From Rubrivivax sp. (GTDB lineage Bacteria > Pseudomonadota > Gammaproteobacteria > Burkholderiales > Burkholderiaceae_C): a stretch of DNA of 64,000 nucleotides. Location of the stretch: contig JADMJD010000018.1 of the NCBI GenBank assembly GCA_018780805.1, forward strand, positions 24,399 through 88,398, in the 5' to 3' direction. Both the position numbers and the translations under genes were made by a program. Positions within the stretch are counted from its first letter, which is position 1, and the number at the start of each line of letters is the position of its first letter. Under the pieces are notes generated by a model. It saw only the letters and a program-made list of their open reading frames with translations. It had not been told where the DNA came from and made no database searches. Below, in pieces: positions 1 through 64,000 of the stretch.

Positions 1-34
1 CCCCCGGCCCCCTTTTTCTGACCATCGCCCGGCC

Positions 35-1474
35 ATGAAGCTGCCTTCCCGCACCCTGGTGTCCGCCTGGGTGGCGCTCGGCCCCCGGTTCCTGCCGTTT
101 GCCGACGCCGCCACGCCCGACCTGCCCCTGCCGCGCCTGTTGCGGCTGTCGCTGTTCCAGGTCTCGGTGGGCATGGCCCTGGTGCTGCTGGTGGGCACGC
201 TGAACCGCGTGATGATCGTCGAGCTGGGTGTGCCCGCGGCCCTGGTGGCCGTGATGGTGGCCCTGCCCGTGTTGTATGCGCCTGTGCGTGCGCTCATCGG
301 CTTCCGTTCCGACAACCACCGTTCGGCCTTGGGCTGGCGGCGCGTGCCTTTCATCTGGACCGGCTCGATGCTGCAGTTCGGCGGCCTGGCGGTGATGCCG
401 TTTGCGCTGCTGGTGCTGGGCGGGGGGGGCAACGCTGCCGCCTGGCCGGCCTGGTTGGGCCCGGCTGGCGCCGGCATCGCCTTCTTGATGGTGGGTGCCG
501 GCCTGCACACGGTGCAGACCGCCGGCCTGGCGCTGGCCACCGACCTCGCACCCGAAGATGCCCGCCCGCGTGTGGTCGGCCTGATGTACGTGATGCTGCT
601 GCTGGGCAGCATCGTCAGCGCGTTTGTCTTTGGCGCCGTGCTGCAGGACTTCAGCCCCGGCCGCCTGGTGCAGGTGATCCAGGCCGCGGCCGTGCTGACC
701 CTGGTGCTCAACAGCGTGGCGCTGTGGAAGCAGGAGACCCGCCGCCCGGCGCGCCTGCAGCCGCCGCGGGCCGAGCCACCGAGCTTCGCCGAGGCCTGGC
801 GCGTCTACAGCGCGGGCGACGGTGTGCGCCAGCGCCTGCTGGCCATCGGCCTGGGCACGCTGGCCTTCGGCATGCAGGATGTGCTGCTGGAGCCTTATGG
901 CGGCGAGATCCTGGGCATGGGTGTGGGCGACACCACCTGGCTCACGGCCACGCTGGCGCTCGGGGGGTTGATCGGCTTCAGCGCCGCGTCGGCCATCCTG
1001 GGCCGCGGCGTGGACCCGGCGCGTTTGGCCCGGGCCGGCGCTGCGGTGGGCCTGCCCGCCTTTGCCGCGGTGCTGTGCTCTGCCGGCCTGCAATCCACGC
1101 CTTTGTTTGCGATGGGTGCGCTGTTGATCGGTTTTGGTGGCGGCGTCTTCGGCCACGGCACCTTGACGCTGACGATGAACCGGGCGCCGCGCGAGCAGGT
1201 GGGCCTCGCGCTGGGTGCCTGGGGCGCGGTGCAGGCCACGGCTGCCGGTGCCGGCATGGCGCTGGGTGGCCTGCTGCGCGACGGTGTCGGGGCGCTGGCC
1301 CTGAGTGGCCAGTTCGGCCCCGTGTTCGCCCGGCCAGTGACCGGCTATGCTGCCGTCTACGCGGTGGAGATCGGCCTGCTGGCCCTGACCTTGGTGGTGA
1401 TGGGCCGGCTGATCGCGCGGCCCGCACCCGACTTGTCCCCGTTGATTTCTTCTCAGCCCAGGAGTGCGCCTTGA
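35..1474 (+). CDS. PucC/LhaA-family MFS protein (light-harvesting complex assembly / BCD family)
   Basis: 479 aa; RLSLFQVSVGMALVLLVGTLNRVMIVELGVPA...ALIGFRSDNHRSALGWRRVPFIW typical of PucC/LhaA; multiple TM segments. Confidence 0.88.
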   Translation: MKLPSRTLVSAWVALGPRFLPFADAATPDLPLPRLLRLSLFQVSVGMALVLLVGTLNRVMIVELGVPAALVAVMVALPVLYAPVRALIGFRSDNHRSALGWRRVPFIWTGSMLQFGGLAVMPFALLVLGGGGNAAAWPAWLGPAGAGIAFLMVGAGLHTVQTAGLALATDLAPEDARPRVVGLMYVMLLLGSIVSAFVFGAVLQDFSPGRLVQVIQAAAVLTLVLNSVALWKQETRRPARLQPPRAEPPSFAEAWRVYSAGDGVRQRLLAIGLGTLAFGMQDVLLEPYGGEILGMGVGDTTWLTATLALGGLIGFSAASAILGRGVDPARLARAGAAVGLPAFAAVLCSAGLQSTPLFAMGALLIGFGGGVFGHGTLTLTMNRAPREQVGLALGAWGAVQATAAGAGMALGGLLRDGVGALALSGQFGPVFARPVTGYAAVYAVEIGLLALTLVVMGRLIARPAPDLSPLISSQPRSAP

Positions 1475-1587
1475 AGGTCCATCACATTCTTTTCCTGCTT
1501 TGGATCATCGTTTTTGCCGGCTGGCTGGCAAAGCAGTTTGCCGAGTCCAACAAACGCCTGGAGAAACGGCAAAAGGCGCTGGAGTGA
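1471..1587 (+). CDS. 38-aa putative small membrane protein, TTG start overlapping the pucC-type stop codon
   Basis: TTGA overlap at 1471-1474; LKVHHILFLLWIIVFAGWLAKQFAESNKRLEKRQKALE: one TM helix plus charged tail. Confidence 0.5.
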   Translation: MKVHHILFLLWIIVFAGWLAKQFAESNKRLEKRQKALE

Positions 1588-1602
1588 TCAGCGCTGGAAC
1601 GG

Positions 1603-1830
1603 TCAGTGGCGTGGGCTGAACCAGCCCGCCACCGTGTCGAGCAGTGATGCCGCCATCAGCGTGGCAAACAGCGCGCAGCTGAGGGCCGCCACCCAGGCGA
1701 TCAGCCCGCCACCGATCTGCGCCCCGAAGTCGAAGCCCAACTTCGCGCCCACGGCGCCGGCGAGCAGGCTGAGTGCATACAGCCACAGGTTGCGGCGCGT
1801 GAAAGTGATACCAGGCCAGGCCATGGGCAC
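1603..1830 (-). CDS. small membrane protein, unknown function
   Basis: 75 aa with two hydrophobic segments; fills the intergenic space. Confidence 0.5.
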   Translation of the reverse strand: MPMAWPGITFTRRNLWLYALSLLAGAVGAKLGFDFGAQIGGGLIAWVAALSCALFATLMAASLLDTVAGWFSPRH

Positions 1831-1867
1831 ATTCTAGGAGCCGGATCCAAGGGCTGGGTGCCCACCC

Positions 1868-3889
1868 TCAGCGCTTGAATTCGGCTTGCAGCAGGCGCTC
1901 CACCGTCCAGACCGGGGCATTCACCACCCGTTTGCTGGCACCCAGCTGGATCAGCGGCAATTCGCGTTTGGCCACCGTGTCCTGGATCGGCCCGATCTCG
2001 CGCAGGTTCACGCCGGCCCGCATCAGGGCCAGCGCGACCACGCGGATGTCTTCGTCGGGCACGGCGCTGCCGTACCAGAGCGCATTGGTTTCGGTGTCCG
2101 CCACACGCGCCGCGGGCCGCTCGACCGCATAACCCAGCTCGCGCAGCGCGTTGTCAACCTTGTCCTCGTCCAGGCCCTTGACAAAGGCTTCGATGCGCAC
2201 CGGCGAGGTGGTGGGCGCACCTCCAGTCGCACCACCAGTCGCACCACCGGTCGCACCACCGGCCGCCGCCAGCTTGTCGCCAGCGCCGCCCACACCCGCC
2301 GCGCCGCGCCGCTGCCGCAGCACCTGGTCGGCCTGCAGCGCCTGCTGCACCCGCAGGTCTTCGGGGGCGCTGGGCCACTCACCCACCCAGCCGTACTGCT
2401 CACGCAGCAGCTGGGTGGTCTGGCGCAGCCGGGTTTCGGCCAGGCGCGCATTTTCATTGGCGGCGTTTTTGGCGATGGTTTCCACCGTGCGTGCCTGCAC
2501 CGCTTCGTCGCGTGCGTCACGGGCCTGCCGGGTCTGCCACAGCGCCGCGCCCAGCATGCCCACGGCCACCACCAGGGCCGCCACCAGGCCTTGCTGGCTG
2601 CGGCGCAGTCGGGCCGCAGCAGCCTCGGCCTGCTGGCGGGCGTGCACCTCGGCCGCGCGGCGCTGGGCCTCCTGCCCAGCTTCGGCCTCGCGCAGCGCGG
2701 CCCGGCGGTCGCGTGCGGCGCGCACCACGTCGACCAGGCGGTCGTGGATGAGTTCGATGCGTGGCACGCCGCTGTCCTGCTCCACGCGCAGCAGCCGGTG
2801 TTCGTCGGTCAGCCGGGCCAGCTGGGCCTCGGTGACGAACCCCTGCTGCAAGGCCTCGGCGCGGGCGTAGCTGCCGCGTGTGCGGTCGCCCTGCAGCAAA
2901 TGGTCCTCGATGAAGCGGTGAACGCTGTCGGGCAGGCCGGCCAGGGCATCGCGGTAGAAGTCGGCCAGGATGTCGTCCCCCGCTTCGGCCAGCAGCGTGG
3001 CGTCGATGCGTCCGCCGGCCGGCAGGCGGCGCACCAGCTGCGCGCCGCACAGGCTCAGCAAGGCCGGCTCGATGGTTTGCGTGCCCGCGGCCTGGCCCAG
3101 CGCACCGACAAAGTCCACCAACTGCGCGGCCACCCCCGGCGCCAGCACCGCGTCGCCGGCCCGCTGCACGGCGCCGACGGCCTGTTCGCGGCTCATCGGC
3201 ACCAGGCGCAGGTCGTGCCGCAGCAACGACGGCACCTGGGCTTGCCAGGCGCGCACCTCGGGCAGGAAGTCTTCGCGAAAGGACAGCAGCATGCGGTAGC
3301 GCTGGGTGATCAGGTCCAGCGCCTCGCGGCCGCGCCGGCTGTCGGCCACAGCGCGTTCCAGCCGGTTTTCGGCCAGGTCGGCCAGGGCCTCGAACACCGC
3401 ACCCACCCTTGTTGCGTCACCACCGGTGCGCGAAAACAGCTCCTCGAACTGGTCGAACACCAGCACCGGCGTCCAGGGGCGGTTGTCGGCGCTCCACAGC
3501 TCGAAGTCCTTGCGGTGCAGCCAGTGCCACAGGCTCTCGCCAGGGTCGCGCGTGGGCGCCTCAAGGCCTGAGGCGGCGATTTCCTCGGCCAGGCGGCGTG
3601 CGATCTGCTCCACCGGGTCGGCCGCGCCGCTGGAAAAATCCAGCCGCAGGTAGACCGGCAGGTGGCAGGCCGCGCGCAGCCGCGGGAACAGCCCGGCCTT
3701 CAGCAAGGAACTCTTGCCCAGCCCCGAGCGGCCGTACAAGACGGTGAGCGGCGCCATGCGGATCAGCCGCGCCAGCGCCTCGGCTTCGGCGTCCCGGCCC
3801 TGGAAAAAAGCCTGCGCCGATTCGTCGTAAGCCGCCAGGCCGGGCCAGGGTTGGCTGGCGCTGAGCTGGGCGCTGAGGCTGGCGGCCAT
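1868..3889 (-). CDS. nSTAND-family P-loop ATPase with winged helix, single TM segment and extra C-terminal domain
   Basis: PGLAAYDESAQAFFQGRDAEAEAL...LYGRSGLGKSSLLKAGLFPRL (Walker A), VLVFDQFEELF (Walker B), IELIHDRLVDVV, TM GLVAALVVAVGMLGAALW, GATGGATGGATGGA linker, C-terminal ALWYGSAVPDEDIRVVALALMRAG. Confidence 0.85.
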   Translation of the reverse strand: MAASLSAQLSASQPWPGLAAYDESAQAFFQGRDAEAEALARLIRMAPLTVLYGRSGLGKSSLLKAGLFPRLRAACHLPVYLRLDFSSGAADPVEQIARRLAEEIAASGLEAPTRDPGESLWHWLHRKDFELWSADNRPWTPVLVFDQFEELFSRTGGDATRVGAVFEALADLAENRLERAVADSRRGREALDLITQRYRMLLSFREDFLPEVRAWQAQVPSLLRHDLRLVPMSREQAVGAVQRAGDAVLAPGVAAQLVDFVGALGQAAGTQTIEPALLSLCGAQLVRRLPAGGRIDATLLAEAGDDILADFYRDALAGLPDSVHRFIEDHLLQGDRTRGSYARAEALQQGFVTEAQLARLTDEHRLLRVEQDSGVPRIELIHDRLVDVVRAARDRRAALREAEAGQEAQRRAAEVHARQQAEAAAARLRRSQQGLVAALVVAVGMLGAALWQTRQARDARDEAVQARTVETIAKNAANENARLAETRLRQTTQLLREQYGWVGEWPSAPEDLRVQQALQADQVLRQRRGAAGVGGAGDKLAAAGGATGGATGGATGGAPTTSPVRIEAFVKGLDEDKVDNALRELGYAVERPAARVADTETNALWYGSAVPDEDIRVVALALMRAGVNLREIGPIQDTVAKRELPLIQLGASKRVVNAPVWTVERLLQAEFKR

Positions 3890-3894
3890 GGGGG

Positions 3895-5283
3895 TCAGCC
3901 GGCCGCGCGCCGGGCGTCGCGCAGCAGCGCCACCAGGCGGCCGCGTGTAGCCTCGTCGGGCACGCCGCCGGGTGCAAAGCCGAAGTCGGTGTGCGCCCAG
4001 GCGCGCACGGGCTCGGCGTCGTACCGGGCCGGGGCGAAACTGTCGTCCACCACCAGCGGCACCACGAAGGCCCGGTTCATGTCCATGGCACGGTCGTTGG
4101 CGGCACGCCACTCGCGGAACACAAAACCTTCTTCGCGCCCGTTGGTCGCGGCCGACAGCAGCGGCAGGAAGTAGCGGCAGCCCTGGATGCCGTCCAGGAT
4201 CTGGTGGCGGAAATTGTCGCCCGGCTCGATGGCCTGGCGGTCGAGCCAGATCTCGTGTTCGGCCACGCCAATGGCGCGCAGCGCGGCACACAGCGCATCG
4301 GCGCGCTGCAGATCGGCCCCGCGTGAGTAGCTGATGAAAAACACCGCGCGGCTGCGGCGCTCGTCGGCCACCGCCGGCACCGCGGCGCCGGCGGCAGGCT
4401 GCTCGGCCAGCCAGCGGCGGTGCAGCTCGGCGATGAAATCCGCCGGCGAAGACTCCACCAGCAGCTCGGTTTCACTGCTGTAGCTGCGCAGGAAACCCAC
4501 CAGGCCGTCGGGGGACCCCGGTGCACCTGGGGCTTCCACCAGCCATTCGCGTTTTTGCTTTTCGGCCAGACGGCCGGTGTTGGTGACGCGCAGAAAGAAC
4601 CGGCCCAGCCAGTCCGGGAAGGCGCAGCCCAGCAGCAGCAGGCTGCGTTCCTGCAGCGCGCCGATGAAGTTCAGCGGCACCTGGCTGCCGCGGCTGATGA
4701 CGTTGTGCGCGTACTCCAGGATGTCTTCTTCGTGGATGGCGTACACCGGTGCCGCGCGTGACTTGCCGAACAGGTACATCAGCTGCACTTCGCCAGCGCG
4801 CGTGGCCCAGTCGGGCGCCAGGTCCTGCCATTCACTGGTGGGCAGCTTGGGCGCGTGCACCACCTCGCGCACCGCGGTGCGCTGGCGCAGGCAACGCGCC
4901 AGCAGGTCGTCGGCCGTGGTGCTGACGTAGAGCCGGAAGTCGGTGATCGCGACCAGCTGGCGCATCGCCGCAGGCAGCGCGGCTTCGGTGCGGGCGGTGA
5001 CGGTTTCGATGGCGTCGTGTACGTCGGTGTACAGGTCCTGCAGCGTGGCGCCTGCTTCGCGCCGCAGCCGGGTGACCACCTGCGACACCGGGAACACCTC
5101 GGGCAGCGCGGTCGGCTCGGCGGCCAGGCCATAGGTGGCCAGCAACTCGGCGGCCACCGCCTGCTGGAACGAGGGCTGGCCGGCGGTCGGGCCCAGAGAA
5201 CTCAGGAATTGCGACCCGACCACGGGCACCACATACCCTTGTCGGATCTGGCGCAGCAGGCGTTTCCAGTCGGCTTCGTTCAT
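3895..5283 (-). CDS. SIR2-like (N-terminal) / TIR (C-terminal) fusion protein
   Basis: 462 aa; N-term GYVVPVVGSQFLS, YVSTTADDLLARCL, IHEEDILEYAHNVIS, LLLLGCAFPDWLGRFFLR (SIR2_2-like); C-term RAVFFISYSRGADLQRADALCAAL...IWLDRQAI...GFVFREWRAA (TIR); 5 bp upstream of the ATPase ORF. Confidence 0.8.
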   Translation of the reverse strand: MNEADWKRLLRQIRQGYVVPVVGSQFLSSLGPTAGQPSFQQAVAAELLATYGLAAEPTALPEVFPVSQVVTRLRREAGATLQDLYTDVHDAIETVTARTEAALPAAMRQLVAITDFRLYVSTTADDLLARCLRQRTAVREVVHAPKLPTSEWQDLAPDWATRAGEVQLMYLFGKSRAAPVYAIHEEDILEYAHNVISRGSQVPLNFIGALQERSLLLLGCAFPDWLGRFFLRVTNTGRLAEKQKREWLVEAPGAPGSPDGLVGFLRSYSSETELLVESSPADFIAELHRRWLAEQPAAGAAVPAVADERRSRAVFFISYSRGADLQRADALCAALRAIGVAEHEIWLDRQAIEPGDNFRHQILDGIQGCRYFLPLLSAATNGREEGFVFREWRAANDRAMDMNRAFVVPLVVDDSFAPARYDAEPVRAWAHTDFGFAPGGVPDEATRGRLVALLRDARRAAG

Positions 5284-5358
5284 CGGCCGGGCATGATGCG
5301 CCGGGGGTGTGCCCCCGTCACCCCCCTATCATCCCGCACCTTCCTGCCTCTCAAGCCC

Positions 5359-7380
5359 ATGGCCGACACGCTCAACAACGCCCAGATGGAGGCTGTGCAG
5401 CACCTGCGCAGCCCCTGCCTGGTGCTGGCCGGTGCGGGCTCCGGCAAGACCCGCGTGATCACGCACAAGATCGTGCGGCTGTTGCAGCATGGCCTGCGGC
5501 CGTCGGAGATCGCGGCCATCACCTTCACCAACAAGGCAGCGCAGGAGATGCGCGAGCGCGCCAAGGCCCTGGTCGGCGGCAAGGCCGCGAAGGACCTGCT
5601 GATCAGCACCTTCCACTCGCTGGGGGTGCGGCTGCTGCGCGAAGACGGTGCCCGCCTGGGCCTGAAGCCCAACTTCAGCATCCTGGACAGCGACGACGTG
5701 CTGGGCGTGCTGAAGGAGGCCGGCGGCAGCAGCGACAACGCACTCGCCCGCAGCTGGCAATGGACCATCAGCCTGTGGAAGAACCAGGGTTTGAACACCG
5801 AAGGCGCCGCCGCCGTGGCGGCCAACGCCGACGAGCAGGTGGCGGTGCGCGTGATGGATCGTTACCAGGAACGGCTGGCGGCCTTCCAGGCGGTGGACTT
5901 CGACGACCTGATCGGCCTGCCGCTGGCCCTGTTGCAGCGCGACGCCGAGGCGCGCACCAAGTGGCAGCAGCGCCTGAAACACGTGCTGGTGGACGAAGTG
6001 CAGGACACCAACGCCGTGCAGTACGAACTGCTCAAGGCCCTGGTGGGTGAACAAGGCCTGTTCACCGCGGTGGGTGACGACGACCAGAGCATCTATGGCT
6101 GGCGCGGCGCGACCATCGAGAACCTGAAGCGCCTGCCGCAGGACTACCCGGACCTGAAGGTGATCCCGCTGGAGCAGAACTACCGCTCCACCGGCCACAT
6201 CCTGCGCGCCGCCAACGCGGTGATCGCCAACAACCCCAAGATCTTCGAGAAAAAACTCTGGAGCGAGTTTGGCGACGGCGAGCCGGTGCGTGTGCTGGAG
6301 TGCGACAGCGAAGAACACGAGGCGGAACGGGCCGTGACGCGCATCCAGGCGCTGCGCGCGCAGGACGGCCGCATCCGGTTTGCGGACTTTGCCGTGCTCT
6401 ACCGCGCGAACCACCAGGCGCGGGTGTTCGAGCAGAAGCTGCGCGCGGCACAGATTCCGTACCGCGTCTCCGGCGGCCAGAGTTTTTTTGACCGTGCCGA
6501 GATCAAGGACCTGATCGCCTGGCTGCGCCTGCTGGTGAACAACGACGACGACCCGGCGTTTTTGCGCGCCGTGACCACGCCCAAGCGCGGCATCGGCCAC
6601 CAGACCCTGGGCACGCTGGGCGAGTTTGCCGGCCAGCGCAAGGTCAGCCTGTTCGAGGCCTTGTTCGCGCCCAGCCTGGGCGGTGCGCTGAAGGGCCGGG
6701 CGATCGAATCGCTGCACGAGTTCGGCCGTTACGTGAACGACTTCGAGTACCGCGCGCGCCACTGCCAGGGTGGCGAGGCGTCGAAGACGCTGCTGATGGA
6801 ATGGCTCAAGGACATCGGCTACGAGCAGCACCTCTACGACGGTGAAGACAGCGAAAAACTCGCCGCCGCGCGCTGGACCAACGTGCTGGACTTCATCGAC
6901 TGGATCTCGCGCCGTTGCGAAGGCAAACCCGACGAAGGCACCGAGCCGCAGACCGTGCTGCAGGTGGCGCAGACCATCAGCGTCATCCTGAGCCTGGCCG
7001 AGCGCAACGAAGAGCAGGACGTGGTGACCTTGTCCACGCTGCACGCGTCCAAGGGCCTGGAGTGGCCGCATGTGGTGCTGGCCGGTGTCAACGAAGGACT
7101 GCTGCCCTTCCGCAGCGAAGACGAGGACATGACGGTCGAGCGCCTGGAAGAAGAGCGCCGGCTGATGTACGTGGGCATCACCCGCGCCCGCACCACGCTG
7201 GTGGTGAGTGTGCTGCGCCGGCGCAAACGTGGCCGCGAGACGGTGCAGGCCCGGCCCAGCCGCTTCATCGCCGAGATGAAACTCGACGAAGTGGCGGCGA
7301 AGGAAGACCCACGTGAGCGGCTGCGCAAACTGCGCGCTGAACTGGCGGCCCGACCAGCCGCCGTGACCCCGACGGAGTGA
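5359..7380 (+). CDS. rep: UvrD/Rep-type ATP-dependent DNA helicase (Rep)
   Basis: LNNAQMEAVQHLRSPCLVLAGAGSGKTRVITHKI, AITFTNKAAQEMRERA, VGDDDQSIYGWRGA, LSTLHASKGLEWPHV. Confidence 0.92.
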   Translation: MADTLNNAQMEAVQHLRSPCLVLAGAGSGKTRVITHKIVRLLQHGLRPSEIAAITFTNKAAQEMRERAKALVGGKAAKDLLISTFHSLGVRLLREDGARLGLKPNFSILDSDDVLGVLKEAGGSSDNALARSWQWTISLWKNQGLNTEGAAAVAANADEQVAVRVMDRYQERLAAFQAVDFDDLIGLPLALLQRDAEARTKWQQRLKHVLVDEVQDTNAVQYELLKALVGEQGLFTAVGDDDQSIYGWRGATIENLKRLPQDYPDLKVIPLEQNYRSTGHILRAANAVIANNPKIFEKKLWSEFGDGEPVRVLECDSEEHEAERAVTRIQALRAQDGRIRFADFAVLYRANHQARVFEQKLRAAQIPYRVSGGQSFFDRAEIKDLIAWLRLLVNNDDDPAFLRAVTTPKRGIGHQTLGTLGEFAGQRKVSLFEALFAPSLGGALKGRAIESLHEFGRYVNDFEYRARHCQGGEASKTLLMEWLKDIGYEQHLYDGEDSEKLAAARWTNVLDFIDWISRRCEGKPDEGTEPQTVLQVAQTISVILSLAERNEEQDVVTLSTLHASKGLEWPHVVLAGVNEGLLPFRSEDEDMTVERLEEERRLMYVGITRARTTLVVSVLRRRKRGRETVQARPSRFIAEMKLDEVAAKEDPRERLRKLRAELAARPAAVTPTE

Positions 7381-9365
7381 ATCTGATGAAGATGTTGTTC
7401 GGCACCGTGGTGCTGGTCGCCAGTGGCCTGGTGCAGGCCCAGCCGGCCGCGTGCACCGACTTTTATGCCCACGTCAACCACGACTGGCTGCAGAAGACCG
7501 TGTTGCCGCCGGACCGCGCGCGCATCGGCAGCTTCGATGAACTGCGGGTCGCCAACGACCGGGTGCTGGAGCGTGCCATGACCCGTTTGCTGGCCGAGCC
7601 GGCGCGCCAGGACACGCCGGGCCTGAAGCTGCTGGCGGCCTGGTACAGCAGCGGTGTGGACCCGGCCATCGCCGAACGCGCCGGCCTCAGAGCCGCCCAG
7701 CCGCTGCTGGACCGCATCAGCGGCCTGCGCGACGCGGCTGGCCTGCCGGCGCTGCTGGGCGAACTGAACCGCCACCGCGTCGCGGCGCCACTGTCGGTCT
7801 GGATCGGCCCCGATGTGCAGGACGTGCGGCGCCATGGGCTCACCCTCGGCCAGGACGGCCTGGGCCTGCCCGACCGCGACGATTACCTGAAGGACGACGA
7901 CACCTCGCGCCGCCTGCGCGCCGCTTACCGTGTGCATGCCGAGCGCCTGCTGCAACTGGCCGGCGCACCGCACGACGCGGCCACGCTGGACGCGCTGCTG
8001 GCCTTCGAGACCACGCTGGCGCAGGCCGCGATGACCCGGGTGGAACGCCGCGACCCGCAGGCCACGAACAACCGACGCACGTTGGCTGCGCTGCAGGCCG
8101 AGGCACCCGGCTTTCACTGGGCGGCCTGGCTGGCCGCGATGGGTGTCAGCGTGGGTGACCAGCCACTGGTGCTGTCACAGCCGCGTTTTGCGCAGGCCCT
8201 GGCGCGCGGGGCCGGCAGCACACCGGTGCCGGTGTGGCAGGCCTACCTGCGGGTGCGCCTGCTGGACAAGCTCGCCCCCTGGCTGGCGCCGGCTTTCCAG
8301 CAGGCCCACTTCGAGTTCCACGAGCGCGTGCAGCGGGGCCTGCAGACGCCGCCGAGCCGCCATGAACAGCTGGTGCGCCTGATCGCCGGCGGCGCCGGCT
8401 GGGAGCCGCTGAGCCAGACGGTGGGTGAGTTGTTTGTGCGCGAGGCCTTTTCGCCGCGCGCCCAGCAACGCGCCGGCCAGATGATCGAAGACGTGCGCAG
8501 CGCGATGCGCACCCGCATCCGTGCCTTGCCCTGGATGACCGAACCCACCAAACAGCGTGCGCTGGCCAAGCTGGAGGCGATGGTGCCGCAGGTGGGCGCG
8601 CCCGAACGCTGGCCCGACTACGCCGGCCTGGCGCTGGACCCGCAGGACCCGGCAGGCAACCAGCTGCGGGTGGCGACCTGGGACTTTGCGCAGGACGTGG
8701 CCGACCTGGCGCGGCCGGTGGACCGCCTGCGCTGGCAGACCTCGCCGCACATCGTCAACGCCTTTGCCGGCGGCATGAACCGCATCATCTTCCCGGCCGG
8801 CATCCTGCAGCCGCCGTTTTTTGACGCCGAGGGCGACGACGCGGCCAACTACGGTGGCATCGGCATGGTCATCGGCCACGAGATCATTCATCACTTCGAC
8901 GACCGTGGCCGCCAGTACGACGCCATGGGCAACCTGGCCGACTGGTGGGCGCCGGCAGACGCCGCGGCCTACCGCGCCCGCGCCGACCAGGCCGTGGCCT
9001 TGTACGGCCAGTTCGAGCCGCTGCCCGGGCTGCGCATCAACGGCCGCCAGATGCTGGGCGAAAACATCTCGGATCTGGGTGGCCTGCAGATCGCGTACGA
9101 CGCCTACCGGCTGGCCCTGGCGCGCCAGCCGGCGCCCGTGATCGCCGGCCGCACGCCGGAGCAGCGCTTCTTCGTCAACACCGCCGTCATCTGGCGCACC
9201 CAGCAGCGCGCGCAGGCGCTGGAGCAGCAGATCCGCACCGGCCAGCACTCACCCGGCCCGTTCCGGGTGCGCGCGCCGATGGCCCAGATGCCGGCGTTTG
9301 CTGCGGCCTTTGGCTGCAAGCCGGGTGATGCCATGGTGGCCGCCGACCCGGTGAGCATCTGGTGA
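7377..9365 (+). CDS. M13 (neprilysin-like) family zinc metallopeptidase
   Basis: Signal peptide; CTDFYAHVNHDWL; VIGHEIIHHFDDRGRQYDAMGN zinc motif; GENISDLGG. Confidence 0.92.
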   Translation: MNLMKMLFGTVVLVASGLVQAQPAACTDFYAHVNHDWLQKTVLPPDRARIGSFDELRVANDRVLERAMTRLLAEPARQDTPGLKLLAAWYSSGVDPAIAERAGLRAAQPLLDRISGLRDAAGLPALLGELNRHRVAAPLSVWIGPDVQDVRRHGLTLGQDGLGLPDRDDYLKDDDTSRRLRAAYRVHAERLLQLAGAPHDAATLDALLAFETTLAQAAMTRVERRDPQATNNRRTLAALQAEAPGFHWAAWLAAMGVSVGDQPLVLSQPRFAQALARGAGSTPVPVWQAYLRVRLLDKLAPWLAPAFQQAHFEFHERVQRGLQTPPSRHEQLVRLIAGGAGWEPLSQTVGELFVREAFSPRAQQRAGQMIEDVRSAMRTRIRALPWMTEPTKQRALAKLEAMVPQVGAPERWPDYAGLALDPQDPAGNQLRVATWDFAQDVADLARPVDRLRWQTSPHIVNAFAGGMNRIIFPAGILQPPFFDAEGDDAANYGGIGMVIGHEIIHHFDDRGRQYDAMGNLADWWAPADAAAYRARADQAVALYGQFEPLPGLRINGRQMLGENISDLGGLQIAYDAYRLALARQPAPVIAGRTPEQRFFVNTAVIWRTQQRAQALEQQIRTGQHSPGPFRVRAPMAQMPAFAAAFGCKPGDAMVAADPVSIW

Positions 9366-10042
9366 GTCGTGCCCGCGCCCTGGCCGCGGCCACGGCCTTG
9401 GCGGCGGCACTGGCCATCCTCTCGGCACCCTGGGCGCTGGGCGCGCCGTGGTTGAACTTTGTGTTCAAGCCGCTGGCCACGCTGGGTGTCATCGCCTATG
9501 CCTGGCCGCGTGGTGCCGATCAGCCCGTCGTGCGGCGCTGGGTGCTTGTGGGGCTGTTGGCATCGCTGCTGGGCGATGTGGCGCTGCTCTGGCCGCAGGC
9601 CGGCTTTCTGCCGGGGTTGGTGAGCTTTCTGCTCGCGCATCTGGCCTACGGCTGGGCCTTCACACGGGTGCGGCGCTTCGGGGCTGCGTTGCTGCCGTTC
9701 GGGGTCTACATCGTGATTGCCGGGGCCATCCTGGCCGGCCTCTGGCCTGGTGTGCCGGTGGTGTTGCGCGGCCCGGTGGTGGCATATGTGGGGGCGCTGG
9801 CCGCGATGGCGGCGCAGGCGGCGGTGCTGTGGCGCACCGGCGCGCCCCGCGGCGCGGTGCTGGCGCTGGGGGGCGCTCTGTTCGTGGCCTCTGACGCGCT
9901 GCTGGCCACGAACAAGTTCGCCGGGCCGCTGCCGCTGGCGTCGTTGTGGATCCTGACGACGTACTGGTCGGCGCAGTGGTGCATCGCCAGTTGGCTGGCG
10001 CCGCCTGTGTCGCCCTCAAGTCCGGACGGCGCTGGCCGATAA
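9362..10042 (+). CDS. lysoplasmalogenase (YhhN/TMEM86 family) membrane protein
   Basis: Multi-TM; FKPLATLGVIAYAW, LLGDVALLWP, LGGALFVASDALLATNKF. Confidence 0.8.
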   Translation: MSRARALAAATALAAALAILSAPWALGAPWLNFVFKPLATLGVIAYAWPRGADQPVVRRWVLVGLLASLLGDVALLWPQAGFLPGLVSFLLAHLAYGWAFTRVRRFGAALLPFGVYIVIAGAILAGLWPGVPVVLRGPVVAYVGALAAMAAQAAVLWRTGAPRGAVLALGGALFVASDALLATNKFAGPLPLASLWILTTYWSAQWCIASWLAPPVSPSSPDGAGR

Positions 10043-10066
10043 AGCCGTGTCGAACCGGATTTCTGG

Positions 10067-10540
10067 ATGAACGAACACGGACACCGCGCGTATGCCCTGG
10101 CGCCGCTGAACACCAGCGGCCCGCCTGCGCGCCGGCTCGCCTGCCCGATGTGCGGCCACCCCGGTGGCGGCGCCGCCAGCTGCGACAACTGTGGCGCGCC
10201 GCTGACCCCGCCGCCACGCCTGGAAGAGCCCGCCGAGGCCTATGTCGGCCGCCGCGGCAGCCCGCGTGTGGAGCGGGTGGAGCAAGCGCTGTGGCAGCCG
10301 GCAGCCGGCGGCGGCGACATGGCGGTGCGCTTGCAGGACCTGTCCTTCACCGGCCTGAGCCTGGACGCCGTGCTGCCCGTGCCCGAAGGCCAGGTGGCGC
10401 GGGTGCGCGCGCCCAACATCGACTGCGTGGTGCAGGTGGTGCACTGCCGGCGCGAAGGTGCTGACTGGCGGGTGCATGCGCGGTTGTTGACGCTGCGGCT
10501 GCTGACACGCTCGGGTGCGTTTGTCAGCACGACCGTCTGA
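10067..10540 (+). CDS. zinc-ribbon plus PilZ-like domain protein
   Basis: CPMCGHPGGGAASCDNCGAPL zinc ribbon; RRGSPR...DLSFTGLSLD PilZ-like motif. Confidence 0.6.
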   Translation: MNEHGHRAYALAPLNTSGPPARRLACPMCGHPGGGAASCDNCGAPLTPPPRLEEPAEAYVGRRGSPRVERVEQALWQPAAGGGDMAVRLQDLSFTGLSLDAVLPVPEGQVARVRAPNIDCVVQVVHCRREGADWRVHARLLTLRLLTRSGAFVSTTV

Positions 10541-10543
10541 TGC

Positions 10544-10619
10544 GGCCCCCCGGCTCACTGCATTCGCAGCCCCCCCGATGGGGCGCGGCAGCGCCTTCGG
10601 GCGGCCGGGCGGTGCTGCC
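10544..10619 (-). repeat. dispersed intergenic repeat copy A
   Basis: On - strand: GGCAGCACC-(GCCCGGCCGCCCGAA)-GGCGCTGCC hairpin then GGGGGGGCTGCGAATGCAGTGAGCCGGGGGGCC. Confidence 0.8.
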
Positions 10620-11429
10620 TCACATCCCCTTGAACAGCCCCGCGTAACTGCGGCTGACTTCCAGCTTCTCGCCGTGCCCGCGCACGCCGACGAGCTGCCG
10701 GCCGCGGAAATCGCGCGTGACCTCGGCAATCGCTTTCACGTTGACCAGGGTGCTGCGGTGGATCTGCCAGAACTGCTCCGGCGGCAGTTCGTCCACCAGC
10801 TCCTTGATGGGCTTGCGGATCAGCGCCTCCACCTGCGCCGTCTGCACCCGGGTGTACTTCTCGTCGCTGATGAAAAACAGCACGTCTTCCACCGGGATCA
10901 TCTGGATCGTGCTGCCCACGTTGGCCTGGATCCACTTCAGGTAGGTGGGCGCGCCGCCCGGGTTCATCTGCGCGCCCAGCTTGTGCAGCAGGGCCTGCAG
11001 CGGCGGCGTGCCGGCTTCTTCCGGGGTACCGCGTTTGGCCAGCCGCTGCTGGATGCGCTGCGCTGTCAGCTGCAGGCGCTCGCGTTCGGCGGGTTTGAGC
11101 ACGTAGTCGGTCACGCCCTGCTCGAAGGCTTCCACCGCGTACTGGTCGTAGGCGGTGATGAACACCACCTCGGGCAGCAGCTCGTCCGGCCCCAGCTCCA
11201 TCTGCGCGATGCGGCGCGCCGCTTCCACACCCGTCAGGCCGGGCATGCGGATGTCCAGGAAGACGATCTCCGGCCGGTGCTCGGCCACCAGGTCCACGGC
11301 CTCCTGGCCGTTTTTGGCCTCGGCCACGATCTGCAACTCGGGCCAGACCTCGGTCAGGCGGGCGCGCAGCTGTTCGCGCATCAGGCGTTCATCGTCGGCC
11401 AGCACGGCGCGGGGGGCGGGTGTGTTCAT
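10620..11429 (-). CDS. LytTR-type response regulator (AlgR/LytR family)
   Basis: AVLADDERLMREQLRARL...VFLDIRMPGLTGVEAARRI; C-term LytTR VEDVLFFISDEKYTRVQT...FWQIHRSTLVNVKAI. Confidence 0.92.
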   Translation of the reverse strand: MNTPAPRAVLADDERLMREQLRARLTEVWPELQIVAEAKNGQEAVDLVAEHRPEIVFLDIRMPGLTGVEAARRIAQMELGPDELLPEVVFITAYDQYAVEAFEQGVTDYVLKPAERERLQLTAQRIQQRLAKRGTPEEAGTPPLQALLHKLGAQMNPGGAPTYLKWIQANVGSTIQMIPVEDVLFFISDEKYTRVQTAQVEALIRKPIKELVDELPPEQFWQIHRSTLVNVKAIAEVTRDFRGRQLVGVRGHGEKLEVSRSYAGLFKGM

Positions 11430-11453
11430 GGCCGCGATGCTAGATCAGCCGAT

Positions 11454-11867
11454 TCAGCAGGTGATGGCTTTCCACACCAGCCAGCCCAGCAGCCACAGCG
11501 GCGCCAGCACCACGGCCAGCACCGCGGCCACCGCCAGCAGCGGCAGGCCGACGATGGCCAGCACCGCCACCAGCAGGGCCACCAGGCCCAGCATCAGTGC
11601 GACTGGCACGATGACCAGCGCGGCCAACATCACGAAAGCCAGCAACGCGGCCAGCACCACCTTGTGCGCCGGTGGCATGCCGGCCAGGTCCAGGCCGGTG
11701 AAGATCTGCTCGCCGTCGATGCTCAGGTTTACTGGCATCGGGTTCAGCGCCGAGATCGCGCCCCAGGCCAGCAGCGCGGCGCCCAGCGCCAGCAGCACCA
11801 GCGTGGTCAGCGCCAGCGGCCAGCGGCGGCGCCGCGGCGAGGTGGACAGGGTCATGACTGCGCTCAT
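11454..11867 (-). CDS. hypothetical membrane protein
   Basis: 137 aa with several hydrophobic helices; between response regulator and histidine kinase. Confidence 0.6.
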   Translation of the reverse strand: MSAVMTLSTSPRRRRWPLALTTLVLLALGAALLAWGAISALNPMPVNLSIDGEQIFTGLDLAGMPPAHKVVLAALLAFVMLAALVIVPVALMLGLVALLVAVLAIVGLPLLAVAAVLAVVLAPLWLLGWLVWKAITC

Positions 11868-11925
11868 GGGGTTGTCCTCTGCGCTGCGCGCTCCGGAATG
11901 ATCACTTGGGAGCGGCCCGGCGTGA

Positions 11926-13365
11926 TCATGTGCCGGCTCCTTCGATGGGTTTGTAGGGAACGGTGATCGTCACCACGGTGCCCCAGGGCTGGTTTTCCGT
12001 CACCGCCACCTGGGCCTTGTGGCCGTACAGCAGCTGAAGCCGCTCGCGGATGTTGGCCAGGCCCACGCCGGTGCCGGCGGTGGCGGCCTTGCCGAAGCCC
12101 AGGCCGGTGTCGGCCACACTGACGGCCAGCTTGCCGTGCAGGATCTCGGCCTTCACGCGCAGGTGGCCACCTTCGGCCTTGGGTTCCAGGCCATGTTTGA
12201 TCGCGTTTTCCACCAGGCCCTGGATCATCATCGGCGGGAACTCGGCCGATTGCAGGCCCTCGGGCACGTCGATCTCGGTGCTGAGGCGCTCTTCCATGCG
12301 CACCTTCAGGATCTCCAGATAGGGCTTGATCACCGCCAGCTCGCGGCCCAGGTCGCGCACGCCGCTGGCATTGGCCTCACGCATCGTCGGCATGCTGGCG
12401 CGCAGCAGCGCGATCAGGTTCTTCTGCATGGTGCTGGCGCGCGGTGGGTCGGTCTCGATCAGGTGGTCGATGCTGGCCAGCGTGTTGAACAAAAAGTGCG
12501 GCTCCACCTGGGCCTGCATCGCGGCCATGCGCGCTTCCACCACCTGGCGCTTCAGCGATTCGGCCTCGGCCGTCTCGGTGGCCTGGGCGGCCTTCACCTC
12601 GGCCTGCATGCGGCCCTTGTAGGTGATCTTGATGATGGCCGAGGCGATGATCCAGATCAGCGCCAGGTCGGTCAGGAAATCGCCCCAGTGCACGACGCGG
12701 TTGCGCTGCACCTTGCGTGTCGGGTTGCCGATGCCGGCCTCGCGGATGGCGCGGCGCGCTTCGGCGATGGCCTCGCGGGCCATCTGCTGCGCTTCGCGGC
12801 CGGCTTCTTCGGCGTCCTGCTGGGCTTCGCGCCGGGCCTCGGCGGCATCTTGCACCGCCCGGCGCGCGTCTTCTATGGCCTCCTGCACGATCTCCTTGGT
12901 CGCGCTGTTGGGCAGGTCGATCGTGATGCTCTCGCTGCTGGAGGCGCTCGATGCCGCCGACGCCGCCGCCGGCGCCCGGGGCCGGATGCGGATGCCACGT
13001 TCGTCGATCGAGATGTCCACGCCGTCCGACGCGCTGGCGCCCGGCTGGGGTTTTTCGATCCGGATCACCGGCTCCTTGGGGGGCTCCTGGGCCTTCGGAG
13101 CTTTGGCGGGCTTCTCGGGCTTCGGCGGCTCCGGCAGCTCGGGCAGTTCCGGCAGCTCGATCGGCTCCTCCACCGTCTCGGAGACGGTGAAGCGGAACGG
13201 CGGCAGCGACTGCGTGATCGCGGTGATGATGAGCAGCAGCGCGGCCAGCAGCACAAAGCGCTTCCAGCTGATGCTGACCAGCCAGTTGGCGTAGCGGTGG
13301 AAGGCCTGCAGCGCCCCTTCCTTGATGGCGGGCCAGCGGTTGTCGGGGGTGGAGGCGGGGCTCAT
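11926..13365 (-). CDS. LytS/HisK_5-type sensor histidine kinase with Pro/Glu/Lys-rich and coiled-coil sensor segment
   Basis: AQVEPHFLFNTLASIDHLIE; MIQGLVENAIKHGLEP; VADTGLGFG...GVGLANIRERL; two TM segments flank the sensor. Confidence 0.9.
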   Translation of the reverse strand: MSPASTPDNRWPAIKEGALQAFHRYANWLVSISWKRFVLLAALLLIITAITQSLPPFRFTVSETVEEPIELPELPELPEPPKPEKPAKAPKAQEPPKEPVIRIEKPQPGASASDGVDISIDERGIRIRPRAPAAASAASSASSSESITIDLPNSATKEIVQEAIEDARRAVQDAAEARREAQQDAEEAGREAQQMAREAIAEARRAIREAGIGNPTRKVQRNRVVHWGDFLTDLALIWIIASAIIKITYKGRMQAEVKAAQATETAEAESLKRQVVEARMAAMQAQVEPHFLFNTLASIDHLIETDPPRASTMQKNLIALLRASMPTMREANASGVRDLGRELAVIKPYLEILKVRMEERLSTEIDVPEGLQSAEFPPMMIQGLVENAIKHGLEPKAEGGHLRVKAEILHGKLAVSVADTGLGFGKAATAGTGVGLANIRERLQLLYGHKAQVAVTENQPWGTVVTITVPYKPIEGAGT

Positions 13366-13526
13366 GGGGTGCTGCCGGGGGACTGGGGGATCTCGGATGG
13401 TGGCAATGTAACCACCGGTCTCCCCCACTGTCCGGTGCGTCCGATGCACTGCACCGGGGCGCGGACAGACTGCAACCCGCCCGGACAGCCCGGGCCCCTC
13501 TCAAGGAAAGATCTGTGTGCGTGCGC

Positions 13527-13697
13527 TCACATCGGCAAGGTGCTGGCCACGGCCATCGCCAGCGTGGCCACCGCCACGCAGACCACCAGGCGCAGCAGCA
13601 CCCAGTCGTCGCGGTCCTCGCGGGCCATCTGCTCCAGCGGGTCGGTGGTGGCGGGGAACTGAGTCGAGAGGCGGGAAGAAACGTCGAGCGAGTTCAT
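13527..13697 (-). CDS. small membrane protein, unknown
   Basis: MNSLDVSSRLSTQFPATTDPLEQMAREDRDDWVLLRLVVCVAVATLAMAVASTLPM, one TM. Confidence 0.45.
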   Translation of the reverse strand: MNSLDVSSRLSTQFPATTDPLEQMAREDRDDWVLLRLVVCVAVATLAMAVASTLPM

Positions 13698-13815
13698 GGG
13701 TCGGTGTCCTGGCGGTCCTTGGCGCCACCGTGGCGCCATGAACCTCATTCCACCGAAAGGGGGTTCCCATTGCGACGCAGGATCTGGCAGGTCGCCGGCA
13801 GGCCGCTAGACGATT

Positions 13816-13844
13816 GCCAGACGATCGGCCGGCGATCGCCTGGC
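13816..13844. repeat. imperfect inverted repeat GCCAGACGATCG-GCCGG-CGATCGCCTGGC
   Basis: 12-bp arms, one mismatch, 5-nt spacer, just downstream of the clostripain-like gene. Confidence 0.6.
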
Positions 13845-13858
13845 GTCCCTACCGTTGC

Positions 13859-15424
13859 TCAGCGCCGGGTCGGTTTCTTCGGCTCGGTCGGCCGGTCGTC
13901 CTGCGGCGGCGGGTACTTGGGCTTGAACTCGGGGTTGAAGACCGGGAACACCGGCGCCTGAGCGCGCTGGTAGCCATCGAACGGGATGTCTCGGTGGTAG
14001 TCGACGATGAACTGCACCCAGGGCGCTCGTTTCCCGTTGCGCTCGAGCAGGAACGGGATCTGCTGCTTGATGGCCGGCGGCTGCCCGGTCCCCAGGCGGC
14101 CCGCCAGGTAATACGGTGAGCGCCAGTCCCACACGCCTTTCAGGTCCGGGTCGGGCAGGAAGACGTTGAGCCCCAGGTGGCGGGCGCGGAAGTCCCAGAC
14201 CTGGCTTTCGTCGAGCCACGGGCGCTCGTGGTCGCCGTACAGCCAGATGCCGTTCAGCGCGGTCAGCAGGTTGCCTGCAGCGCTACCGATGCCGGGGCCA
14301 GGGAACTCGGCCTGCAGCGCCACCGCCACGCTGCCGAGGTCGCTCATGCCATCGGGCACCTCCAGGCCGTAGTCGCCGTCGGCGTCCAGCTGCTGGGCAC
14401 GGCGGATCGCCGTCTGGATGCGTGCGCGGCGTGCGGTCCAGGCCGGATCGGCCGGGTCCAGCGCCTTGACCAGTTCCAGCGCCAAGCTGTCCACCTGTGC
14501 GGCGATGGTCTTCAGCCGTGACAGCCGCACGCAGCCGCCCAGCGTTGGGTGGTTCTGCTTGGCCAGCAGGTAGGCGTGGTTCTCCTGGCCGAAGCGCTTG
14601 GCCAGGGTTTCGACGCTCATGCCGCCGGAACTGCGCAGCGCCTCGAAGACCGCCGGGTAGGTGTCGCCCGCGGTGAAGAAGTTGTAGTTGCCGTAGGCGG
14701 TGGCATAGCCGGCAAACGGCGCCACGGTGTGCAACAGCTCCAGCGACAGGTTGAAGCAGTTGTTGAAGTGGATCACCAGCGGCGCCGGCACCTGGGCCGC
14801 ACGCGCCCGCCGCAGCGCTTCGCCCAGGTCCCAGGTGGACAGCGGCAAGCGCACGGGCAGGCTTTCGGGGGAGTCCAGCGGCGGCGTTGGAAAACCGACG
14901 GGCAGCACCGGGATGCCGCCGTCTTCTTCCCGCAGTTTCGTGCCGTTGGCATCCACGATCCACTGCCGGCCGTCGTTGCCATTGGTGGAGGCCGGTGTGA
15001 TCGCGGCGCCGTCGATCGACGGCAGGTACCCGGCGCCATGGCCTTCCAGCGCGAGCAACAAGGCCGAACAAGGGAAACGGCCGTGGGCGCGCTGCAGGAA
15101 GCCGGCCAGCGTGCAGGGCGCGCCCATGTCCTGCTTCCAGGCCGAGGTGACCACCACGCGCTTGGGCTGCAGCGCCGGGATCTCCACCAGGTAGGTGCAG
15201 TCGTCCACCAGGTCGATCAGCGCGCTGACATGCGCACCGGCCGCCGCCACCTTCAGCAGGTTCTTCACCAACGGGTGCTCGTGCACCGGGCGCGGGGTCT
15301 TGCCGGGGTAGTGGCTCAACACCGGGTCGTCGCCGAAGGGGGCGTACACCGCGAACAGGACACCGCTGGTGTCGGCGCGGGTGCGGGTCTGCTGGGCGGC
15401 GTGGATCTTCTGTGCTGAGGCCAT
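13859..15424 (-). CDS. clostripain-like (C11/caspase-fold) cysteine peptidase homologue
   Basis: LLLALEGHGAGYLPSID (His motif) and VIHFNNCFNLSLELLHTVAPFAGYATAYGNYNFF (Cys motif). Confidence 0.65.
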   Translation of the reverse strand: MASAQKIHAAQQTRTRADTSGVLFAVYAPFGDDPVLSHYPGKTPRPVHEHPLVKNLLKVAAAGAHVSALIDLVDDCTYLVEIPALQPKRVVVTSAWKQDMGAPCTLAGFLQRAHGRFPCSALLLALEGHGAGYLPSIDGAAITPASTNGNDGRQWIVDANGTKLREEDGGIPVLPVGFPTPPLDSPESLPVRLPLSTWDLGEALRRARAAQVPAPLVIHFNNCFNLSLELLHTVAPFAGYATAYGNYNFFTAGDTYPAVFEALRSSGGMSVETLAKRFGQENHAYLLAKQNHPTLGGCVRLSRLKTIAAQVDSLALELVKALDPADPAWTARRARIQTAIRRAQQLDADGDYGLEVPDGMSDLGSVAVALQAEFPGPGIGSAAGNLLTALNGIWLYGDHERPWLDESQVWDFRARHLGLNVFLPDPDLKGVWDWRSPYYLAGRLGTGQPPAIKQQIPFLLERNGKRAPWVQFIVDYHRDIPFDGYQRAQAPVFPVFNPEFKPKYPPPQDDRPTEPKKPTRR

Positions 15425-15503
15425 CGGTTCTCCTGGGCGGCGGGCGGGCAGGATCAGACCATGCATGGCTACACTTTGCCATCCCCCCAAACGGCCCCCG
15501 TGC

Positions 15504-17747
15504 ATGAGCCCAGCCGCCCCCGCGGTGAAGTCACCGAGCCGCCGTGAACAGGTGGCCGCCAACCTGCTGGACCAGGCCCTGGCGGCGTTGCGCAGCGGGA
15601 CCCTGGCCGCCTGGCTGGCGCAGCGGCCGCGTGGGGGCGAGCGCTGGTTGCGCCGGTTCAAGCCGCTGGTGCGCGGCGCGGCCGGTGACGGGTTGGACGG
15701 CCGCCGCGAAGCCACGGTGCACATCCTGCTCAGGTGGCTGATGCTGCAGCTGCGGCCCGATGCGCAGCCCACACTGGACGGCATCGACGAACACTGCTGG
15801 CTGCACCGCCCGGCCTGGCGGCCCGTGCTGGCTGTGTTGTGCCACCACGGGCTGCTGACCGTGCCCGACCACCCGGCGCGCTACCGGCGTCGGCCCGGCG
15901 AGCCGGCCCTGGACAACCTGTGCGGGCTGTGGGATCTGGCGCCGAGCACGGTCTACCGGGACCTGGAACGTGCGCAGCAGGCCATGGTGCAGGTGGCATT
16001 GGAATGGCCGCTGACCGTGCCACGCCGGCTCGCGCTGAGGCGTGTCGTGGCCGATGTGGTGCGGCCGGCCGCCGAGCGGCCGGAAGATTGGCATGCGCGC
16101 CAGGCCCGCCGCGCGAAGGACCGGCACGACGGGATCGCAGCGCTGTGGCACCTGCTGCAGGCCGGCGACATCGGTGGTTTCATCGAATGGCTGCGGGACC
16201 AGGCCCCGGCCCTGGCCCAAGAGCCCGAGGCCGATGCGCTGGTGGACCGCGTGGCCGCGCAGGCCCGCGCCCCCCGCTCGCAAGCACGTCTGTGGTTGGC
16301 GCGTGCCGTGCTGGCCCGCACGCGCAACCAGCCTGAGCGGGACCTGGCGGCGATCGAAACGGGGCTGCGGATCGCGCAGGCGGCGGGCGACGAGCCGATG
16401 TTGGGGGTGGCCTATGCGGCGCAGGGCAAGTACTTCGAAGCCCGTGATGCCGACCGAGCCTTCGCCTGTTACGAACGCGCTGCGGAGCTGCTCGGGGCCG
16501 ACGTGCCAGGGTTTGACGCAGATGCCTTGCATACGCTCATCCGGTTGGCCTGGCAGTACGCACTCCGGCAACACCCTCGTACCCGTGCCACGCTGGACAG
16601 GGTGGACAAACTGGCGGCCGGCATGCCGTTGGCGCCACGCGATCAGGCCTTGATTGGCGATGCTTGGGGCGAGTATTGGCGCCTGAGTGGAGACCATCGG
16701 AAAGCCGTCTCATTTCGGCAGAAGGCACTGCTTGGCTTTGAAGAGGCGGGAGATCGGCGGCAAGTCCTCGCGACTCTTCTCAACCTGATGCTCTCCTATG
16801 TACATGGCCATGACTGCGCGGCTGCCCTTGCACTGTCGGCTCGTTTCTTCGCTGAAGCTGAGCGCGGAGATGTAGAACCTGAAATGCTGGTCAATGCCCA
16901 TGGAAACGTCGGCATCGCCCACTACTTTCTCGGTGATCTCGAAAAAGCCATCGACCACAACTCGATGGCGATCGAACGGGCAGCAGAAGCCGACCTTCGC
17001 CTCCACATCAACCGCGCCCGCTACAACCTCGCCGAAGCCCTGTACCAGCGCTTCACCCAGCGCGGCCAGCCCCAGGACGAAGCGCGCGCTGACGCGCTGG
17101 TGGCCGAGCTGCTGCAGTCGCCGGTGGCCGAGGCCACGGAATCGCTGCATGAACTCGCCCGCAAGCTGAAGGGCGAGGTGCTGGCCCCGCCCGCGCCTCA
17201 GGTGCGCGATCACCTGCTCACCGAAGAAGCCGCCGCCCACTTCGAAGCCACTGCCCGCATCGAACGCGAGCGTGCTGTGCTGGCGGCGCCGGCCGACCCG
17301 GCGCTGCACCTGCAAGCCCACCTGGCCATTGCCGAGGCTTACCTGACCATGGCCGCCCGCGAGCGCGACCGCGCGTTGGGCCTGGCCCAACGCCACGGCC
17401 TAGAGACTGAGGCGGCACCGGCGCTGGCCGGCCTGCGGCGCGTGTTCGAGCGCGAACAGCCCCGCGAGCAGCAACTGGCCGCGTCCTGGCAGGCCCGCAC
17501 CGCCGACCTGCTGGACGACACCCGTCGCCTGGCCCTGGCGGCACGCCTGCTGCGTGACGGCGGGCTCTCCAAGGCCAGCTACGGCGAGGCGGCGGCCGTG
17601 TCGCCCGCCACCGCCTCCAAACACCTGGCCACGCTCACCGAACGCGGCCTGCTGGTGCAATCCGGCAAGGGGCCCAGTACCCGCTATCGGGCAGCAGAAC
17701 GCCTGCCGGATCGGCCCGAAGACCCCTCGGGTTCTCCCGGGCCTTAA
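15504..17747 (+). CDS. TPR-like repeat protein with HTH segments (C-terminal winged helix)
   Basis: DNLCGLWDLAPSTVYRDLERAQ (HTH-like); TPR-like region ~16300-17060; C-term SKASYGEAAAVSPATASKHLATLTERGLLVQSGKGPSTRYR. Confidence 0.65.
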   Translation: MSPAAPAVKSPSRREQVAANLLDQALAALRSGTLAAWLAQRPRGGERWLRRFKPLVRGAAGDGLDGRREATVHILLRWLMLQLRPDAQPTLDGIDEHCWLHRPAWRPVLAVLCHHGLLTVPDHPARYRRRPGEPALDNLCGLWDLAPSTVYRDLERAQQAMVQVALEWPLTVPRRLALRRVVADVVRPAAERPEDWHARQARRAKDRHDGIAALWHLLQAGDIGGFIEWLRDQAPALAQEPEADALVDRVAAQARAPRSQARLWLARAVLARTRNQPERDLAAIETGLRIAQAAGDEPMLGVAYAAQGKYFEARDADRAFACYERAAELLGADVPGFDADALHTLIRLAWQYALRQHPRTRATLDRVDKLAAGMPLAPRDQALIGDAWGEYWRLSGDHRKAVSFRQKALLGFEEAGDRRQVLATLLNLMLSYVHGHDCAAALALSARFFAEAERGDVEPEMLVNAHGNVGIAHYFLGDLEKAIDHNSMAIERAAEADLRLHINRARYNLAEALYQRFTQRGQPQDEARADALVAELLQSPVAEATESLHELARKLKGEVLAPPAPQVRDHLLTEEAAAHFEATARIERERAVLAAPADPALHLQAHLAIAEAYLTMAARERDRALGLAQRHGLETEAAPALAGLRRVFEREQPREQQLAASWQARTADLLDDTRRLALAARLLRDGGLSKASYGEAAAVSPATASKHLATLTERGLLVQSGKGPSTRYRAAERLPDRPEDPSGSPGP

Positions 17748-17795
17748 AATTCGCGATTCGCCCGCAGATGCCGGGTTCGAACGAGGATCGCGCAC

Positions 17796-18122
17796 GTGTT
17801 CATTTCCCAAGCCTTCGCCCAGACCGCCCCCGCCGCTGCCAGCAGCACGGAGTCGTCCCTGCTCAGCCTGCTGCCGCTGGTGCTGATGTTCGTGGTGCTG
17901 TACTTCATCATGATCCGGCCCCAGATGAAGCGCCAGAAGGAACACAAGGCCATGATCGACGCGCTCGCCAAGGGCGACGAGGTCGTCATCGGCGGTGGTG
18001 TGATGGGCCGCGTGGCCAAGCTGGGCGATTCCATCGTCAACGTCGAGGTGGCCAACGGCGTGGAGCTGCAGGTGCAGCGCGCCGCCGTGGTCCAGGTCCT
18101 GCCCAAGGGCACGTTCAAGTAA
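17796..18122 (+). CDS. yajC: preprotein translocase subunit YajC
   Basis: LLPLVLMFVVLYFIMIRPQMKRQKEHKAMIDALAKGDEVVIGGGVMGRV. Confidence 0.96.
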   Translation: MFISQAFAQTAPAAASSTESSLLSLLPLVLMFVVLYFIMIRPQMKRQKEHKAMIDALAKGDEVVIGGGVMGRVAKLGDSIVNVEVANGVELQVQRAAVVQVLPKGTFK

Positions 18123-18167
18123 GCCCCGCGCCGGCCCCGCGGCCGGCTGCCCCTGCAGGAAGACCGC

Positions 18168-20084
18168 ATGAACCGCTACCCCTGGTGGAAGTACGCCATC
18201 CTCGTCGTCACGCTGCTGGTCGGTGTGCTGTACACCTTGCCGAACTTCTTCGGCGAGGCGCCTGCGGTGCAGGTCTCCAGCGGCAAGGTCACGCTGAAGG
18301 TGGGGCCGGATTTGGTGCCCCAGGTGCAGAAGATCCTGGCCGATGCCGGCATCGAGCCCGACTTTGTGCAGTTCGACGCCAACTCCGTGAAGGCACGGCT
18401 GCGTGACACCGACACGCAGGTCAAGGCCAAGGACGCGCTCAGCAAGGCGCTGAACCCCGACCCGGCCAACCCGTCGTACATCGTCGCGCTGAACCTGCTG
18501 TCGCGTTCACCCACCTGGCTGACCAGCATGCGCGCGCTGCCCATGTACCTGGGCCTGGACCTGCGCGGTGGTGTGCACTTCCTGATGCAGGTGGACATGA
18601 AGGCGGCGCTGGACAAACGCGCCGAATCGCTGGTGGGTGATGCCCGCGCGCTGCTGCGGGACAAGAACATCCGCCACGCCGGCCTGAGCCGCGATGGCCA
18701 GGCGCTGGAGCTGCGCTTCCGCGAGGCCGCCGTGCGCACCGCCGCGCGCAACGCCCTGAGCGATGCACTGCCGGACCTGGCCTGGGTCGAAGCCGGTGAA
18801 GGTGAAGACCTGCGCCTGACCGGCCGGCTGAAGCCCGAAGCGGCGCGCCTGGTGCAGGACCAGGCCGTCAAACAGAACATCACGACGCTGCACAACCGCG
18901 TCAACGAACTCGGCGTCGCCGAGCCGGTGATCCAGCAGCAGGGCCTGGACCGCGTGGTCGTGCAGCTGCCGGGTGTGCAGGACACGGCCAAGGCCAAGGA
19001 CATCATCGGCCGCACCGCGACGCTCGAGATCCGCATGGTCAACGAGAGCACCGAGGCCCGCGCCGCCGAGCGTGGCGAGGTGCCGGTGCCCTTCGGCAGC
19101 GAACGTTACGTGGAACGTGGCGGCGTGCCGCTGATCGTGATGCGCCAGGTCATCCTGACCGGCGAGAACCTCACCGACGCCCAGCCCGGTTTCGACAGCC
19201 AGACCCAGGAGCCCACGGTCAACCTGGTGCTGGACGCCAAGGGTGCGCGCATCTTCCGCGACATCACCCGCGACAACATCGGCAAGCGCATGGCCATCCT
19301 GCTCTTCGAGAAGGGCAAGGGCGAGGTCATCACCGCGCCGGTGATCCGCAGCGAGATCGGCGGCGGGCGTGTGCAGATCTCCGGCCGCATGACCACCACC
19401 GAAGCCGCCGACCAGGCGCTGCTGCTGCGCGCCGGCTCGCTGGCCGCGCCGATGGAGATCATCGAAGAGCGCACCGTCGGCCCCAGCCTGGGCGCCGACA
19501 ACATCGGCAAGGGTTTCAACAGCGTGATCTGGGGCTTTGCCGCGATCGCGGTGTTCATGTGCCTGTACTACATGCTGTTCGGCGTGTTCTCGTCGCTGGC
19601 GCTGGGCTTCAACCTGCTGCTGCTGGTGGCGGTGCTGTCCATGTTGCAGGCCACGTTGACGCTGCCCGGCATCGCGGCCATCGCGCTGACGCTGGGCATG
19701 GCCATCGACGCCAACGTGCTGATCAACGAACGTGTGCGCGAAGAGCTGCGCAACGGCGCGCCGCCTCAATCGGCCATCCACGCCGGTTACGAGCGTGCCT
19801 GGGCCACCATCCTGGACTCCAACGTCACCACGCTCATCGCCGGTGTGGCACTGCTGGCCTTCGGCTCCGGCCCGGTGCGGGGTTTTGCGGTGGTGCATTG
19901 CCTGGGCATCCTGACCTCGATGTTCTCGGCCGTGGTGTTTTCGCGCGGCCTGGTCAACCTCTGGTACGGCCGGCAGAAAAAGCTCAAAGGCGTCTCCATC
20001 GGCACCGTCTGGCGCCCGGGCGCACAGCCGGGGGATGCCCCTGGTGCGACGACGCCGGCCACGCAGAGCGCGGCCAAGACCTGA
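18168..20084 (+). CDS. secD: protein translocase subunit SecD
   Basis: MNRYPWWKYAIL...LGLDLRGGVHFLMQVD; TLGMAIDANVLINERVREEL. Confidence 0.97.
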   Translation: MNRYPWWKYAILVVTLLVGVLYTLPNFFGEAPAVQVSSGKVTLKVGPDLVPQVQKILADAGIEPDFVQFDANSVKARLRDTDTQVKAKDALSKALNPDPANPSYIVALNLLSRSPTWLTSMRALPMYLGLDLRGGVHFLMQVDMKAALDKRAESLVGDARALLRDKNIRHAGLSRDGQALELRFREAAVRTAARNALSDALPDLAWVEAGEGEDLRLTGRLKPEAARLVQDQAVKQNITTLHNRVNELGVAEPVIQQQGLDRVVVQLPGVQDTAKAKDIIGRTATLEIRMVNESTEARAAERGEVPVPFGSERYVERGGVPLIVMRQVILTGENLTDAQPGFDSQTQEPTVNLVLDAKGARIFRDITRDNIGKRMAILLFEKGKGEVITAPVIRSEIGGGRVQISGRMTTTEAADQALLLRAGSLAAPMEIIEERTVGPSLGADNIGKGFNSVIWGFAAIAVFMCLYYMLFGVFSSLALGFNLLLLVAVLSMLQATLTLPGIAAIALTLGMAIDANVLINERVREELRNGAPPQSAIHAGYERAWATILDSNVTTLIAGVALLAFGSGPVRGFAVVHCLGILTSMFSAVVFSRGLVNLWYGRQKKLKGVSIGTVWRPGAQPGDAPGATTPATQSAAKT

Positions 20085-20105
20085 TCCTGACGGAGAGACA
20101 AGACC

Positions 20106-21137
20106 ATGGAATTCTTCAGGATCCGCAAGGACATCCCGTTCATGCGCCACGCGCTGGTGCTGAACGCGATTTCGTTCATCACCTTCGCCGCAGCGGTCTT
20201 CTTCATCGTCACCCGCGGCCTGCACCTCTCGATCGAGTTCACCGGCGGCACGGTGGTCGAGGTGCAGTACACGCAGGCGGCCGACATCGACAAGACACGC
20301 GGCCTGGTCGAAGGCCTGGGCCTGGGCGAGGTGCAGGTGCAGAACTTCGGCACCTCGCGCGACGTGCTGATCCGCCTGCCGGTGCGCGAAGGCCAGAAAC
20401 AGCAGGACCTGGCCGCGCGTGTGTTCGATGTGCTGTGCAAGGCCGAACAAGGCACGGTGGCCACCAAGGCCTACACCACACCACAGGGCGAGGCCGTCAG
20501 CCGGCCGGCCTGTGATGCGGCGGGTGTCGAGCCGCTGCAGCTGATGCGCACCGAGGTCGTGGGCCCGTCGGTGGGTGCCGAGCTTTACGAAAACGGCGCC
20601 TATGCGCTGCTGGCCACCATCACCGGCATCATGATCTACTTGGCCTTCCGCTTCGAGTGGAAGTTCGCGGTGGCGGGCATCGTGGCCAACCTGCACGACG
20701 TGGTCATCATCCTGGGCTTCTTCGCCTTCTTCCAGTGGGAGTTTTCGCTGGCGGTGCTGGCGGCGGTGCTGGCGGTGCTGGGGTATTCGGTCAACGAATC
20801 GGTGGTCATCTTCGACCGCGTGCGCGAATCGTTCCGCAAGTACCGCAAGCTGAACACGCCGCAGGTGATCGACAACGCGATCACCAGCACCATCAGCCGC
20901 ACCATCATCACGCACGGCTCCACGCAGATCATGGTGCTGTCGATGTTGTTGTTCGGTGGGCCGACGCTGCACCACTTCGCCGTGGCCTTGACCATCGGCA
21001 TCCTGTTCGGCATTTATTCGTCGGTTTTTGTGGCCGCGGCCATCGCGATGTGGCTGGGCGTGAAACGCGAGGACCTGATCAAGTCCGGCCCCAAGGACCT
21101 GGACCCGAACGACCCGAACGCCGGGGCCGTGGTGTAG
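20106..21137 (+). CDS. secF: protein translocase subunit SecF
   Basis: LSIEFTGGTVVEV; GYSVNESVVIFDRVRESFRKYRK. Confidence 0.97.
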   Translation: MEFFRIRKDIPFMRHALVLNAISFITFAAAVFFIVTRGLHLSIEFTGGTVVEVQYTQAADIDKTRGLVEGLGLGEVQVQNFGTSRDVLIRLPVREGQKQQDLAARVFDVLCKAEQGTVATKAYTTPQGEAVSRPACDAAGVEPLQLMRTEVVGPSVGAELYENGAYALLATITGIMIYLAFRFEWKFAVAGIVANLHDVVIILGFFAFFQWEFSLAVLAAVLAVLGYSVNESVVIFDRVRESFRKYRKLNTPQVIDNAITSTISRTIITHGSTQIMVLSMLLFGGPTLHHFAVALTIGILFGIYSSVFVAAAIAMWLGVKREDLIKSGPKDLDPNDPNAGAVV

Positions 21138-21177
21138 AGTCAGTCATCCCCCACTCCCGAGTCACCGCGCAGCCTCC

Positions 21178-23595
21178 ATGGTCACCGGCGCCGCATTCCA
21201 GACATTGGCGGGTCAGGCCCGGCGGCTGTACACCGAGGAGCTGGTGAAAGGCCTGGCCGGCCTGGTGCAGGAAGCCTGCGAGACGGCCAAGCGCCTGCTG
21301 GACAAACCATCGGAACACGCCGTGATGATGCGCCGGCGCGACCTGGTGCAGCACATCATGAAGCTCGCCCCGGCCTGGCACCGCGGCATGGTGGGCGGCT
21401 TGCGCAACGCGCTGATGTACGGTGTGTCGGCCTCGCGCATCGGCGAGTTCCAGGCGCCGTCGGCCACGTCGGTGAACACCATGTCGCTGGTGGACGACGA
21501 CACCATCGAGCTGGAGATCATGACCTCGCGCCTGGCGCTGGCCATGATGGACCGTGCATCGTGGGAGTTCTCGGATCTGCGCTCGCGCATCGTGCACCTG
21601 GAGCAGCGTGGCGAGGTCGACCCGCACGATCTGCTGCGGGCCCATGTGCTGGCGCGCATCGTTGTGGACGCCTGGCGCGGTGCCGGCCTGACGCAGAACG
21701 ACTGGCGCGAGTTGCAGCCCACGCTGCACGAAGACTTTGCGCTGCTGGTCGAAGAGGCCTACCACGAGACCAACCGCTGGCTGATGGAGCGGCACGTGCT
21801 GCCCGATGTGGACCTGCGGCCCTTCATCCGCCGCAACCGCAACGCGCCGATGTCCAACACCGGCCTCACCGGCCTGGGCGGGCCGCTCAGCGGTGGCGGG
21901 GGTGGACACAGTGGGCACAGTGGGCACAGCGGGCATGGGGGCCACAGCAGCCCGACGCCCAGCCAGTTCGGCGATTCGCTGCACAGCGGCTACGGACCCT
22001 CGCCGTCCTACGGCCCACCGTCGAGCGCCACCTCCGGCGGTGCGCCGCGGGGTTATGTGGGCGACGAGACCCGCATGATGACGCGCGCCGGCCCGCTGCC
22101 GCGCAGCTCCGAACACGTCGAGGCGGTGCTGGGCCGGCTGAACCGCCTGGTGGGCCGCCATGTGCCCAACTTCCTGGCCTCGGGCAAACCGCGCGAAGTG
22201 TCGCCCGGCCTGGCGCGGGCCATCGACACCGCGCAGGTCGGCATCCGCCAGCGCCTGGCGCCCAACACGGCACAGGGCGCGGCCGACGTGCAGGTCACCA
22301 CACCGGTGATGCTGGACGAACTGCACCAGCGCCGGCAGAACCTCAAGCGCGCCGCCGCCACACCCGAAGAGCGCGCCACCATCGAAATCGTCGCGCTGCT
22401 GTTCCAGAGCATCCTCACCGAAGACCGCATCCCGGCCGCCATCCGCGTCTGGTTTGCGCGGCTGCAGATGCCGGTGCTGCGCGTGGCGGTGGGTGAACCC
22501 GACTTCTTTGCCACGGTGGACCACCCGGCGCGGCGCCTGATCGACCGCATGGGGGCCTGCGTCATGGGCTTCGACAGCGGCACCGGCACCAACGTGGGTG
22601 AGGCGCTGACCAAAGAGATCAAGCGCATCGTGCAGGTGGTCGAGGCCTACCCCGACACCGGCCGGCGGGTTTTCCAGACCGTATTGACCGAGTTCGAGAA
22701 GTTCCTGGAGCACTACTTCAAGAACCAGAACGAGGCCACGATCAAGGGTGTGTCGCTGGCGCAGCAGGTCGAGCAGCGCGAGACCATGGCGATCCAGTAC
22801 ACGATCGAGATGCGCCGCATGCTCAACGAGGTGCCGGTGCAGGACGGTGTGCGCCAGTTCCTGTTCCAGGTCTGGGCCGACGTGCTGGCCACCACCGGCG
22901 TGCGCAACGGCGCCCAGAGCGACCAGACCCGTGCGATGAAACGCGCCGCGGCCGACCTGATCTGGTCGGCCAGCGCCAAGGTCACACGCGAGGAGCGGGC
23001 CGAAGTCATCCGCCGGCTGCCGGCGCTGCTGAAGGCGCTGCGCGAAGGCATGGCCGTGGCCGGCCTGGACACCGCGCGCCAGGACGAACAGATCCGCCAG
23101 CTCAACGATTCGCTGGCCGCCGCCTTCACCGCCAAGGCCGCCGTCATCCCGCACGAACGCCTGCAGGAGATGATGGAGCGCCTGGAGACGCTGGAAGAAC
23201 TGTTGCCCGAGGCGGCCGACGTTGCCATCGACGAATCCATGGTGCTCGACCTGTCGGGCCACGAGAGCGCCGACCTGGAAGTGATCACCGAAGGTGGCTC
23301 GATGCCCACCCAGGCCATGATCGCCTGGGCCCGCGAGCTGCAGGTGGGCAGCTGGTACATGCTGGATTGCCGGGGCCGCAACGAAGCCGTGCAACTGGCC
23401 TGGCAGGGTTTGCGCAAGCAGCTCAGCCTGTTTGTCGGACCCAAGGGACGTTGTGTGCTGTTCCAGCAGCAGCGGCTGGCGGCGTTTCTGCAGGCCGGCT
23501 TGATCCTGCCGGCACAGGACGAAGCGCTGACAGTGCGCGCCACGCGCAGTGCACTGGCCAAACTGGATGTGGACGCCTCGGCCCTGGCGGGCTGA
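21178..23595 (+). CDS. DUF1631-family protein
   Basis: 805 aa; LMYGVSASRIGEFQ... and RMGACVMGFDSGTGTNVGEAL resemble DUF1631; His/Gly repeat linker. Confidence 0.75.
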   Translation: MVTGAAFQTLAGQARRLYTEELVKGLAGLVQEACETAKRLLDKPSEHAVMMRRRDLVQHIMKLAPAWHRGMVGGLRNALMYGVSASRIGEFQAPSATSVNTMSLVDDDTIELEIMTSRLALAMMDRASWEFSDLRSRIVHLEQRGEVDPHDLLRAHVLARIVVDAWRGAGLTQNDWRELQPTLHEDFALLVEEAYHETNRWLMERHVLPDVDLRPFIRRNRNAPMSNTGLTGLGGPLSGGGGGHSGHSGHSGHGGHSSPTPSQFGDSLHSGYGPSPSYGPPSSATSGGAPRGYVGDETRMMTRAGPLPRSSEHVEAVLGRLNRLVGRHVPNFLASGKPREVSPGLARAIDTAQVGIRQRLAPNTAQGAADVQVTTPVMLDELHQRRQNLKRAAATPEERATIEIVALLFQSILTEDRIPAAIRVWFARLQMPVLRVAVGEPDFFATVDHPARRLIDRMGACVMGFDSGTGTNVGEALTKEIKRIVQVVEAYPDTGRRVFQTVLTEFEKFLEHYFKNQNEATIKGVSLAQQVEQRETMAIQYTIEMRRMLNEVPVQDGVRQFLFQVWADVLATTGVRNGAQSDQTRAMKRAAADLIWSASAKVTREERAEVIRRLPALLKALREGMAVAGLDTARQDEQIRQLNDSLAAAFTAKAAVIPHERLQEMMERLETLEELLPEAADVAIDESMVLDLSGHESADLEVITEGGSMPTQAMIAWARELQVGSWYMLDCRGRNEAVQLAWQGLRKQLSLFVGPKGRCVLFQQQRLAAFLQAGLILPAQDEALTVRATRSALAKLDVDASALAG

Positions 23596-23622
23596 TGTCG
23601 AATCAGCCCACCAGGGCTGAGT

Positions 23623-24078
23623 TCAGTTGATCACCCGGTCTTCTGGTGCGACAAAAAGTTCGTCCAGGATCAGTGCGTCGGGCTCTTCGCCCAGGCTCCA
23701 GAACACCATCAAGACGATGATCTTGACGTCGTCCAGGTCCATCGGGCCGGCGCCGCCGACGGCCGTGGCCCGGTCGACCACCATCTCGCGCATCGCCGGC
23801 GGCAGCACACCCGCCGATTCCAGGAAGCGGATGAAGCCGATGGACTGATCGCCCAGCAACTCGCGTTCGGCGTCGGTGTAGACGCGGTGGCTGTCAGCCT
23901 GCTGGCTGGCCACGTTGGCCTCGGCACTGGTGGCCAGGCCGTCCAGCCAACGCAGCGCGTCCTGGATCTCGTCGCGCTCGAAACCGGCGGCTGAGAGCTT
24001 GCGCGACAGCTGCTTGTGGTCCGGACAGGCATCCGGCCGCCAGTAGTTTTCGTACAGGTACACAAGCACATCGAACAT
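23623..24078 (-). CDS. smg: Smg family (DUF494) protein
   Basis: MFDVLVYLYENYWRPDACPDHKQLSRKLSAAGFERDEIQDALRWLDGL. Confidence 0.92.
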   Translation of the reverse strand: MFDVLVYLYENYWRPDACPDHKQLSRKLSAAGFERDEIQDALRWLDGLATSAEANVASQQADSHRVYTDAERELLGDQSIGFIRFLESAGVLPPAMREMVVDRATAVGGAGPMDLDDVKIIVLMVFWSLGEEPDALILDELFVAPEDRVIN

Positions 24079-24085
24079 GAATTCA

Positions 24086-25183
24086 CTATACCCCAGCGCG
24101 TCGCTGGAACAGGCCGCCCGGCAGCCGGGCCACCTGGCCGTCCAGCTCCAGTTCCAGCAGGCGCACGTTCAGCTCGGCGGCCGACCAGCCGGTGCGCGCG
24201 CCCAGGGCGTCCAGCGTCACCGGGTCGTGCCCCAAGGCGGCGAGCAAGGGCTCTTCAGCGGGCGCCGCATCGGCCGTCGGCAATGCCAGTTTCTGCTGGC
24301 CGGGCGCCGGGCCTTGCAGTTCCTCCAGCACGTCCTGCGCGGTTTCCACCAGCTTGGCGCCCAGGCGGATCAGCGCGTGGCAGCCGCGCGATTGCGGTGC
24401 GTGGATGGACCCGGGAATGGCAAACACCTCGCGGCCTCCCTCCGATGCCAGCCGCGCGGTGATCAGCGAGCCCGATTGCAGCGCCGCTTCGACCACCAGC
24501 GTGCCGCGCGACAGACCGGCGATGATGCGGTTGCGCAGTGGGAAGTTCTGCGCCAGCGGTGGTGTGCCGGGCAGGTACTCCGACAGGATCAGCCCGCGCT
24601 CGCGCACCCGTTGCGCCAGGCTGCGGTGGCGCGCCGGGTAGACCTGGTCCGGCCCGGTGCCGACCACGGCCACGGTGCCACCGTTGCCCCCCAGCGCGCC
24701 TTCATGCGCTGCACCGTCGATGCCGGCGGCGAGGCCGGACACCACCGTCCAGCCGGCGTCGCTGAAGCTGCGCGCAAAGGCACGCGCGTTGTCCAGGCCC
24801 TGGGCCGTGGCGTGGCGGCTGCCGACAATGGCCAGCATCGGGCGCTGCAGCCAGGCGGGGTCGCCGTCGGCGAACAGCAGCAGCGGTGGGTCGGCGGTCT
24901 GCAGCAGCCCTTCCGGGAACGCCGGATCGCCCAGCGCCCACATGGCGCGCTGCGGGCCACCGGCCAGCCAGGCCTGGGTGGCGGCCAGGCGGCTGTCGAA
25001 TCCGGCGGGTGGTGCATCCAGCGCGGCGGCTGCGGGCCCGGCGATGCGCTGCCGCAGCGCCGGCTCGGCATGCAGCACCTGCACCGGCCCACCGCAGGCG
25101 GCCAGCAGGCGCCGCACGCCGCCGCGGCCCAGGCCGTCGGCCAGCAGCAGGCGCAGCCAGGCGTCGAGTTCTGCGGGGTCCAC
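24086..25183 (-). CDS. dprA: DNA-processing protein DprA
   Basis: LAIVGSRHATAQGLDNARAFA...SGLAAGIDGAAHEGAL...PLRNRIIAGLSRGTLVVEA. Confidence 0.95.
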   Translation of the reverse strand: MDPAELDAWLRLLLADGLGRGGVRRLLAACGGPVQVLHAEPALRQRIAGPAAAALDAPPAGFDSRLAATQAWLAGGPQRAMWALGDPAFPEGLLQTADPPLLLFADGDPAWLQRPMLAIVGSRHATAQGLDNARAFARSFSDAGWTVVSGLAAGIDGAAHEGALGGNGGTVAVVGTGPDQVYPARHRSLAQRVRERGLILSEYLPGTPPLAQNFPLRNRIIAGLSRGTLVVEAALQSGSLITARLASEGGREVFAIPGSIHAPQSRGCHALIRLGAKLVETAQDVLEELQGPAPGQQKLALPTADAAPAEEPLLAALGHDPVTLDALGARTGWSAAELNVRLLELELDGQVARLPGGLFQRRAGV

Positions 25184-25199
25184 GCCGGGCCCCGACAGA

Positions 25200-26384
25200 T
25201 CAGGGCTGGGTGAAGCGGTCGCCGGCGCGCACCGGCTCCTGCACGTTCAGGATCAGCGCGTAGGACACACGCTCGAACACGCGGAAGACAAACAGCAGGC
25301 CATGTCGCTCGTCCGGCAGCCGCATTGGCACGGCGCGGCCATCGGCCTGCGTGCGGTCAACGGCCGCGCTGCCGGCGCGCCACAGCGCCAGCACATGGCC
25401 GCGCTCCAGGCCTTCGCGCGCGCCGCGGTTGAGGGTGACGATCTGGTTCTGGCCGGCCGACAGCGCCTCGCCGTAGATGGACACGATGCGGCCGTCCACG
25501 GCCGCGTTGGGCGCGTGCGGCGCATAGGCGGTCAGGTCGCGCTGCGGCACCGGGTGCAGGCGGTCGCCGACACCGGCTTCCAGCCGAAGGTCGTTGATGC
25601 GGAAGGTGGCGGGCACGACCTCGGGTTTGCCGTTGGCGCCGATGCGGTCTTCACCCGCCTTCTCGAAGCCGGCGGTCCCGACGTAGCGTGCTTCAAAGCC
25701 CAGGACCTCGCGGGTTTCCGGGTCCAGCAGCGGGCGCGGCTCGCGGAACAGGCGGAAATCGCGCGCGCCGCCCAGGTCGCCGCGCACGTAGGCGGTTTCG
25801 CCGCGCGACAGCAGCACCCGGCCCTCCTGCGTGGCCACGATGCGCGGCGCTGCGGCCAGTTCGTTGGTGTCGAAGACCACGGCGTCGTTCAGGAACGGGC
25901 CGATCAGGTGCAGCGGGATCGACGCGATGGCGCCGTTGTCCAGCACCTGGCTGCGCACCCGGGGGCTTAGCTTGACGGTGTTGCTCGGCGCGCCGGCACC
26001 GGCTTGCGCCAATTGCAGCGTGGCGCGGCCGTCGCGCTTGACCAGCACCAGCACCTGGCCGGGGAAGATCAGGTGCGGGTTGCGGATCTGCTCGAGGTTC
26101 ATGCCCCAGAGCTCGGGCCAGCGCCAGGGGCTGGTCAGGAAGAGCTTGGAGATGTCCCACAGCGTGTCGCCGCGCTGCACGGTGTGTGATTCGGGTGCGT
26201 TGGGCGACAGCTCAGACAGCGGCACGCCGGCTTGTGCCACCTGCTGGGCCGTGTTGCGCATCTCGGGGGTGACCGGGAAGCTGGGCTGCGCGGTGGCGGG
26301 CGCCGCCACGACCGACGCTGCCACGAACAGGGCCGCAGCCCACGCCAGGCGGGCGGCAGGTGCAGGACGGGTGGGGATGCTCAT
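25200..26384 (-). CDS. LysM peptidoglycan-binding domain secreted protein
   Basis: Signal peptide; ESHTVQRGDTLWDISKLFLTSPWRWPELWGMNLEQIRNPHLIFPGQVLVL. Confidence 0.9.
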   Translation of the reverse strand: MSIPTRPAPAARLAWAAALFVAASVVAAPATAQPSFPVTPEMRNTAQQVAQAGVPLSELSPNAPESHTVQRGDTLWDISKLFLTSPWRWPELWGMNLEQIRNPHLIFPGQVLVLVKRDGRATLQLAQAGAGAPSNTVKLSPRVRSQVLDNGAIASIPLHLIGPFLNDAVVFDTNELAAAPRIVATQEGRVLLSRGETAYVRGDLGGARDFRLFREPRPLLDPETREVLGFEARYVGTAGFEKAGEDRIGANGKPEVVPATFRINDLRLEAGVGDRLHPVPQRDLTAYAPHAPNAAVDGRIVSIYGEALSAGQNQIVTLNRGAREGLERGHVLALWRAGSAAVDRTQADGRAVPMRLPDERHGLLFVFRVFERVSYALILNVQEPVRAGDRFTQP

Positions 26385-26538
26385 GCAGCGGGTCTCCCGG
26401 TGCTGGGCACCCTCGGCGGGGGGTGTCACAATGCGCACCGCTTCAAAGGTCTTGGCACCGACCGCAGGCTGCCCGTAGGCAAGCCCGCGACAATCTTCAT
26501 CTGTTCCCGGAGATTCTGCCCCTAAACCCTTGATATCG

Positions 26539-26597
26539 CAACGAAAGTAGCCAGGTGTTGCCCAGGCTGTGCAGCGCTTCACACCCTGCTTCGTTGT
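26539..26597 (+). other. imperfect long hairpin upstream of def
   Basis: CAACGAAAGTAGCCAGGTGT ... ACACCCTGCTTCGTTG can pair with small bulges. Confidence 0.35.
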
Positions 26598-26649
26598 GCC
26601 GCGCCCACAGCTGAAACGCCCTGTTGCCCCCTGTTGCCGAACACGTCCC

Positions 26650-27165
26650 ATGGCCTTGTTGACCATCCTGCGATACCCCGACCCGCGCTTGCACACCGTG
26701 GCCCAGCCCGTGGCGGCGGTGGATGACCGCATCCGCCAGTTGGTCGATGACATGCTGGAGACCATGTACGCCGCCGAAGGTGTGGGCCTGGCCGCCACCC
26801 AGGTGGACGTGCACGAGCGGGTGATCGTGATGGACACGTCCGAGACGCGCGACAAGCCGTTGGTGCTGATCAACCCGGAAATCGTGGCGCGCAGCGAAGA
26901 CCTCAGCGTCAACGAAGAAGGCTGCCTGTCGGTGCCCGCCATCTACGACAAGGTGCGGCGCCATGCCCGGGTGGCCGTGCGGGCGCTGGGCCGTGACGGC
27001 CAGGTGTTCGAGCGCGAGGCGGCGGGCCTGACGGCGGTGTGCATCCAGCACGAGATGGACCACCTGCTGGGCAAGGTGTTCGTCGAGTACCTCAGCCCGT
27101 TCAAGCGCGACCGCATCAAGTCGCGCCTGCTCAAGCGTTCGCGCGAAGAGAAGTCGCCGGCCTGA
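26650..27165 (+). CDS. def: peptide deformylase
   Basis: [42 protein letters not shown]. Confidence 0.97.
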
Positions 27166-27170
27166 ACACG

Positions 27171-28121
27171 GTGGCCAGCCCCCTGCGCGTCGCCTTCGCC
27201 GGCACGCCCGAATTTGCCGCGGTGGCGCTGCGGGCGATCCATGCGGCCGGATTTCCCGTCCCGCTGGTGTTGAGCCAGCCCGACCGCCCCGCCGGTCGCG
27301 GCCTGAAGCTGCAGCCTTCTCCGGTGAAGCAGTTTGCGCTGGACCAGAACATCCCGGTGCAGCAACCGCGCAGCCTGCGCCTGGACGGCAAGTACCCCGA
27401 AGACGCCGCCGCGGCTCGCCAGGCGCTGCTGGATGCTGCCCCCGACGTGTTGGTCGTCGCGGCCTACGGCCTGATCCTGCCGGCCTGGGTGCTGGGCCTT
27501 CCGCCGCGTGGCGGCCTGAACATCCACGGCTCGCTGTTGCCGCGCTGGCGCGGTGCCGCGCCCATCCACCGCGCGATCGAAGCCGGCGACACCGTCACCG
27601 GCATCACGCTGATGCAGATGGACACCGGTCTGGACACCGGCCCGATGCTGCTGTCCGCCACCGAGCCCATCCACCCCGACGACAGCACGGCCAACCTGCA
27701 CGACCGGCTGGCGGCCCTGGGCGCGCGGCTGGTGGTGCAGGGCCTGCAGGCGCCGAGCCTGCACCCGAGGCCGCAGCCGGACGAGGGGGTGACCTACGCG
27801 CACAAGGTCGACAAGGCCGAGGCGGCCGTGGACTGGTCGCTGCCGGTCGCCGTGATCGAACGCCGGGTGCGGGCCTTCGATCCCTTCCCGGGGGCTGTCT
27901 TCCAGGGTGCCGGCGAGACCGTCAAGCTCTGGCGCGCGGCCGTGGCGCCCGGCGAAGGGCCGCCGGGCACCGTGCTGGCCAGCGGCCCCGGTCGTTGTGT
28001 GGTGGCCTGCGGGCAGGGTGCGCTCGAACTGCTTGAACTGCAGCGCCCCGGCGGCCGGCGCGGCCCGGCGACGGCCTTTCTGGCGGCGCACCCGCTGCCA
28101 GTCGGCACCCGGTTGGCCTGA
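27171..28121 (+). CDS. fmt: methionyl-tRNA formyltransferase
   Basis: [47 protein letters not shown] start. Confidence 0.96.
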
Positions 28122-28166
28122 GCCCCGCGGGTTCAAGTCTGGCCCGGGGCTGCCGATAGCTCCAGC

Positions 28167-28541
28167 ATGTCTCTGCGTCGTCGCCCCGTGCTGTGCCTGC
28201 TCGCCCCCCTGGTGCTGGCCGGCTGCGACCTGCTGGGCATCGAGGGCATGAGCCAGGTGCAGGAGCGCAAGGCGGCCGAAGGCAAGGCCATTGGCAGTGC
28301 CTGCCGGCACGCCGGCCGGGCCATCGAAGACTGCTACACCTTGAACAAAAAGGCCGACAAGGCCGCCGTCTTTGCCGGCTGGCGCGAGATGAACGACTAC
28401 ATGACCGAGAACAAGATCGAGGTCGTGTCGCCCACCATCCCGTCGCCCGAGTCGCTGGCCGCCAAACCGCCGGCCGAAGACACCGAGGCCGACGAACCCG
28501 TGCCTGCCAAGGGCAGCCACGGCAAGGCCAAGGGCGGCTGA
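28167..28541 (+). CDS. putative lipoprotein
   Basis: Lipobox LVLAGCD; 124 aa. Confidence 0.65.
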   Translation: MSLRRRPVLCLLAPLVLAGCDLLGIEGMSQVQERKAAEGKAIGSACRHAGRAIEDCYTLNKKADKAAVFAGWREMNDYMTENKIEVVSPTIPSPESLAAKPPAEDTEADEPVPAKGSHGKAKGG

Positions 28542-28654
28542 GGCCGCTCTGGCGACACCTGGTCGCCCGCCGCGGCAGCCTGTCGCAGGCGCCGGGACGC
28601 GCCGATCCGCCTGCGTCACAGTCCGCTCCCATGTTCCATCCGGGAGTTCCTGCC

Positions 28655-29386
28655 ATGTCCACCCTCGCCCGCCGCGCCCTGTTGATCACAGCCGCCTTGT
28701 CCGTCATCAGCTGTGCCCATGCACAGACCGTCACCGGCTCCGGCCGCAGCGTCACGGAAACACGCACCGTCAGCGGGTTCGAGGCCGTGCAGCTGGAGGC
28801 GTCGATGAAGCTGGTGCTGCGCCAGGGCACGCAGGAGGCCGTGCAGGTGCAGGCCGACGACAACCTGGTGCCGCTGATCGAGACCCTGGTCGAGACCCGC
28901 GGCAGCCTGCCCACGCTGGTGGTGCGCTGGAAGCGCAACACCTCGATCCGCAGCCAACAGGCCCTCGTCGTCACGGTGGACGCGGTGCGTGTGCGCGCGC
29001 TGTCGGCCTCGGGCTCGGGCAGCATCGAAGCGGCCACGCTGAAGACCGACCGGCTGCGTTTGAACGTGGCCGGCTCCGGCGATGTGCAGGTGAAGGAGCT
29101 GGCCGCTGACGATGTGGAGGCCAGCATCGCCGGCAGCGGCGACGTGAAGGCCGGTGGCCGTGCGGCGCGCGTGAAAGTCAGCATCGCGGGCAGCGGGGAC
29201 GCGGACCTGTCGAACCTGAATGCCGACGACGTGAAGGTCAGCATCGCCGGCAGCGGCGACGCCAAGGTCAGTGCCGACCAGGCGCTGTCGGTGTCCATCG
29301 CCGGCAGTGGTGATGTGCGCTACGGCGGCAAGGTCACGGCGGTGAAGACCAGCATCGTCGGCAGCGGGGACGTGCGCCGCCGCTGA
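28655..29386 (+). CDS. DUF2807 (putative auto-transporter adhesin head, GIN domain) protein
   Basis: Signal peptide; FEAVQLEASMKLVLRQG; repeated SIAGSGD motifs. Confidence 0.82.
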   Translation: MSTLARRALLITAALSVISCAHAQTVTGSGRSVTETRTVSGFEAVQLEASMKLVLRQGTQEAVQVQADDNLVPLIETLVETRGSLPTLVVRWKRNTSIRSQQALVVTVDAVRVRALSASGSGSIEAATLKTDRLRLNVAGSGDVQVKELAADDVEASIAGSGDVKAGGRAARVKVSIAGSGDADLSNLNADDVKVSIAGSGDAKVSADQALSVSIAGSGDVRYGGKVTAVKTSIVGSGDVRRR

Positions 29387-29414
29387 ATGTTGAACGCTCG
29401 GCGACAATCGCCGG

Positions 29415-30146
29415 ATGTCCGAATGGGAACGCATCCGCCGCCACCCTGAGTTCCGGCGCGGTGCGTCGGAGATGTCCGGCATCGCACTCGGTGTCGCCGC
29501 CTGGGGCCTGGTCACCGGCGTGGCCATGGTCAAGACCGGGCTGTCGGTGCCGGTGGCGCTGGCCATGTCGCTGCTGGTGTTTGCCGGCAGTGCACAGCTG
29601 GCCGCGTTGCCGCTGATCGTGGCCGGTGCGCCGATCTGGGTGGTCTGGGCCACGGCCATCTGCGTGAACCTGCGCTTCGTGATCCAGAGCGCGCAGTGGC
29701 GGCCCTATCTGGCGCATCTGCCGCTGAAACAGCGCGCGCTGATGTCGTACGTGGCGGCCGACCTGAACTACGTGTTGTTCATGGCGAGGTTCCCCGATCC
29801 CGTGCCCGGCCCGGGCCAGGTGCCGTACTTCTGGGGCGGCTCGCTGATGAACTTCGGCGCTTGGCACGTGATGTCCATCGTCGGCATCCTGTTTGCTTCG
29901 GTGATCCCCACCGAGTGGGGCTTCGGATTCGCCGGCGTGCTGGCGCTGCTGGGCCTGGTGTGTTCGCTGCTGGTGGACCGCGGCACCTGGATCGCCGCGG
30001 CCGTGGCGGGCTGTGCCGCGGTGGCGGCCTTTGCGCTGCCCTTCAAGCTGAACATCGTGGTGGCGATTGCTGCGGCCGTGGCCATCGGGCTGCTGATCGA
30101 CCACACGACGCCGCGCACGCCGTTGCCGGCGACGGATCCCACATGA
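29415..30146 (+). CDS. azlC: AzlC family branched-chain amino acid exporter subunit
   Basis: LLVFAGSAQLAALPL; INLRFVIQSA-like; multi-TM; precedes AzlD. Confidence 0.88.
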   Translation: MSEWERIRRHPEFRRGASEMSGIALGVAAWGLVTGVAMVKTGLSVPVALAMSLLVFAGSAQLAALPLIVAGAPIWVVWATAICVNLRFVIQSAQWRPYLAHLPLKQRALMSYVAADLNYVLFMARFPDPVPGPGQVPYFWGGSLMNFGAWHVMSIVGILFASVIPTEWGFGFAGVLALLGLVCSLLVDRGTWIAAAVAGCAAVAAFALPFKLNIVVAIAAAVAIGLLIDHTTPRTPLPATDPT

Positions 30147-30472
30147 GCACCTGGGAAGCGTTGCTCACCATCGTCGGCTTGGGCGTCATCTCGCTCATCA
30201 CCCGTGGTTTTTTCATCCTGCCCAGCCGCGAGGTGCCCATTCCCGGCTGGCTGCGCCAGGGCCTGCGGTATGCCCCGGTGGCGGCGCTGACAGCCGTCGT
30301 CGTGCCCGAGGTGTTGATGACCCAGGGCCAGCTGATCAGCACCTGGCAAGACGCACGGATTTATGCCGCTGCCACCGGCGCGGCCTGGTTCTTCTGGCGC
30401 CGGGGCATCCTCGGCACCATCGTCACCGGCACTGCCGTGTTGCTCGTGTTACGGCTCGGCCTGGGCTGGTGA
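30143..30472 (+). CDS. azlD: AzlD family protein
   Basis: Small multi-TM protein, 4-bp overlap with azl[19 protein letters not shown]. Confidence 0.87.
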
Positions 30473-30503
30473 ACCCGGTTTCAAACTTGTTGCGAGACAC
30501 CCC

Positions 30504-31697
30504 ATGAACGTCATCCGTTTCACCGATCTGATCGCCCAGGGCCGTGTGGCCGGCCAGCGTGTCTTCATCCGCGCCGACCTCAACGTGCCGCAGGACGACG
30601 CTGGAAACATCACCGAAGACACGCGCATCCGCGCCAGCCTGCCGGCCATCCGGATGGCGCTGGACGCCGGTGCGGCCGTGATGGTGACCAGCCACCTGGG
30701 CCGCCCGACCGAAGGTGAGTTCAAGCCCGAAGACTCGCTGGCGCCCGTGGCCACCCGCCTGGCCGAGTTGCTGGGCCGGCCGGTGCCGTTGATCGCCAAC
30801 TGGGTCGACGGTGTCACCGTCGCGCCGGGCGCCGTGGTGCTGCTGGAAAACTGCCGCCTGAACAAGGGCGAGAAGAAAAGCAACGAAGCCCTGGCGCAGA
30901 AGATGGCTGCGCTGTGCGACATCTTCGTGCACGACGCCTTCGGCACCGCGCACCGCGCCGAGGCCAGCACCTACGGCATCGCACAGTTTGCGCCCGTGGC
31001 CTGCGCCGGCCCGCTGCTGGCGGCCGAGATCGACGCCATCACAAAGGCGCTGGCGAACCCGAAGCGCCCGCTGGTGGCCATCGTCGCGGGCAGCAAGGTC
31101 AGCACCAAACTCAGCATCCTGCAGGCCCTGGCGGCCAAGGTCGACGGCCTGATCGTCGGCGGTGGCATCGCCAACACCTTTTTGCTGGCCCAGGGCCTGC
31201 CCATCGGCAAGAGCCTGGCCGAGCCCGACCTGGTGGGCGAAGCCCGGGCCGTGATCGCCGCGATGCAGGCGCGTGGTGCGGCCGTGCCCATCCCCACCGA
31301 CGTGGTCACCGCCAAGACCTTCGCGGCCGACGCACCGGCCACCACCCAGGCCGTGGCCGACGTGGCGGCCGACGACCTGATCCTCGACATCGGCCCGCAG
31401 ACCGCCGCCGTGCTGGCCGCGCAGCTGCAGGCCGCCGGCACCATCGTCTGGAACGGCCCGGTGGGTGTGTTCGAGTTCGAGGCCTTCAGCCACGGCACCG
31501 AGGCCATCGCGCGCGCCATCGCGAGCAGCAGCGCCTTCAGCATCGCCGGTGGTGGTGACACGCTGGCAGCCATCGCGAAGTACGGCATCGAAGGCGATGT
31601 GGGCTACATCTCCACCGGCGGCGGCGCCTTCCTGGAAATCCTGGAAGGCAAGACGCTGCCGGCGTTCGAGATCCTGGCGCAGCGGGCCGCGGGCTGA
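30504..31697 (+). CDS. pgk: phosphoglycerate kinase
   Basis: [55 protein letters not shown]. Confidence 0.98.
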
Positions 31698-31757
31698 TTC
31701 GGGCGTAATCTCCTGTCCGGGCCACCCGAACGAGCCCGAAGAACAAGGAGACATGCC

Positions 31758-34064
31758 ATGAACAAAAAGCCCCTGTCCGACGCCGAACGGGCCTTGCGCG
31801 ACGCTGCGCTGGAGTACCACCGCGCCCCGACGCGCGGCAAGATCGCCGTCACGCCGACCAAACCGCTGAGCAACCAGCGCGACCTGTCGCTGGCGTATTC
31901 ACCCGGTGTGGCCTACGCCTGCCTGGCGATCGAAGAAGACCCGCTGCTGGCGCACGAGTACACCTCACGCGGCAACCTGGTGGGCGTGGTCACCAACGGC
32001 ACCGCGGTGCTGGGCCTGGGCGACATCGGCCCGCTGGCCGGCAAACCGGTGATGGAGGGCAAGGGCTGTTTGTTCAAGAAGTTCGCCGGCATCGATGTGT
32101 TCGACATCGAACTTGCCGAGCGCGACCCGGACAAGCTGGTCGAGATCATCGCGGCGCTGGAGCCCACGTTGGGGGGTGTGAACCTCGAGGACATCAAGGC
32201 GCCCGAGTGTTTTTACATCGAGAAGAAGCTGCGCGAGCGCATGAACATCCCGGTGTTCCACGACGACCAGCATGGCACGGCCATCATCTCGTCGGCCGCG
32301 CTGTTGAACGGCCTGGAACTGGTGGGCAAACAGATCGGTGAGATCAAGCTCGCAGTGTCCGGTGCGGGTGCTGCCGCCATTGCCTGCCTGGACGTGATGG
32401 TGGGGCTGGGCGTCAAGCGGGAGAACATCTACGTTTGCGACAGCAAGGGTGTGATCCGCGAAGGTCGCGGTGACGCGCTGGACGAGAGCAAACAGCGCTA
32501 CTGCCAGCGCACCACGGCCATGACCCTGGCCGACGTGGTGGACGGCGCCGATGTCTTCCTCGGCTGCTCGGCCGCCGGGGTGCTGACGCCGGAGATGGTC
32601 AAGACCATGGCGCGCCAGCCCATCATCCTGGCGCTGGCCAACCCCGAGCCCGAGATCCGGCCCGAGCTGGCCAAGGCGGCGCGGCCCGATTGCATCATCG
32701 CCACCGGGCGCAGCGACTACCCGAACCAGGTCAACAACGTCCTGTGTTTCCCCTACATCTTCCGCGGTGCGCTGGACTGCGGTGCGACCAAGATCACCGA
32801 GGCGATGAAGCTGGCCTGCGTGCGCGAGATCGCCGCGCTGGCCAAGGCGGAGACCAGCGATGAGGTGGCCGCGGCCTATGCGGGCCAGGAGCTGAGTTTC
32901 GGGCCCGACTACATCATCCCGACGCCCTTTGATGTGCGGCTGATCCTGCGCATCGCACCGGCCGTGGCACGCGCTGCGATGGAGTCGGGTGTGGCCACGC
33001 GGCCCATCGCGGATTTCGACGCCTACCGCCAGCAGCTGGGCCGGTTTATTTACCAGACGGGCATGTTCATGCGGCCGGTGTTTGCCGCGGCGAAGGCCCA
33101 GCCGGCGCGCGTGGTCTATGCCGAAGGCGAAGACGAACGTGTCTTGCGCGCCTTGCCGGTGGTGCTGGAAGAAGGTCTGGCCCAGCCCATCCTGGTGGGC
33201 CGCCCGGAAGTGATCCGCATGCGCATCGAACGTGCCGGCCTCAAGCTGCAGGCCGGCCGCGACTTCACGGTCTGCGACCCCGAAGACGACCCCCGTTTCC
33301 GCGACTACTGGGACCTGTACCGCCGCCTGCGTGGCCGCGACGGTGTGAGCCCCGAAACGGCCAAGGCCGCAGTGCGGCGCTCGAACACGCTGATCGCGTC
33401 GCTGATGCTGCAGCGGGGCGAAGCCGATGCGATGTTGTGCGGCCTGGTCGGACGTTACGACGCGCACCTCGAACACATCCAGCAGGTGATCGGCACCCGC
33501 GAAGGCGCACAGGTGATGGCGGCGATGAACGCGCTGATGCTGGAGCAGCACACGCTGTTCATCGCCGACACCTTTGTGCACGAAGAGCCGAGCGCAGAAG
33601 AGCTGGCGCAGATCGCGCTGCTGGCCGCGGCCGAGGTGCAGCGCTTCGGGCTGCCGCCCAAGGTGGCCTTTGTCTCGCACTCCACCTTCGGCTCGTCGCA
33701 GCGCCCGTCTGCCAAACGCATGCGCGCGGCGCGGGACTTGTTTGTGCAGCGCGCGCCGCACATCGAGTGCGACGGCGAGATGCATGGCGATGCCGCGTTG
33801 TCGGAGCCGATCCGCCGCGGTTACCTGCCCGACACCACGCTGACCGGTGCCGCCAACCTGCTGGTGCTGCCCAACATCGATGCCGCCAACATCCTCTTCA
33901 ACGTGCTGAAGATGACGGGCTCGCACGGGGTCACGGTCGGCCCCATCCTGCTGGGTGCGGCGCGGCCGGTGCACATCCTCACGCCATCGGCCACGGTGCG
34001 GCGCGTGGTCAACATGACGGCGCTCGCGGTGGCCGATGCCGCAGACGCTGTAACCACGCGGTAA
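31758..34064 (+). CDS. maeB: NADP-dependent malic enzyme (malic plus phosphotransacetylase-like domains)
   Basis: [39 protein letters not shown]-terminal PTA-like domain. Confidence 0.95.
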
Positions 34065-34123
34065 TCGATCCGGCGGGCGCGGCGCCTATCATCGCGCCGC
34101 CACCTTGTGACGGAGTTACAGCC

Positions 34124-35551
34124 ATGCGCGCCACCAAGATCGTTGCCACCCTCGGGCCGGCGTCTTCGAGCCCGGAGATGCTGGAGCGCATCATCCGCGC
34201 CGGCGTCGACGTGGTGCGGCTGAATTTCTCGCACGGCAAGGCGCAGGACCACATCGACCGCGCCGCGCTGGTGCGCGAGGTGGCGGCGCGGGCTGGCAAG
34301 GAGGTGGCCATCATGGCCGACCTGCAGGGCCCGAAGATCCGCGTCGGCAAGTTCGACGGCGGCAAGACCGAGCTGCGGCCAGGCCAGGCCTTTGTGCTGG
34401 ACGCGGCACGCACCGAGCCCGGGAACAACGACATCGTCGGCCTGGACTACAAGGACCTGCCGCGCGACGTGCGGCCTGGCGACACCCTGCTGCTGAACGA
34501 CGGCCTGCTGCGGCTGACGGTGGACAAGGTGCTGGGTGACCAGGTGCACACCACGGTGATCGTCGGCGGCGAGCTGAGCAACAACAAGGGCATCAACAAG
34601 GCCGGTGGCGGCCTGACGGCGCCGGCGCTGACGGCCAAGGACATGGAAGACATCCGCACCGCGATGAGCTTCCAGTGCGACTACCTGGCGGTGAGTTTCC
34701 CCAAGAGCGCGACCGACATGGAGATGGCGCGCCAGCTGGCCAACGTGGCCGGCGAACCCTTCCGCCACAAACCGGCGCTGATCGCGAAGATCGAGCGCAG
34801 CGAGGCGATTCCGGTGCTGGACCAGATCCTGCGCGCCTCCGACGGCATCATGGTCGCGCGTGGTGATCTGGCGGTGGAGGTGGGCAACGCCGCCGTGCCG
34901 GCGCTGCAGAAACGCATGATCCGCATGGCGCGCGAGATGGACAAGATCGTCATCACCGCCACGCAGATGATGGAGTCGATGATCGTCAACGCCGTGCCCA
35001 CACGTGCCGAGGTGAGCGACGTGGCCAACGCGGTGCTGGACGGCACCGACGCGGTGATGCTGAGTGCCGAGACGGCCGCCGGCAAGTACCCGCTGGAGAC
35101 GGTGGAGCAGATGGCCGCCATCGCGCTGGCGGCCGAGGCCGCCGACGACGGCAGCATCGAAACCGACTTCACGAACAAGAAGTTCGGCCGCATCGACCAG
35201 TCCATCGCGATGGGGGCGCTGTTCACGGCGCACCACCTGGGCTGCAAGGCCATCCTGGCGCTGACGGAGTCGGGCTCGACGGCGCTGTGGATGAGCCGCC
35301 ACAACGTCAAGGTGCCGATCTACGGGCTGACTTCGCAGCAGACCTCGCAACGCCGCATGACGCTGTACCGCAACGTGCGGCCGCTGCTGATGCCCAAGAT
35401 GAGCGACCGCGACGAAGCCCTCGCCACGGCCGAAAAGTTGCTGGTGGACGCGGGTGTGCTGAAACCGGGCGACACCTACGCCATCACCTGCGGCGAGCCC
35501 ATGGGCTACCCGGGCGGCACCAACATGCTCAAGGTCTGCCGGGTCGGTTGA
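34124..35551 (+). CDS. pyk: pyruvate kinase
   Basis: MRATKIVATLGPASS; DLQGPKIRVG; MVARGDLAVEVG; ITATQMMESMI. Confidence 0.98.
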   Translation: MRATKIVATLGPASSSPEMLERIIRAGVDVVRLNFSHGKAQDHIDRAALVREVAARAGKEVAIMADLQGPKIRVGKFDGGKTELRPGQAFVLDAARTEPGNNDIVGLDYKDLPRDVRPGDTLLLNDGLLRLTVDKVLGDQVHTTVIVGGELSNNKGINKAGGGLTAPALTAKDMEDIRTAMSFQCDYLAVSFPKSATDMEMARQLANVAGEPFRHKPALIAKIERSEAIPVLDQILRASDGIMVARGDLAVEVGNAAVPALQKRMIRMAREMDKIVITATQMMESMIVNAVPTRAEVSDVANAVLDGTDAVMLSAETAAGKYPLETVEQMAAIALAAEAADDGSIETDFTNKKFGRIDQSIAMGALFTAHHLGCKAILALTESGSTALWMSRHNVKVPIYGLTSQQTSQRRMTLYRNVRPLLMPKMSDRDEALATAEKLLVDAGVLKPGDTYAITCGEPMGYPGGTNMLKVCRVG

Positions 35552-36556
35552 TCACTGCACTGCGGCGACCATCGCCGCCACACGCGGGCCCATGGCCTCG
35601 GGCTGCAGTTGCACCTCCGGGTGGGCGCGGGCATAAACACGGAAGAGTTCGTCGGCAAAGGCCGGGCCGATGTCGTCCACGCCGCTGAAATCCAGCCTGG
35701 CACCGCGGAACTGCGCCAGCCGGGCCGTCACCCGCCGCGCCTGGGCCCGTGACTCCAGGCCCACCATCGGGCCGGTCAGCAGGCGCAGCGGCACCTCGGT
35801 CTGCTCGAAGCCATAACCTTGAGCGGCCTGCGCACGCAGCACTTCGTCCAGTGTGCGTGGTGTGTCCAGTGCGATGGCGAGGAAGATCGACGTGCCTGGC
35901 CGCCCCAGTGCGCGCACGGGTGACCAGCCACTGCGCCCGGGCCGGCGCTGGAAGGCCTGCTGGTTGGCATGCAGGTCGAAGATGTCGGCCGCGCGCGCGA
36001 CGAAAAACAGGCCGTGGCCGCAGTGCCGGTCGGGCATCGAGCTGAGCTTGCCTTTGCCCAGCTCCAGCATCGCGAGCTTCGGGTCGCCGATCTGCCAGCT
36101 CTGTTCGATGCGGTCGAAGATGCCGCAGCCGTCGTCCGACACCAGCAACTGCAGGTGCATCGCGGTCTGGCGCACCGACACCGTGACACCCTGGCCCCCG
36201 CTGTGGTCGATGGCGTTGTTGAGCAGCTCGGTGAAAGCATGCTGGGCCAGCCGGGCCACGTTGGGCTGCAGCGCCAGATGGGGGGCGAAGTCGCGTGCCC
36301 AGGGCAGGTCTTCCTGCAGGCCGGCGAGCGCGTAGGTCTGCACCACCTGGCGCAAGGCGCCGGGTTGCCAATGGGGCTTGCGCGCGCTGCCGCTGACGCT
36401 GAGCCATTGCGCATCGACCAGCGCATTCAACAGCTTTCGGGCGCGCCGCCGGCTGATGCTTTGGCGATGCATCACGTGGGCGATCAGATCGTCGCCATGC
36501 GCCTGGGCGGCGGCGGTGATCCAGGTGGTGGCGGACGCGAGGCTGTTGCGCGGCAT
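35552..36556 (-). CDS. HATPase (GHKL) plus STAS-like DUF4325 signalling protein with N-terminal helical/HTH-like region
   Basis: HAFTELLNNAIDHSGG; VSDDGCGIFDRI; GHGLFFVARAADIF; C-term ARLDFSGVDDIGPAFADELFRVYA. Confidence 0.75.
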   Translation of the reverse strand: MPRNSLASATTWITAAAQAHGDDLIAHVMHRQSISRRRARKLLNALVDAQWLSVSGSARKPHWQPGALRQVVQTYALAGLQEDLPWARDFAPHLALQPNVARLAQHAFTELLNNAIDHSGGQGVTVSVRQTAMHLQLLVSDDGCGIFDRIEQSWQIGDPKLAMLELGKGKLSSMPDRHCGHGLFFVARAADIFDLHANQQAFQRRPGRSGWSPVRALGRPGTSIFLAIALDTPRTLDEVLRAQAAQGYGFEQTEVPLRLLTGPMVGLESRAQARRVTARLAQFRGARLDFSGVDDIGPAFADELFRVYARAHPEVQLQPEAMGPRVAAMVAAVQ

Positions 36557-36744
36557 GGCAGGAACTCCCCGCAGCGGAGAAATGAGCTGCAGTCCGCGAA
36601 GTGTGGTCGGCCCAGCCGTGAACCTGAGCGCAAAAAGCGGCGGCAAATGCCGCCATTTCCGGGGGTCATGGTGGCCACGTCGATAGAATTCATCGCAGTT
36701 ACAGCCCCACTACAGGGCGCGCCAATACCCCTCAGGAGATTCAC

Positions 36745-37812
36745 ATGCCCCTTGTTTCCATGCGCCAGCTGCTGGACCACGCCGCCGAGAACGGCTACGG
36801 CATCCCGGCTTTCAACGTCAACAACCTGGAGCAGGTGCAGGCCGTGATGACGGCCGCCGCCGAGGTGGGTGCCCCGGTGATCCTGCAGGCCAGTGCCGGC
36901 GCGCGCAAGTACGCCGGCGAGCCTTTCATCAAGCACCTGATCCAGGCCGCGCTGGAACAGTGGCCGCAGGTCCCGCTGGTGATGCACCAGGACCATGGCC
37001 AGAGCCCCGAGGTGTGCCGCGGCGCCATCGGCCTGGGTTTCAGCTCGGTGATGATGGATGGCAGTCTGGAAGCCGACGGCAAGAGCATCGCCAGCTACGA
37101 GTACAACGTCGACGTCACCCGCCAGGTGGTGGACATGGCGCACGCCCTGGGCGTGACGGTGGAAGGTGAGCTGGGTTGCCTGGGCAGCCTGGAGACCATG
37201 CGTGGCGACAAGGAAGACGGTCACGGCACCGACGCCACCATGACCCGCGAGCAACTGCTGACCGACCCCGAGCAGGCGGCCGACTTTGTGCGTCGCACGC
37301 AACTGGATGCGCTGGCCATCGCCATCGGCACCAGCCACGGCGCCTACAAATTCACCCGCAAGCCCACGGGCGACATCCTGGCGATCGACCGCATCAAGGA
37401 GATCCACCGCCGCATCCCGAACACCCACCTGGTGATGCACGGCAGCTCCAGCGTGCCGCAGGACCTGCTGGCGACCATCCGCCAATACGGTGGTGCGATG
37501 AAGGAGACTTACGGCGTGCCGGTGGAAGAGATCCAGGAAGCCATCAAACACGGCGTGCGCAAGATCAACATCGACACCGACATCCGGCTGGCGATGACGG
37601 GTGCGATCCGCCAGTACATGGCGGAGAACCCGGACAAGTTCGACCCGCGCGACTACTTGAAACCGGCACGCGAAGCCGCGAAGAAGATCTGTCGCCAGCG
37701 TTACCTGGAGTTTGGCTGTGAGGGCCAGGCCGGCAAGATCAAGGCGCAGGACCTGCCGACGGTGGCGCAGCGCTACGCGCGCGGAGAGCTGGCGATGGTG
37801 GTGGCCGGCTGA
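36745..37812 (+). CDS. fba: class II fructose-bisphosphate aldolase
   Basis: [61 protein letters not shown]. Confidence 0.97.
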
Positions 37813-37834
37813 CAGCCACAGCACCTCGCCGCAC

Positions 37835-37866
37835 GGGCCGCTGAAGCGGCCCTTTTTGTTTTTTTG
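37835..37866 (+). terminator. rho-independent terminator downstream of fba
   Basis: GGGCCGC-TGAA-GCGGCCC perfect 7-bp stem followed by TTTTTGTTTTTTT. Confidence 0.9.
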
Positions 37867-37914
37867 TGCGCGACACTTGCGGCTGGATTTCCAGCGGCCA
37901 CCCGGACCCTTGCC

Positions 37915-38778
37915 ATGACCACCACGACCACGCTCTTCGAGACCAGCCTGCACTCCCTGCCCCTGCTGCACCGCGGCAAGGTGCGCGACAACTACGCGGT
38001 CGGCGACGACCGCATCCTGATGATCGCGACCGACCGCATCTCGGCCTTCGACGTGGTGATGGCCGACCCGATCCCGGGCAAAGGCGAGATCCTGACCCAG
38101 ATGGCCTTGTTCTGGTTCAAGAAGCTGGAGCACATCATGCCCAACCACCTGACCGGCGAGGCCCCGGAATCGGTGGTAGCCCCGGACGAACTGGACCAGG
38201 TGCGAGGCCGTGCGATGCTGGTCAAACGCCTGAAACCCATTCCCATCGAAGCCGTGGTGCGCGGTTATCTGGCCGGGTCGGGCTGGAAGGAATACCAAGC
38301 CACCGGCACGGTGTGTGGTGTGGCCCTGCCGCCGGGTCTGGAGAAGGGCAGCCGTTTGCCCGAGCCGATCTTCACACCGGCCACCAAGGCCGAGGCCGGC
38401 GAACACGACGAGAACATCGACTTCGCGACGATGGAGCGGACCATTGGCAGCGACTTGGCGCACCAGGTACGCAGCGCCGCGTTGCAACTCTATGCAGCTG
38501 CGTCTGAATACGCGCTGACACGTGGTGTCATCGTGGCCGATACAAAATTCGAGTTCGGTTTGGATTTGTCAGGTCAACTGACGGTGATGGACGAAATGCT
38601 GACGCCGGATTCTTCTAGGTTGTGGGTTGCAATTGAAAAATATAAACCTTTGGACAAACAGCCTCTACGTGACTGGTTGACGAATAATTCACAGCCCGGT
38701 CGAGTTGTTAGATTGCCTCTGACTGTTGTGGAATCTATCGAAGTCACATATAAATCAGCTCTTCTTAGAATAGTTTGA
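37915..38778 (+). CDS. purC: phosphoribosylaminoimidazolesuccinocarboxamide synthase (C-terminus encoded in AT-rich DNA)
   Basis: [67 protein letters not shown]. Confidence 0.95.
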
Positions 38779-38788
38779 TGAAGCAACC

Positions 38789-39853
38789 ATGAGTGACTAC
38801 GCCACGGCAAGCTCAGCTTTGATGGACGCGTTACGTAAAGCTCAAATGGGTGATGTTACAGGCGCAGAGCAAACTGTTCAATTTGTTCGCGCCACTTGGA
38901 TTGTCGCGGATTCGCCAGAGTTAATGGTTGATCTGATGATTGTCGAGGGTATCTGTGGATTTTATTCCGATAGAGTTGATTATGCAAAGGATCGCATAGC
39001 TCGGGCGCTTGCTGTAGCAAAGGTTTCTCGGCGTAGTGAATGTATTTACGCCGCATCAGCTTGGCTTGCGTATCTAAAGTTGGTCGACGGGGACATGCGT
39101 TTGGCCGCTGATGTTGTAATTGCGGGCTGCAGTAGTCGTCCACCGAATGTCTCGCCTTTGGCGGAGTTCCGTTGTTCAAGCATATTGGCTGTCTTGTTTG
39201 AGTATTTTGGCGCCTCGACTGTGGCTGCGGGTTGGTTTGCGTATACGAGAGCCGTTGCTCTAGAGACCAACCTGCCAGGTACCTTTAGTTCGGTTATATA
39301 CAATATGGCGGTTGCTCGAATCAATGCTTCGCAGTTGGCTAAAATTCGTAGTGAAAAATTCGAAGATAAGATCGAATTAAACCTCTTGCTCGCTAAATCG
39401 GCGTCAAATTACGATGATATAAGAAACATCCATGTCCTTGATCCTTTGCATTATTTGATTCAGGCACAGGCATTGTACTTGTGTGGTCAGGTTTCGTTGG
39501 CAATCGAGACTGTTACTAAATTCTTGACTAAGTCAAGCGGAGTTCTGGATCGATTTAAAATCCGAGGGGAGCTTGATCTTTTGAGGTATCAAATATCGGG
39601 CCAAATATGTCCTAATATAAACAATATCAGAAGACTTCAAGTTTTATCTTCGATTTTTCAGTCTGATGCTGATCAAGCAATTGCAAAGCATGTGCTTGCT
39701 GAAGGTTTCAGTATTTTGGGTGAAAATGCTGTTGCATCTCAATTGAGATTTGAAGTTGATTGCCACTTGCATCTCCATCAGGACATGTGTAAATCGATAT
39801 TGAGTGATTTTGAGGGCGCAGGATTGTTTTTTTTTCCAAATATCGACAAATAA
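38789..39853 (+). CDS. hypothetical alpha-helical repeat (TPR-like) protein in AT-rich segment
   Basis: 354-aa ORF with base composition unlike the window; helical repeats; not an enzyme family I recognise. Confidence 0.7.
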   Translation: MSDYATASSALMDALRKAQMGDVTGAEQTVQFVRATWIVADSPELMVDLMIVEGICGFYSDRVDYAKDRIARALAVAKVSRRSECIYAASAWLAYLKLVDGDMRLAADVVIAGCSSRPPNVSPLAEFRCSSILAVLFEYFGASTVAAGWFAYTRAVALETNLPGTFSSVIYNMAVARINASQLAKIRSEKFEDKIELNLLLAKSASNYDDIRNIHVLDPLHYLIQAQALYLCGQVSLAIETVTKFLTKSSGVLDRFKIRGELDLLRYQISGQICPNINNIRRLQVLSSIFQSDADQAIAKHVLAEGFSILGENAVASQLRFEVDCHLHLHQDMCKSILSDFEGAGLFFFPNIDK

Positions 39854-39862
39854 ACAAATATT

Positions 39863-40369
39863 ATGATGGACAAGTTTTGTGATTTTCCGGTGATTTCGAT
39901 TGTAATGGGTTCAGTTTCTGATTGGCCTGTCCTGAATTTTTCGTGCTCTTTCTTGACGAAATTCGCAATCCCCCACGAAACCGCTGTCCTCTCCGCCCAT
40001 CGCATGCCCGACGACATGTTTCGCTTCGCCGAGGCGGCGGCCGGGCGGGGGATCCGGGCCATCATTGCGGGCGCGGGGGGGGCGGCCCATTTGCCGGGGA
40101 TGATTGCGGCCAAGACCACGGTGCCGGTGCTCGGTGTACCCATCCCCAGCAAACACCTGCAGGGCGTAGATTCGCTGTATTCGATCGTGCAGATGCCCAA
40201 GGGCATTCCAGTGGCTACTTTTGCCATCGGTGAAGCGGGCGCCGTGAACGCCGCCTTGTTTGCCGTGGCGATGCTGGCGCACGACGACCCCGCCCTGCAC
40301 CAGAAACTGCTGGACTACCGCCAAGAGCAGACCGAGGCCGCCCGTGCCATGAACCAGGACCTGACGTGA
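39863..40369 (+). CDS. purE: 5-(carboxyamino)imidazole ribonucleotide mutase (N-terminus encoded in AT-rich DNA)
   Basis: VMGSVSDWPV; VLSAHRMPDDMF; AIIAGAGGAAHLPGMIAAKTTVPVLGVPIPS. Confidence 0.95.
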   Translation: MMDKFCDFPVISIVMGSVSDWPVLNFSCSFLTKFAIPHETAVLSAHRMPDDMFRFAEAAAGRGIRAIIAGAGGAAHLPGMIAAKTTVPVLGVPIPSKHLQGVDSLYSIVQMPKGIPVATFAIGEAGAVNAALFAVAMLAHDDPALHQKLLDYRQEQTEAARAMNQDLT

Positions 40370-41562
40370 CGCCGATCCCCATGCTGTTGCCCGGTGCCGT
40401 TGATGCCGCCGGCCGTCCAGCCGTGCTGGGCGTGCTGGGGGGCGGGCAGTTGGGCCGCATGTTCGTGCACGCGGCGCAGCAGGCGGGTTACGCCACCGCG
40501 GTGCTGGAGCCCGACGTGGGCAGCCCGGCGGGCCTGGCGTCGAACCACCACCTGCAGGCGCCCTATGCCGACCCAGCCGCCTTGCAGGATCTGGCCGCGC
40601 GCTGTGTCGCCGTGACCACCGAGTTCGAGAATGTGCCAGCGCAGGCCCTGGCCACCCTGGCGCAGCACCTGCCAGTGGCGCCCTCGGCCGAGGCGGTGTC
40701 GGTCTGCCAGCACCGCGCCCGCGAGAAAGAGTTCTTCCAGCAGGCGGGCGTGCCCTGCGCGCCGTTTGTCGTGATCGAAACCGAGGCCGACCTGGCCCGC
40801 GTGCCGGCCACGATGTTCCCGGCCCTGTTGAAGACCGCCACCCTCGGCTACGACGGCAAGGGGCAGCTGACGGTGGCCTGCGCGGCCGACCTCCCTGCCG
40901 CCTGGGCCGCCTTGCGGCACACGGCCTGCGTGCTCGAGCAGCGCCTGCCGCTGCAACATGAGCTGAGCGTGATCGTGGCCCGGGGGCGCGACGGCCAGAG
41001 CGTGCACCTGCCGGTGCAGCAGAACCTGCACCGTGACGGCATCCTCGCCGCCACGCAGGTGCCCGCGCCAGACCTGGCCCCGGCACTGGTGGACGAAGCA
41101 CTGGCCTGTGCGCACCGCCTGGCCGATGCGCTCGGCTACGTCGGGGTGCTGTGTGTCGAGTTCTTCTCGTTGACCGACGGCCGCCTGGTGGCCAACGAGA
41201 TGGCGCCGCGCCCACACAACTCGGGCCACTACAGCATCGATGCCTGCGACCTGTCGCAGTTCGACCTGCAGGTGCGCACGCTCGCGGGCCTGCCGCTGGT
41301 GGCGCCGCGCCTGCACTCCCCGGCGGTCATGCTCAACCTGTTGGGCGACCTGTGGTTCCCGCAGGGCCCGGACCAGCCCGCCCGCACGCCCGACTGGGCC
41401 GCGGTGCTGGCTTTGCCCGGCGCGCAGCTGCACCTGTACGGCAAGGCCGACGCGCGGCCTGGCCGCAAGATGGGCCACCTGACGATCACCGCGGCCGACG
41501 CGGCCGGCGCGCGGCATACCGCGCTGCAAGCCTGCGCGTTGCTGGGCTTGCCAGCCTTCTGA
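40366..41562 (+). CDS. purK: 5-(carboxyamino)imidazole ribonucleotide synthase
   Basis: GVLGGGQLGRMFVHAAQQAGY; EMAPRPHNSGHYSIDAC. Confidence 0.97.
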   Translation: MTPIPMLLPGAVDAAGRPAVLGVLGGGQLGRMFVHAAQQAGYATAVLEPDVGSPAGLASNHHLQAPYADPAALQDLAARCVAVTTEFENVPAQALATLAQHLPVAPSAEAVSVCQHRAREKEFFQQAGVPCAPFVVIETEADLARVPATMFPALLKTATLGYDGKGQLTVACAADLPAAWAALRHTACVLEQRLPLQHELSVIVARGRDGQSVHLPVQQNLHRDGILAATQVPAPDLAPALVDEALACAHRLADALGYVGVLCVEFFSLTDGRLVANEMAPRPHNSGHYSIDACDLSQFDLQVRTLAGLPLVAPRLHSPAVMLNLLGDLWFPQGPDQPARTPDWAAVLALPGAQLHLYGKADARPGRKMGHLTITAADAAGARHTALQACALLGLPAF

Positions 41563-41567
41563 ACGTC

Positions 41568-42551
41568 ATGCCCGTGCACCCTGGTGACGACCCGGCCGCG
41601 CTGGCCAACGCCGCGCAGGCGCTGTGCGACGGTGCGTTGGTCGCCTTTCCCACCGAGACCGTGTACGGCCTGGGGGCCCGGGCCGACGACGATGCGGCGG
41701 TGGCCGGCATCTTCGCCGCCAAGGGACGGCCGAAGGACCACCCGCTGATCGTGCACGTGGTCGATGCGGGCGCCGCCGAGCACTTCAGCGCGCAGATCGG
41801 CGCTGCTGCGCGCCGCCTGATGGCGGCTTTCTGGCCGGGGCCGCTCACGCTGATCGTGCCCCGCCGCGCCGGTGTGGCCGCCGGCGCGGCGGGCGGCCAG
41901 CACAGCATCGGCCTGCGCTGTCCTGCGCACCCGGTGGCGCAAGCACTGCTTGCACGGGCTGCAGCGTTGCATGTGCACGGTGTCGCTGCGCCCAGTGCCA
42001 ACCGCTTCGGCCGTGTCAGCCCGACCCGCGCTGAACATGTCGTGGACGAGTTCGGGCCGAGCCTGCGGGTGCTGGACGGTGGGTCCTGCGCGGTTGGCAT
42101 CGAGTCCACCATCGTCGATTGCACAGCCGAGCCGCCCGCGCTGCTGCGGCCGGGCGGTGTGCCGCGCGCGGCCATCGAGGCCGTGCTCGGCCAGCCGCTG
42201 GCCGCGCCCGGCGCGCACAGCCCCCGCGCCTCGGGCACGTTGGCCTCGCACTACGCGCCGTCTGCCCGGGTGCAGCTGATGAACGCCGCCGGCCTGCACG
42301 CCGCGCTGCAACAGACCCCGCCCGCGGCCCTGGCGGCCGTGGCGGTATATTCCCGCCAGGCAGACATCCCGTCTGGCCTGGCCGCGCATCGGCGCATGCC
42401 GGACGACGCCGCCGCGGCTGCGCACGACCTGTTTGCCGTCCTGCGCGAGCTGGATGCAAGCGGTGCCACCCAGATCTGGGTGGAGCGCCCCCCGGCAGAG
42501 CCCGCATGGGATGGCGTGAACGACCGATTGCGCCGCGCTGCCGCGGCGTGA
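41568..42551 (+). CDS. L-threonylcarbamoyladenylate synthase (Sua5/TsaC)
   Basis: ALVAFPTETVYGLGARADDDAAVAGIFAAKGRPKDHPLIVHV; C-terminal Sua5 domain. Confidence 0.95.
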   Translation: MPVHPGDDPAALANAAQALCDGALVAFPTETVYGLGARADDDAAVAGIFAAKGRPKDHPLIVHVVDAGAAEHFSAQIGAAARRLMAAFWPGPLTLIVPRRAGVAAGAAGGQHSIGLRCPAHPVAQALLARAAALHVHGVAAPSANRFGRVSPTRAEHVVDEFGPSLRVLDGGSCAVGIESTIVDCTAEPPALLRPGGVPRAAIEAVLGQPLAAPGAHSPRASGTLASHYAPSARVQLMNAAGLHAALQQTPPAALAAVAVYSRQADIPSGLAAHRRMPDDAAAAAHDLFAVLRELDASGATQIWVERPPAEPAWDGVNDRLRRAAAA

Positions 42552-42590
42552 TCACCACAGCCCGGGCCCTGGCCCGGTGGCGGAGAGACA

Positions 42591-43541
42591 ATGAACTTCC
42601 CTGGATTTCTGGCGCGGCGCGGCCGACCAGCCCTGCTGGCCGCTGCGGCCGCCCTGCTGGTGGCCTGCGGTGGGGGCACCTCGCAGGTCGAGACCTTCAC
42701 CGCGGCCCATGTCGTGGCCTTTGGTGACGAGCTGAGTGCGCTCACCACCGATGGTCGCCGCTACGGTGTCAATTCACTCACCGAGGCGGGCGCGATCGAT
42801 TGTGTGTCGCAGCCCATCTGGGTGCAGGCGGTCGCCGCGGTCTATGGCCATGTGTTTGCCGCCTGCAACCCGAACAACGTGGTCGATCCCAAGGCCATCA
42901 TGCGCGCCGCGGTGAACGCCCGCGTGGCCGACCTGCAGCTCCAGATCGACACCCACCTGGCGGCCGGCGGTTTCGGTCAGGGCGCTTTGGCCACCGTGCT
43001 GGTGGGCATGCACGATGTGCTGGACCTGTACGGCCAGTTCCCCACCCTCAGCCGTACCGAACTGCTGGCGCAGGCCCGGGTCCAGGGGGGGCTGGCGGGC
43101 CGGCAGGTCAACCGCCTGGTGGACCTGGACGTGCGCGTGCTGATCGCCACTGTGCCCGACCAGGGCCTGACGCCTTACGCCATCGCCCAGAAGGCCGCCA
43201 ACACCGACCTTGACCGCGCTGCACTGCTGAGCGACCTGACCACCGAGTTCAATGCCGGCCTGCGCACCACCATCCTGAACGACGGCCGGTTTGTCGGCCT
43301 GGTGCTGGCCGACGAGATGGTGCAGGCCATGAAGGTCTCGCCCAGCAGTTTCGGCCTGGCCAACGTCACCGGCGAAGCCTGCCTGGAGACCGCACCGGTG
43401 CCCGACTGCACCACGCTGACGCTGAACACCGGTGCCGACACCGCCAGCTGGCTCTGGGCCGACGACCTGCGTCTGGCCTACGGCGGCCAGAGCCGCCTGG
43501 GCACGCTGGCCGCCACGCGGGCGCGCGACAACCCGTTCTGA
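42591..43541 (+). CDS. putative lipoprotein, SGNH/GDSL-hydrolase-like
   Basis: Lipobox LLVACGG; VVAFGDELSAL resembles GDSL block I; VLVGMHDVLDLY. Confidence 0.55.
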   Translation: MNFPGFLARRGRPALLAAAAALLVACGGGTSQVETFTAAHVVAFGDELSALTTDGRRYGVNSLTEAGAIDCVSQPIWVQAVAAVYGHVFAACNPNNVVDPKAIMRAAVNARVADLQLQIDTHLAAGGFGQGALATVLVGMHDVLDLYGQFPTLSRTELLAQARVQGGLAGRQVNRLVDLDVRVLIATVPDQGLTPYAIAQKAANTDLDRAALLSDLTTEFNAGLRTTILNDGRFVGLVLADEMVQAMKVSPSSFGLANVTGEACLETAPVPDCTTLTLNTGADTASWLWADDLRLAYGGQSRLGTLAATRARDNPF

Positions 43542-43838
43542 TCAGCGGGCCTGCCGGCGCCGGCGGGCGCCGCAGTCCACCACCAGCTTGGTCACCAGGA
43601 TGGTGGCGGCCAGCAGCAACGTGAAGGCGTTGGCGATGATGATGGGCCACTCGCCCAGCCGCCAGCCGTACCACAGCCACAGCGCCACGCCAAAGGTGAA
43701 GGCGCTGTACATGCCCAGCGAGATGCCCGAGACATCGCGGGTGCGCAGCGTCAGCAGCGCCTGCGGCAAAAACGAAGCGGTTGTGCAGGTGGCGGCGGCA
43801 TAGCCCAGCCATTGCGTGGGCAGCCAATCGGGCGTCAT
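43542..43838 (-). CDS. SemiSWEET-type (PQ-loop/MtN3) transporter
   Basis: LGYAAATCTTASFLPQALLTLRTRDVSGISLGMYSAFTFGVALWLWYGW. Confidence 0.88.
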   Translation of the reverse strand: MTPDWLPTQWLGYAAATCTTASFLPQALLTLRTRDVSGISLGMYSAFTFGVALWLWYGWRLGEWPIIIANAFTLLLAATILVTKLVVDCGARRRRQAR

Positions 43839-43858
43839 GGTCGGCAAGTCCTGAGGGG

Positions 43859-45283
43859 TCAGCGGGCCGGTGCGTCGGCCAGCGCCCAGCGCACCAGCGC
43901 GTCCAGGGCCGGCCGGGCGGCGCCGGCTTGGGGGTGGTGGACGATGGCGACCAGCACATAACGCCGGCCGCTGTCGGAGAGCAGAACACCGGCGATGCCT
44001 GCGACATCGCGCAAGGAGCCGGTTTTCAGGTGTGCCCGCCCGGCCGGAATCTGCGCCCGGCGCAGCGTGCCGTCGGTGGCCGACACCGGCAGCGAGGCCA
44101 GCAATTCGGGCATCAGCGGGCTGCCCCAGGCCTGCTGCAGCAGCCGGGCCAGCAGGGCCGGTGGCAAGCGGGCCTCGCGCGACAGGCCGGCGCCGTTGTC
44201 CAGCACCACCTCGGCGGTCGCACCAGCGCCGACCCGGGCGTCCAGCCAGGTGCGCAGCGTGCTGCGCGCGTTGTCCCAGGTGACGGGCGCGTTGCCGCTG
44301 TGCAGCGCCAGGCTCAGGAAGAGCTGCTGCGCCATCACGTTGTTGCTGAACTTGTTGATGTCGCGCACCACCTCGGCCAGCGTCGGCGACAGCCACTCGA
44401 AGCTGGGTGCCCGGTCGGCGGGCGCCGCACCGTCGCGCACGCGGCCGCCCAGCTGGCCGCCCATCTCGTGCCACAGGCCTTCGATCAGCCGCGCGTTGTA
44501 GCTGCGCGGCGCCGGATCGGCCACGGGCCAGTTCAGCTCGCCGCAGGCCACCGGGTACCCGCCGGCAAAACGCGCGCCGGCTTCGGGTGCGAAGGTGGCC
44601 TTCAGGCCCGCGCGCCAATCGCTGCATGGGCCGGGCAGGGCCGGCACAGTGCGGTCGGACTCGGCGCCGGCCAGAGGGGGTGACTGGGTCACACGCACCC
44701 GGCCACCGGCGGCGTCGGGCACGAACCCATAGGTCACGCTCCTGAAGTTCAGCAGCAGTGCGTCGGGGCGTACGTTGTAGGGCCGCAGCGGCTCGCCATC
44801 GAACTCGCCTGGGTCGGTCTCGGGCAGTGCAAAGGCGCTGCGGTCCAGCACCACGTCGCCGCGGATCTCGCGCACACCCATCTGCTGTACCCGCCGCAGC
44901 AGCAGCCAAAGCCGCTCCAGCACCAGGGTGGGGTCGCCGCTGCCACGCAGCACCAGGTCGCCGTGCAACACACCATCGCGCACCTCGCCCAGCAGCCACA
45001 CCGGCGTGCGCCAGGTCCAGGCTGGGCCCAGCCTGTCAAGCGCCGCATAAGTGGTCACCAACTTCGACAGAGAGGCCGGGTTGACAGGACGTTGTTCCTG
45101 CCAGGCCAGCAGGCTGCGGCCGGTGCCGGCTTCTTCCAGCACCACGCTCAGGGCTTCTTCCGGCAGTTTGGCGCGTTGCAGCGCCTGCAGCACCTCGGGC
45201 GGCAGGCGGGGCTGGGCGCCGGCCAGGCCAGGCAGCCCGGACAACAGCAGGCCCAGCGCTCCCAGGAACCGGCACATCGACAT
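43859..45283 (-). CDS. dacB: D-alanyl-D-alanine carboxypeptidase/endopeptidase (PBP4 family)
   Basis: NPASLSKLVTTYAAL; DINKFSNNVMAQQLFL (SNN); AHLKTGSLRDVAGIAG (KTG). Confidence 0.93.
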   Translation of the reverse strand: MSMCRFLGALGLLLSGLPGLAGAQPRLPPEVLQALQRAKLPEEALSVVLEEAGTGRSLLAWQEQRPVNPASLSKLVTTYAALDRLGPAWTWRTPVWLLGEVRDGVLHGDLVLRGSGDPTLVLERLWLLLRRVQQMGVREIRGDVVLDRSAFALPETDPGEFDGEPLRPYNVRPDALLLNFRSVTYGFVPDAAGGRVRVTQSPPLAGAESDRTVPALPGPCSDWRAGLKATFAPEAGARFAGGYPVACGELNWPVADPAPRSYNARLIEGLWHEMGGQLGGRVRDGAAPADRAPSFEWLSPTLAEVVRDINKFSNNVMAQQLFLSLALHSGNAPVTWDNARSTLRTWLDARVGAGATAEVVLDNGAGLSREARLPPALLARLLQQAWGSPLMPELLASLPVSATDGTLRRAQIPAGRAHLKTGSLRDVAGIAGVLLSDSGRRYVLVAIVHHPQAGAARPALDALVRWALADAPAR

Positions 45284-45316
45284 GGCCAGAATGATCGCAC
45301 GGCTAAACTTGACCGG

Positions 45317-46051
45317 ATGTCTTCCGCGCCCCCCCGCAGCCCCGCCTTGCTGGCCTTCGACACCTCCACCGAGCAGCTGTTGATCGCGGCCACTGGGCCG
45401 GCGGGGGACGTCACCTGGGCCGGACCGGGGGGTGCCGTGGCCTCGGCGCAGCTGGTGCCGCGTCTGACGGCCGTGCTGGCGCAGGCCGGGCTGGCCCTGG
45501 CCGATCTGGACGCCATCGCCTTTGGTGCCGGCCCGGGGGCCTTCACGGGGCTGCGCACCGCCTGTGCGGTGGCCCAGGGCCTGGCCTTCGGGCTGGCCAA
45601 ACCCGTGCTGCCGCTGGACAGCCTGCAGCGCCTGGCCGAGGGCAGCCCCTGGCGCGATGGCCCGGTCTGGGTGGCCATGGACGCACGCATGGACGAGGTC
45701 TATGCCGCCGAGTACCAGCCCGTGGCCGAGGGCTGGCGCGTGCTGCGCGCCCCGGCGCTGTACACCCTGGCGGCACTGGCCGGGCTGTGGACGGCCGCGC
45801 CGCCCCGCGCCGTGGCGGGCAGCGCCGTGGCCGCCTTCCGCGAGCGACTGCCCTGGCGGGATGCCGACCTGCTGTCCACGGAGACCGCCCCCGCGGCTGC
45901 CCTTCTGCGTGTGGCGAGCCAGGCCTGGGCCGCTGGCCTGGCGCTGCCGGCCGAGCAGGCGCTGCCGCTGTACCTGCGCGACAAGGTGGCCCAGACCACG
46001 GCCGAGCGGCAGGCCCGAGCCCAGGCCCTGGCGGTCCAGGCGGCGGCGTGA
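45317..46051 (+). CDS. tsaB: tRNA t6A biosynthesis protein TsaB
   Basis: LLAFDTSTEQLLIA; IAFGAGPGAFTGLRTACAVAQGLAFG. Confidence 0.95.
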   Translation: MSSAPPRSPALLAFDTSTEQLLIAATGPAGDVTWAGPGGAVASAQLVPRLTAVLAQAGLALADLDAIAFGAGPGAFTGLRTACAVAQGLAFGLAKPVLPLDSLQRLAEGSPWRDGPVWVAMDARMDEVYAAEYQPVAEGWRVLRAPALYTLAALAGLWTAAPPRAVAGSAVAAFRERLPWRDADLLSTETAPAAALLRVASQAWAAGLALPAEQALPLYLRDKVAQTTAERQARAQALAVQAAA

Positions 46052-46557
46052 GTGCCTTGTGGCGCGAAGGCCGGCAGCCGGAGCCGGTGCACCGGCCGAT
46101 GGCCGTGACCGACCTCGACGCGGTGATGCCGGTCGAGGCGGTCTGCTACAGCCACCCCTGGACACGCGGCAATTTCATCGATTCCATCGCGGCTGGCTAC
46201 CGCTGCACCCTGCGCCTGGCGCCGGACGACGCCTTGCTGGCCTATGCCGTGGCCATGCCGGCGGTGGATGAGATGCACCTGCTCAACCTCACCGTGAGCC
46301 CCGAACACCAGGGCCAGGGCCATGCCCGGGCCTTGATGCACGAGCTCGTCGGCCATTGCCGTGCCCGGGGCCTGCAGTCGCTGTGGCTGGAGGTGCGGCC
46401 CAGCAACCAGCGGGCGCGGGGCCTGTACACACGCCTGGGTTTCCTGGAGGCCGGCCTGCGCAAGGGCTACTACCCGGACGGGCCCCACCGGCGCGAGGAC
46501 GCGCTGGTCATGAGCCTGCCGCTGACCCCTCAGGAGCCGACACATGGGCTGGACTGA
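46048..46557 (+). CDS. rimI: ribosomal protein S18-alanine N-acetyltransferase
   Basis: GNAT fold; LNLTVSPEHQGQGHARALM; EVRPSNQRARGLYTRLGF; GTG start, 4-bp overlap with tsaB. Confidence 0.92.
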   Translation: MSALWREGRQPEPVHRPMAVTDLDAVMPVEAVCYSHPWTRGNFIDSIAAGYRCTLRLAPDDALLAYAVAMPAVDEMHLLNLTVSPEHQGQGHARALMHELVGHCRARGLQSLWLEVRPSNQRARGLYTRLGFLEAGLRKGYYPDGPHRREDALVMSLPLTPQEPTHGLD

Positions 46558-47386
46558 ACGCCAGCACGGCATGCTGCAGGCCATGGGCTTGCGTGTGTGG
46601 TCGCCCCCGGAGCTGCCTGCGGTGACCACGCTGGAGCCGGCTGCGCAGCCGGTGCCAGTGCCGGTGCCGGTGCCGGTGCCGGTGCCGACGCGGGTGCCGA
46701 CGCGGGTGCCGACGCCTGTGCCCGCGGTTGCAGTGTCTGTTGCAGCGTCCGTTGACGAGCCCGTTGCCGAGCCCGTCACCACGCCGCCTGCCGTGGTTTC
46801 ATTGGATCTCGATTGGCCGGCGCTGCAAGCCGCCGTGGCCGGCTGCCGGGCCTGCGGCCTGTGTGAATCGCGCCGGCAAACGGTGTTCGGCGTCGGCGCG
46901 CAGCGGGCCCACTGGATGGTCATCGGCGAAGCGCCGGGCGAGCAGGAGGACCGTCAGGGCGAGCCCTTCGTCGGCCCCGCCGGCCAGCTGCTGGACCGCA
47001 TGCTGGCGGCCCTGGGCCTCTCACGCGACGCCGAGAGTGACGATCCCGCGCAGCAGGTCTACATCGCCAACACGCTGAAATGCCGGCCGCCGAACAACCG
47101 CAACCCGGCGCCGGAAGAAATGGCGCGCTGCGAGCCCTTCCTGGTGCGGCAGATTCAGCTGCTGCAGCCCCGCATCATCCTGGCCATGGGCCGGTTTGCC
47201 GTGCAGGCGCTGCTGCAAAGCAACGAGGCCATCGGCCGCCTGCGCGGACGGGTGCACCAGTACCAGGGCGTGCCGCTGATCGTCACCTACCACCCGGCCT
47301 ACCTGCTGCGCAACCTGCCGGACAAGGCCAAGGCCTGGGACGACCTGTGCCTGGCCGCCGCGACGGCCGAACAGGCGCGCCGCTGA
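46544..47386 (+). CDS. type 4 uracil-DNA glycosylase with repetitive Val-Pro linker
   Basis: CRACGLCESRRQTVFGVG; VIGEAPGEQEDRQGEPFVGPAGQLLD; NTLKCRPPNNRNP; VTYHPAYLLR. Confidence 0.93.
   Translation: MGWTERQHGMLQAMGLRVWSPPELPAVTTLEPAAQPVPVPVPVPVPVPTRVPTRVPTPVPAVAVSVAASVDEPVAEPVTTPPAVVSLDLDWPALQAAVAGCRACGLCESRRQTVFGVGAQRAHWMVIGEAPGEQEDRQGEPFVGPAGQLLDRMLAALGLSRDAESDDPAQQVYIANTLKCRPPNNRNPAPEEMARCEPFLVRQIQLLQPRIILAMGRFAVQALLQSNEAIGRLRGRVHQYQGVPLIVTYHPAYLLRNLPDKAKAWDDLCLAAATAEQARR
46650..46728 (+). repeat. tandem 6-bp (ccggtg/ccgacg) repeats encoding a (VP)n linker
   Basis: PVPVPVPVPVPVPTRVPTRVPTPVP. Confidence 0.85.
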
Positions 47387-48754
47387 TCAGGCCTTCGGCG
47401 CCTTTTTCGGCCGGCTCCAGCCGCTGATCGCCGCCTGTTTGCCGCGCCCCACGGCCAGCTGGCCGGGCGCCACGTCCTTGGTGATGGTCGAGCCGCCGCC
47501 GATGGTGGCGCCGGCGCCGATGGTCAGCGGCGCGATCAACACGCAGTTGCTGCCCACGTGCACATCGGCCTCGATCACGGTGCGGTGTTTGTTCGCGCCG
47601 TCGTAGTTGGCGGTGATGCTGCCCGCGCCGAAGTTGACCCGTTCGCCGACGGTGGTGTCGCCCAGGTAGGCCAGGTGGTTGGCCTTGGCGCCATCGGCCA
47701 GCGTCGAATTTTTCACCTCGACGAAGTTGCCGATGTGCACCTCGGCCCCCAGCACCGCACCCGGCCGCAGCCGCGCAAACGGGCCGATCAGCGCACCGGC
47801 GCCCACCTGCGCGCCGTCGATGTGCGTAAAGGGGTGGACCACGGCGCCCGCGGCGATCACCGCGTCCCGCAGCACGCAGTGCGCGCCGATGTGCGCGCCC
47901 TCGCCGATCTGCACGGCCCCTTCGAAGATGCAGCCGATGTCGATCTCGACATCGCTGCCGCACTGCAGCGTGCCCCGCTGGTCAAAACGCGCCGGGTCGG
48001 CCAGGCGCACGCCGGCGTCCATCAGCGCCTCGGCCTGGCGGCGCTGGAAGCGGCGTTCCAGGTCGGCCAGCTGCAGCGGGCTGTTCACGCCCAGCACCTC
48101 GGTCTCGTCGGGCGCGGCACAGGCCACCACGGGCACACCTTCGGCCACCGCCAGCGCGACGATGTCGGTCAGGTAGTACTCACGCTGTGCATTGTCGTTT
48201 TTCAGCGCCTGCACCCAGCGCTTCAGCGCCGCCGTCGGGGCCGCCATCAGGCCGGTGTAGACCTCGTGGATGTGGCGCTGTTCCGGTGTGGCGTCCTTGT
48301 GTTCGACGATGCCTTGCACCGCGTCGCCGTTGCGCAGGATGCGGCCGTAGCCGGTGGCGTCGGCCAGGTCCACCGTCAGCAACGCCAGGCGTTCACCCGC
48401 GCAGGCCTGGAGCAACGCGGCCATCGTGGCGGTGCGGGTCAGCGGCACGTCGCCGTTCAGGATCAGCGTGGTGGCGTGCGCATCGACCAGCGCCGGCACC
48501 GCCTGCAGCACCGCGTGGCCGGTGCCCAGCTGCGGCTGCTGCAGCACGCAGGTGGCGGCAGGGCCCACCGCAGCCGCCACCGCCTCAGCGCCATGGCCGA
48601 CGATGACGACGGTGTGTTTGTCCCCCAGCCCGGCTGCGGCATCCAGGACATGCTGCAATAAGCTGCGCCCGCCCACCCGGTGCAAGACCTTCGGCAGGGC
48701 GGATTTCATGCGGGTGCCCTTGCCGGCGGCCATGATGATCACGTTCACTGCCAT
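47387..48754 (-). CDS. glmU: bifunctional UDP-GlcNAc pyrophosphorylase / glucosamine-1-P N-acetyltransferase
   Basis: VNVIIMAAGKGTRMKSALPKVLH; left-handed beta-helix hexapeptides; GSITANYDGANKHRTVI. Confidence 0.97.
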   Translation of the reverse strand: MAVNVIIMAAGKGTRMKSALPKVLHRVGGRSLLQHVLDAAAGLGDKHTVVIVGHGAEAVAAAVGPAATCVLQQPQLGTGHAVLQAVPALVDAHATTLILNGDVPLTRTATMAALLQACAGERLALLTVDLADATGYGRILRNGDAVQGIVEHKDATPEQRHIHEVYTGLMAAPTAALKRWVQALKNDNAQREYYLTDIVALAVAEGVPVVACAAPDETEVLGVNSPLQLADLERRFQRRQAEALMDAGVRLADPARFDQRGTLQCGSDVEIDIGCIFEGAVQIGEGAHIGAHCVLRDAVIAAGAVVHPFTHIDGAQVGAGALIGPFARLRPGAVLGAEVHIGNFVEVKNSTLADGAKANHLAYLGDTTVGERVNFGAGSITANYDGANKHRTVIEADVHVGSNCVLIAPLTIGAGATIGGGSTITKDVAPGQLAVGRGKQAAISGWSRPKKAPKA

Positions 48755-49625
48755 GCGACGTTCGCTTTCGCTCAAAACCTGGATTATCGGCCTCGTGGCG
48801 CTGGCCCTGAGTGCCTGCAGCGCCGTGCGCCTGGGCTACGACAACGGCCCCTCGCTCGCGCTGTGGTGGCTGGACGGTTACCTGGACCTGGACCGTGCAC
48901 AGGAAGCCCGAGCCAAACCGGCGCTGCAGGACTGGTTCGACTGGCACCGCGGCACCCAGCTGCCCGACTACGCTCGGCTGCTGGCCACCTGGCAGGCGCG
49001 CAGCGCCGGGTCGGTCACGGGTGAAGAGATCTGTGGCTGGTCCGACCAGGTGCGCGACAAGCTGCAGGCGGCGGTGGAGCGTGCCCTGCCGGCCGTCGCG
49101 CAGCTGCTGCCGCAGGTCGGTGCGGCGCAGTGGCAGTTCCTGGAAAAGCGCTTTGCCGAGCGTGCGGCCGAGCTGCGTGCGGAACACGCCCAGGCGCGCC
49201 CCGAAGAGCGACAGGCCGCTGCGCTGGACCGCGCCGTGGACCGCAGCGAGCAGTTCTACGGCCGGCTCAGCGCGGCGCAGAAAAAACTGCTGGCCGACAG
49301 CATCGCCAGCACGCCGATGGCCTCCGAAGAGTGGATTGGCGAGCGCGAAACCCGGCAGCGCGAACTGGTGCAAGCCCTGCGCCGCGCGCACCAGGAGCCC
49401 GACCCGGCACGCCGCCTGGCGGCGCTGCGCAGCACGGCCCAGACCTACCTGCGGCCGGCCGACGGCGCCTACGGCGAGCGCCAGGCACGCTGGCAGGCGC
49501 ACAGCTGTGCCTTGTCGGCCCGGCTGCACAACAGCACCACGCCGGCGCAACGTGAGCACCTGCGCGAGCGGCTGGCCGCCTGGCAGGAGGATGTGCAGGC
49601 CCTGGCAGCCGCTGCCTCGCCCTGA
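48753..49625 (+). CDS. DUF6279 family lipoprotein
   Basis: Lipobox LALSACS; AVRLGYDNGPSLALWWLDGYLDLD. Confidence 0.8.
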   Translation: MRRSLSLKTWIIGLVALALSACSAVRLGYDNGPSLALWWLDGYLDLDRAQEARAKPALQDWFDWHRGTQLPDYARLLATWQARSAGSVTGEEICGWSDQVRDKLQAAVERALPAVAQLLPQVGAAQWQFLEKRFAERAAELRAEHAQARPEERQAAALDRAVDRSEQFYGRLSAAQKKLLADSIASTPMASEEWIGERETRQRELVQALRRAHQEPDPARRLAALRSTAQTYLRPADGAYGERQARWQAHSCALSARLHNSTTPAQREHLRERLAAWQEDVQALAAAASP

Positions 49626-49644
49626 TGTCGCGCGGCCGGCTCGG

Positions 49645-50235
49645 TCAGGGCAGCGCCACCGTCACCGGCCGCGGGTTGGGCCCGGTCTTCGGGAAGTCGA
49701 TAAGCGCGGCGCTGAACATCGCCTGCAGCAGGCTGTCGCTGCCCATGCTGGCCCCTTCGTTGGCCACACGTGCTTCGTAGAGCGGTTTGCCAGTGGCGGC
49801 GTCGCGCAGCAGCAGCGCCACCTGGCGTTCGTAGCGGCGCGACTCGAAGCGCGGGTCCAGCACCCACACCGGTCCCACCCAGGGGCGGCGGACCAGGCCA
49901 TGGCCGCCCCGCCACCACAGTGGGTCGGCCCAGATGTCGGGGGCGGTGGCCGTGGTGCGGGCGGCCACCTGCACCAGCACGTCGGGTGTGGCGCCCGGTT
50001 CGGCGGGGCTGAAGCCGGCGCGCGCCAGCGCGGGGCGGGCCATCTGCTCCAGGCGCTCGGTTTCTTCCAGCCGGTCCTGCTGCGAGGGCAGACGATCGAA
50101 GGCGTAACGTGCCGGGGCGCGGCCGGCCGGCCATTCGCCCCAGGTGGACAGGTCGCCCTGCACCGTGTTCAGGCCGGTGCAGCCGGCGAGCAGTGCCGCG
50201 GTGGCGGCCAGGGTGCAGAGCAGGGTGCGTCTCAC
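49645..50235 (-). CDS. DUF4136-like lipoprotein
   Basis: Lipobox [18 protein letters not shown]...[24 protein letters not shown] start. Confidence 0.72.
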
Positions 50236-51206
50236 GGGGTCTCCTCGCGCGCCAGCCACTGCATCGGCACCGGGGTCGCCGGATCGGCCGGTGGCGTGGG
50301 CGTGGCACAGGGTTCGTCGTCGGGGTCGAAGGCGCGGTCGCCCATCGGGTCGGGCACGCCGGTGGCCTGGATGGTCTCGAAGGGGAAGAGTTTCCGGTCC
50401 GCCAGGTGCGAGGGCACCACCATGGTCATCGCGCGGAACATGTTGTCGGTGCGGCCGGGGTACTGGCGTTCCCATTCGCGCACCATCTTGCGCACCTGCA
50501 CCCGCTGCAGGTTCTCCTGGCTGCCGCAGAGTGTGCAGGGGATGATGGGGAAATCGCGGTGCGCGGCCCAGCGTTCGATGTCGGTTTCGGCCACGTAGGC
50601 CAGCGGCCGGATGATGACGTTTTTGCCGTCGTCGCTGACCAGCTTGGGCGGCATGCTCTTCATGCGGCCACCGAAGAACATGCTCATCATCAGCGTGATG
50701 ACGATGTCGTCGCGGTGGTGGCCGAGCGCGATCTTGGTCGCCCCCAGTTCCCCGGCCACACGGTACAGGATGCCGCGCCGCAGCCGCGAACACAGGCTGC
50801 ACATGGTCTGCCCGGCAGGCACCAGCTTCTTGACGATGCTGTAGGTGTCCTGGTTCTCGATGTGGAAGTCCACGCCGCGGCCACGCAGGTAGGCCGGCAG
50901 CACTTCTTCCGGGAAATCGGGCTGTTTCTGGTCCAGGTTGACGGCGATGATGGAAAAGTCCACCGGCGCGCGTTCGCGCAGCGACAGCAGGATGTCCAGC
51001 ATCGTGTAGCTGTCCTTGCCACCCGACAGGCAGACCATCACCTTGTCGCCCGGTTCGATCATGTTGTAGTCCACGATCGCCTGGCCCACCTGGCGGTGCA
51101 GCTTCTTGCCGAGTTTGTTGGCCTCGAAGATGGCCTTGCGCGGGTCGGGGCGGCGCTCGGTGGTATCTGCGGTATCTGCGGTATCTGCGGTTTCGGTGTT
51201 CATCAC
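50232..51206 (-). CDS. ttcA: tRNA 2-thiocytidine(32) synthetase TtcA
   Basis: [46 protein letters not shown]. Confidence 0.96.
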
Positions 51207-51601
51207 AGTCCTTCCTTGAGGCCGAAGACCTCCACGCCCACGGCGTCGCAGTCTGGGTAGACATCGGGTTTCTCAGTGGACACCCGCGCAGCACGCACGC
51301 GCGGGTGGCTCAGCATCACCTTCAGCACGTCGTCGGCCAGCGTCTCCTGCAGGTGCACATGGCCCTTGGACACCCGCTCGCCAATGCTGCGGCGGATGAA
51401 GTCGTAGTCCAGCACCTCGTCCAGCGTGTCCTGCGTGGGCGTGGACAGCGCCAGCGGCACGAACAGGTCGACGTTGATCAGCACGCGCTGCTCGCCCTTC
51501 TTCTCGAAGTCGTGCACACCGATGTTGATCCAGACCTCGTAGTCGCGCAAAAAGAGGCGCCGGCAGTCCATCAGGCGCGGGTGTTGCAACAGGGTCTGCA
51601 T
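51203..51601 (-). CDS. folB: dihydroneopterin aldolase (FolB-like)
   Basis: [54 protein letters not shown]. Confidence 0.87.
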
Positions 51602-51606
51602 GAGGT

Positions 51607-52356
51607 TCAGTCTTTCTTCGCGAGGAACAGCACGTCGCGCGGCTGGGCCTGCAGGTGCTGGCCGCCATCGACCAGCAAGGTGGTGCCGGTGATCGCCGGC
51701 GATTGCAGCAGGAACAACACCGCGCGGGCGATGTCCTCCGGCGTGGAGGAGCGTTGCAGCGGCGTCAGCTTGTGCGCGCGTTCGAATTCGGCTGCGTCCA
51801 TCGGTCCGGACAGCAGCGTGACCCCCGGTGCCACGCCACACACGCGTGTGCTGGGCGCCAGCGCCTGGGCCAGCAGCGTGGTGGCCGCATCCAGCGCAGC
51901 CTTGGAGAGTGTGTACGACAGGTAGTCGGGGTTCGGGTTCCAGAGTTTCTGGTCGAGCAGGTTCACCACCACGCCACCGCCGGCCGCGTGCAGTGCACGC
52001 GCCAGCACGATGGCGGGTGCGGTGTTGGCGCGCCAGTGGCGGTCCATCGCGGCGTAGCTGAAATCGGCCACCTGGTCGTACTCGAACAAGGAGGCGTTGT
52101 TCACCACCGCGTCCACGTGGCCGAAGTGTTCCACCACCGCCGGCAGCAAGGCGCTGCAGGCGGCTTCGTCGGCCAGGTCGGCGCCGAAGGTTTCAGCCCT
52201 TGCGCCCAAGGCCCGTGCCTCTTGTGCGGTGGTGGCCGCCGCGTCGGCCGAGCCGCGGTAGTGCACCGCGATGTCCCAACCCTGGGCCGCCAGGTGCAGG
52301 GCGATGGCGCGACCCAGGCGCTGGGCGCTGCCGGTGACAAGGACCACGGGGCGCAT
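51607..52356 (-). CDS. SDR family oxidoreductase (pteridine-reductase/FolM-like from context)
   Basis: VLVTGSAQRLGRAIALHLA; VNNASLFEYD; YTLSKAALDAAT. Confidence 0.85.
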   Translation of the reverse strand: MRPVVLVTGSAQRLGRAIALHLAAQGWDIAVHYRGSADAAATTAQEARALGARAETFGADLADEAACSALLPAVVEHFGHVDAVVNNASLFEYDQVADFSYAAMDRHWRANTAPAIVLARALHAAGGGVVVNLLDQKLWNPNPDYLSYTLSKAALDAATTLLAQALAPSTRVCGVAPGVTLLSGPMDAAEFERAHKLTPLQRSSTPEDIARAVLFLLQSPAITGTTLLVDGGQHLQAQPRDVLFLAKKD

Positions 52357-52390
52357 GAGGGGGATACCGGCTTTCTACAATGCCGCCGCG

Positions 52391-53485
52391 ATGCACGACG
52401 AACCCGCCAGTTTAACGAGCCTGCTGCAGCAGCGGCTGCACCGGGCCCTGGCCGCCGACGGCGGCTGGTGGCCTTTTGACCGCTTCATGGCGGCTGCACT
52501 CTACGAGCCCGGGCTCGGCTATTACAGCCGCAGCGACCGCATGTTCGGCGGGATGCCCGAATCGGGCAGCGACTTCGTCACCGCGCCCGAGCTGTCACCG
52601 CTGTTCGGCGCCACGCTGGCCAGCGCACTGGCGCAGGCGCTGGACCAGACCGGCACCGACGAGCTCTGGGAGTTCGGTGCCGGCTCCGGTGCCCTGGCCG
52701 AACAGCTCCTGCGCGCACTGGGGGACCGGGTGCGCCGCTACCGCATCGTCGACCTGTCCGGTGCGCTGCGTGCGCGCCAGCAGGCGCGGCTGGCGCCCTG
52801 GGGTGACCGCGTCGAATGGTTGTCGGCCCTGCCCGCCACGCTGCAGGGCGTGGTGGTGGGCAACGAGGTGCTGGACGCGATGCCGGTGAAGCTGCTGCAC
52901 TTCGACGGTGCGCAGTGGTTCGAGCGCGGTGTGGGCAGCGACGGCCAGCGCTTCGGCTGGATCGACCGGCCGACCCCGCTGCGCCCGCCCGGCCCGCAGC
53001 AGGCCGTGCCGGGCACCGTGACCGAGGTCCACCCGCAGGCCGAGGCCTTTGTGCGCACGTTGGCCGTCACGCTGACCCGCGGCGCCCTCTTCCTGATCGA
53101 CTACGGTTTCCCCGAGGCCGAGTTCTACCTGCCGCAACGCCACGGCGGCACGCTGATGTGCCACCGCGCGCACCGCGCCGATACCGACCCGCTGGCCGAT
53201 GTCGGCGACAAGGACATCACCGCGCACGTCAACTTCAGCGGCATCGCCCTCGCTGGCCAGGACGCCGGCTTGCAGGTGCTGGGTTACACCTCGCAGGCGC
53301 GCTTCCTGCTGAACGCCGGCCTGATGAGCCACCTGGCCACGGCCGACCTGCCCACCCGCAGCGCCGCGCAGAAGCTGGTGAACGAACACGAGATGGGCGA
53401 GCTCTTCAAGGTCATCGGCTTCGTCAAAGGCCCGTGGTTCGACGCGCTGGGGTTCACACAGGGCGACCGCAGCCACCGCCTGTAG
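52391..53485 (+). CDS. class I SAM-dependent methyltransferase, MidA/NDUFAF7 (DUF185) family
   Basis: WPFDRFMAAALYEPGLGYYSRSDRMFG; SDFVTAPELSPLFG; EFGAGSGALAEQLL; GNEVLDAMPV. Confidence 0.9.
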   Translation: MHDEPASLTSLLQQRLHRALAADGGWWPFDRFMAAALYEPGLGYYSRSDRMFGGMPESGSDFVTAPELSPLFGATLASALAQALDQTGTDELWEFGAGSGALAEQLLRALGDRVRRYRIVDLSGALRARQQARLAPWGDRVEWLSALPATLQGVVVGNEVLDAMPVKLLHFDGAQWFERGVGSDGQRFGWIDRPTPLRPPGPQQAVPGTVTEVHPQAEAFVRTLAVTLTRGALFLIDYGFPEAEFYLPQRHGGTLMCHRAHRADTDPLADVGDKDITAHVNFSGIALAGQDAGLQVLGYTSQARFLLNAGLMSHLATADLPTRSAAQKLVNEHEMGELFKVIGFVKGPWFDALGFTQGDRSHRL

Positions 53486-53578
53486 CGCGGGCGGCAGCCG
53501 CTGCCCACCGGGTTCTGGGGGATGGGTCGATGGCATGCTTCATGCCAGCATCCGCGCTCCTTGTCCTCGGAGTGCCCC

Positions 53579-54673
53579 ATGGCCTTCTTTGCTTCTCGTT
53601 GGATGCTGGCCAGTGTGCTGGCCGCCTGTGCTGCCGGCGGTGCCGCTGCGCAACGGGCCGAACTGTCGGCCGACCGCATCGGTTACCGCTGGTCGTCGCC
53701 CGCGCAGGCCGCGCCCGCCCGTGCTGGCGTGCTGGCCTCGCACCTGGTGCGCCAGGCCGGCGCGCAGTGGCTGCGGCTGCGTTTTGACGCGGTCGAGCTG
53801 GCGCCGGGCTCGGTGCTGCGGCTCACCTCGCTGCAGGACGGTGCCCAGCAGCACCTGAACGCCACCACCGCCGCGCAGTGGCAGAACACCTCGGCCTACT
53901 TCAACGGCCCGGCGGTGCGCGTGGAACTGCTGGCCGCCGAAGGCAGCGTGGGCAACCGCGTGGGCATTGCGCAGGTCATCGCCGGCCGTACCGATGTGGG
54001 CACCGAAAGCCAGTGCGGTGCGGTGGACGACCGCGTGGCGTCGAGCGCCGACAACCGGGGCCGCCTGCTCAACGTGGGCTGCACCGCCAACCTGACGGCC
54101 GATGGTTGTTTCATCACCGCCGGCCACTGCATGGCCTCGCCGGGTGACGTCGACGTGGTCGAGTTCAACGTGCCGCTGTCCAATGCCAACGGCAGCCTGG
54201 TGCACCCGCCGCCCGCCGACCAGTACGTGCCCACCAACGTGCAGCAGTCTGCCAACGGCGGCATCGGCAACGACTGGGGCGTGTTCACGGTCTTTGCCAA
54301 CACCGAAACCGGCCTCACGCCGCTGCAGGCCCAGGGCCCGGGGCTGGAGTTCTCGACCGTCACGCCCAAGCGCAAGAACCCGGTGGAGATCACCGGCTAC
54401 GGCGTGGACAGCGGCAGCGCCAACCAGACGCAGCAGGTCAGCACCGGCCCGGTGACGCAGGCCAGCGCCTCGACATCGACACTGAAGTACCGCGCCGACA
54501 CCGAAGGCGGCAACAGCGGCTCGGCGGTGCTGGTGGGCGGTCTGGTCGTGGCCATCCACACCAATGGCGGCTGCCGCACCAACAACCGCGGCGCCAACAG
54601 CGGCACGCTGATCAGCAACGCGGCCTTCCAGACCGCCTACGCCGCTGTCTGCGGCGCGCCGGTCTTCCGCTGA
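53579..54673 (+). CDS. secreted trypsin-like serine protease
   Basis: Signal peptide; CFITAGHCMA (His), EGGNSGSAVLV (Ser). Confidence 0.87.
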   Translation: MAFFASRWMLASVLAACAAGGAAAQRAELSADRIGYRWSSPAQAAPARAGVLASHLVRQAGAQWLRLRFDAVELAPGSVLRLTSLQDGAQQHLNATTAAQWQNTSAYFNGPAVRVELLAAEGSVGNRVGIAQVIAGRTDVGTESQCGAVDDRVASSADNRGRLLNVGCTANLTADGCFITAGHCMASPGDVDVVEFNVPLSNANGSLVHPPPADQYVPTNVQQSANGGIGNDWGVFTVFANTETGLTPLQAQGPGLEFSTVTPKRKNPVEITGYGVDSGSANQTQQVSTGPVTQASASTSTLKYRADTEGGNSGSAVLVGGLVVAIHTNGGCRTNNRGANSGTLISNAAFQTAYAAVCGAPVFR

Positions 54674-54692
54674 CCGGTACGACTCTGCCCGC

Positions 54693-54884
54693 ATGCGCTG
54701 GTTGCTGGTCTTCCTGCTGGCCTTCCTGGTCTTCAACGGCCTGAAGGCCTGGCTGCAGCGCATCGGGCTGGGCCGCCTGCCCGGTGATTTCACGCTCCGG
54801 CTCTTCGGCCGCGAGCTCTACATCCCGCTGGCCAGCAGCCTGGTGCTCAGCCTGCTGGCGATGGCCATCGGGGCTTTCTTTTAG
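54693..54884 (+). CDS. DUF2905-type small membrane protein
   Basis: MRWLLVFLLAFLVFNGLKAWLQRIGLGRLPGDFTLRLFGRELYIPLASSLVLSLLAMAIGAFF. Confidence 0.85.
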   Translation: MRWLLVFLLAFLVFNGLKAWLQRIGLGRLPGDFTLRLFGRELYIPLASSLVLSLLAMAIGAFF

Positions 54885-54886
54885 GC

Positions 54887-54963
54887 CAGGCCACCCGCCG
54901 GGCCGCCCCAAGGGTGGCCTGCGCCCCCTCGGGGGGCAGCGAACGCACTGAGCGTGGGGGCCC
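54887..54963 (+). repeat. dispersed intergenic repeat copy B
   Basis: CAGGCCACCC-(loop with GGGCCGCCCCAA)-GGGTGGCCTG then CTCGGGGGGCAGCGAACGCACTGAGCGTGGGGGCC. Confidence 0.85.
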
Positions 54964-54967
54964 TATG

Positions 54968-55381
54968 TCAGGATTCGATGTCCCAGTGGTGCTCGCACTG
55001 CCGGCAGCCGACGTTCACCAGCCGGCCATCGGTGCTGGCCTGCAGCAGCTTGAACCGCGCGTAGGTGCCGCAGGCCGGGCAACTGGCCTGGTTGGCCACG
55101 GCCTCGGCGTGTGACAGCAGGTACAGGTATCGCCGCAGCGACCACAGCCCGGCGCCGGCACACAGCAGTGTGGTGAGCAGGTCGGTCACCTTGTCGGCCA
55201 GCGTGCGGGCACTGGAAGCCGCCTCCAGCGAGCCCAGGATGCCCAGCGTGCAGAACAGCAGCAGCACCATGTGGCCATGGCTCTGCAGCAGTTCCCGCTC
55301 GTACCACTTGCGGAAACCATGCTGGCGGATGCCGTCGGCGAGGCGCATGCCGCAGATGCTGACACATCCGCCGGCTTTCAT
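54968..55381 (-). CDS. hypothetical membrane protein with C-terminal zinc-ribbon-like motif
   Basis: Hydrophobic segments; CPACGTYARFKLL...VGCRQCEHHW. Confidence 0.65.
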   Translation of the reverse strand: MKAGGCVSICGMRLADGIRQHGFRKWYERELLQSHGHMVLLLFCTLGILGSLEAASSARTLADKVTDLLTTLLCAGAGLWSLRRYLYLLSHAEAVANQASCPACGTYARFKLLQASTDGRLVNVGCRQCEHHWDIES

Positions 55382-55419
55382 TCGGTTACGCTTGACGGCA
55401 GTGTGGCTTGGGGGCGTCG

Positions 55420-56529
55420 ATGGACGGGATCTGGTACCTGGAGCGTGTGTCAGCGGACGGTTCCACCGCCCGGCATGACCTGCTGGACTGGCCGTTCCAT
55501 GTGGGCCGTGACGCGGCCGGCAACACCCTGGTGGTGGTCGACATGGGCCTCAGCCGTCGCCACGCCCAGCTGGCGCAGGACCCGGCGGGCCGGCTCTGGC
55601 TGACCGACCTGGACAGCACCAACGGCAGCTTTGTCAACCGCGAGCGGGTCAAGGGCGCCGCGTTGCTGAAGGAACACGACGTGCTGCACTTTGCACAGGC
55701 CGAGTACCGGCTGCGCTGGCGGCCGGACACCGCCTTGTTCGAGGCCCCGGCCGAGCCCGACAAGACCCGCCTGGTGCAGCGTGACCTGAGCGCCAACTTC
55801 GCGCCGCAGGAGCCGCAGTTCCTGGAGCTGCTGGCCGGCCGCGGGCTGTCGGGGGCGATCCAGCCCATCGTGCAGGCCCAGGGCGGTGCGCTGTTTGCCT
55901 ACGAACTGCTGGGGCGGGGGGAGCACCCCGAGCTGCCGCGTTCACCGATGCAGCTGTTCAGCCTGGCGGCGGTGCTGAAGCGCGAAGCCGAGTTGAGCCA
56001 GGCCTTCCGCGACCTGGGCATTGAGCGTGTGGCGGCGGGCCTTCCGGGCACAACGCTGTTTGTCAACACACACCCCAAGGAGACCTTTGAGCCGGCCTTC
56101 GTGGACGCGCTGGTGCGCTTGCGCGACGAGCGTGCCGCCGTGGAACTGGTGGTCGAGGTGCACGAAACCGCGGTGGTCGATGTGACCCGCTTGCGTGAAC
56201 TGGCAGCGCGTCTGAAGGACCTGGGCATGCGCTTCGCCTACGACGACTTTGGTGCCGGCGAATCGCGGCTGGTCGAGCTGGGCGAAGTGCCGCCGCACTT
56301 CGTCAAGTTCGACATGGGGCTGATCCGCGACATCGACCGGGCCTCGCCCAACAAACAGAAGGTGGTGCACGACATGGTGCGCCTGGTGCACGACCTGGGC
56401 GCGGTGGCGTTGGCCGAAGGCGTGGAAACCGAGGCCGAAGCGGTGGTCTGCCGGCAGATGGGCTTCGACCTGATCCAGGGTTACCTGACGGGCAAACCGG
56501 GGCCCTTGCCACCTTCAAGCGCAGCCTGA
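55420..56529 (+). CDS. FHA domain - EAL domain protein (c-di-GMP phosphodiesterase family)
   Basis: [14 protein letters not shown]...GLSRRHAQL...[60 protein letters not shown]. Confidence 0.88.
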
Positions 56530-57575
56530 AGCGCCGCTGCCACGGCCGCCACGCGCGCGGCCAGGATGGCCGCACCCACCGCCGGGCCGGGCGGCTGGCC
56601 TGCCGCCACGGCCGCGGTGTCCATCGCGCGCGCTGCGGCCAGCGCCAGCGGCAGCCGCTGCTGATGGGTCGCACCACACACTTGCAGCAGTTCGGCAAAA
56701 CGCTCTGGCCGGCGCAGCGCATCGCAGCGCATCAGCAGCGCCACCAGGGCGTCTGCGTCCAGCCTGTCGCCGGCCCGCACCTGCGGCGCGGTCTGCAGCG
56801 CCAGCTCGGCCAGTTCGCGGCAGGCGCTGGGCACCCGCAGCCGGTCCGCCAACGCGCGGGCGGCGGCCGGCACCAGGCCCTGGGCCAGCAGCAGGCCGGC
56901 CCAGCGCACGGTGAGCGGGCCGTCGGCGGGCGGCAACACCGGGCGCTGGTTCAGTTCGGGCAGCAGGCGCCGCAGCGCGCCGCAGCCGTCCAGCACCTCG
57001 AACATGCGTGCCGGTCGGGCCTCCATCAATCCGCGGGACAGCTCCTGCCACACACGCTCGGGCACCAGCGCGTCCACCTCGCCGCTGGCCACCATCTGCG
57101 CCAGCAAGGCCTCGGTCTCGGGGGCCACCGTGAAGTCGTCGAAACGCGCCGCCAGCCGCGCCAGGCGCAGCAGACGAACCGGGTCTTCCACGAAGGCCGG
57201 GGACACATGGCGCAGCACCCGTGCGTCCAGATCGCGTTGGCCGCCGCAAGGGTCGATCAGCGTGCCGTCGGCCTCGCGTGCCATGGCGTTGATCGTGAGG
57301 TCACGGCGCGCCAGGTCCTGTTCCAGTGTCACGTCGGGCGCGGCCTGGAACACGAAGCCGTGGTAACCCGGCGCGCTCTTGCGTTCGGTGCGGGCCAGGG
57401 CGTATTCCTCACCCGTTTGCGGGTGCAGGAACACCGGGAAGTCGCGGCCCACCGGGCGGAAGCCGGCGTCCAGCATCTGCTGCGGCGTGGCGCCCACGAC
57501 CACCCAGTCGCGGTCGCCGGGCGGGCGGCCCAGCAGCGCATCACGCACCGCACCGCCGACCTCAAAGACGATCAC
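56481..57575 (-). CDS. cca: CCA-adding tRNA nucleotidyltransferase
   Basis: [52 protein letters not shown] start. Confidence 0.95.
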
Positions 57576-58246
57576 GGGGCCGGGCGGTAGGGCTCGTCTT
57601 CGGCGATGTAATCGCGTTCCAGCAGCGCGTCGGCGATCCAGGCCGCCACGCCGGGGGCGGTGCGCAGGCGCTCGACGTAGGCGCGTGTGGTGTCGCTCAT
57701 CGGCAGCGCGTAGGTCAGCAGCCGCATCGCCACCGGCGCGAAGAAGGCATCGGCCGCACCAAAGGCGCCGAACAGGAAGGGGCCGCCGCTGGCCTGCAGC
57801 GCAGCGGCCCAGAGCTGCTCGATGCGGGCCACGTCGCGCTGCACGGCCGGCTGTTCGGCCCAGACCTTGGCGCCCACCTCGGGCAGATGGGCCTCGATGT
57901 TCATCGGGCAGTGGTTGCGCAGCGCGCCGAAGCCGCTGTGCATCTCGGCGCACAGGCTGCGGGCCCGGGCGCGGGCGTTTTTGTCCGCCGGCCAGATGCC
58001 GGGATGCAGTTCGCCCAGGGTTTCGACGATGGCCAGCGTGTCCCACACCGCAAAACCGTCGTCCAGCACCAGCACGGGCACCTTGCCCGCCGGGTTGACC
58101 TGCGCCACCGCCTGGCGGAAGGGCGAGTTGGCGCTGAAGTCGAAGCGCAGCATCACTTCGTCAAATGGGATGCCCAGGCCACGCATCAGCACCCAGGGGC
58201 GCATGGACCAGGACGAGTAGTTCTTGTTGCCGATGATGAGTTTCAT
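57572..58246 (-). CDS. glutathione S-transferase family protein
   Basis: [43 protein letters not shown]. Confidence 0.92.
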
Positions 58247-58248
58247 GT

Positions 58249-58324
58249 CAGGTCTCCTGCAGGGCCGCCCCAAAGGAGACCTGCGCCCTCTCGGGGGGCT
58301 GCGAACGAAGTGAGCTTGGGGGCC
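58249..58324 (+). repeat. dispersed intergenic repeat copy C, overlapping the gst ribosome-binding region
   Basis: CAGGTCTCCT-(GCAGGGCCGCCCCAA)-AGGAGACCTG then CTCGGGGGGCTGCGAACGAAGTGAGCTTGGGGGCC. Confidence 0.88.
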
Positions 58325-58327
58325 ACA

Positions 58328-59281
58328 TCAATCCCTTCTTGCGTGGGCCCGGAAGCCGTCAAAACGCTGGCGGCCGGGGCGCTGGCCCAGGTAGAGCGGG
58401 GCCACGGCCTCCAGCGCCGCGGGTGTGATGCCCAGCGCGGCCAGGCCCGGCAGCGTGCCGCTGGCCACATTGGGCACTTTCATCGAATCGAGGTTGTCGG
58501 CCGACATCAGCGGCTCGCCGGGCGCCAGCGCCATCAGCCCGGCTTGCAGCCGGCCCAAGGCGTCCGGCAGCGGCAGCACCGGCCGTTCGTGGCCCGACCA
58601 TCGGCCCGCGAGCCGCATCAGATCGGCCAGCGTGTAGATGCCGGGCCCAGCCGCCTCGACCACCTGGCCGATGCTGCTGCGCTGCTGCAGCGCGGCCAGC
58701 ACGGCCGCGGCCACGTCTTCCACCCACACCGGCTGGAAGCGCGCCGTGCTGCCGGCCAGCGGCACCACCGGCGCCAGCGCCTGCAGGTGTGCGAAGACGT
58801 TGAGGAAACGGTCGTCGGCACCGAAGATCACCGACGGGCGGATCAGCGTCAGGTCCAGGCCCGCGGCCGACAAAGCGGCTTCGCCATCGGTCTTGCTGCG
58901 CAGGTAGTTCGACGGCGCTCCGGGGCCCACCCCCAGCGCGCTGATGTGCACCAGCCGCCGCACGCCGGTGGCCGCCATCGCCGCGGCCAGCCGCTGAGGC
59001 AGCGCCACGTGCACGCGTTCGAACGCGGCCGGGCGGCCATGCAGGATGGCCACCAGGTTGACCACCGCATCGCAGCCGGCCAGCAGGCGGCGCAACGCCG
59101 CTTCATCGTGCACGTCGGCCTGCGCCAGCTCGAGCGTGGGCAGCGGCTGCAGCGCCTGGCCGTGGCGCAACCGGCGCGTGGGCACACGCACCGTCCAGCC
59201 GGCGCGCTGCAGGCGTTCACACAGCGAGCGGCCCACAAACCCGGTACCGCCCAGCACCAGCACCCGACCTGGCGCGCTCAT
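58328..59281 (-). CDS. NAD-dependent epimerase/complex I NDUFA9-like SDR protein
   Basis: VLVLGGTGFVGRSLCERL; VHISALGVGPGAPSNYLRSKTDGEAAL. Confidence 0.88.
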   Translation of the reverse strand: MSAPGRVLVLGGTGFVGRSLCERLQRAGWTVRVPTRRLRHGQALQPLPTLELAQADVHDEAALRRLLAGCDAVVNLVAILHGRPAAFERVHVALPQRLAAAMAATGVRRLVHISALGVGPGAPSNYLRSKTDGEAALSAAGLDLTLIRPSVIFGADDRFLNVFAHLQALAPVVPLAGSTARFQPVWVEDVAAAVLAALQQRSSIGQVVEAAGPGIYTLADLMRLAGRWSGHERPVLPLPDALGRLQAGLMALAPGEPLMSADNLDSMKVPNVASGTLPGLAALGITPAALEAVAPLYLGQRPGRQRFDGFRAHARRD

Positions 59282-61278
59282 GGCAGATCCTTGTTGGGCG
59301 CTGCGGCCTGCGGCGGCCGCGGCCCCACGGTGGCACCCAGGCGCGCCTTCAACGAGGTGCCGGGCTCGCCCAGCACCGCCGCGTAGTGCACCGCGTTGGC
59401 GAGCACCTTCTTCACGTAATCGCGGGTCTCGTTGAACGGGATGTTCTCGACCCAGGCCGCCGTTTCCAGCACCGGGCCTTCGCGCCAGCGCCGCGGCCGG
59501 CCCGGGCCGGCGTTGTAGCCGGCGATGGCCAGTGGCTGCGCGCCGTTGAAATCGTCGGTCAGCAGCTTCAGGTAAGCCGTGCCCAAGCGCAGGTTCACGT
59601 CGCGGTCGTTGATCATCGTGGGTTTGTAGTCCAGGCCCAGCTTCTTGGCCGTCCAGCGGGCTGTGGCCGGCATCAGCTGCATCAGCCCGCTGGCACCAAC
59701 GCCGGAGCGGGCGTCCGTGATGAACCGCGATTCCTGCCGCACCAGGCCGTAGATGGTGGCGGCGTCCAGGCCAGCCGCCTGGGCCTGCGCCGTCACATCG
59801 GCGCGGAAGGGTGTGGGGTAACGCTGGCCGAGGTCGATTTCGCTGCGCGTGCGTTCGCTGGTGTTGATGCAGCGGTCCCACACCTCGCGCGCGCAGGCCT
59901 GCTGCGCGGCGGCCAGCAGCGCACGGTCGCCCTCCAGGTCGCGCAGCGTGAAGTTCCATTCGCGCACCCCTTCGCTGCGCAGGCCCAGCTCGATCAGCTG
60001 CAGCGCACGCTGCAGGCCGGGCGTGGCGCGGGCGGCGTTGCGCTCGGCGTCGCTCACCGGTGCAGGCGCGGGCGGCGGTGCAAAACGCCCGCCCAGGTCT
60101 TCCAGCGCCAGCAGGCCGTAGAAGCTGTGGGGCCCGGCCAGCGCCTGCAGCTGGCGTTGGGCTTCGGCGCGGGTGGCGTCGCCCTTTTCACCCTTGGCGG
60201 CCGTGGCCTGCAGCGCACGGGCCTTCCAGTACACCCAGGCCGGATCGGCCTGCTCGGCCGGGCGCATGGCCTGCACCTGGCGCAGCAGCAAGGCCCAGTC
60301 CGGGCCCCGCTCGGCGCGCAGCGCGGCGCGCGCCCCCCAGACCAGGGTCTCGGCCGGCCAGTCCATGCGGTGTTCGCTGCGCACATGGGCCCAGGCGCGG
60401 TTGTAGGCCGCGGCGGCTGTGGGCGCCAGCTTCAGCGCGGCCTGGCGGCCGATGCCGGCCCAGGCGTAGGCCGATTGCGAGGGCACCAGGCGCTCTTCCC
60501 ACTCGGCGGCCAGGCCGGCAGCGGCCTCGGGGTCGGTGTTGGCCAGGCGCAGCAGCGCGGCCAGCGCGGCTTCGCCGTCCCGCTCCTGCACCGCGCTGCG
60601 TGGGTGGCGGGCCAGCCATTGCGCGGGGTTGTCCAGCGCGTCCCGCAGGCGGCGCTCCACCGGTGCGCCCAACATGGCGGCAGCGGCCAGCGCGGCCCTG
60701 GGCCGGTTGTTTTCCACCGCCAGCCGCACCACCGGCCACACCTGCTCGGGCCCGAAACGGCCGGCCTCGGCCAGCGTGCGTGCCATCAGCGTGCAGCCGT
60801 CGTCGTCGCGGCGCTGGGCCAGCCAGGCGCTGGCGGCGGCCTCGGTCACGTTCTGGCCGTCGAGGTGGCGCACCAGCAGCGCATAACAATCGACCTCGCG
60901 GTCGTCGGCCATGCGAAAGCGCGGGTGCTCGCGGCGGAAGTTGTCCCAGTCGCGGCGCTGGCCCAGCACCAGCAGCCAGTCGTTGCGCAGCCGGTCTTCC
61001 ACGTAGCTGCCGGGCCAGCGGGCGTAGAACGCATCGAGCTCGGGCTGCTGCGCGTCCTTCAGGCGGGTGCCGAGCTCCCAGTAGTCCACCCAGGACGCCA
61101 GCGGGTGCTGCTGGCGCAGGGCCTGCTCCCGCAGCGTGGTCAGGCGGTTGCGGTCGTTGCTGCGCAGCGCATCGCGGGCGTCCAGCACGGCCTTGTCGGC
61201 GGCGGGCTGGGCCCAGGCGGGTGCGGCCCAGCAGGCGGACAGGGCAAGAAGACAGACAGACAGGACTCGGGACATCAC
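59278..61278 (-). CDS. lytic murein transglycosylase (Slt70-like)
   Basis: Signal peptide; helical N-terminus; GLVRQESRFITDARSGVGASGLMQLMPATA; IAGYNAGPGR. Confidence 0.93.
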   Translation of the reverse strand: MMSRVLSVCLLALSACWAAPAWAQPAADKAVLDARDALRSNDRNRLTTLREQALRQQHPLASWVDYWELGTRLKDAQQPELDAFYARWPGSYVEDRLRNDWLLVLGQRRDWDNFRREHPRFRMADDREVDCYALLVRHLDGQNVTEAAASAWLAQRRDDDGCTLMARTLAEAGRFGPEQVWPVVRLAVENNRPRAALAAAAMLGAPVERRLRDALDNPAQWLARHPRSAVQERDGEAALAALLRLANTDPEAAAGLAAEWEERLVPSQSAYAWAGIGRQAALKLAPTAAAAYNRAWAHVRSEHRMDWPAETLVWGARAALRAERGPDWALLLRQVQAMRPAEQADPAWVYWKARALQATAAKGEKGDATRAEAQRQLQALAGPHSFYGLLALEDLGGRFAPPPAPAPVSDAERNAARATPGLQRALQLIELGLRSEGVREWNFTLRDLEGDRALLAAAQQACAREVWDRCINTSERTRSEIDLGQRYPTPFRADVTAQAQAAGLDAATIYGLVRQESRFITDARSGVGASGLMQLMPATARWTAKKLGLDYKPTMINDRDVNLRLGTAYLKLLTDDFNGAQPLAIAGYNAGPGRPRRWREGPVLETAAWVENIPFNETRDYVKKVLANAVHYAAVLGEPGTSLKARLGATVGPRPPQAAAPNKDLP

Positions 61279-61284
61279 CCGAAA

Positions 61285-62244
61285 TTAGCACAGGGGGGTG
61301 TCGGCGTCCTGCACACGCCGGATGGCCGCGCGTGTGACCGCGGCTTCGGCCAGCAGCCAATCGCTGAAGGCCTGCACCTCGGGCTGCTGGCGGCGGGCCG
61401 GCCAGTGCACCAGCCAGTAGGCGAAGGGCGAGGTGATGCGGCCGGCGGCACCGAAGGGCTCGACCAGGTCACCACGTTCGATCGCCTCGCCCACCAGGGC
61501 CCAGCGCGCCAGCGCCAGCCCCTGGCCCGACAGCGCGGCCTGGATCTGCTGGTAGGTGTAGTTCAGGTAGAGCCAGCCCTGCGGTTCGGTGCCGGCCGGC
61601 GCGTGCACCTTCAGCCAGTGGCGCCAGCTCAGGTACTCGGCGCTGGGGCGGTGGTCGTCTTCTTCCAGCAGCGTGTGCCGCACCAGGTCGGCCGGGCTGC
61701 GCAGCGGCAGCCGCGCCAGCAGCGCCGGGCTGGCCACAGGCGTGAGCACTTCGTCGAACAGCGGCGTGGCGCTTTCGGGGGCGTCCTTGGGGTGCACGTA
61801 GCGCAGCGCGAGGTCGATCTCCGGGTCGTCGGCGTCGGCCAGCCGATCCACGGCCGAGATGCGGATGTCGATGCCGGGGTGCAAAGCCTGGAAGCCGGCC
61901 AGCCGCGGGATCAGCCAGAGCGACGCCAACGACGCAAACGTGGTCACCGCCACATGGCGCCGCGCCTGGCTGTGGCGGATCTGGTGCACCGTGCTGTCCA
62001 GGCGCTCCAGCAGCGGCACCACGGTGCGCAGCAGCGTGGCGCCGGCCGTGGTGAGCTCCACATGGCGCGTGCCGCGGTGGAACAGCGCGGTGCCCACCTC
62101 GGCCTCCAGCGCCTGGATCTGCCGGCTGATGGCGGGCTGGCTCAGGTGCAGCTCCGTGGCCGCGGCGCCGAAGGCCAGGCGCCGGGCCACCGCCTCGAAG
62201 GCACGCAAGGGGCCGATGGCCAGCGGGCGGGTGCTTTGTTTCAT
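61285..62244 (-). CDS. LysR-type transcriptional regulator
   Basis: LRAFEAVARRLAFGAAATELHLSQPAISRQIQALEAEVGTALFHR. Confidence 0.95.
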   Translation of the reverse strand: MKQSTRPLAIGPLRAFEAVARRLAFGAAATELHLSQPAISRQIQALEAEVGTALFHRGTRHVELTTAGATLLRTVVPLLERLDSTVHQIRHSQARRHVAVTTFASLASLWLIPRLAGFQALHPGIDIRISAVDRLADADDPEIDLALRYVHPKDAPESATPLFDEVLTPVASPALLARLPLRSPADLVRHTLLEEDDHRPSAEYLSWRHWLKVHAPAGTEPQGWLYLNYTYQQIQAALSGQGLALARWALVGEAIERGDLVEPFGAAGRITSPFAYWLVHWPARRQQPEVQAFSDWLLAEAAVTRAAIRRVQDADTPLC

Positions 62245-62339
62245 GCGTTCGGATTATCAATCTCAAGCACCGATCTCATTGGACCTCATGGGGTTGTCTA
62301 TCGAAAATTGAGCCCATCAAACCCCACCAGGAGCGCGCC

Positions 62340-62717
62340 ATGAGCACCGCAGTCTGCATCACCGAAACGCATGAACCCAGCTGGCAGCTGGCCGCCGGCC
62401 AGGTGCAGGCGCTGCCCAGCGCGGCACGCGGGCGCTGGCTGCAGGCCCGCGCCGGGCGGCTGTGGCTCACGCGCCGCGGCGCCGGGCCGGCGCGCGAGGC
62501 CGATGTCTGGCTGCAACCCGGTCAACGCCACTGGCTGGCGCCGGGCAGCGATTGGCTCATCGAGGCCTGGGGTTCTTCGGCTTTCGAGCTGCTGGAGCCA
62601 CCTTCGGCGCAGCCTGCACGGCCTTCGCACTCAGCGCCGCCTGCTGGGCCAGCCGCACCCAGGGCAACATGGCGGCTGGGCTTTCCATGGCTTCGGCCGG
62701 TGCTGTCCAGTAGTTGA
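62340..62717 (+). CDS. DUF2917-like protein
   Basis: WQLAAGQVQALPSAARGRWLQARAGRLWLTRRG...DVWLQPGQRHWL; divergent from LysR gene. Confidence 0.72.
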   Translation: MSTAVCITETHEPSWQLAAGQVQALPSAARGRWLQARAGRLWLTRRGAGPAREADVWLQPGQRHWLAPGSDWLIEAWGSSAFELLEPPSAQPARPSHSAPPAGPAAPRATWRLGFPWLRPVLSSS

Positions 62718-62946
62718 GCTGCACGGTGCGGCCACGGGCGCTGTAGACAAATCGTTCGGCGCCCGCGGCCTCGAACCGGGGCGCGGAGGCGGCATCGGCC
62801 TTCAGGTAAAGCCGCTCGAAGGCGATGATGGCCACGAACAGCCCGTCCACATACAGGCCGTGGCCGCCGAACATGCGCCGCCGCTGCACGCGGCCCGTGG
62901 GGGCCAGCAGCTCTTCACAGTAGGCGGGAAAGTCGTCGGCGGCCAT
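62557..62946 (-). CDS. TfoX/Sxy N-terminal domain protein
   Basis: CEELLAPTGRVQRRRMFGGHGLYVDGLFVAIIAFERLYLKAD. Confidence 0.85.
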   Translation of the reverse strand: MAADDFPAYCEELLAPTGRVQRRRMFGGHGLYVDGLFVAIIAFERLYLKADAASAPRFEAAGAERFVYSARGRTVQLNYWTAPAEAMESPAAMLPWVRLAQQAALSAKAVQAAPKVAPAARKPKNPRPR

Positions 62947-62969
62947 GCCGCGCAGTTTAGAAGCGGCGG

Positions 62970-63590
62970 TTAGAACCGCTTGCCGAATCCGATGCCCACC
63001 AGCAGCGGGTCCACCTTGAAGGTGCCAGCCTTGGCGCCGAAGGACGCCACGTCGGTCTGGATCTGCACCTTCTTCAGGTCCAGGTTCAGCAGCCAGCCAC
63101 CGCCGATGGGCACGTCCACGCCCAGCTGCAGCGCCAGGCCGAAGCTGTTCTTGTCGATGCTCGGGTCCAGCGCCGTGACCACGGCGGGGTCGAAATCCAC
63201 GCTGGAGAAACGTGTGTAGTTCAGGCCCGCGCCGACATACGGCCGGACGCTCATGCCGGTGAAGTGGTACTGCAGCGTCAGCGTCGGCGGCAGGTGCTTG
63301 AGCGTGCCGATCCCCGTGCCTCCAGCGCGTACCGTGTGTTTCTGCGGGTAGGTCAGGATCAGTTCGGCCGCCAGGTTGGGGCTGAAGAAGTAGGTGATGT
63401 CGACTTCCGGGATCAGCTTGTTGTTGACGCTCAGGTCCAGGCCCGTGCTGTCCTTGTTGGCCGAGTCCAGTTGCACGGCGCGGCCGCGCACCAGCCAGCT
63501 GCCGCTGTCGTTGGCCTGGGCCATCGCGGCCGGCACCCCAGCCACCAGGGCGGTGGCGACCGCACACAGGGTCATGCAGCGCTTGTTCAT
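62970..63590 (-). CDS. OmpW family outer membrane protein
   Basis: Signal peptide; LPPTLTLQYHF...VRPYVGAGLNYTRF; C-terminal FGKRF. Confidence 0.93.
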   Translation of the reverse strand: MNKRCMTLCAVATALVAGVPAAMAQANDSGSWLVRGRAVQLDSANKDSTGLDLSVNNKLIPEVDITYFFSPNLAAELILTYPQKHTVRAGGTGIGTLKHLPPTLTLQYHFTGMSVRPYVGAGLNYTRFSSVDFDPAVVTALDPSIDKNSFGLALQLGVDVPIGGGWLLNLDLKKVQIQTDVASFGAKAGTFKVDPLLVGIGFGKRF

Positions 63591-63730
63591 GTTCGTTCCT
63601 CTTGTTCTGTCAGCAGGCGACATCGCCTGTTGACATTGGGCCGTTCTGGTCCCGTCACGATGTTGCGTTGCAGCAAAGGTGCCGCATCCGGCCTTCTGCG
63701 CCAGATCAAGGCCACAATGCAGCGCATGGA

Positions 63731-63826
63731 CAGCCCCCCAGCTCACTTCAATCGCTGCCCCCCAGGCCCTGCAACGGCCAATTCGCGGCCCTCGGGGCGC
63801 TCAGCGCCCTTGGGGCGGCCCGGCGG
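63731..63826 (-). repeat. dispersed intergenic repeat copy D (degenerate)
   Basis: On - strand: GGGCCGCCCCAAGG core and GGGGGGCAGCGATTGAAGTGAGCTGGGGGG tail. Confidence 0.65.
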
Positions 63827-63832
63827 TCACGG

Positions 63833-64000
63833 ATGAACGAGCCCTTCAAGTTCTCGCTGGAGCCCTCCCAGGACAAGAAGTCGCTGCGCCGCCAGCTGCA
63901 GGCCGAGCGCCAAGCCCTGGTAGACCGCCACCAGCGCTCGGTGCACCTGCAGCAGGTGCTGCGTGTGTGGCTGGTCACACGGCGCGAGACCAGCATCGGC
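63833..64000 (+). CDS. 5-formyltetrahydrofolate cyclo-ligase, N-terminal part (truncated by window edge)
   Basis: MNEPFKFSLEPSQDKKSLRRQLQAERQALVDRHQRSVHLQQVLRVWL. Confidence 0.65.
   Translation, partial: MNEPFKFSLEPSQDKKSLRRQLQAERQALVDRHQRSVHLQQVLRVWLVTRRETSIG

Follow-up and report, generated by a model that had tools for sequence, protein, structure and literature searches.

We describe a pair of genes from Rubrivivax sp. that, in broad terms and judged from sequence, we think reasonably likely to form a two-gene, membrane-anchored and envelope-sensing STAND immune (biological-conflict) module in which a pseudo-SIR2 domain serves as scaffold for a TIR NADase. Comparison of homologous sequences directly supports the near-universal pairing of the two genes, the pattern of motif loss and retention in the first protein, and a constant core with an exchanged C-terminus in the second; rival readings overlap with parts of the mechanism that we favor. 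The pair is found in a window of 64,000 nucleotides (the whole stretch of DNA that was analyzed), where both open reading frames noted in a preliminary description of this DNA are indeed present, on the minus strand and 5 bp apart. The upstream gene (3895–5283, from an ATG at 5283 to a stop at 3895) encodes a SIR2-like–TIR protein of 462 amino acids, P0001, and the downstream gene (1868–3889, ATG at 3889, stop at 1868) encodes an nSTAND1 ATPase of 673 amino acids, P0002, with a transmembrane helix and a C-terminal domain. A longer, GTG-started reading frame (1868–4291) lies in the STAND frame and overlaps the SIR2–TIR gene. We prefer the ATG at 3889 as the start of the STAND gene, as it fits the start spacing in the homologues inspected first, where the STAND gene begins between 4 nt upstream and about 20 nt downstream of the SIR2–TIR gene end.

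The preliminary description had proposed co-conservation of the two genes as a test of its reading. For a first set, homologues were searched for using SIR2–TIR sequences only. A single-sequence search of genome contigs with P0001 gave no match, and an alignment-based search of these contigs returned 80 loci. The best 80 contigs from named genomes, together with two further genomes, contained 83 SIR2–TIR genes, 80 of them followed immediately by an nSTAND1 gene in the same orientation. Two of the three unpaired genes are located at a contig edge, and L106 is the sole true orphan; the STAND gene adjoins the SIR2–TIR gene in 80 of the 81 testable cases in this set, which is far more than expected by chance, and at every paired locus the effector gene is separate from the STAND gene. 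Among 301 genomes of the host's family, 9 scored above the SIR2–TIR threshold and 10 above the STAND threshold (Fisher's test on the thresholded table, 2e-16). The one genome that seemed to carry a STAND gene by itself (G683) turned out to contain a diverged SIR2–TIR gene that overlaps the STAND gene (E = 5e-47). Considering that this locus, L213, is therefore a diverged adjacent pair, all 10 genomes with a strong match carry both genes. In addition, the trees of the SIR2–TIR protein and the STAND core correlate with r = 0.957, a value to which shared organismal descent contributes and which was reached in none of 1000 permutations (best 0.15). The two genes are thus co-conserved, as had been anticipated.

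For the N-terminal half of P0001 (about residues 1–295; 4399–5283, minus strand), several lines of evidence point to a SIR2 fold. The Pfam profile SIR2_2 matches P0001 alone below its cutoff (E = 0.019), yet it is matched by all 8 aligned family members (best E = 1.9e-13), and hhalign aligns the domain to canonical SIR2_2 proteins from relatives with an E-value of 1.9e-8. An AlphaFold2 model of P0001, built from an alignment of 72 sequences, reached a pLDDT of 89.9, and its nearest solved structures in the PDB according to Foldseek were ThsA, which was the top match, KomC, DSR2, and Avs5 (E down to 1e-11). We therefore consider this half a true SIR2 fold, shared with the active defense sirtuins ThsA, DSR2, and Avs5. 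A profile search of the domain against PDB sequences gave chance-level matches only, and the positions of the sirtuin motifs were therefore mapped by hhalign against the canonical SIR2_2 proteins of relatives.

The motifs that accompany this fold in active defense sirtuins, namely the Asn of TTNxD, GAGxS, and HG or NG, are missing throughout the SIR2-like–TIR family. The position of the catalytic Asn, T123 in P0001 (4915–4917, minus strand), is Thr in 79, Ser in 4, and Cys in 1 of 84 sequences, and never Asn. Similarly, the position of the catalytic His, F172 (4768–4770, minus strand), is Leu in 40, Phe in 38, and Met in 6 of these sequences, with neither His nor Asn in any of the 84, and GAGxS has been replaced, most often by GPELL. 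Family-wide, TTNxD has become TTTxD, HG has become [FLM]G, and GAGxS is lost. In a study of Avs5, GAGxS and TTNxD were called characteristic of all known sirtuins, the N110A substitution of the TTNxD Asn abolished immunity, and HG proved replaceable by NG with activity retained (PMC12931631). These results bear on the reading given in the preliminary description, in which the SIR2 and TIR domains both destroy NAD+ once the STAND partner is triggered. While the SIR2 fold itself is clear from the structural matches, and the activity of Avs5 with NG means that loss of the His alone would not be decisive, the Asn required in Avs5 is gone from every family member along with the His and GAGxS, and we consider a dual NADase highly improbable. 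Loss of all three sirtuin motifs across the whole family makes NADase activity of the SIR2-like domain very unlikely and leaves the TIR domain as the only plausible catalytic part of P0001.

The TIR domain (about residues 312–425; 4009–4350, minus strand) was readily identified, with a match to TIR_2 well above the Pfam cutoff (E = 2.5e-16). Its residue E391 (4111–4113, minus strand) aligns with the catalytic glutamate of the [WF]xxxE motif in canonical TIRs (hhalign E = 3.7e-22), and a Glu occupies this position in all 84 sequences. P0001 thereby combines a TIR fold with the glutamate of TIR NADases, and its TIR half is probably able to destroy NAD. The earlier view of the SIR2-TIR protein as an NAD-consuming executor is plausible for the TIR share, with its glutamate kept throughout the family, but not for the SIR2 share.

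Some residues of the SIR2-like domain have nevertheless been kept, in particular the Asp of TTxxD and an E186-D187-x-x-E190 cluster. These could reflect a domain that senses a nucleotide or an ADP-ribose derivative, as SLOG does in ThsA, and gates the TIR, with the STAND protein serving mainly as a scaffold. A degenerate Rossmannoid domain can indeed retain ligand binding. However, neither GAGxS nor TTNxD, the motifs with which sirtuins bind NAD, is intact, and most loci lack a recurrent gene for an obvious signal-making enzyme beside the pair, so that we regard such a sensor as unlikely.

The second protein, P0002, belongs to the nSTAND1 clade of STAND NTPases, based on its profile match and intact Walker motifs. 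Its core (residues 14–418; 2636–3850, minus strand) matches the Pfam profile nSTAND1 with E = 3.2e-28 (99.9 bits against a cutoff of 27.1). The Walker A motif reads GRSGLGKSS (codons at about 3733–3707, minus strand) and Walker B reads LVFDQFEEL; the Walker residues G58, K59, D146, E149, and E150 are invariant in 63 sequences. R205 and H382-D383 are invariant too. The AlphaFold2 model of P0002 (pLDDT 83.3) retrieved SSO1545, the TNL WRR4A, Apaf-1, Avs5, and CED-4 among AAA+ proteins in a Foldseek search; of these, WRR4A is a plant TIR-NLR. Behind the core lies a predicted transmembrane helix with the STAND side inside (residues 433–451; 2537–2593, minus strand; Kyte-Doolittle mean 1.96, with a family-wide positive-inside bias). 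This prediction supports the membrane anchoring proposed earlier, and by a Kyte-Doolittle cutoff 73 of 76 proteins have a hydrophobic helix near residues 405–490, behind the STAND core.

While the STAND core is constant, the part behind the membrane helix has been swapped between family members. In P0002, this part ends in a putative interchangeable sensor domain (about residues 563–673; 1871–2203, minus strand) with a predicted strand-helix-strand-strand-helix-strand core. The domain has no match in Pfam and is shared only with L012, L052, L054, and L061 among family members; homology to LytR_C was suggested by the predicted fold and was dropped at an hhalign probability of 0.3%. Elsewhere in the family, the C-terminus consists of WD40 repeats, TPR repeats, both of these, Trypsin_2, a Tll0287-like heme domain, pYEATS, LytR_C, or domains that match nothing in Pfam, and a single diverged member lacks a C-terminal domain altogether. 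As WD40 and TPR C-termini were not resolved from each other by BLAST clustering, the number of sensor swaps on the tree is a rough lower estimate.

On which side of the membrane these modules lie is suggested by two observations. Lys and Arg are more common before the helix than after it in 68 of 76 proteins, with the reverse in 3, and basic residues average 6.4 per 20 residues before the helix against 3.7 after it; from this excess the C-terminus is predicted to be outside the cytoplasm. Covalent c-type heme attachment happens outside the cytoplasm, and the C-terminus of L078 contains a CVKCH sequence, that is, a CxxCH heme motif, inside its Tll0287-like domain. Taken together, the charge bias and this domain indicate an outside location in at least some members, and probably in general, although this is the least certain step of the mechanism. 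Such a location is not an easy fit for TPR and WD40 domains, which normally reside in the cytoplasm. One could instead suppose that the helix is a mere tether or is not inserted, and that the C-terminal repeats recognize phage proteins from within the cytosol in the manner of Avs, with the TIR still acting as effector. Ligand binding in the cytosol is typical of WD40 and TPR modules, but the 68-to-3 positive-inside bias and the heme domain of L078 speak against this arrangement, which we consider unlikely. More tentatively, we raise the possibility of a family of bacterial transmembrane immune receptors, in which interchangeable modules survey the periplasm or cell surface and an ATP-driven STAND switch signals to a cytoplasmic TIR on a dead sirtuin. 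The preliminary description was right about the two-protein architecture but overlooked that the C-terminal module is interchangeable and probably lies outside.

In the mechanism that we favor, the nSTAND1 protein would be a constant switch tethered by its single predicted membrane helix. Its C-terminal module, outside the cytoplasm, would sense an envelope signal such as phage adsorption, phage injection, or envelope damage. The STAND cores would then oligomerize in an ATP-dependent manner on the cytoplasmic face and gather the SIR2–TIR partner, for which the catalytically dead SIR2-fold domain may act as a docking or assembly scaffold. The clustered TIR domains would cleave NAD+, either depleting it or producing a cyclic-ADPR-type signal, and this cleavage would stop growth of the attacked cell in an abortive response. 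Avs and the other known STAND sensors of bacteria detect intruders within the cytoplasm. A receptor family of the kind proposed above would, if it exists, depart from the cytosolic Avs sensors and functionally resemble those receptors of animals and plants that perceive a signal on the outer side and relay it to the inside. Envelope sensing by bacterial innate immunity would become directly testable with such a family, in which the membrane-bound STAND switch is constant, the exchangeable modules are predicted to be outside, and the TIR partner acts in trans. We also propose the pair as a clear example of a sirtuin fold that has changed from an enzyme to a scaffold within an NAD-targeting system.

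Several known systems share parts of this architecture, and in PADLOC no full-length model fits the pair. Avs5 (AVAST type 5, SIR2-STAND) likewise joins a SIR2 fold to a STAND ATPase, both P0001 and P0002 match it structurally, and it confers NAD-targeting immunity with activation by assembly (PMC12931631). In contrast to the pair, Avs5 is a single chain with an active SIR2 (TTNxD); it has no TIR and lacks a membrane helix followed by an exchangeable module. The pair is encoded by two genes, its SIR2 is dead and, from sequence, its TIR is the likely enzyme. It therefore departs from the Avs/AVAST plan, in which a single chain holds effector, STAND, and sensor. Thoeris also has SIR2 and TIR as partners, with ThsA as a SIR2-SLOG effector and ThsB as the TIR. 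However, these reside in separate proteins, the SIR2 is an active NADase, and STAND is absent, whereas the pair has a degenerate SIR2 fused to the TIR. We found no SLOG match and no ThsA partner to go with a separate ThsB TIR, and the match to the PADLOC ThsB model was weak (E = 0.0038).

Conflict systems in which a STAND or nSTAND1 protein works with separate effectors are already known from earlier work (PMC7159879, PMC8195603, PMC10907252). The nSTAND1 systems of Kaur et al. are described there as multi-gene, with variable C-terminal domains, separate effectors, and membrane association (PMC7159879, PMC8195603), and the main-text passages searched in these two papers describe no SIR2-TIR partner for them. 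One of these systems is the two-gene, membrane-associated EACC1 system, which consists of a TM protein and a caspase-type chain (PMC7159879); no caspase match was found in P0001 or P0002. For the fusion itself, the figure legend of an extended-data tree of FAM118 sirtuins includes SIR2_2 proteins with a TIR label, and this legend gives the label only, without describing a partner gene, motif loss, or a system (PMC12700824). We found no published description of the pair, which may be mentioned in other papers or supplementary tables.

The distribution of the family is patchy. Within the genus, 5 of 31 genomes carry a full-length homologue, and a sample from the phylum contained 3 in 399, whereas the family of the neighboring rep helicase is found in all 31 genus genomes. 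Named matches come from at least five phyla (Pseudomonadota, Verrucomicrobiota, Acidobacteriota, Nitrospirota, and Myxococcota), which are interleaved on the tree; many are MAGs, and single odd placements may therefore be binning errors. Together with the 9 of 301 family genomes mentioned above, this argues against a vertically inherited core locus, the outcome that the preliminary description had named as speaking against its own reading. The lineages that carry the pair, including Rubrivivax, Nitrosomonas, Nitrospira, and Opitutaceae, fall outside the usual defense model organisms. Homologues were absent from the phage records and viral contigs of the collections searched, and the plasmid collection held one record with a homologue, a replicon of 2.6 Mb, so that carriage by mobile elements lacks support. 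A search for empty sites in 12 genomes of the same genus revealed that gene content varies upstream of rep and nothing further.

Finally, the pair might serve regulation or development rather than immunity, as a switch for envelope stress or programmed cell death in environmental bacteria. Such a role would suit the isolated position of the window pair between chromosomal genes, where it is flanked by a divergent rep helicase gene and, at its other end, by an MFS/PucC-like gene and a small ORF, with no defense island among the neighboring genes within the window. It would also suit the lack of homologues in phage and viral collections, and sensor modules of the heme and protease types might register redox conditions or the state of the envelope. 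We nevertheless consider it unlikely, as the patchy distribution fits conflict systems better. Several genomes carry more than one pair. Copies whose sensors differ within a single genome (Azohydromonas caseinilytica and Rubrivivax sp. A210) and the tandem pairs of L085 likewise favor a conflict system, as do loci shared with other immune-type genes. In Nitrospira (L068), the pair lies near a TPR-S-like protein, a patatin-type effector, and a ThsB-like TIR, and in Opitutaceae it lies near TIR-TPR genes. At L047, the gene for a single-chain TIR-nSTAND1-WD40 protein is located 142 bp upstream of the split pair; this protein, in which no SIR2-like domain was found, has its TIR, nSTAND1, and WD40 modules in common with the pair, but in one polypeptide. 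At L213, the diverged pair is located between genes that by inspection read as ruvA and ruvB.

Within the window, the purine-biosynthesis operon holds a 354-aa ORF (38789-39853, forward strand) that lies between purC (37864-38778) and purE (39863-40369), and for which no Pfam match was found. The stretch containing this ORF has a GC content of ~0.49, compared to ~0.70 in its surroundings. Considering both its position between the 2 genes and this dip in GC content, the ORF is possibly a recent insertion into the operon.

Among the homologous loci from other genomes, the pair of SIR2–TIR and nSTAND1 ATPase genes was found with various neighbors. In Opitutaceae (L080, L084, L093, L096, L109 and others), it is adjoined by additional TIR-TPR genes, whose TIR is similar to that of the SIR2–TIR protein. 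In a Nitrospira MAG (L068:8000-19830), the pair is clustered with a TPR-S-like protein, a patatin-type effector and a ThsB-like TIR, as well as a protein that, judged by eye, appears DUF4062-like. At a further locus (L047:5483-9859), 142 bp separate the split pair from an upstream gene for a single-chain TIR-nSTAND1-WD40 protein; here, fused and split forms are neighbors.

The STAND C-terminus that follows the membrane helix also varies. In one homolog it is a Tll0287-like domain (L078:3089-3733) that contains the haem motif CVKCH and precedes a second membrane helix; this may equip an immune-type switch with a redox or haem-based sensor. A diverged pair from the host's family (L213:6195-9129) has no sensor module at all, and seems to have been inserted, in the opposite orientation, between ruvA and ruvB.
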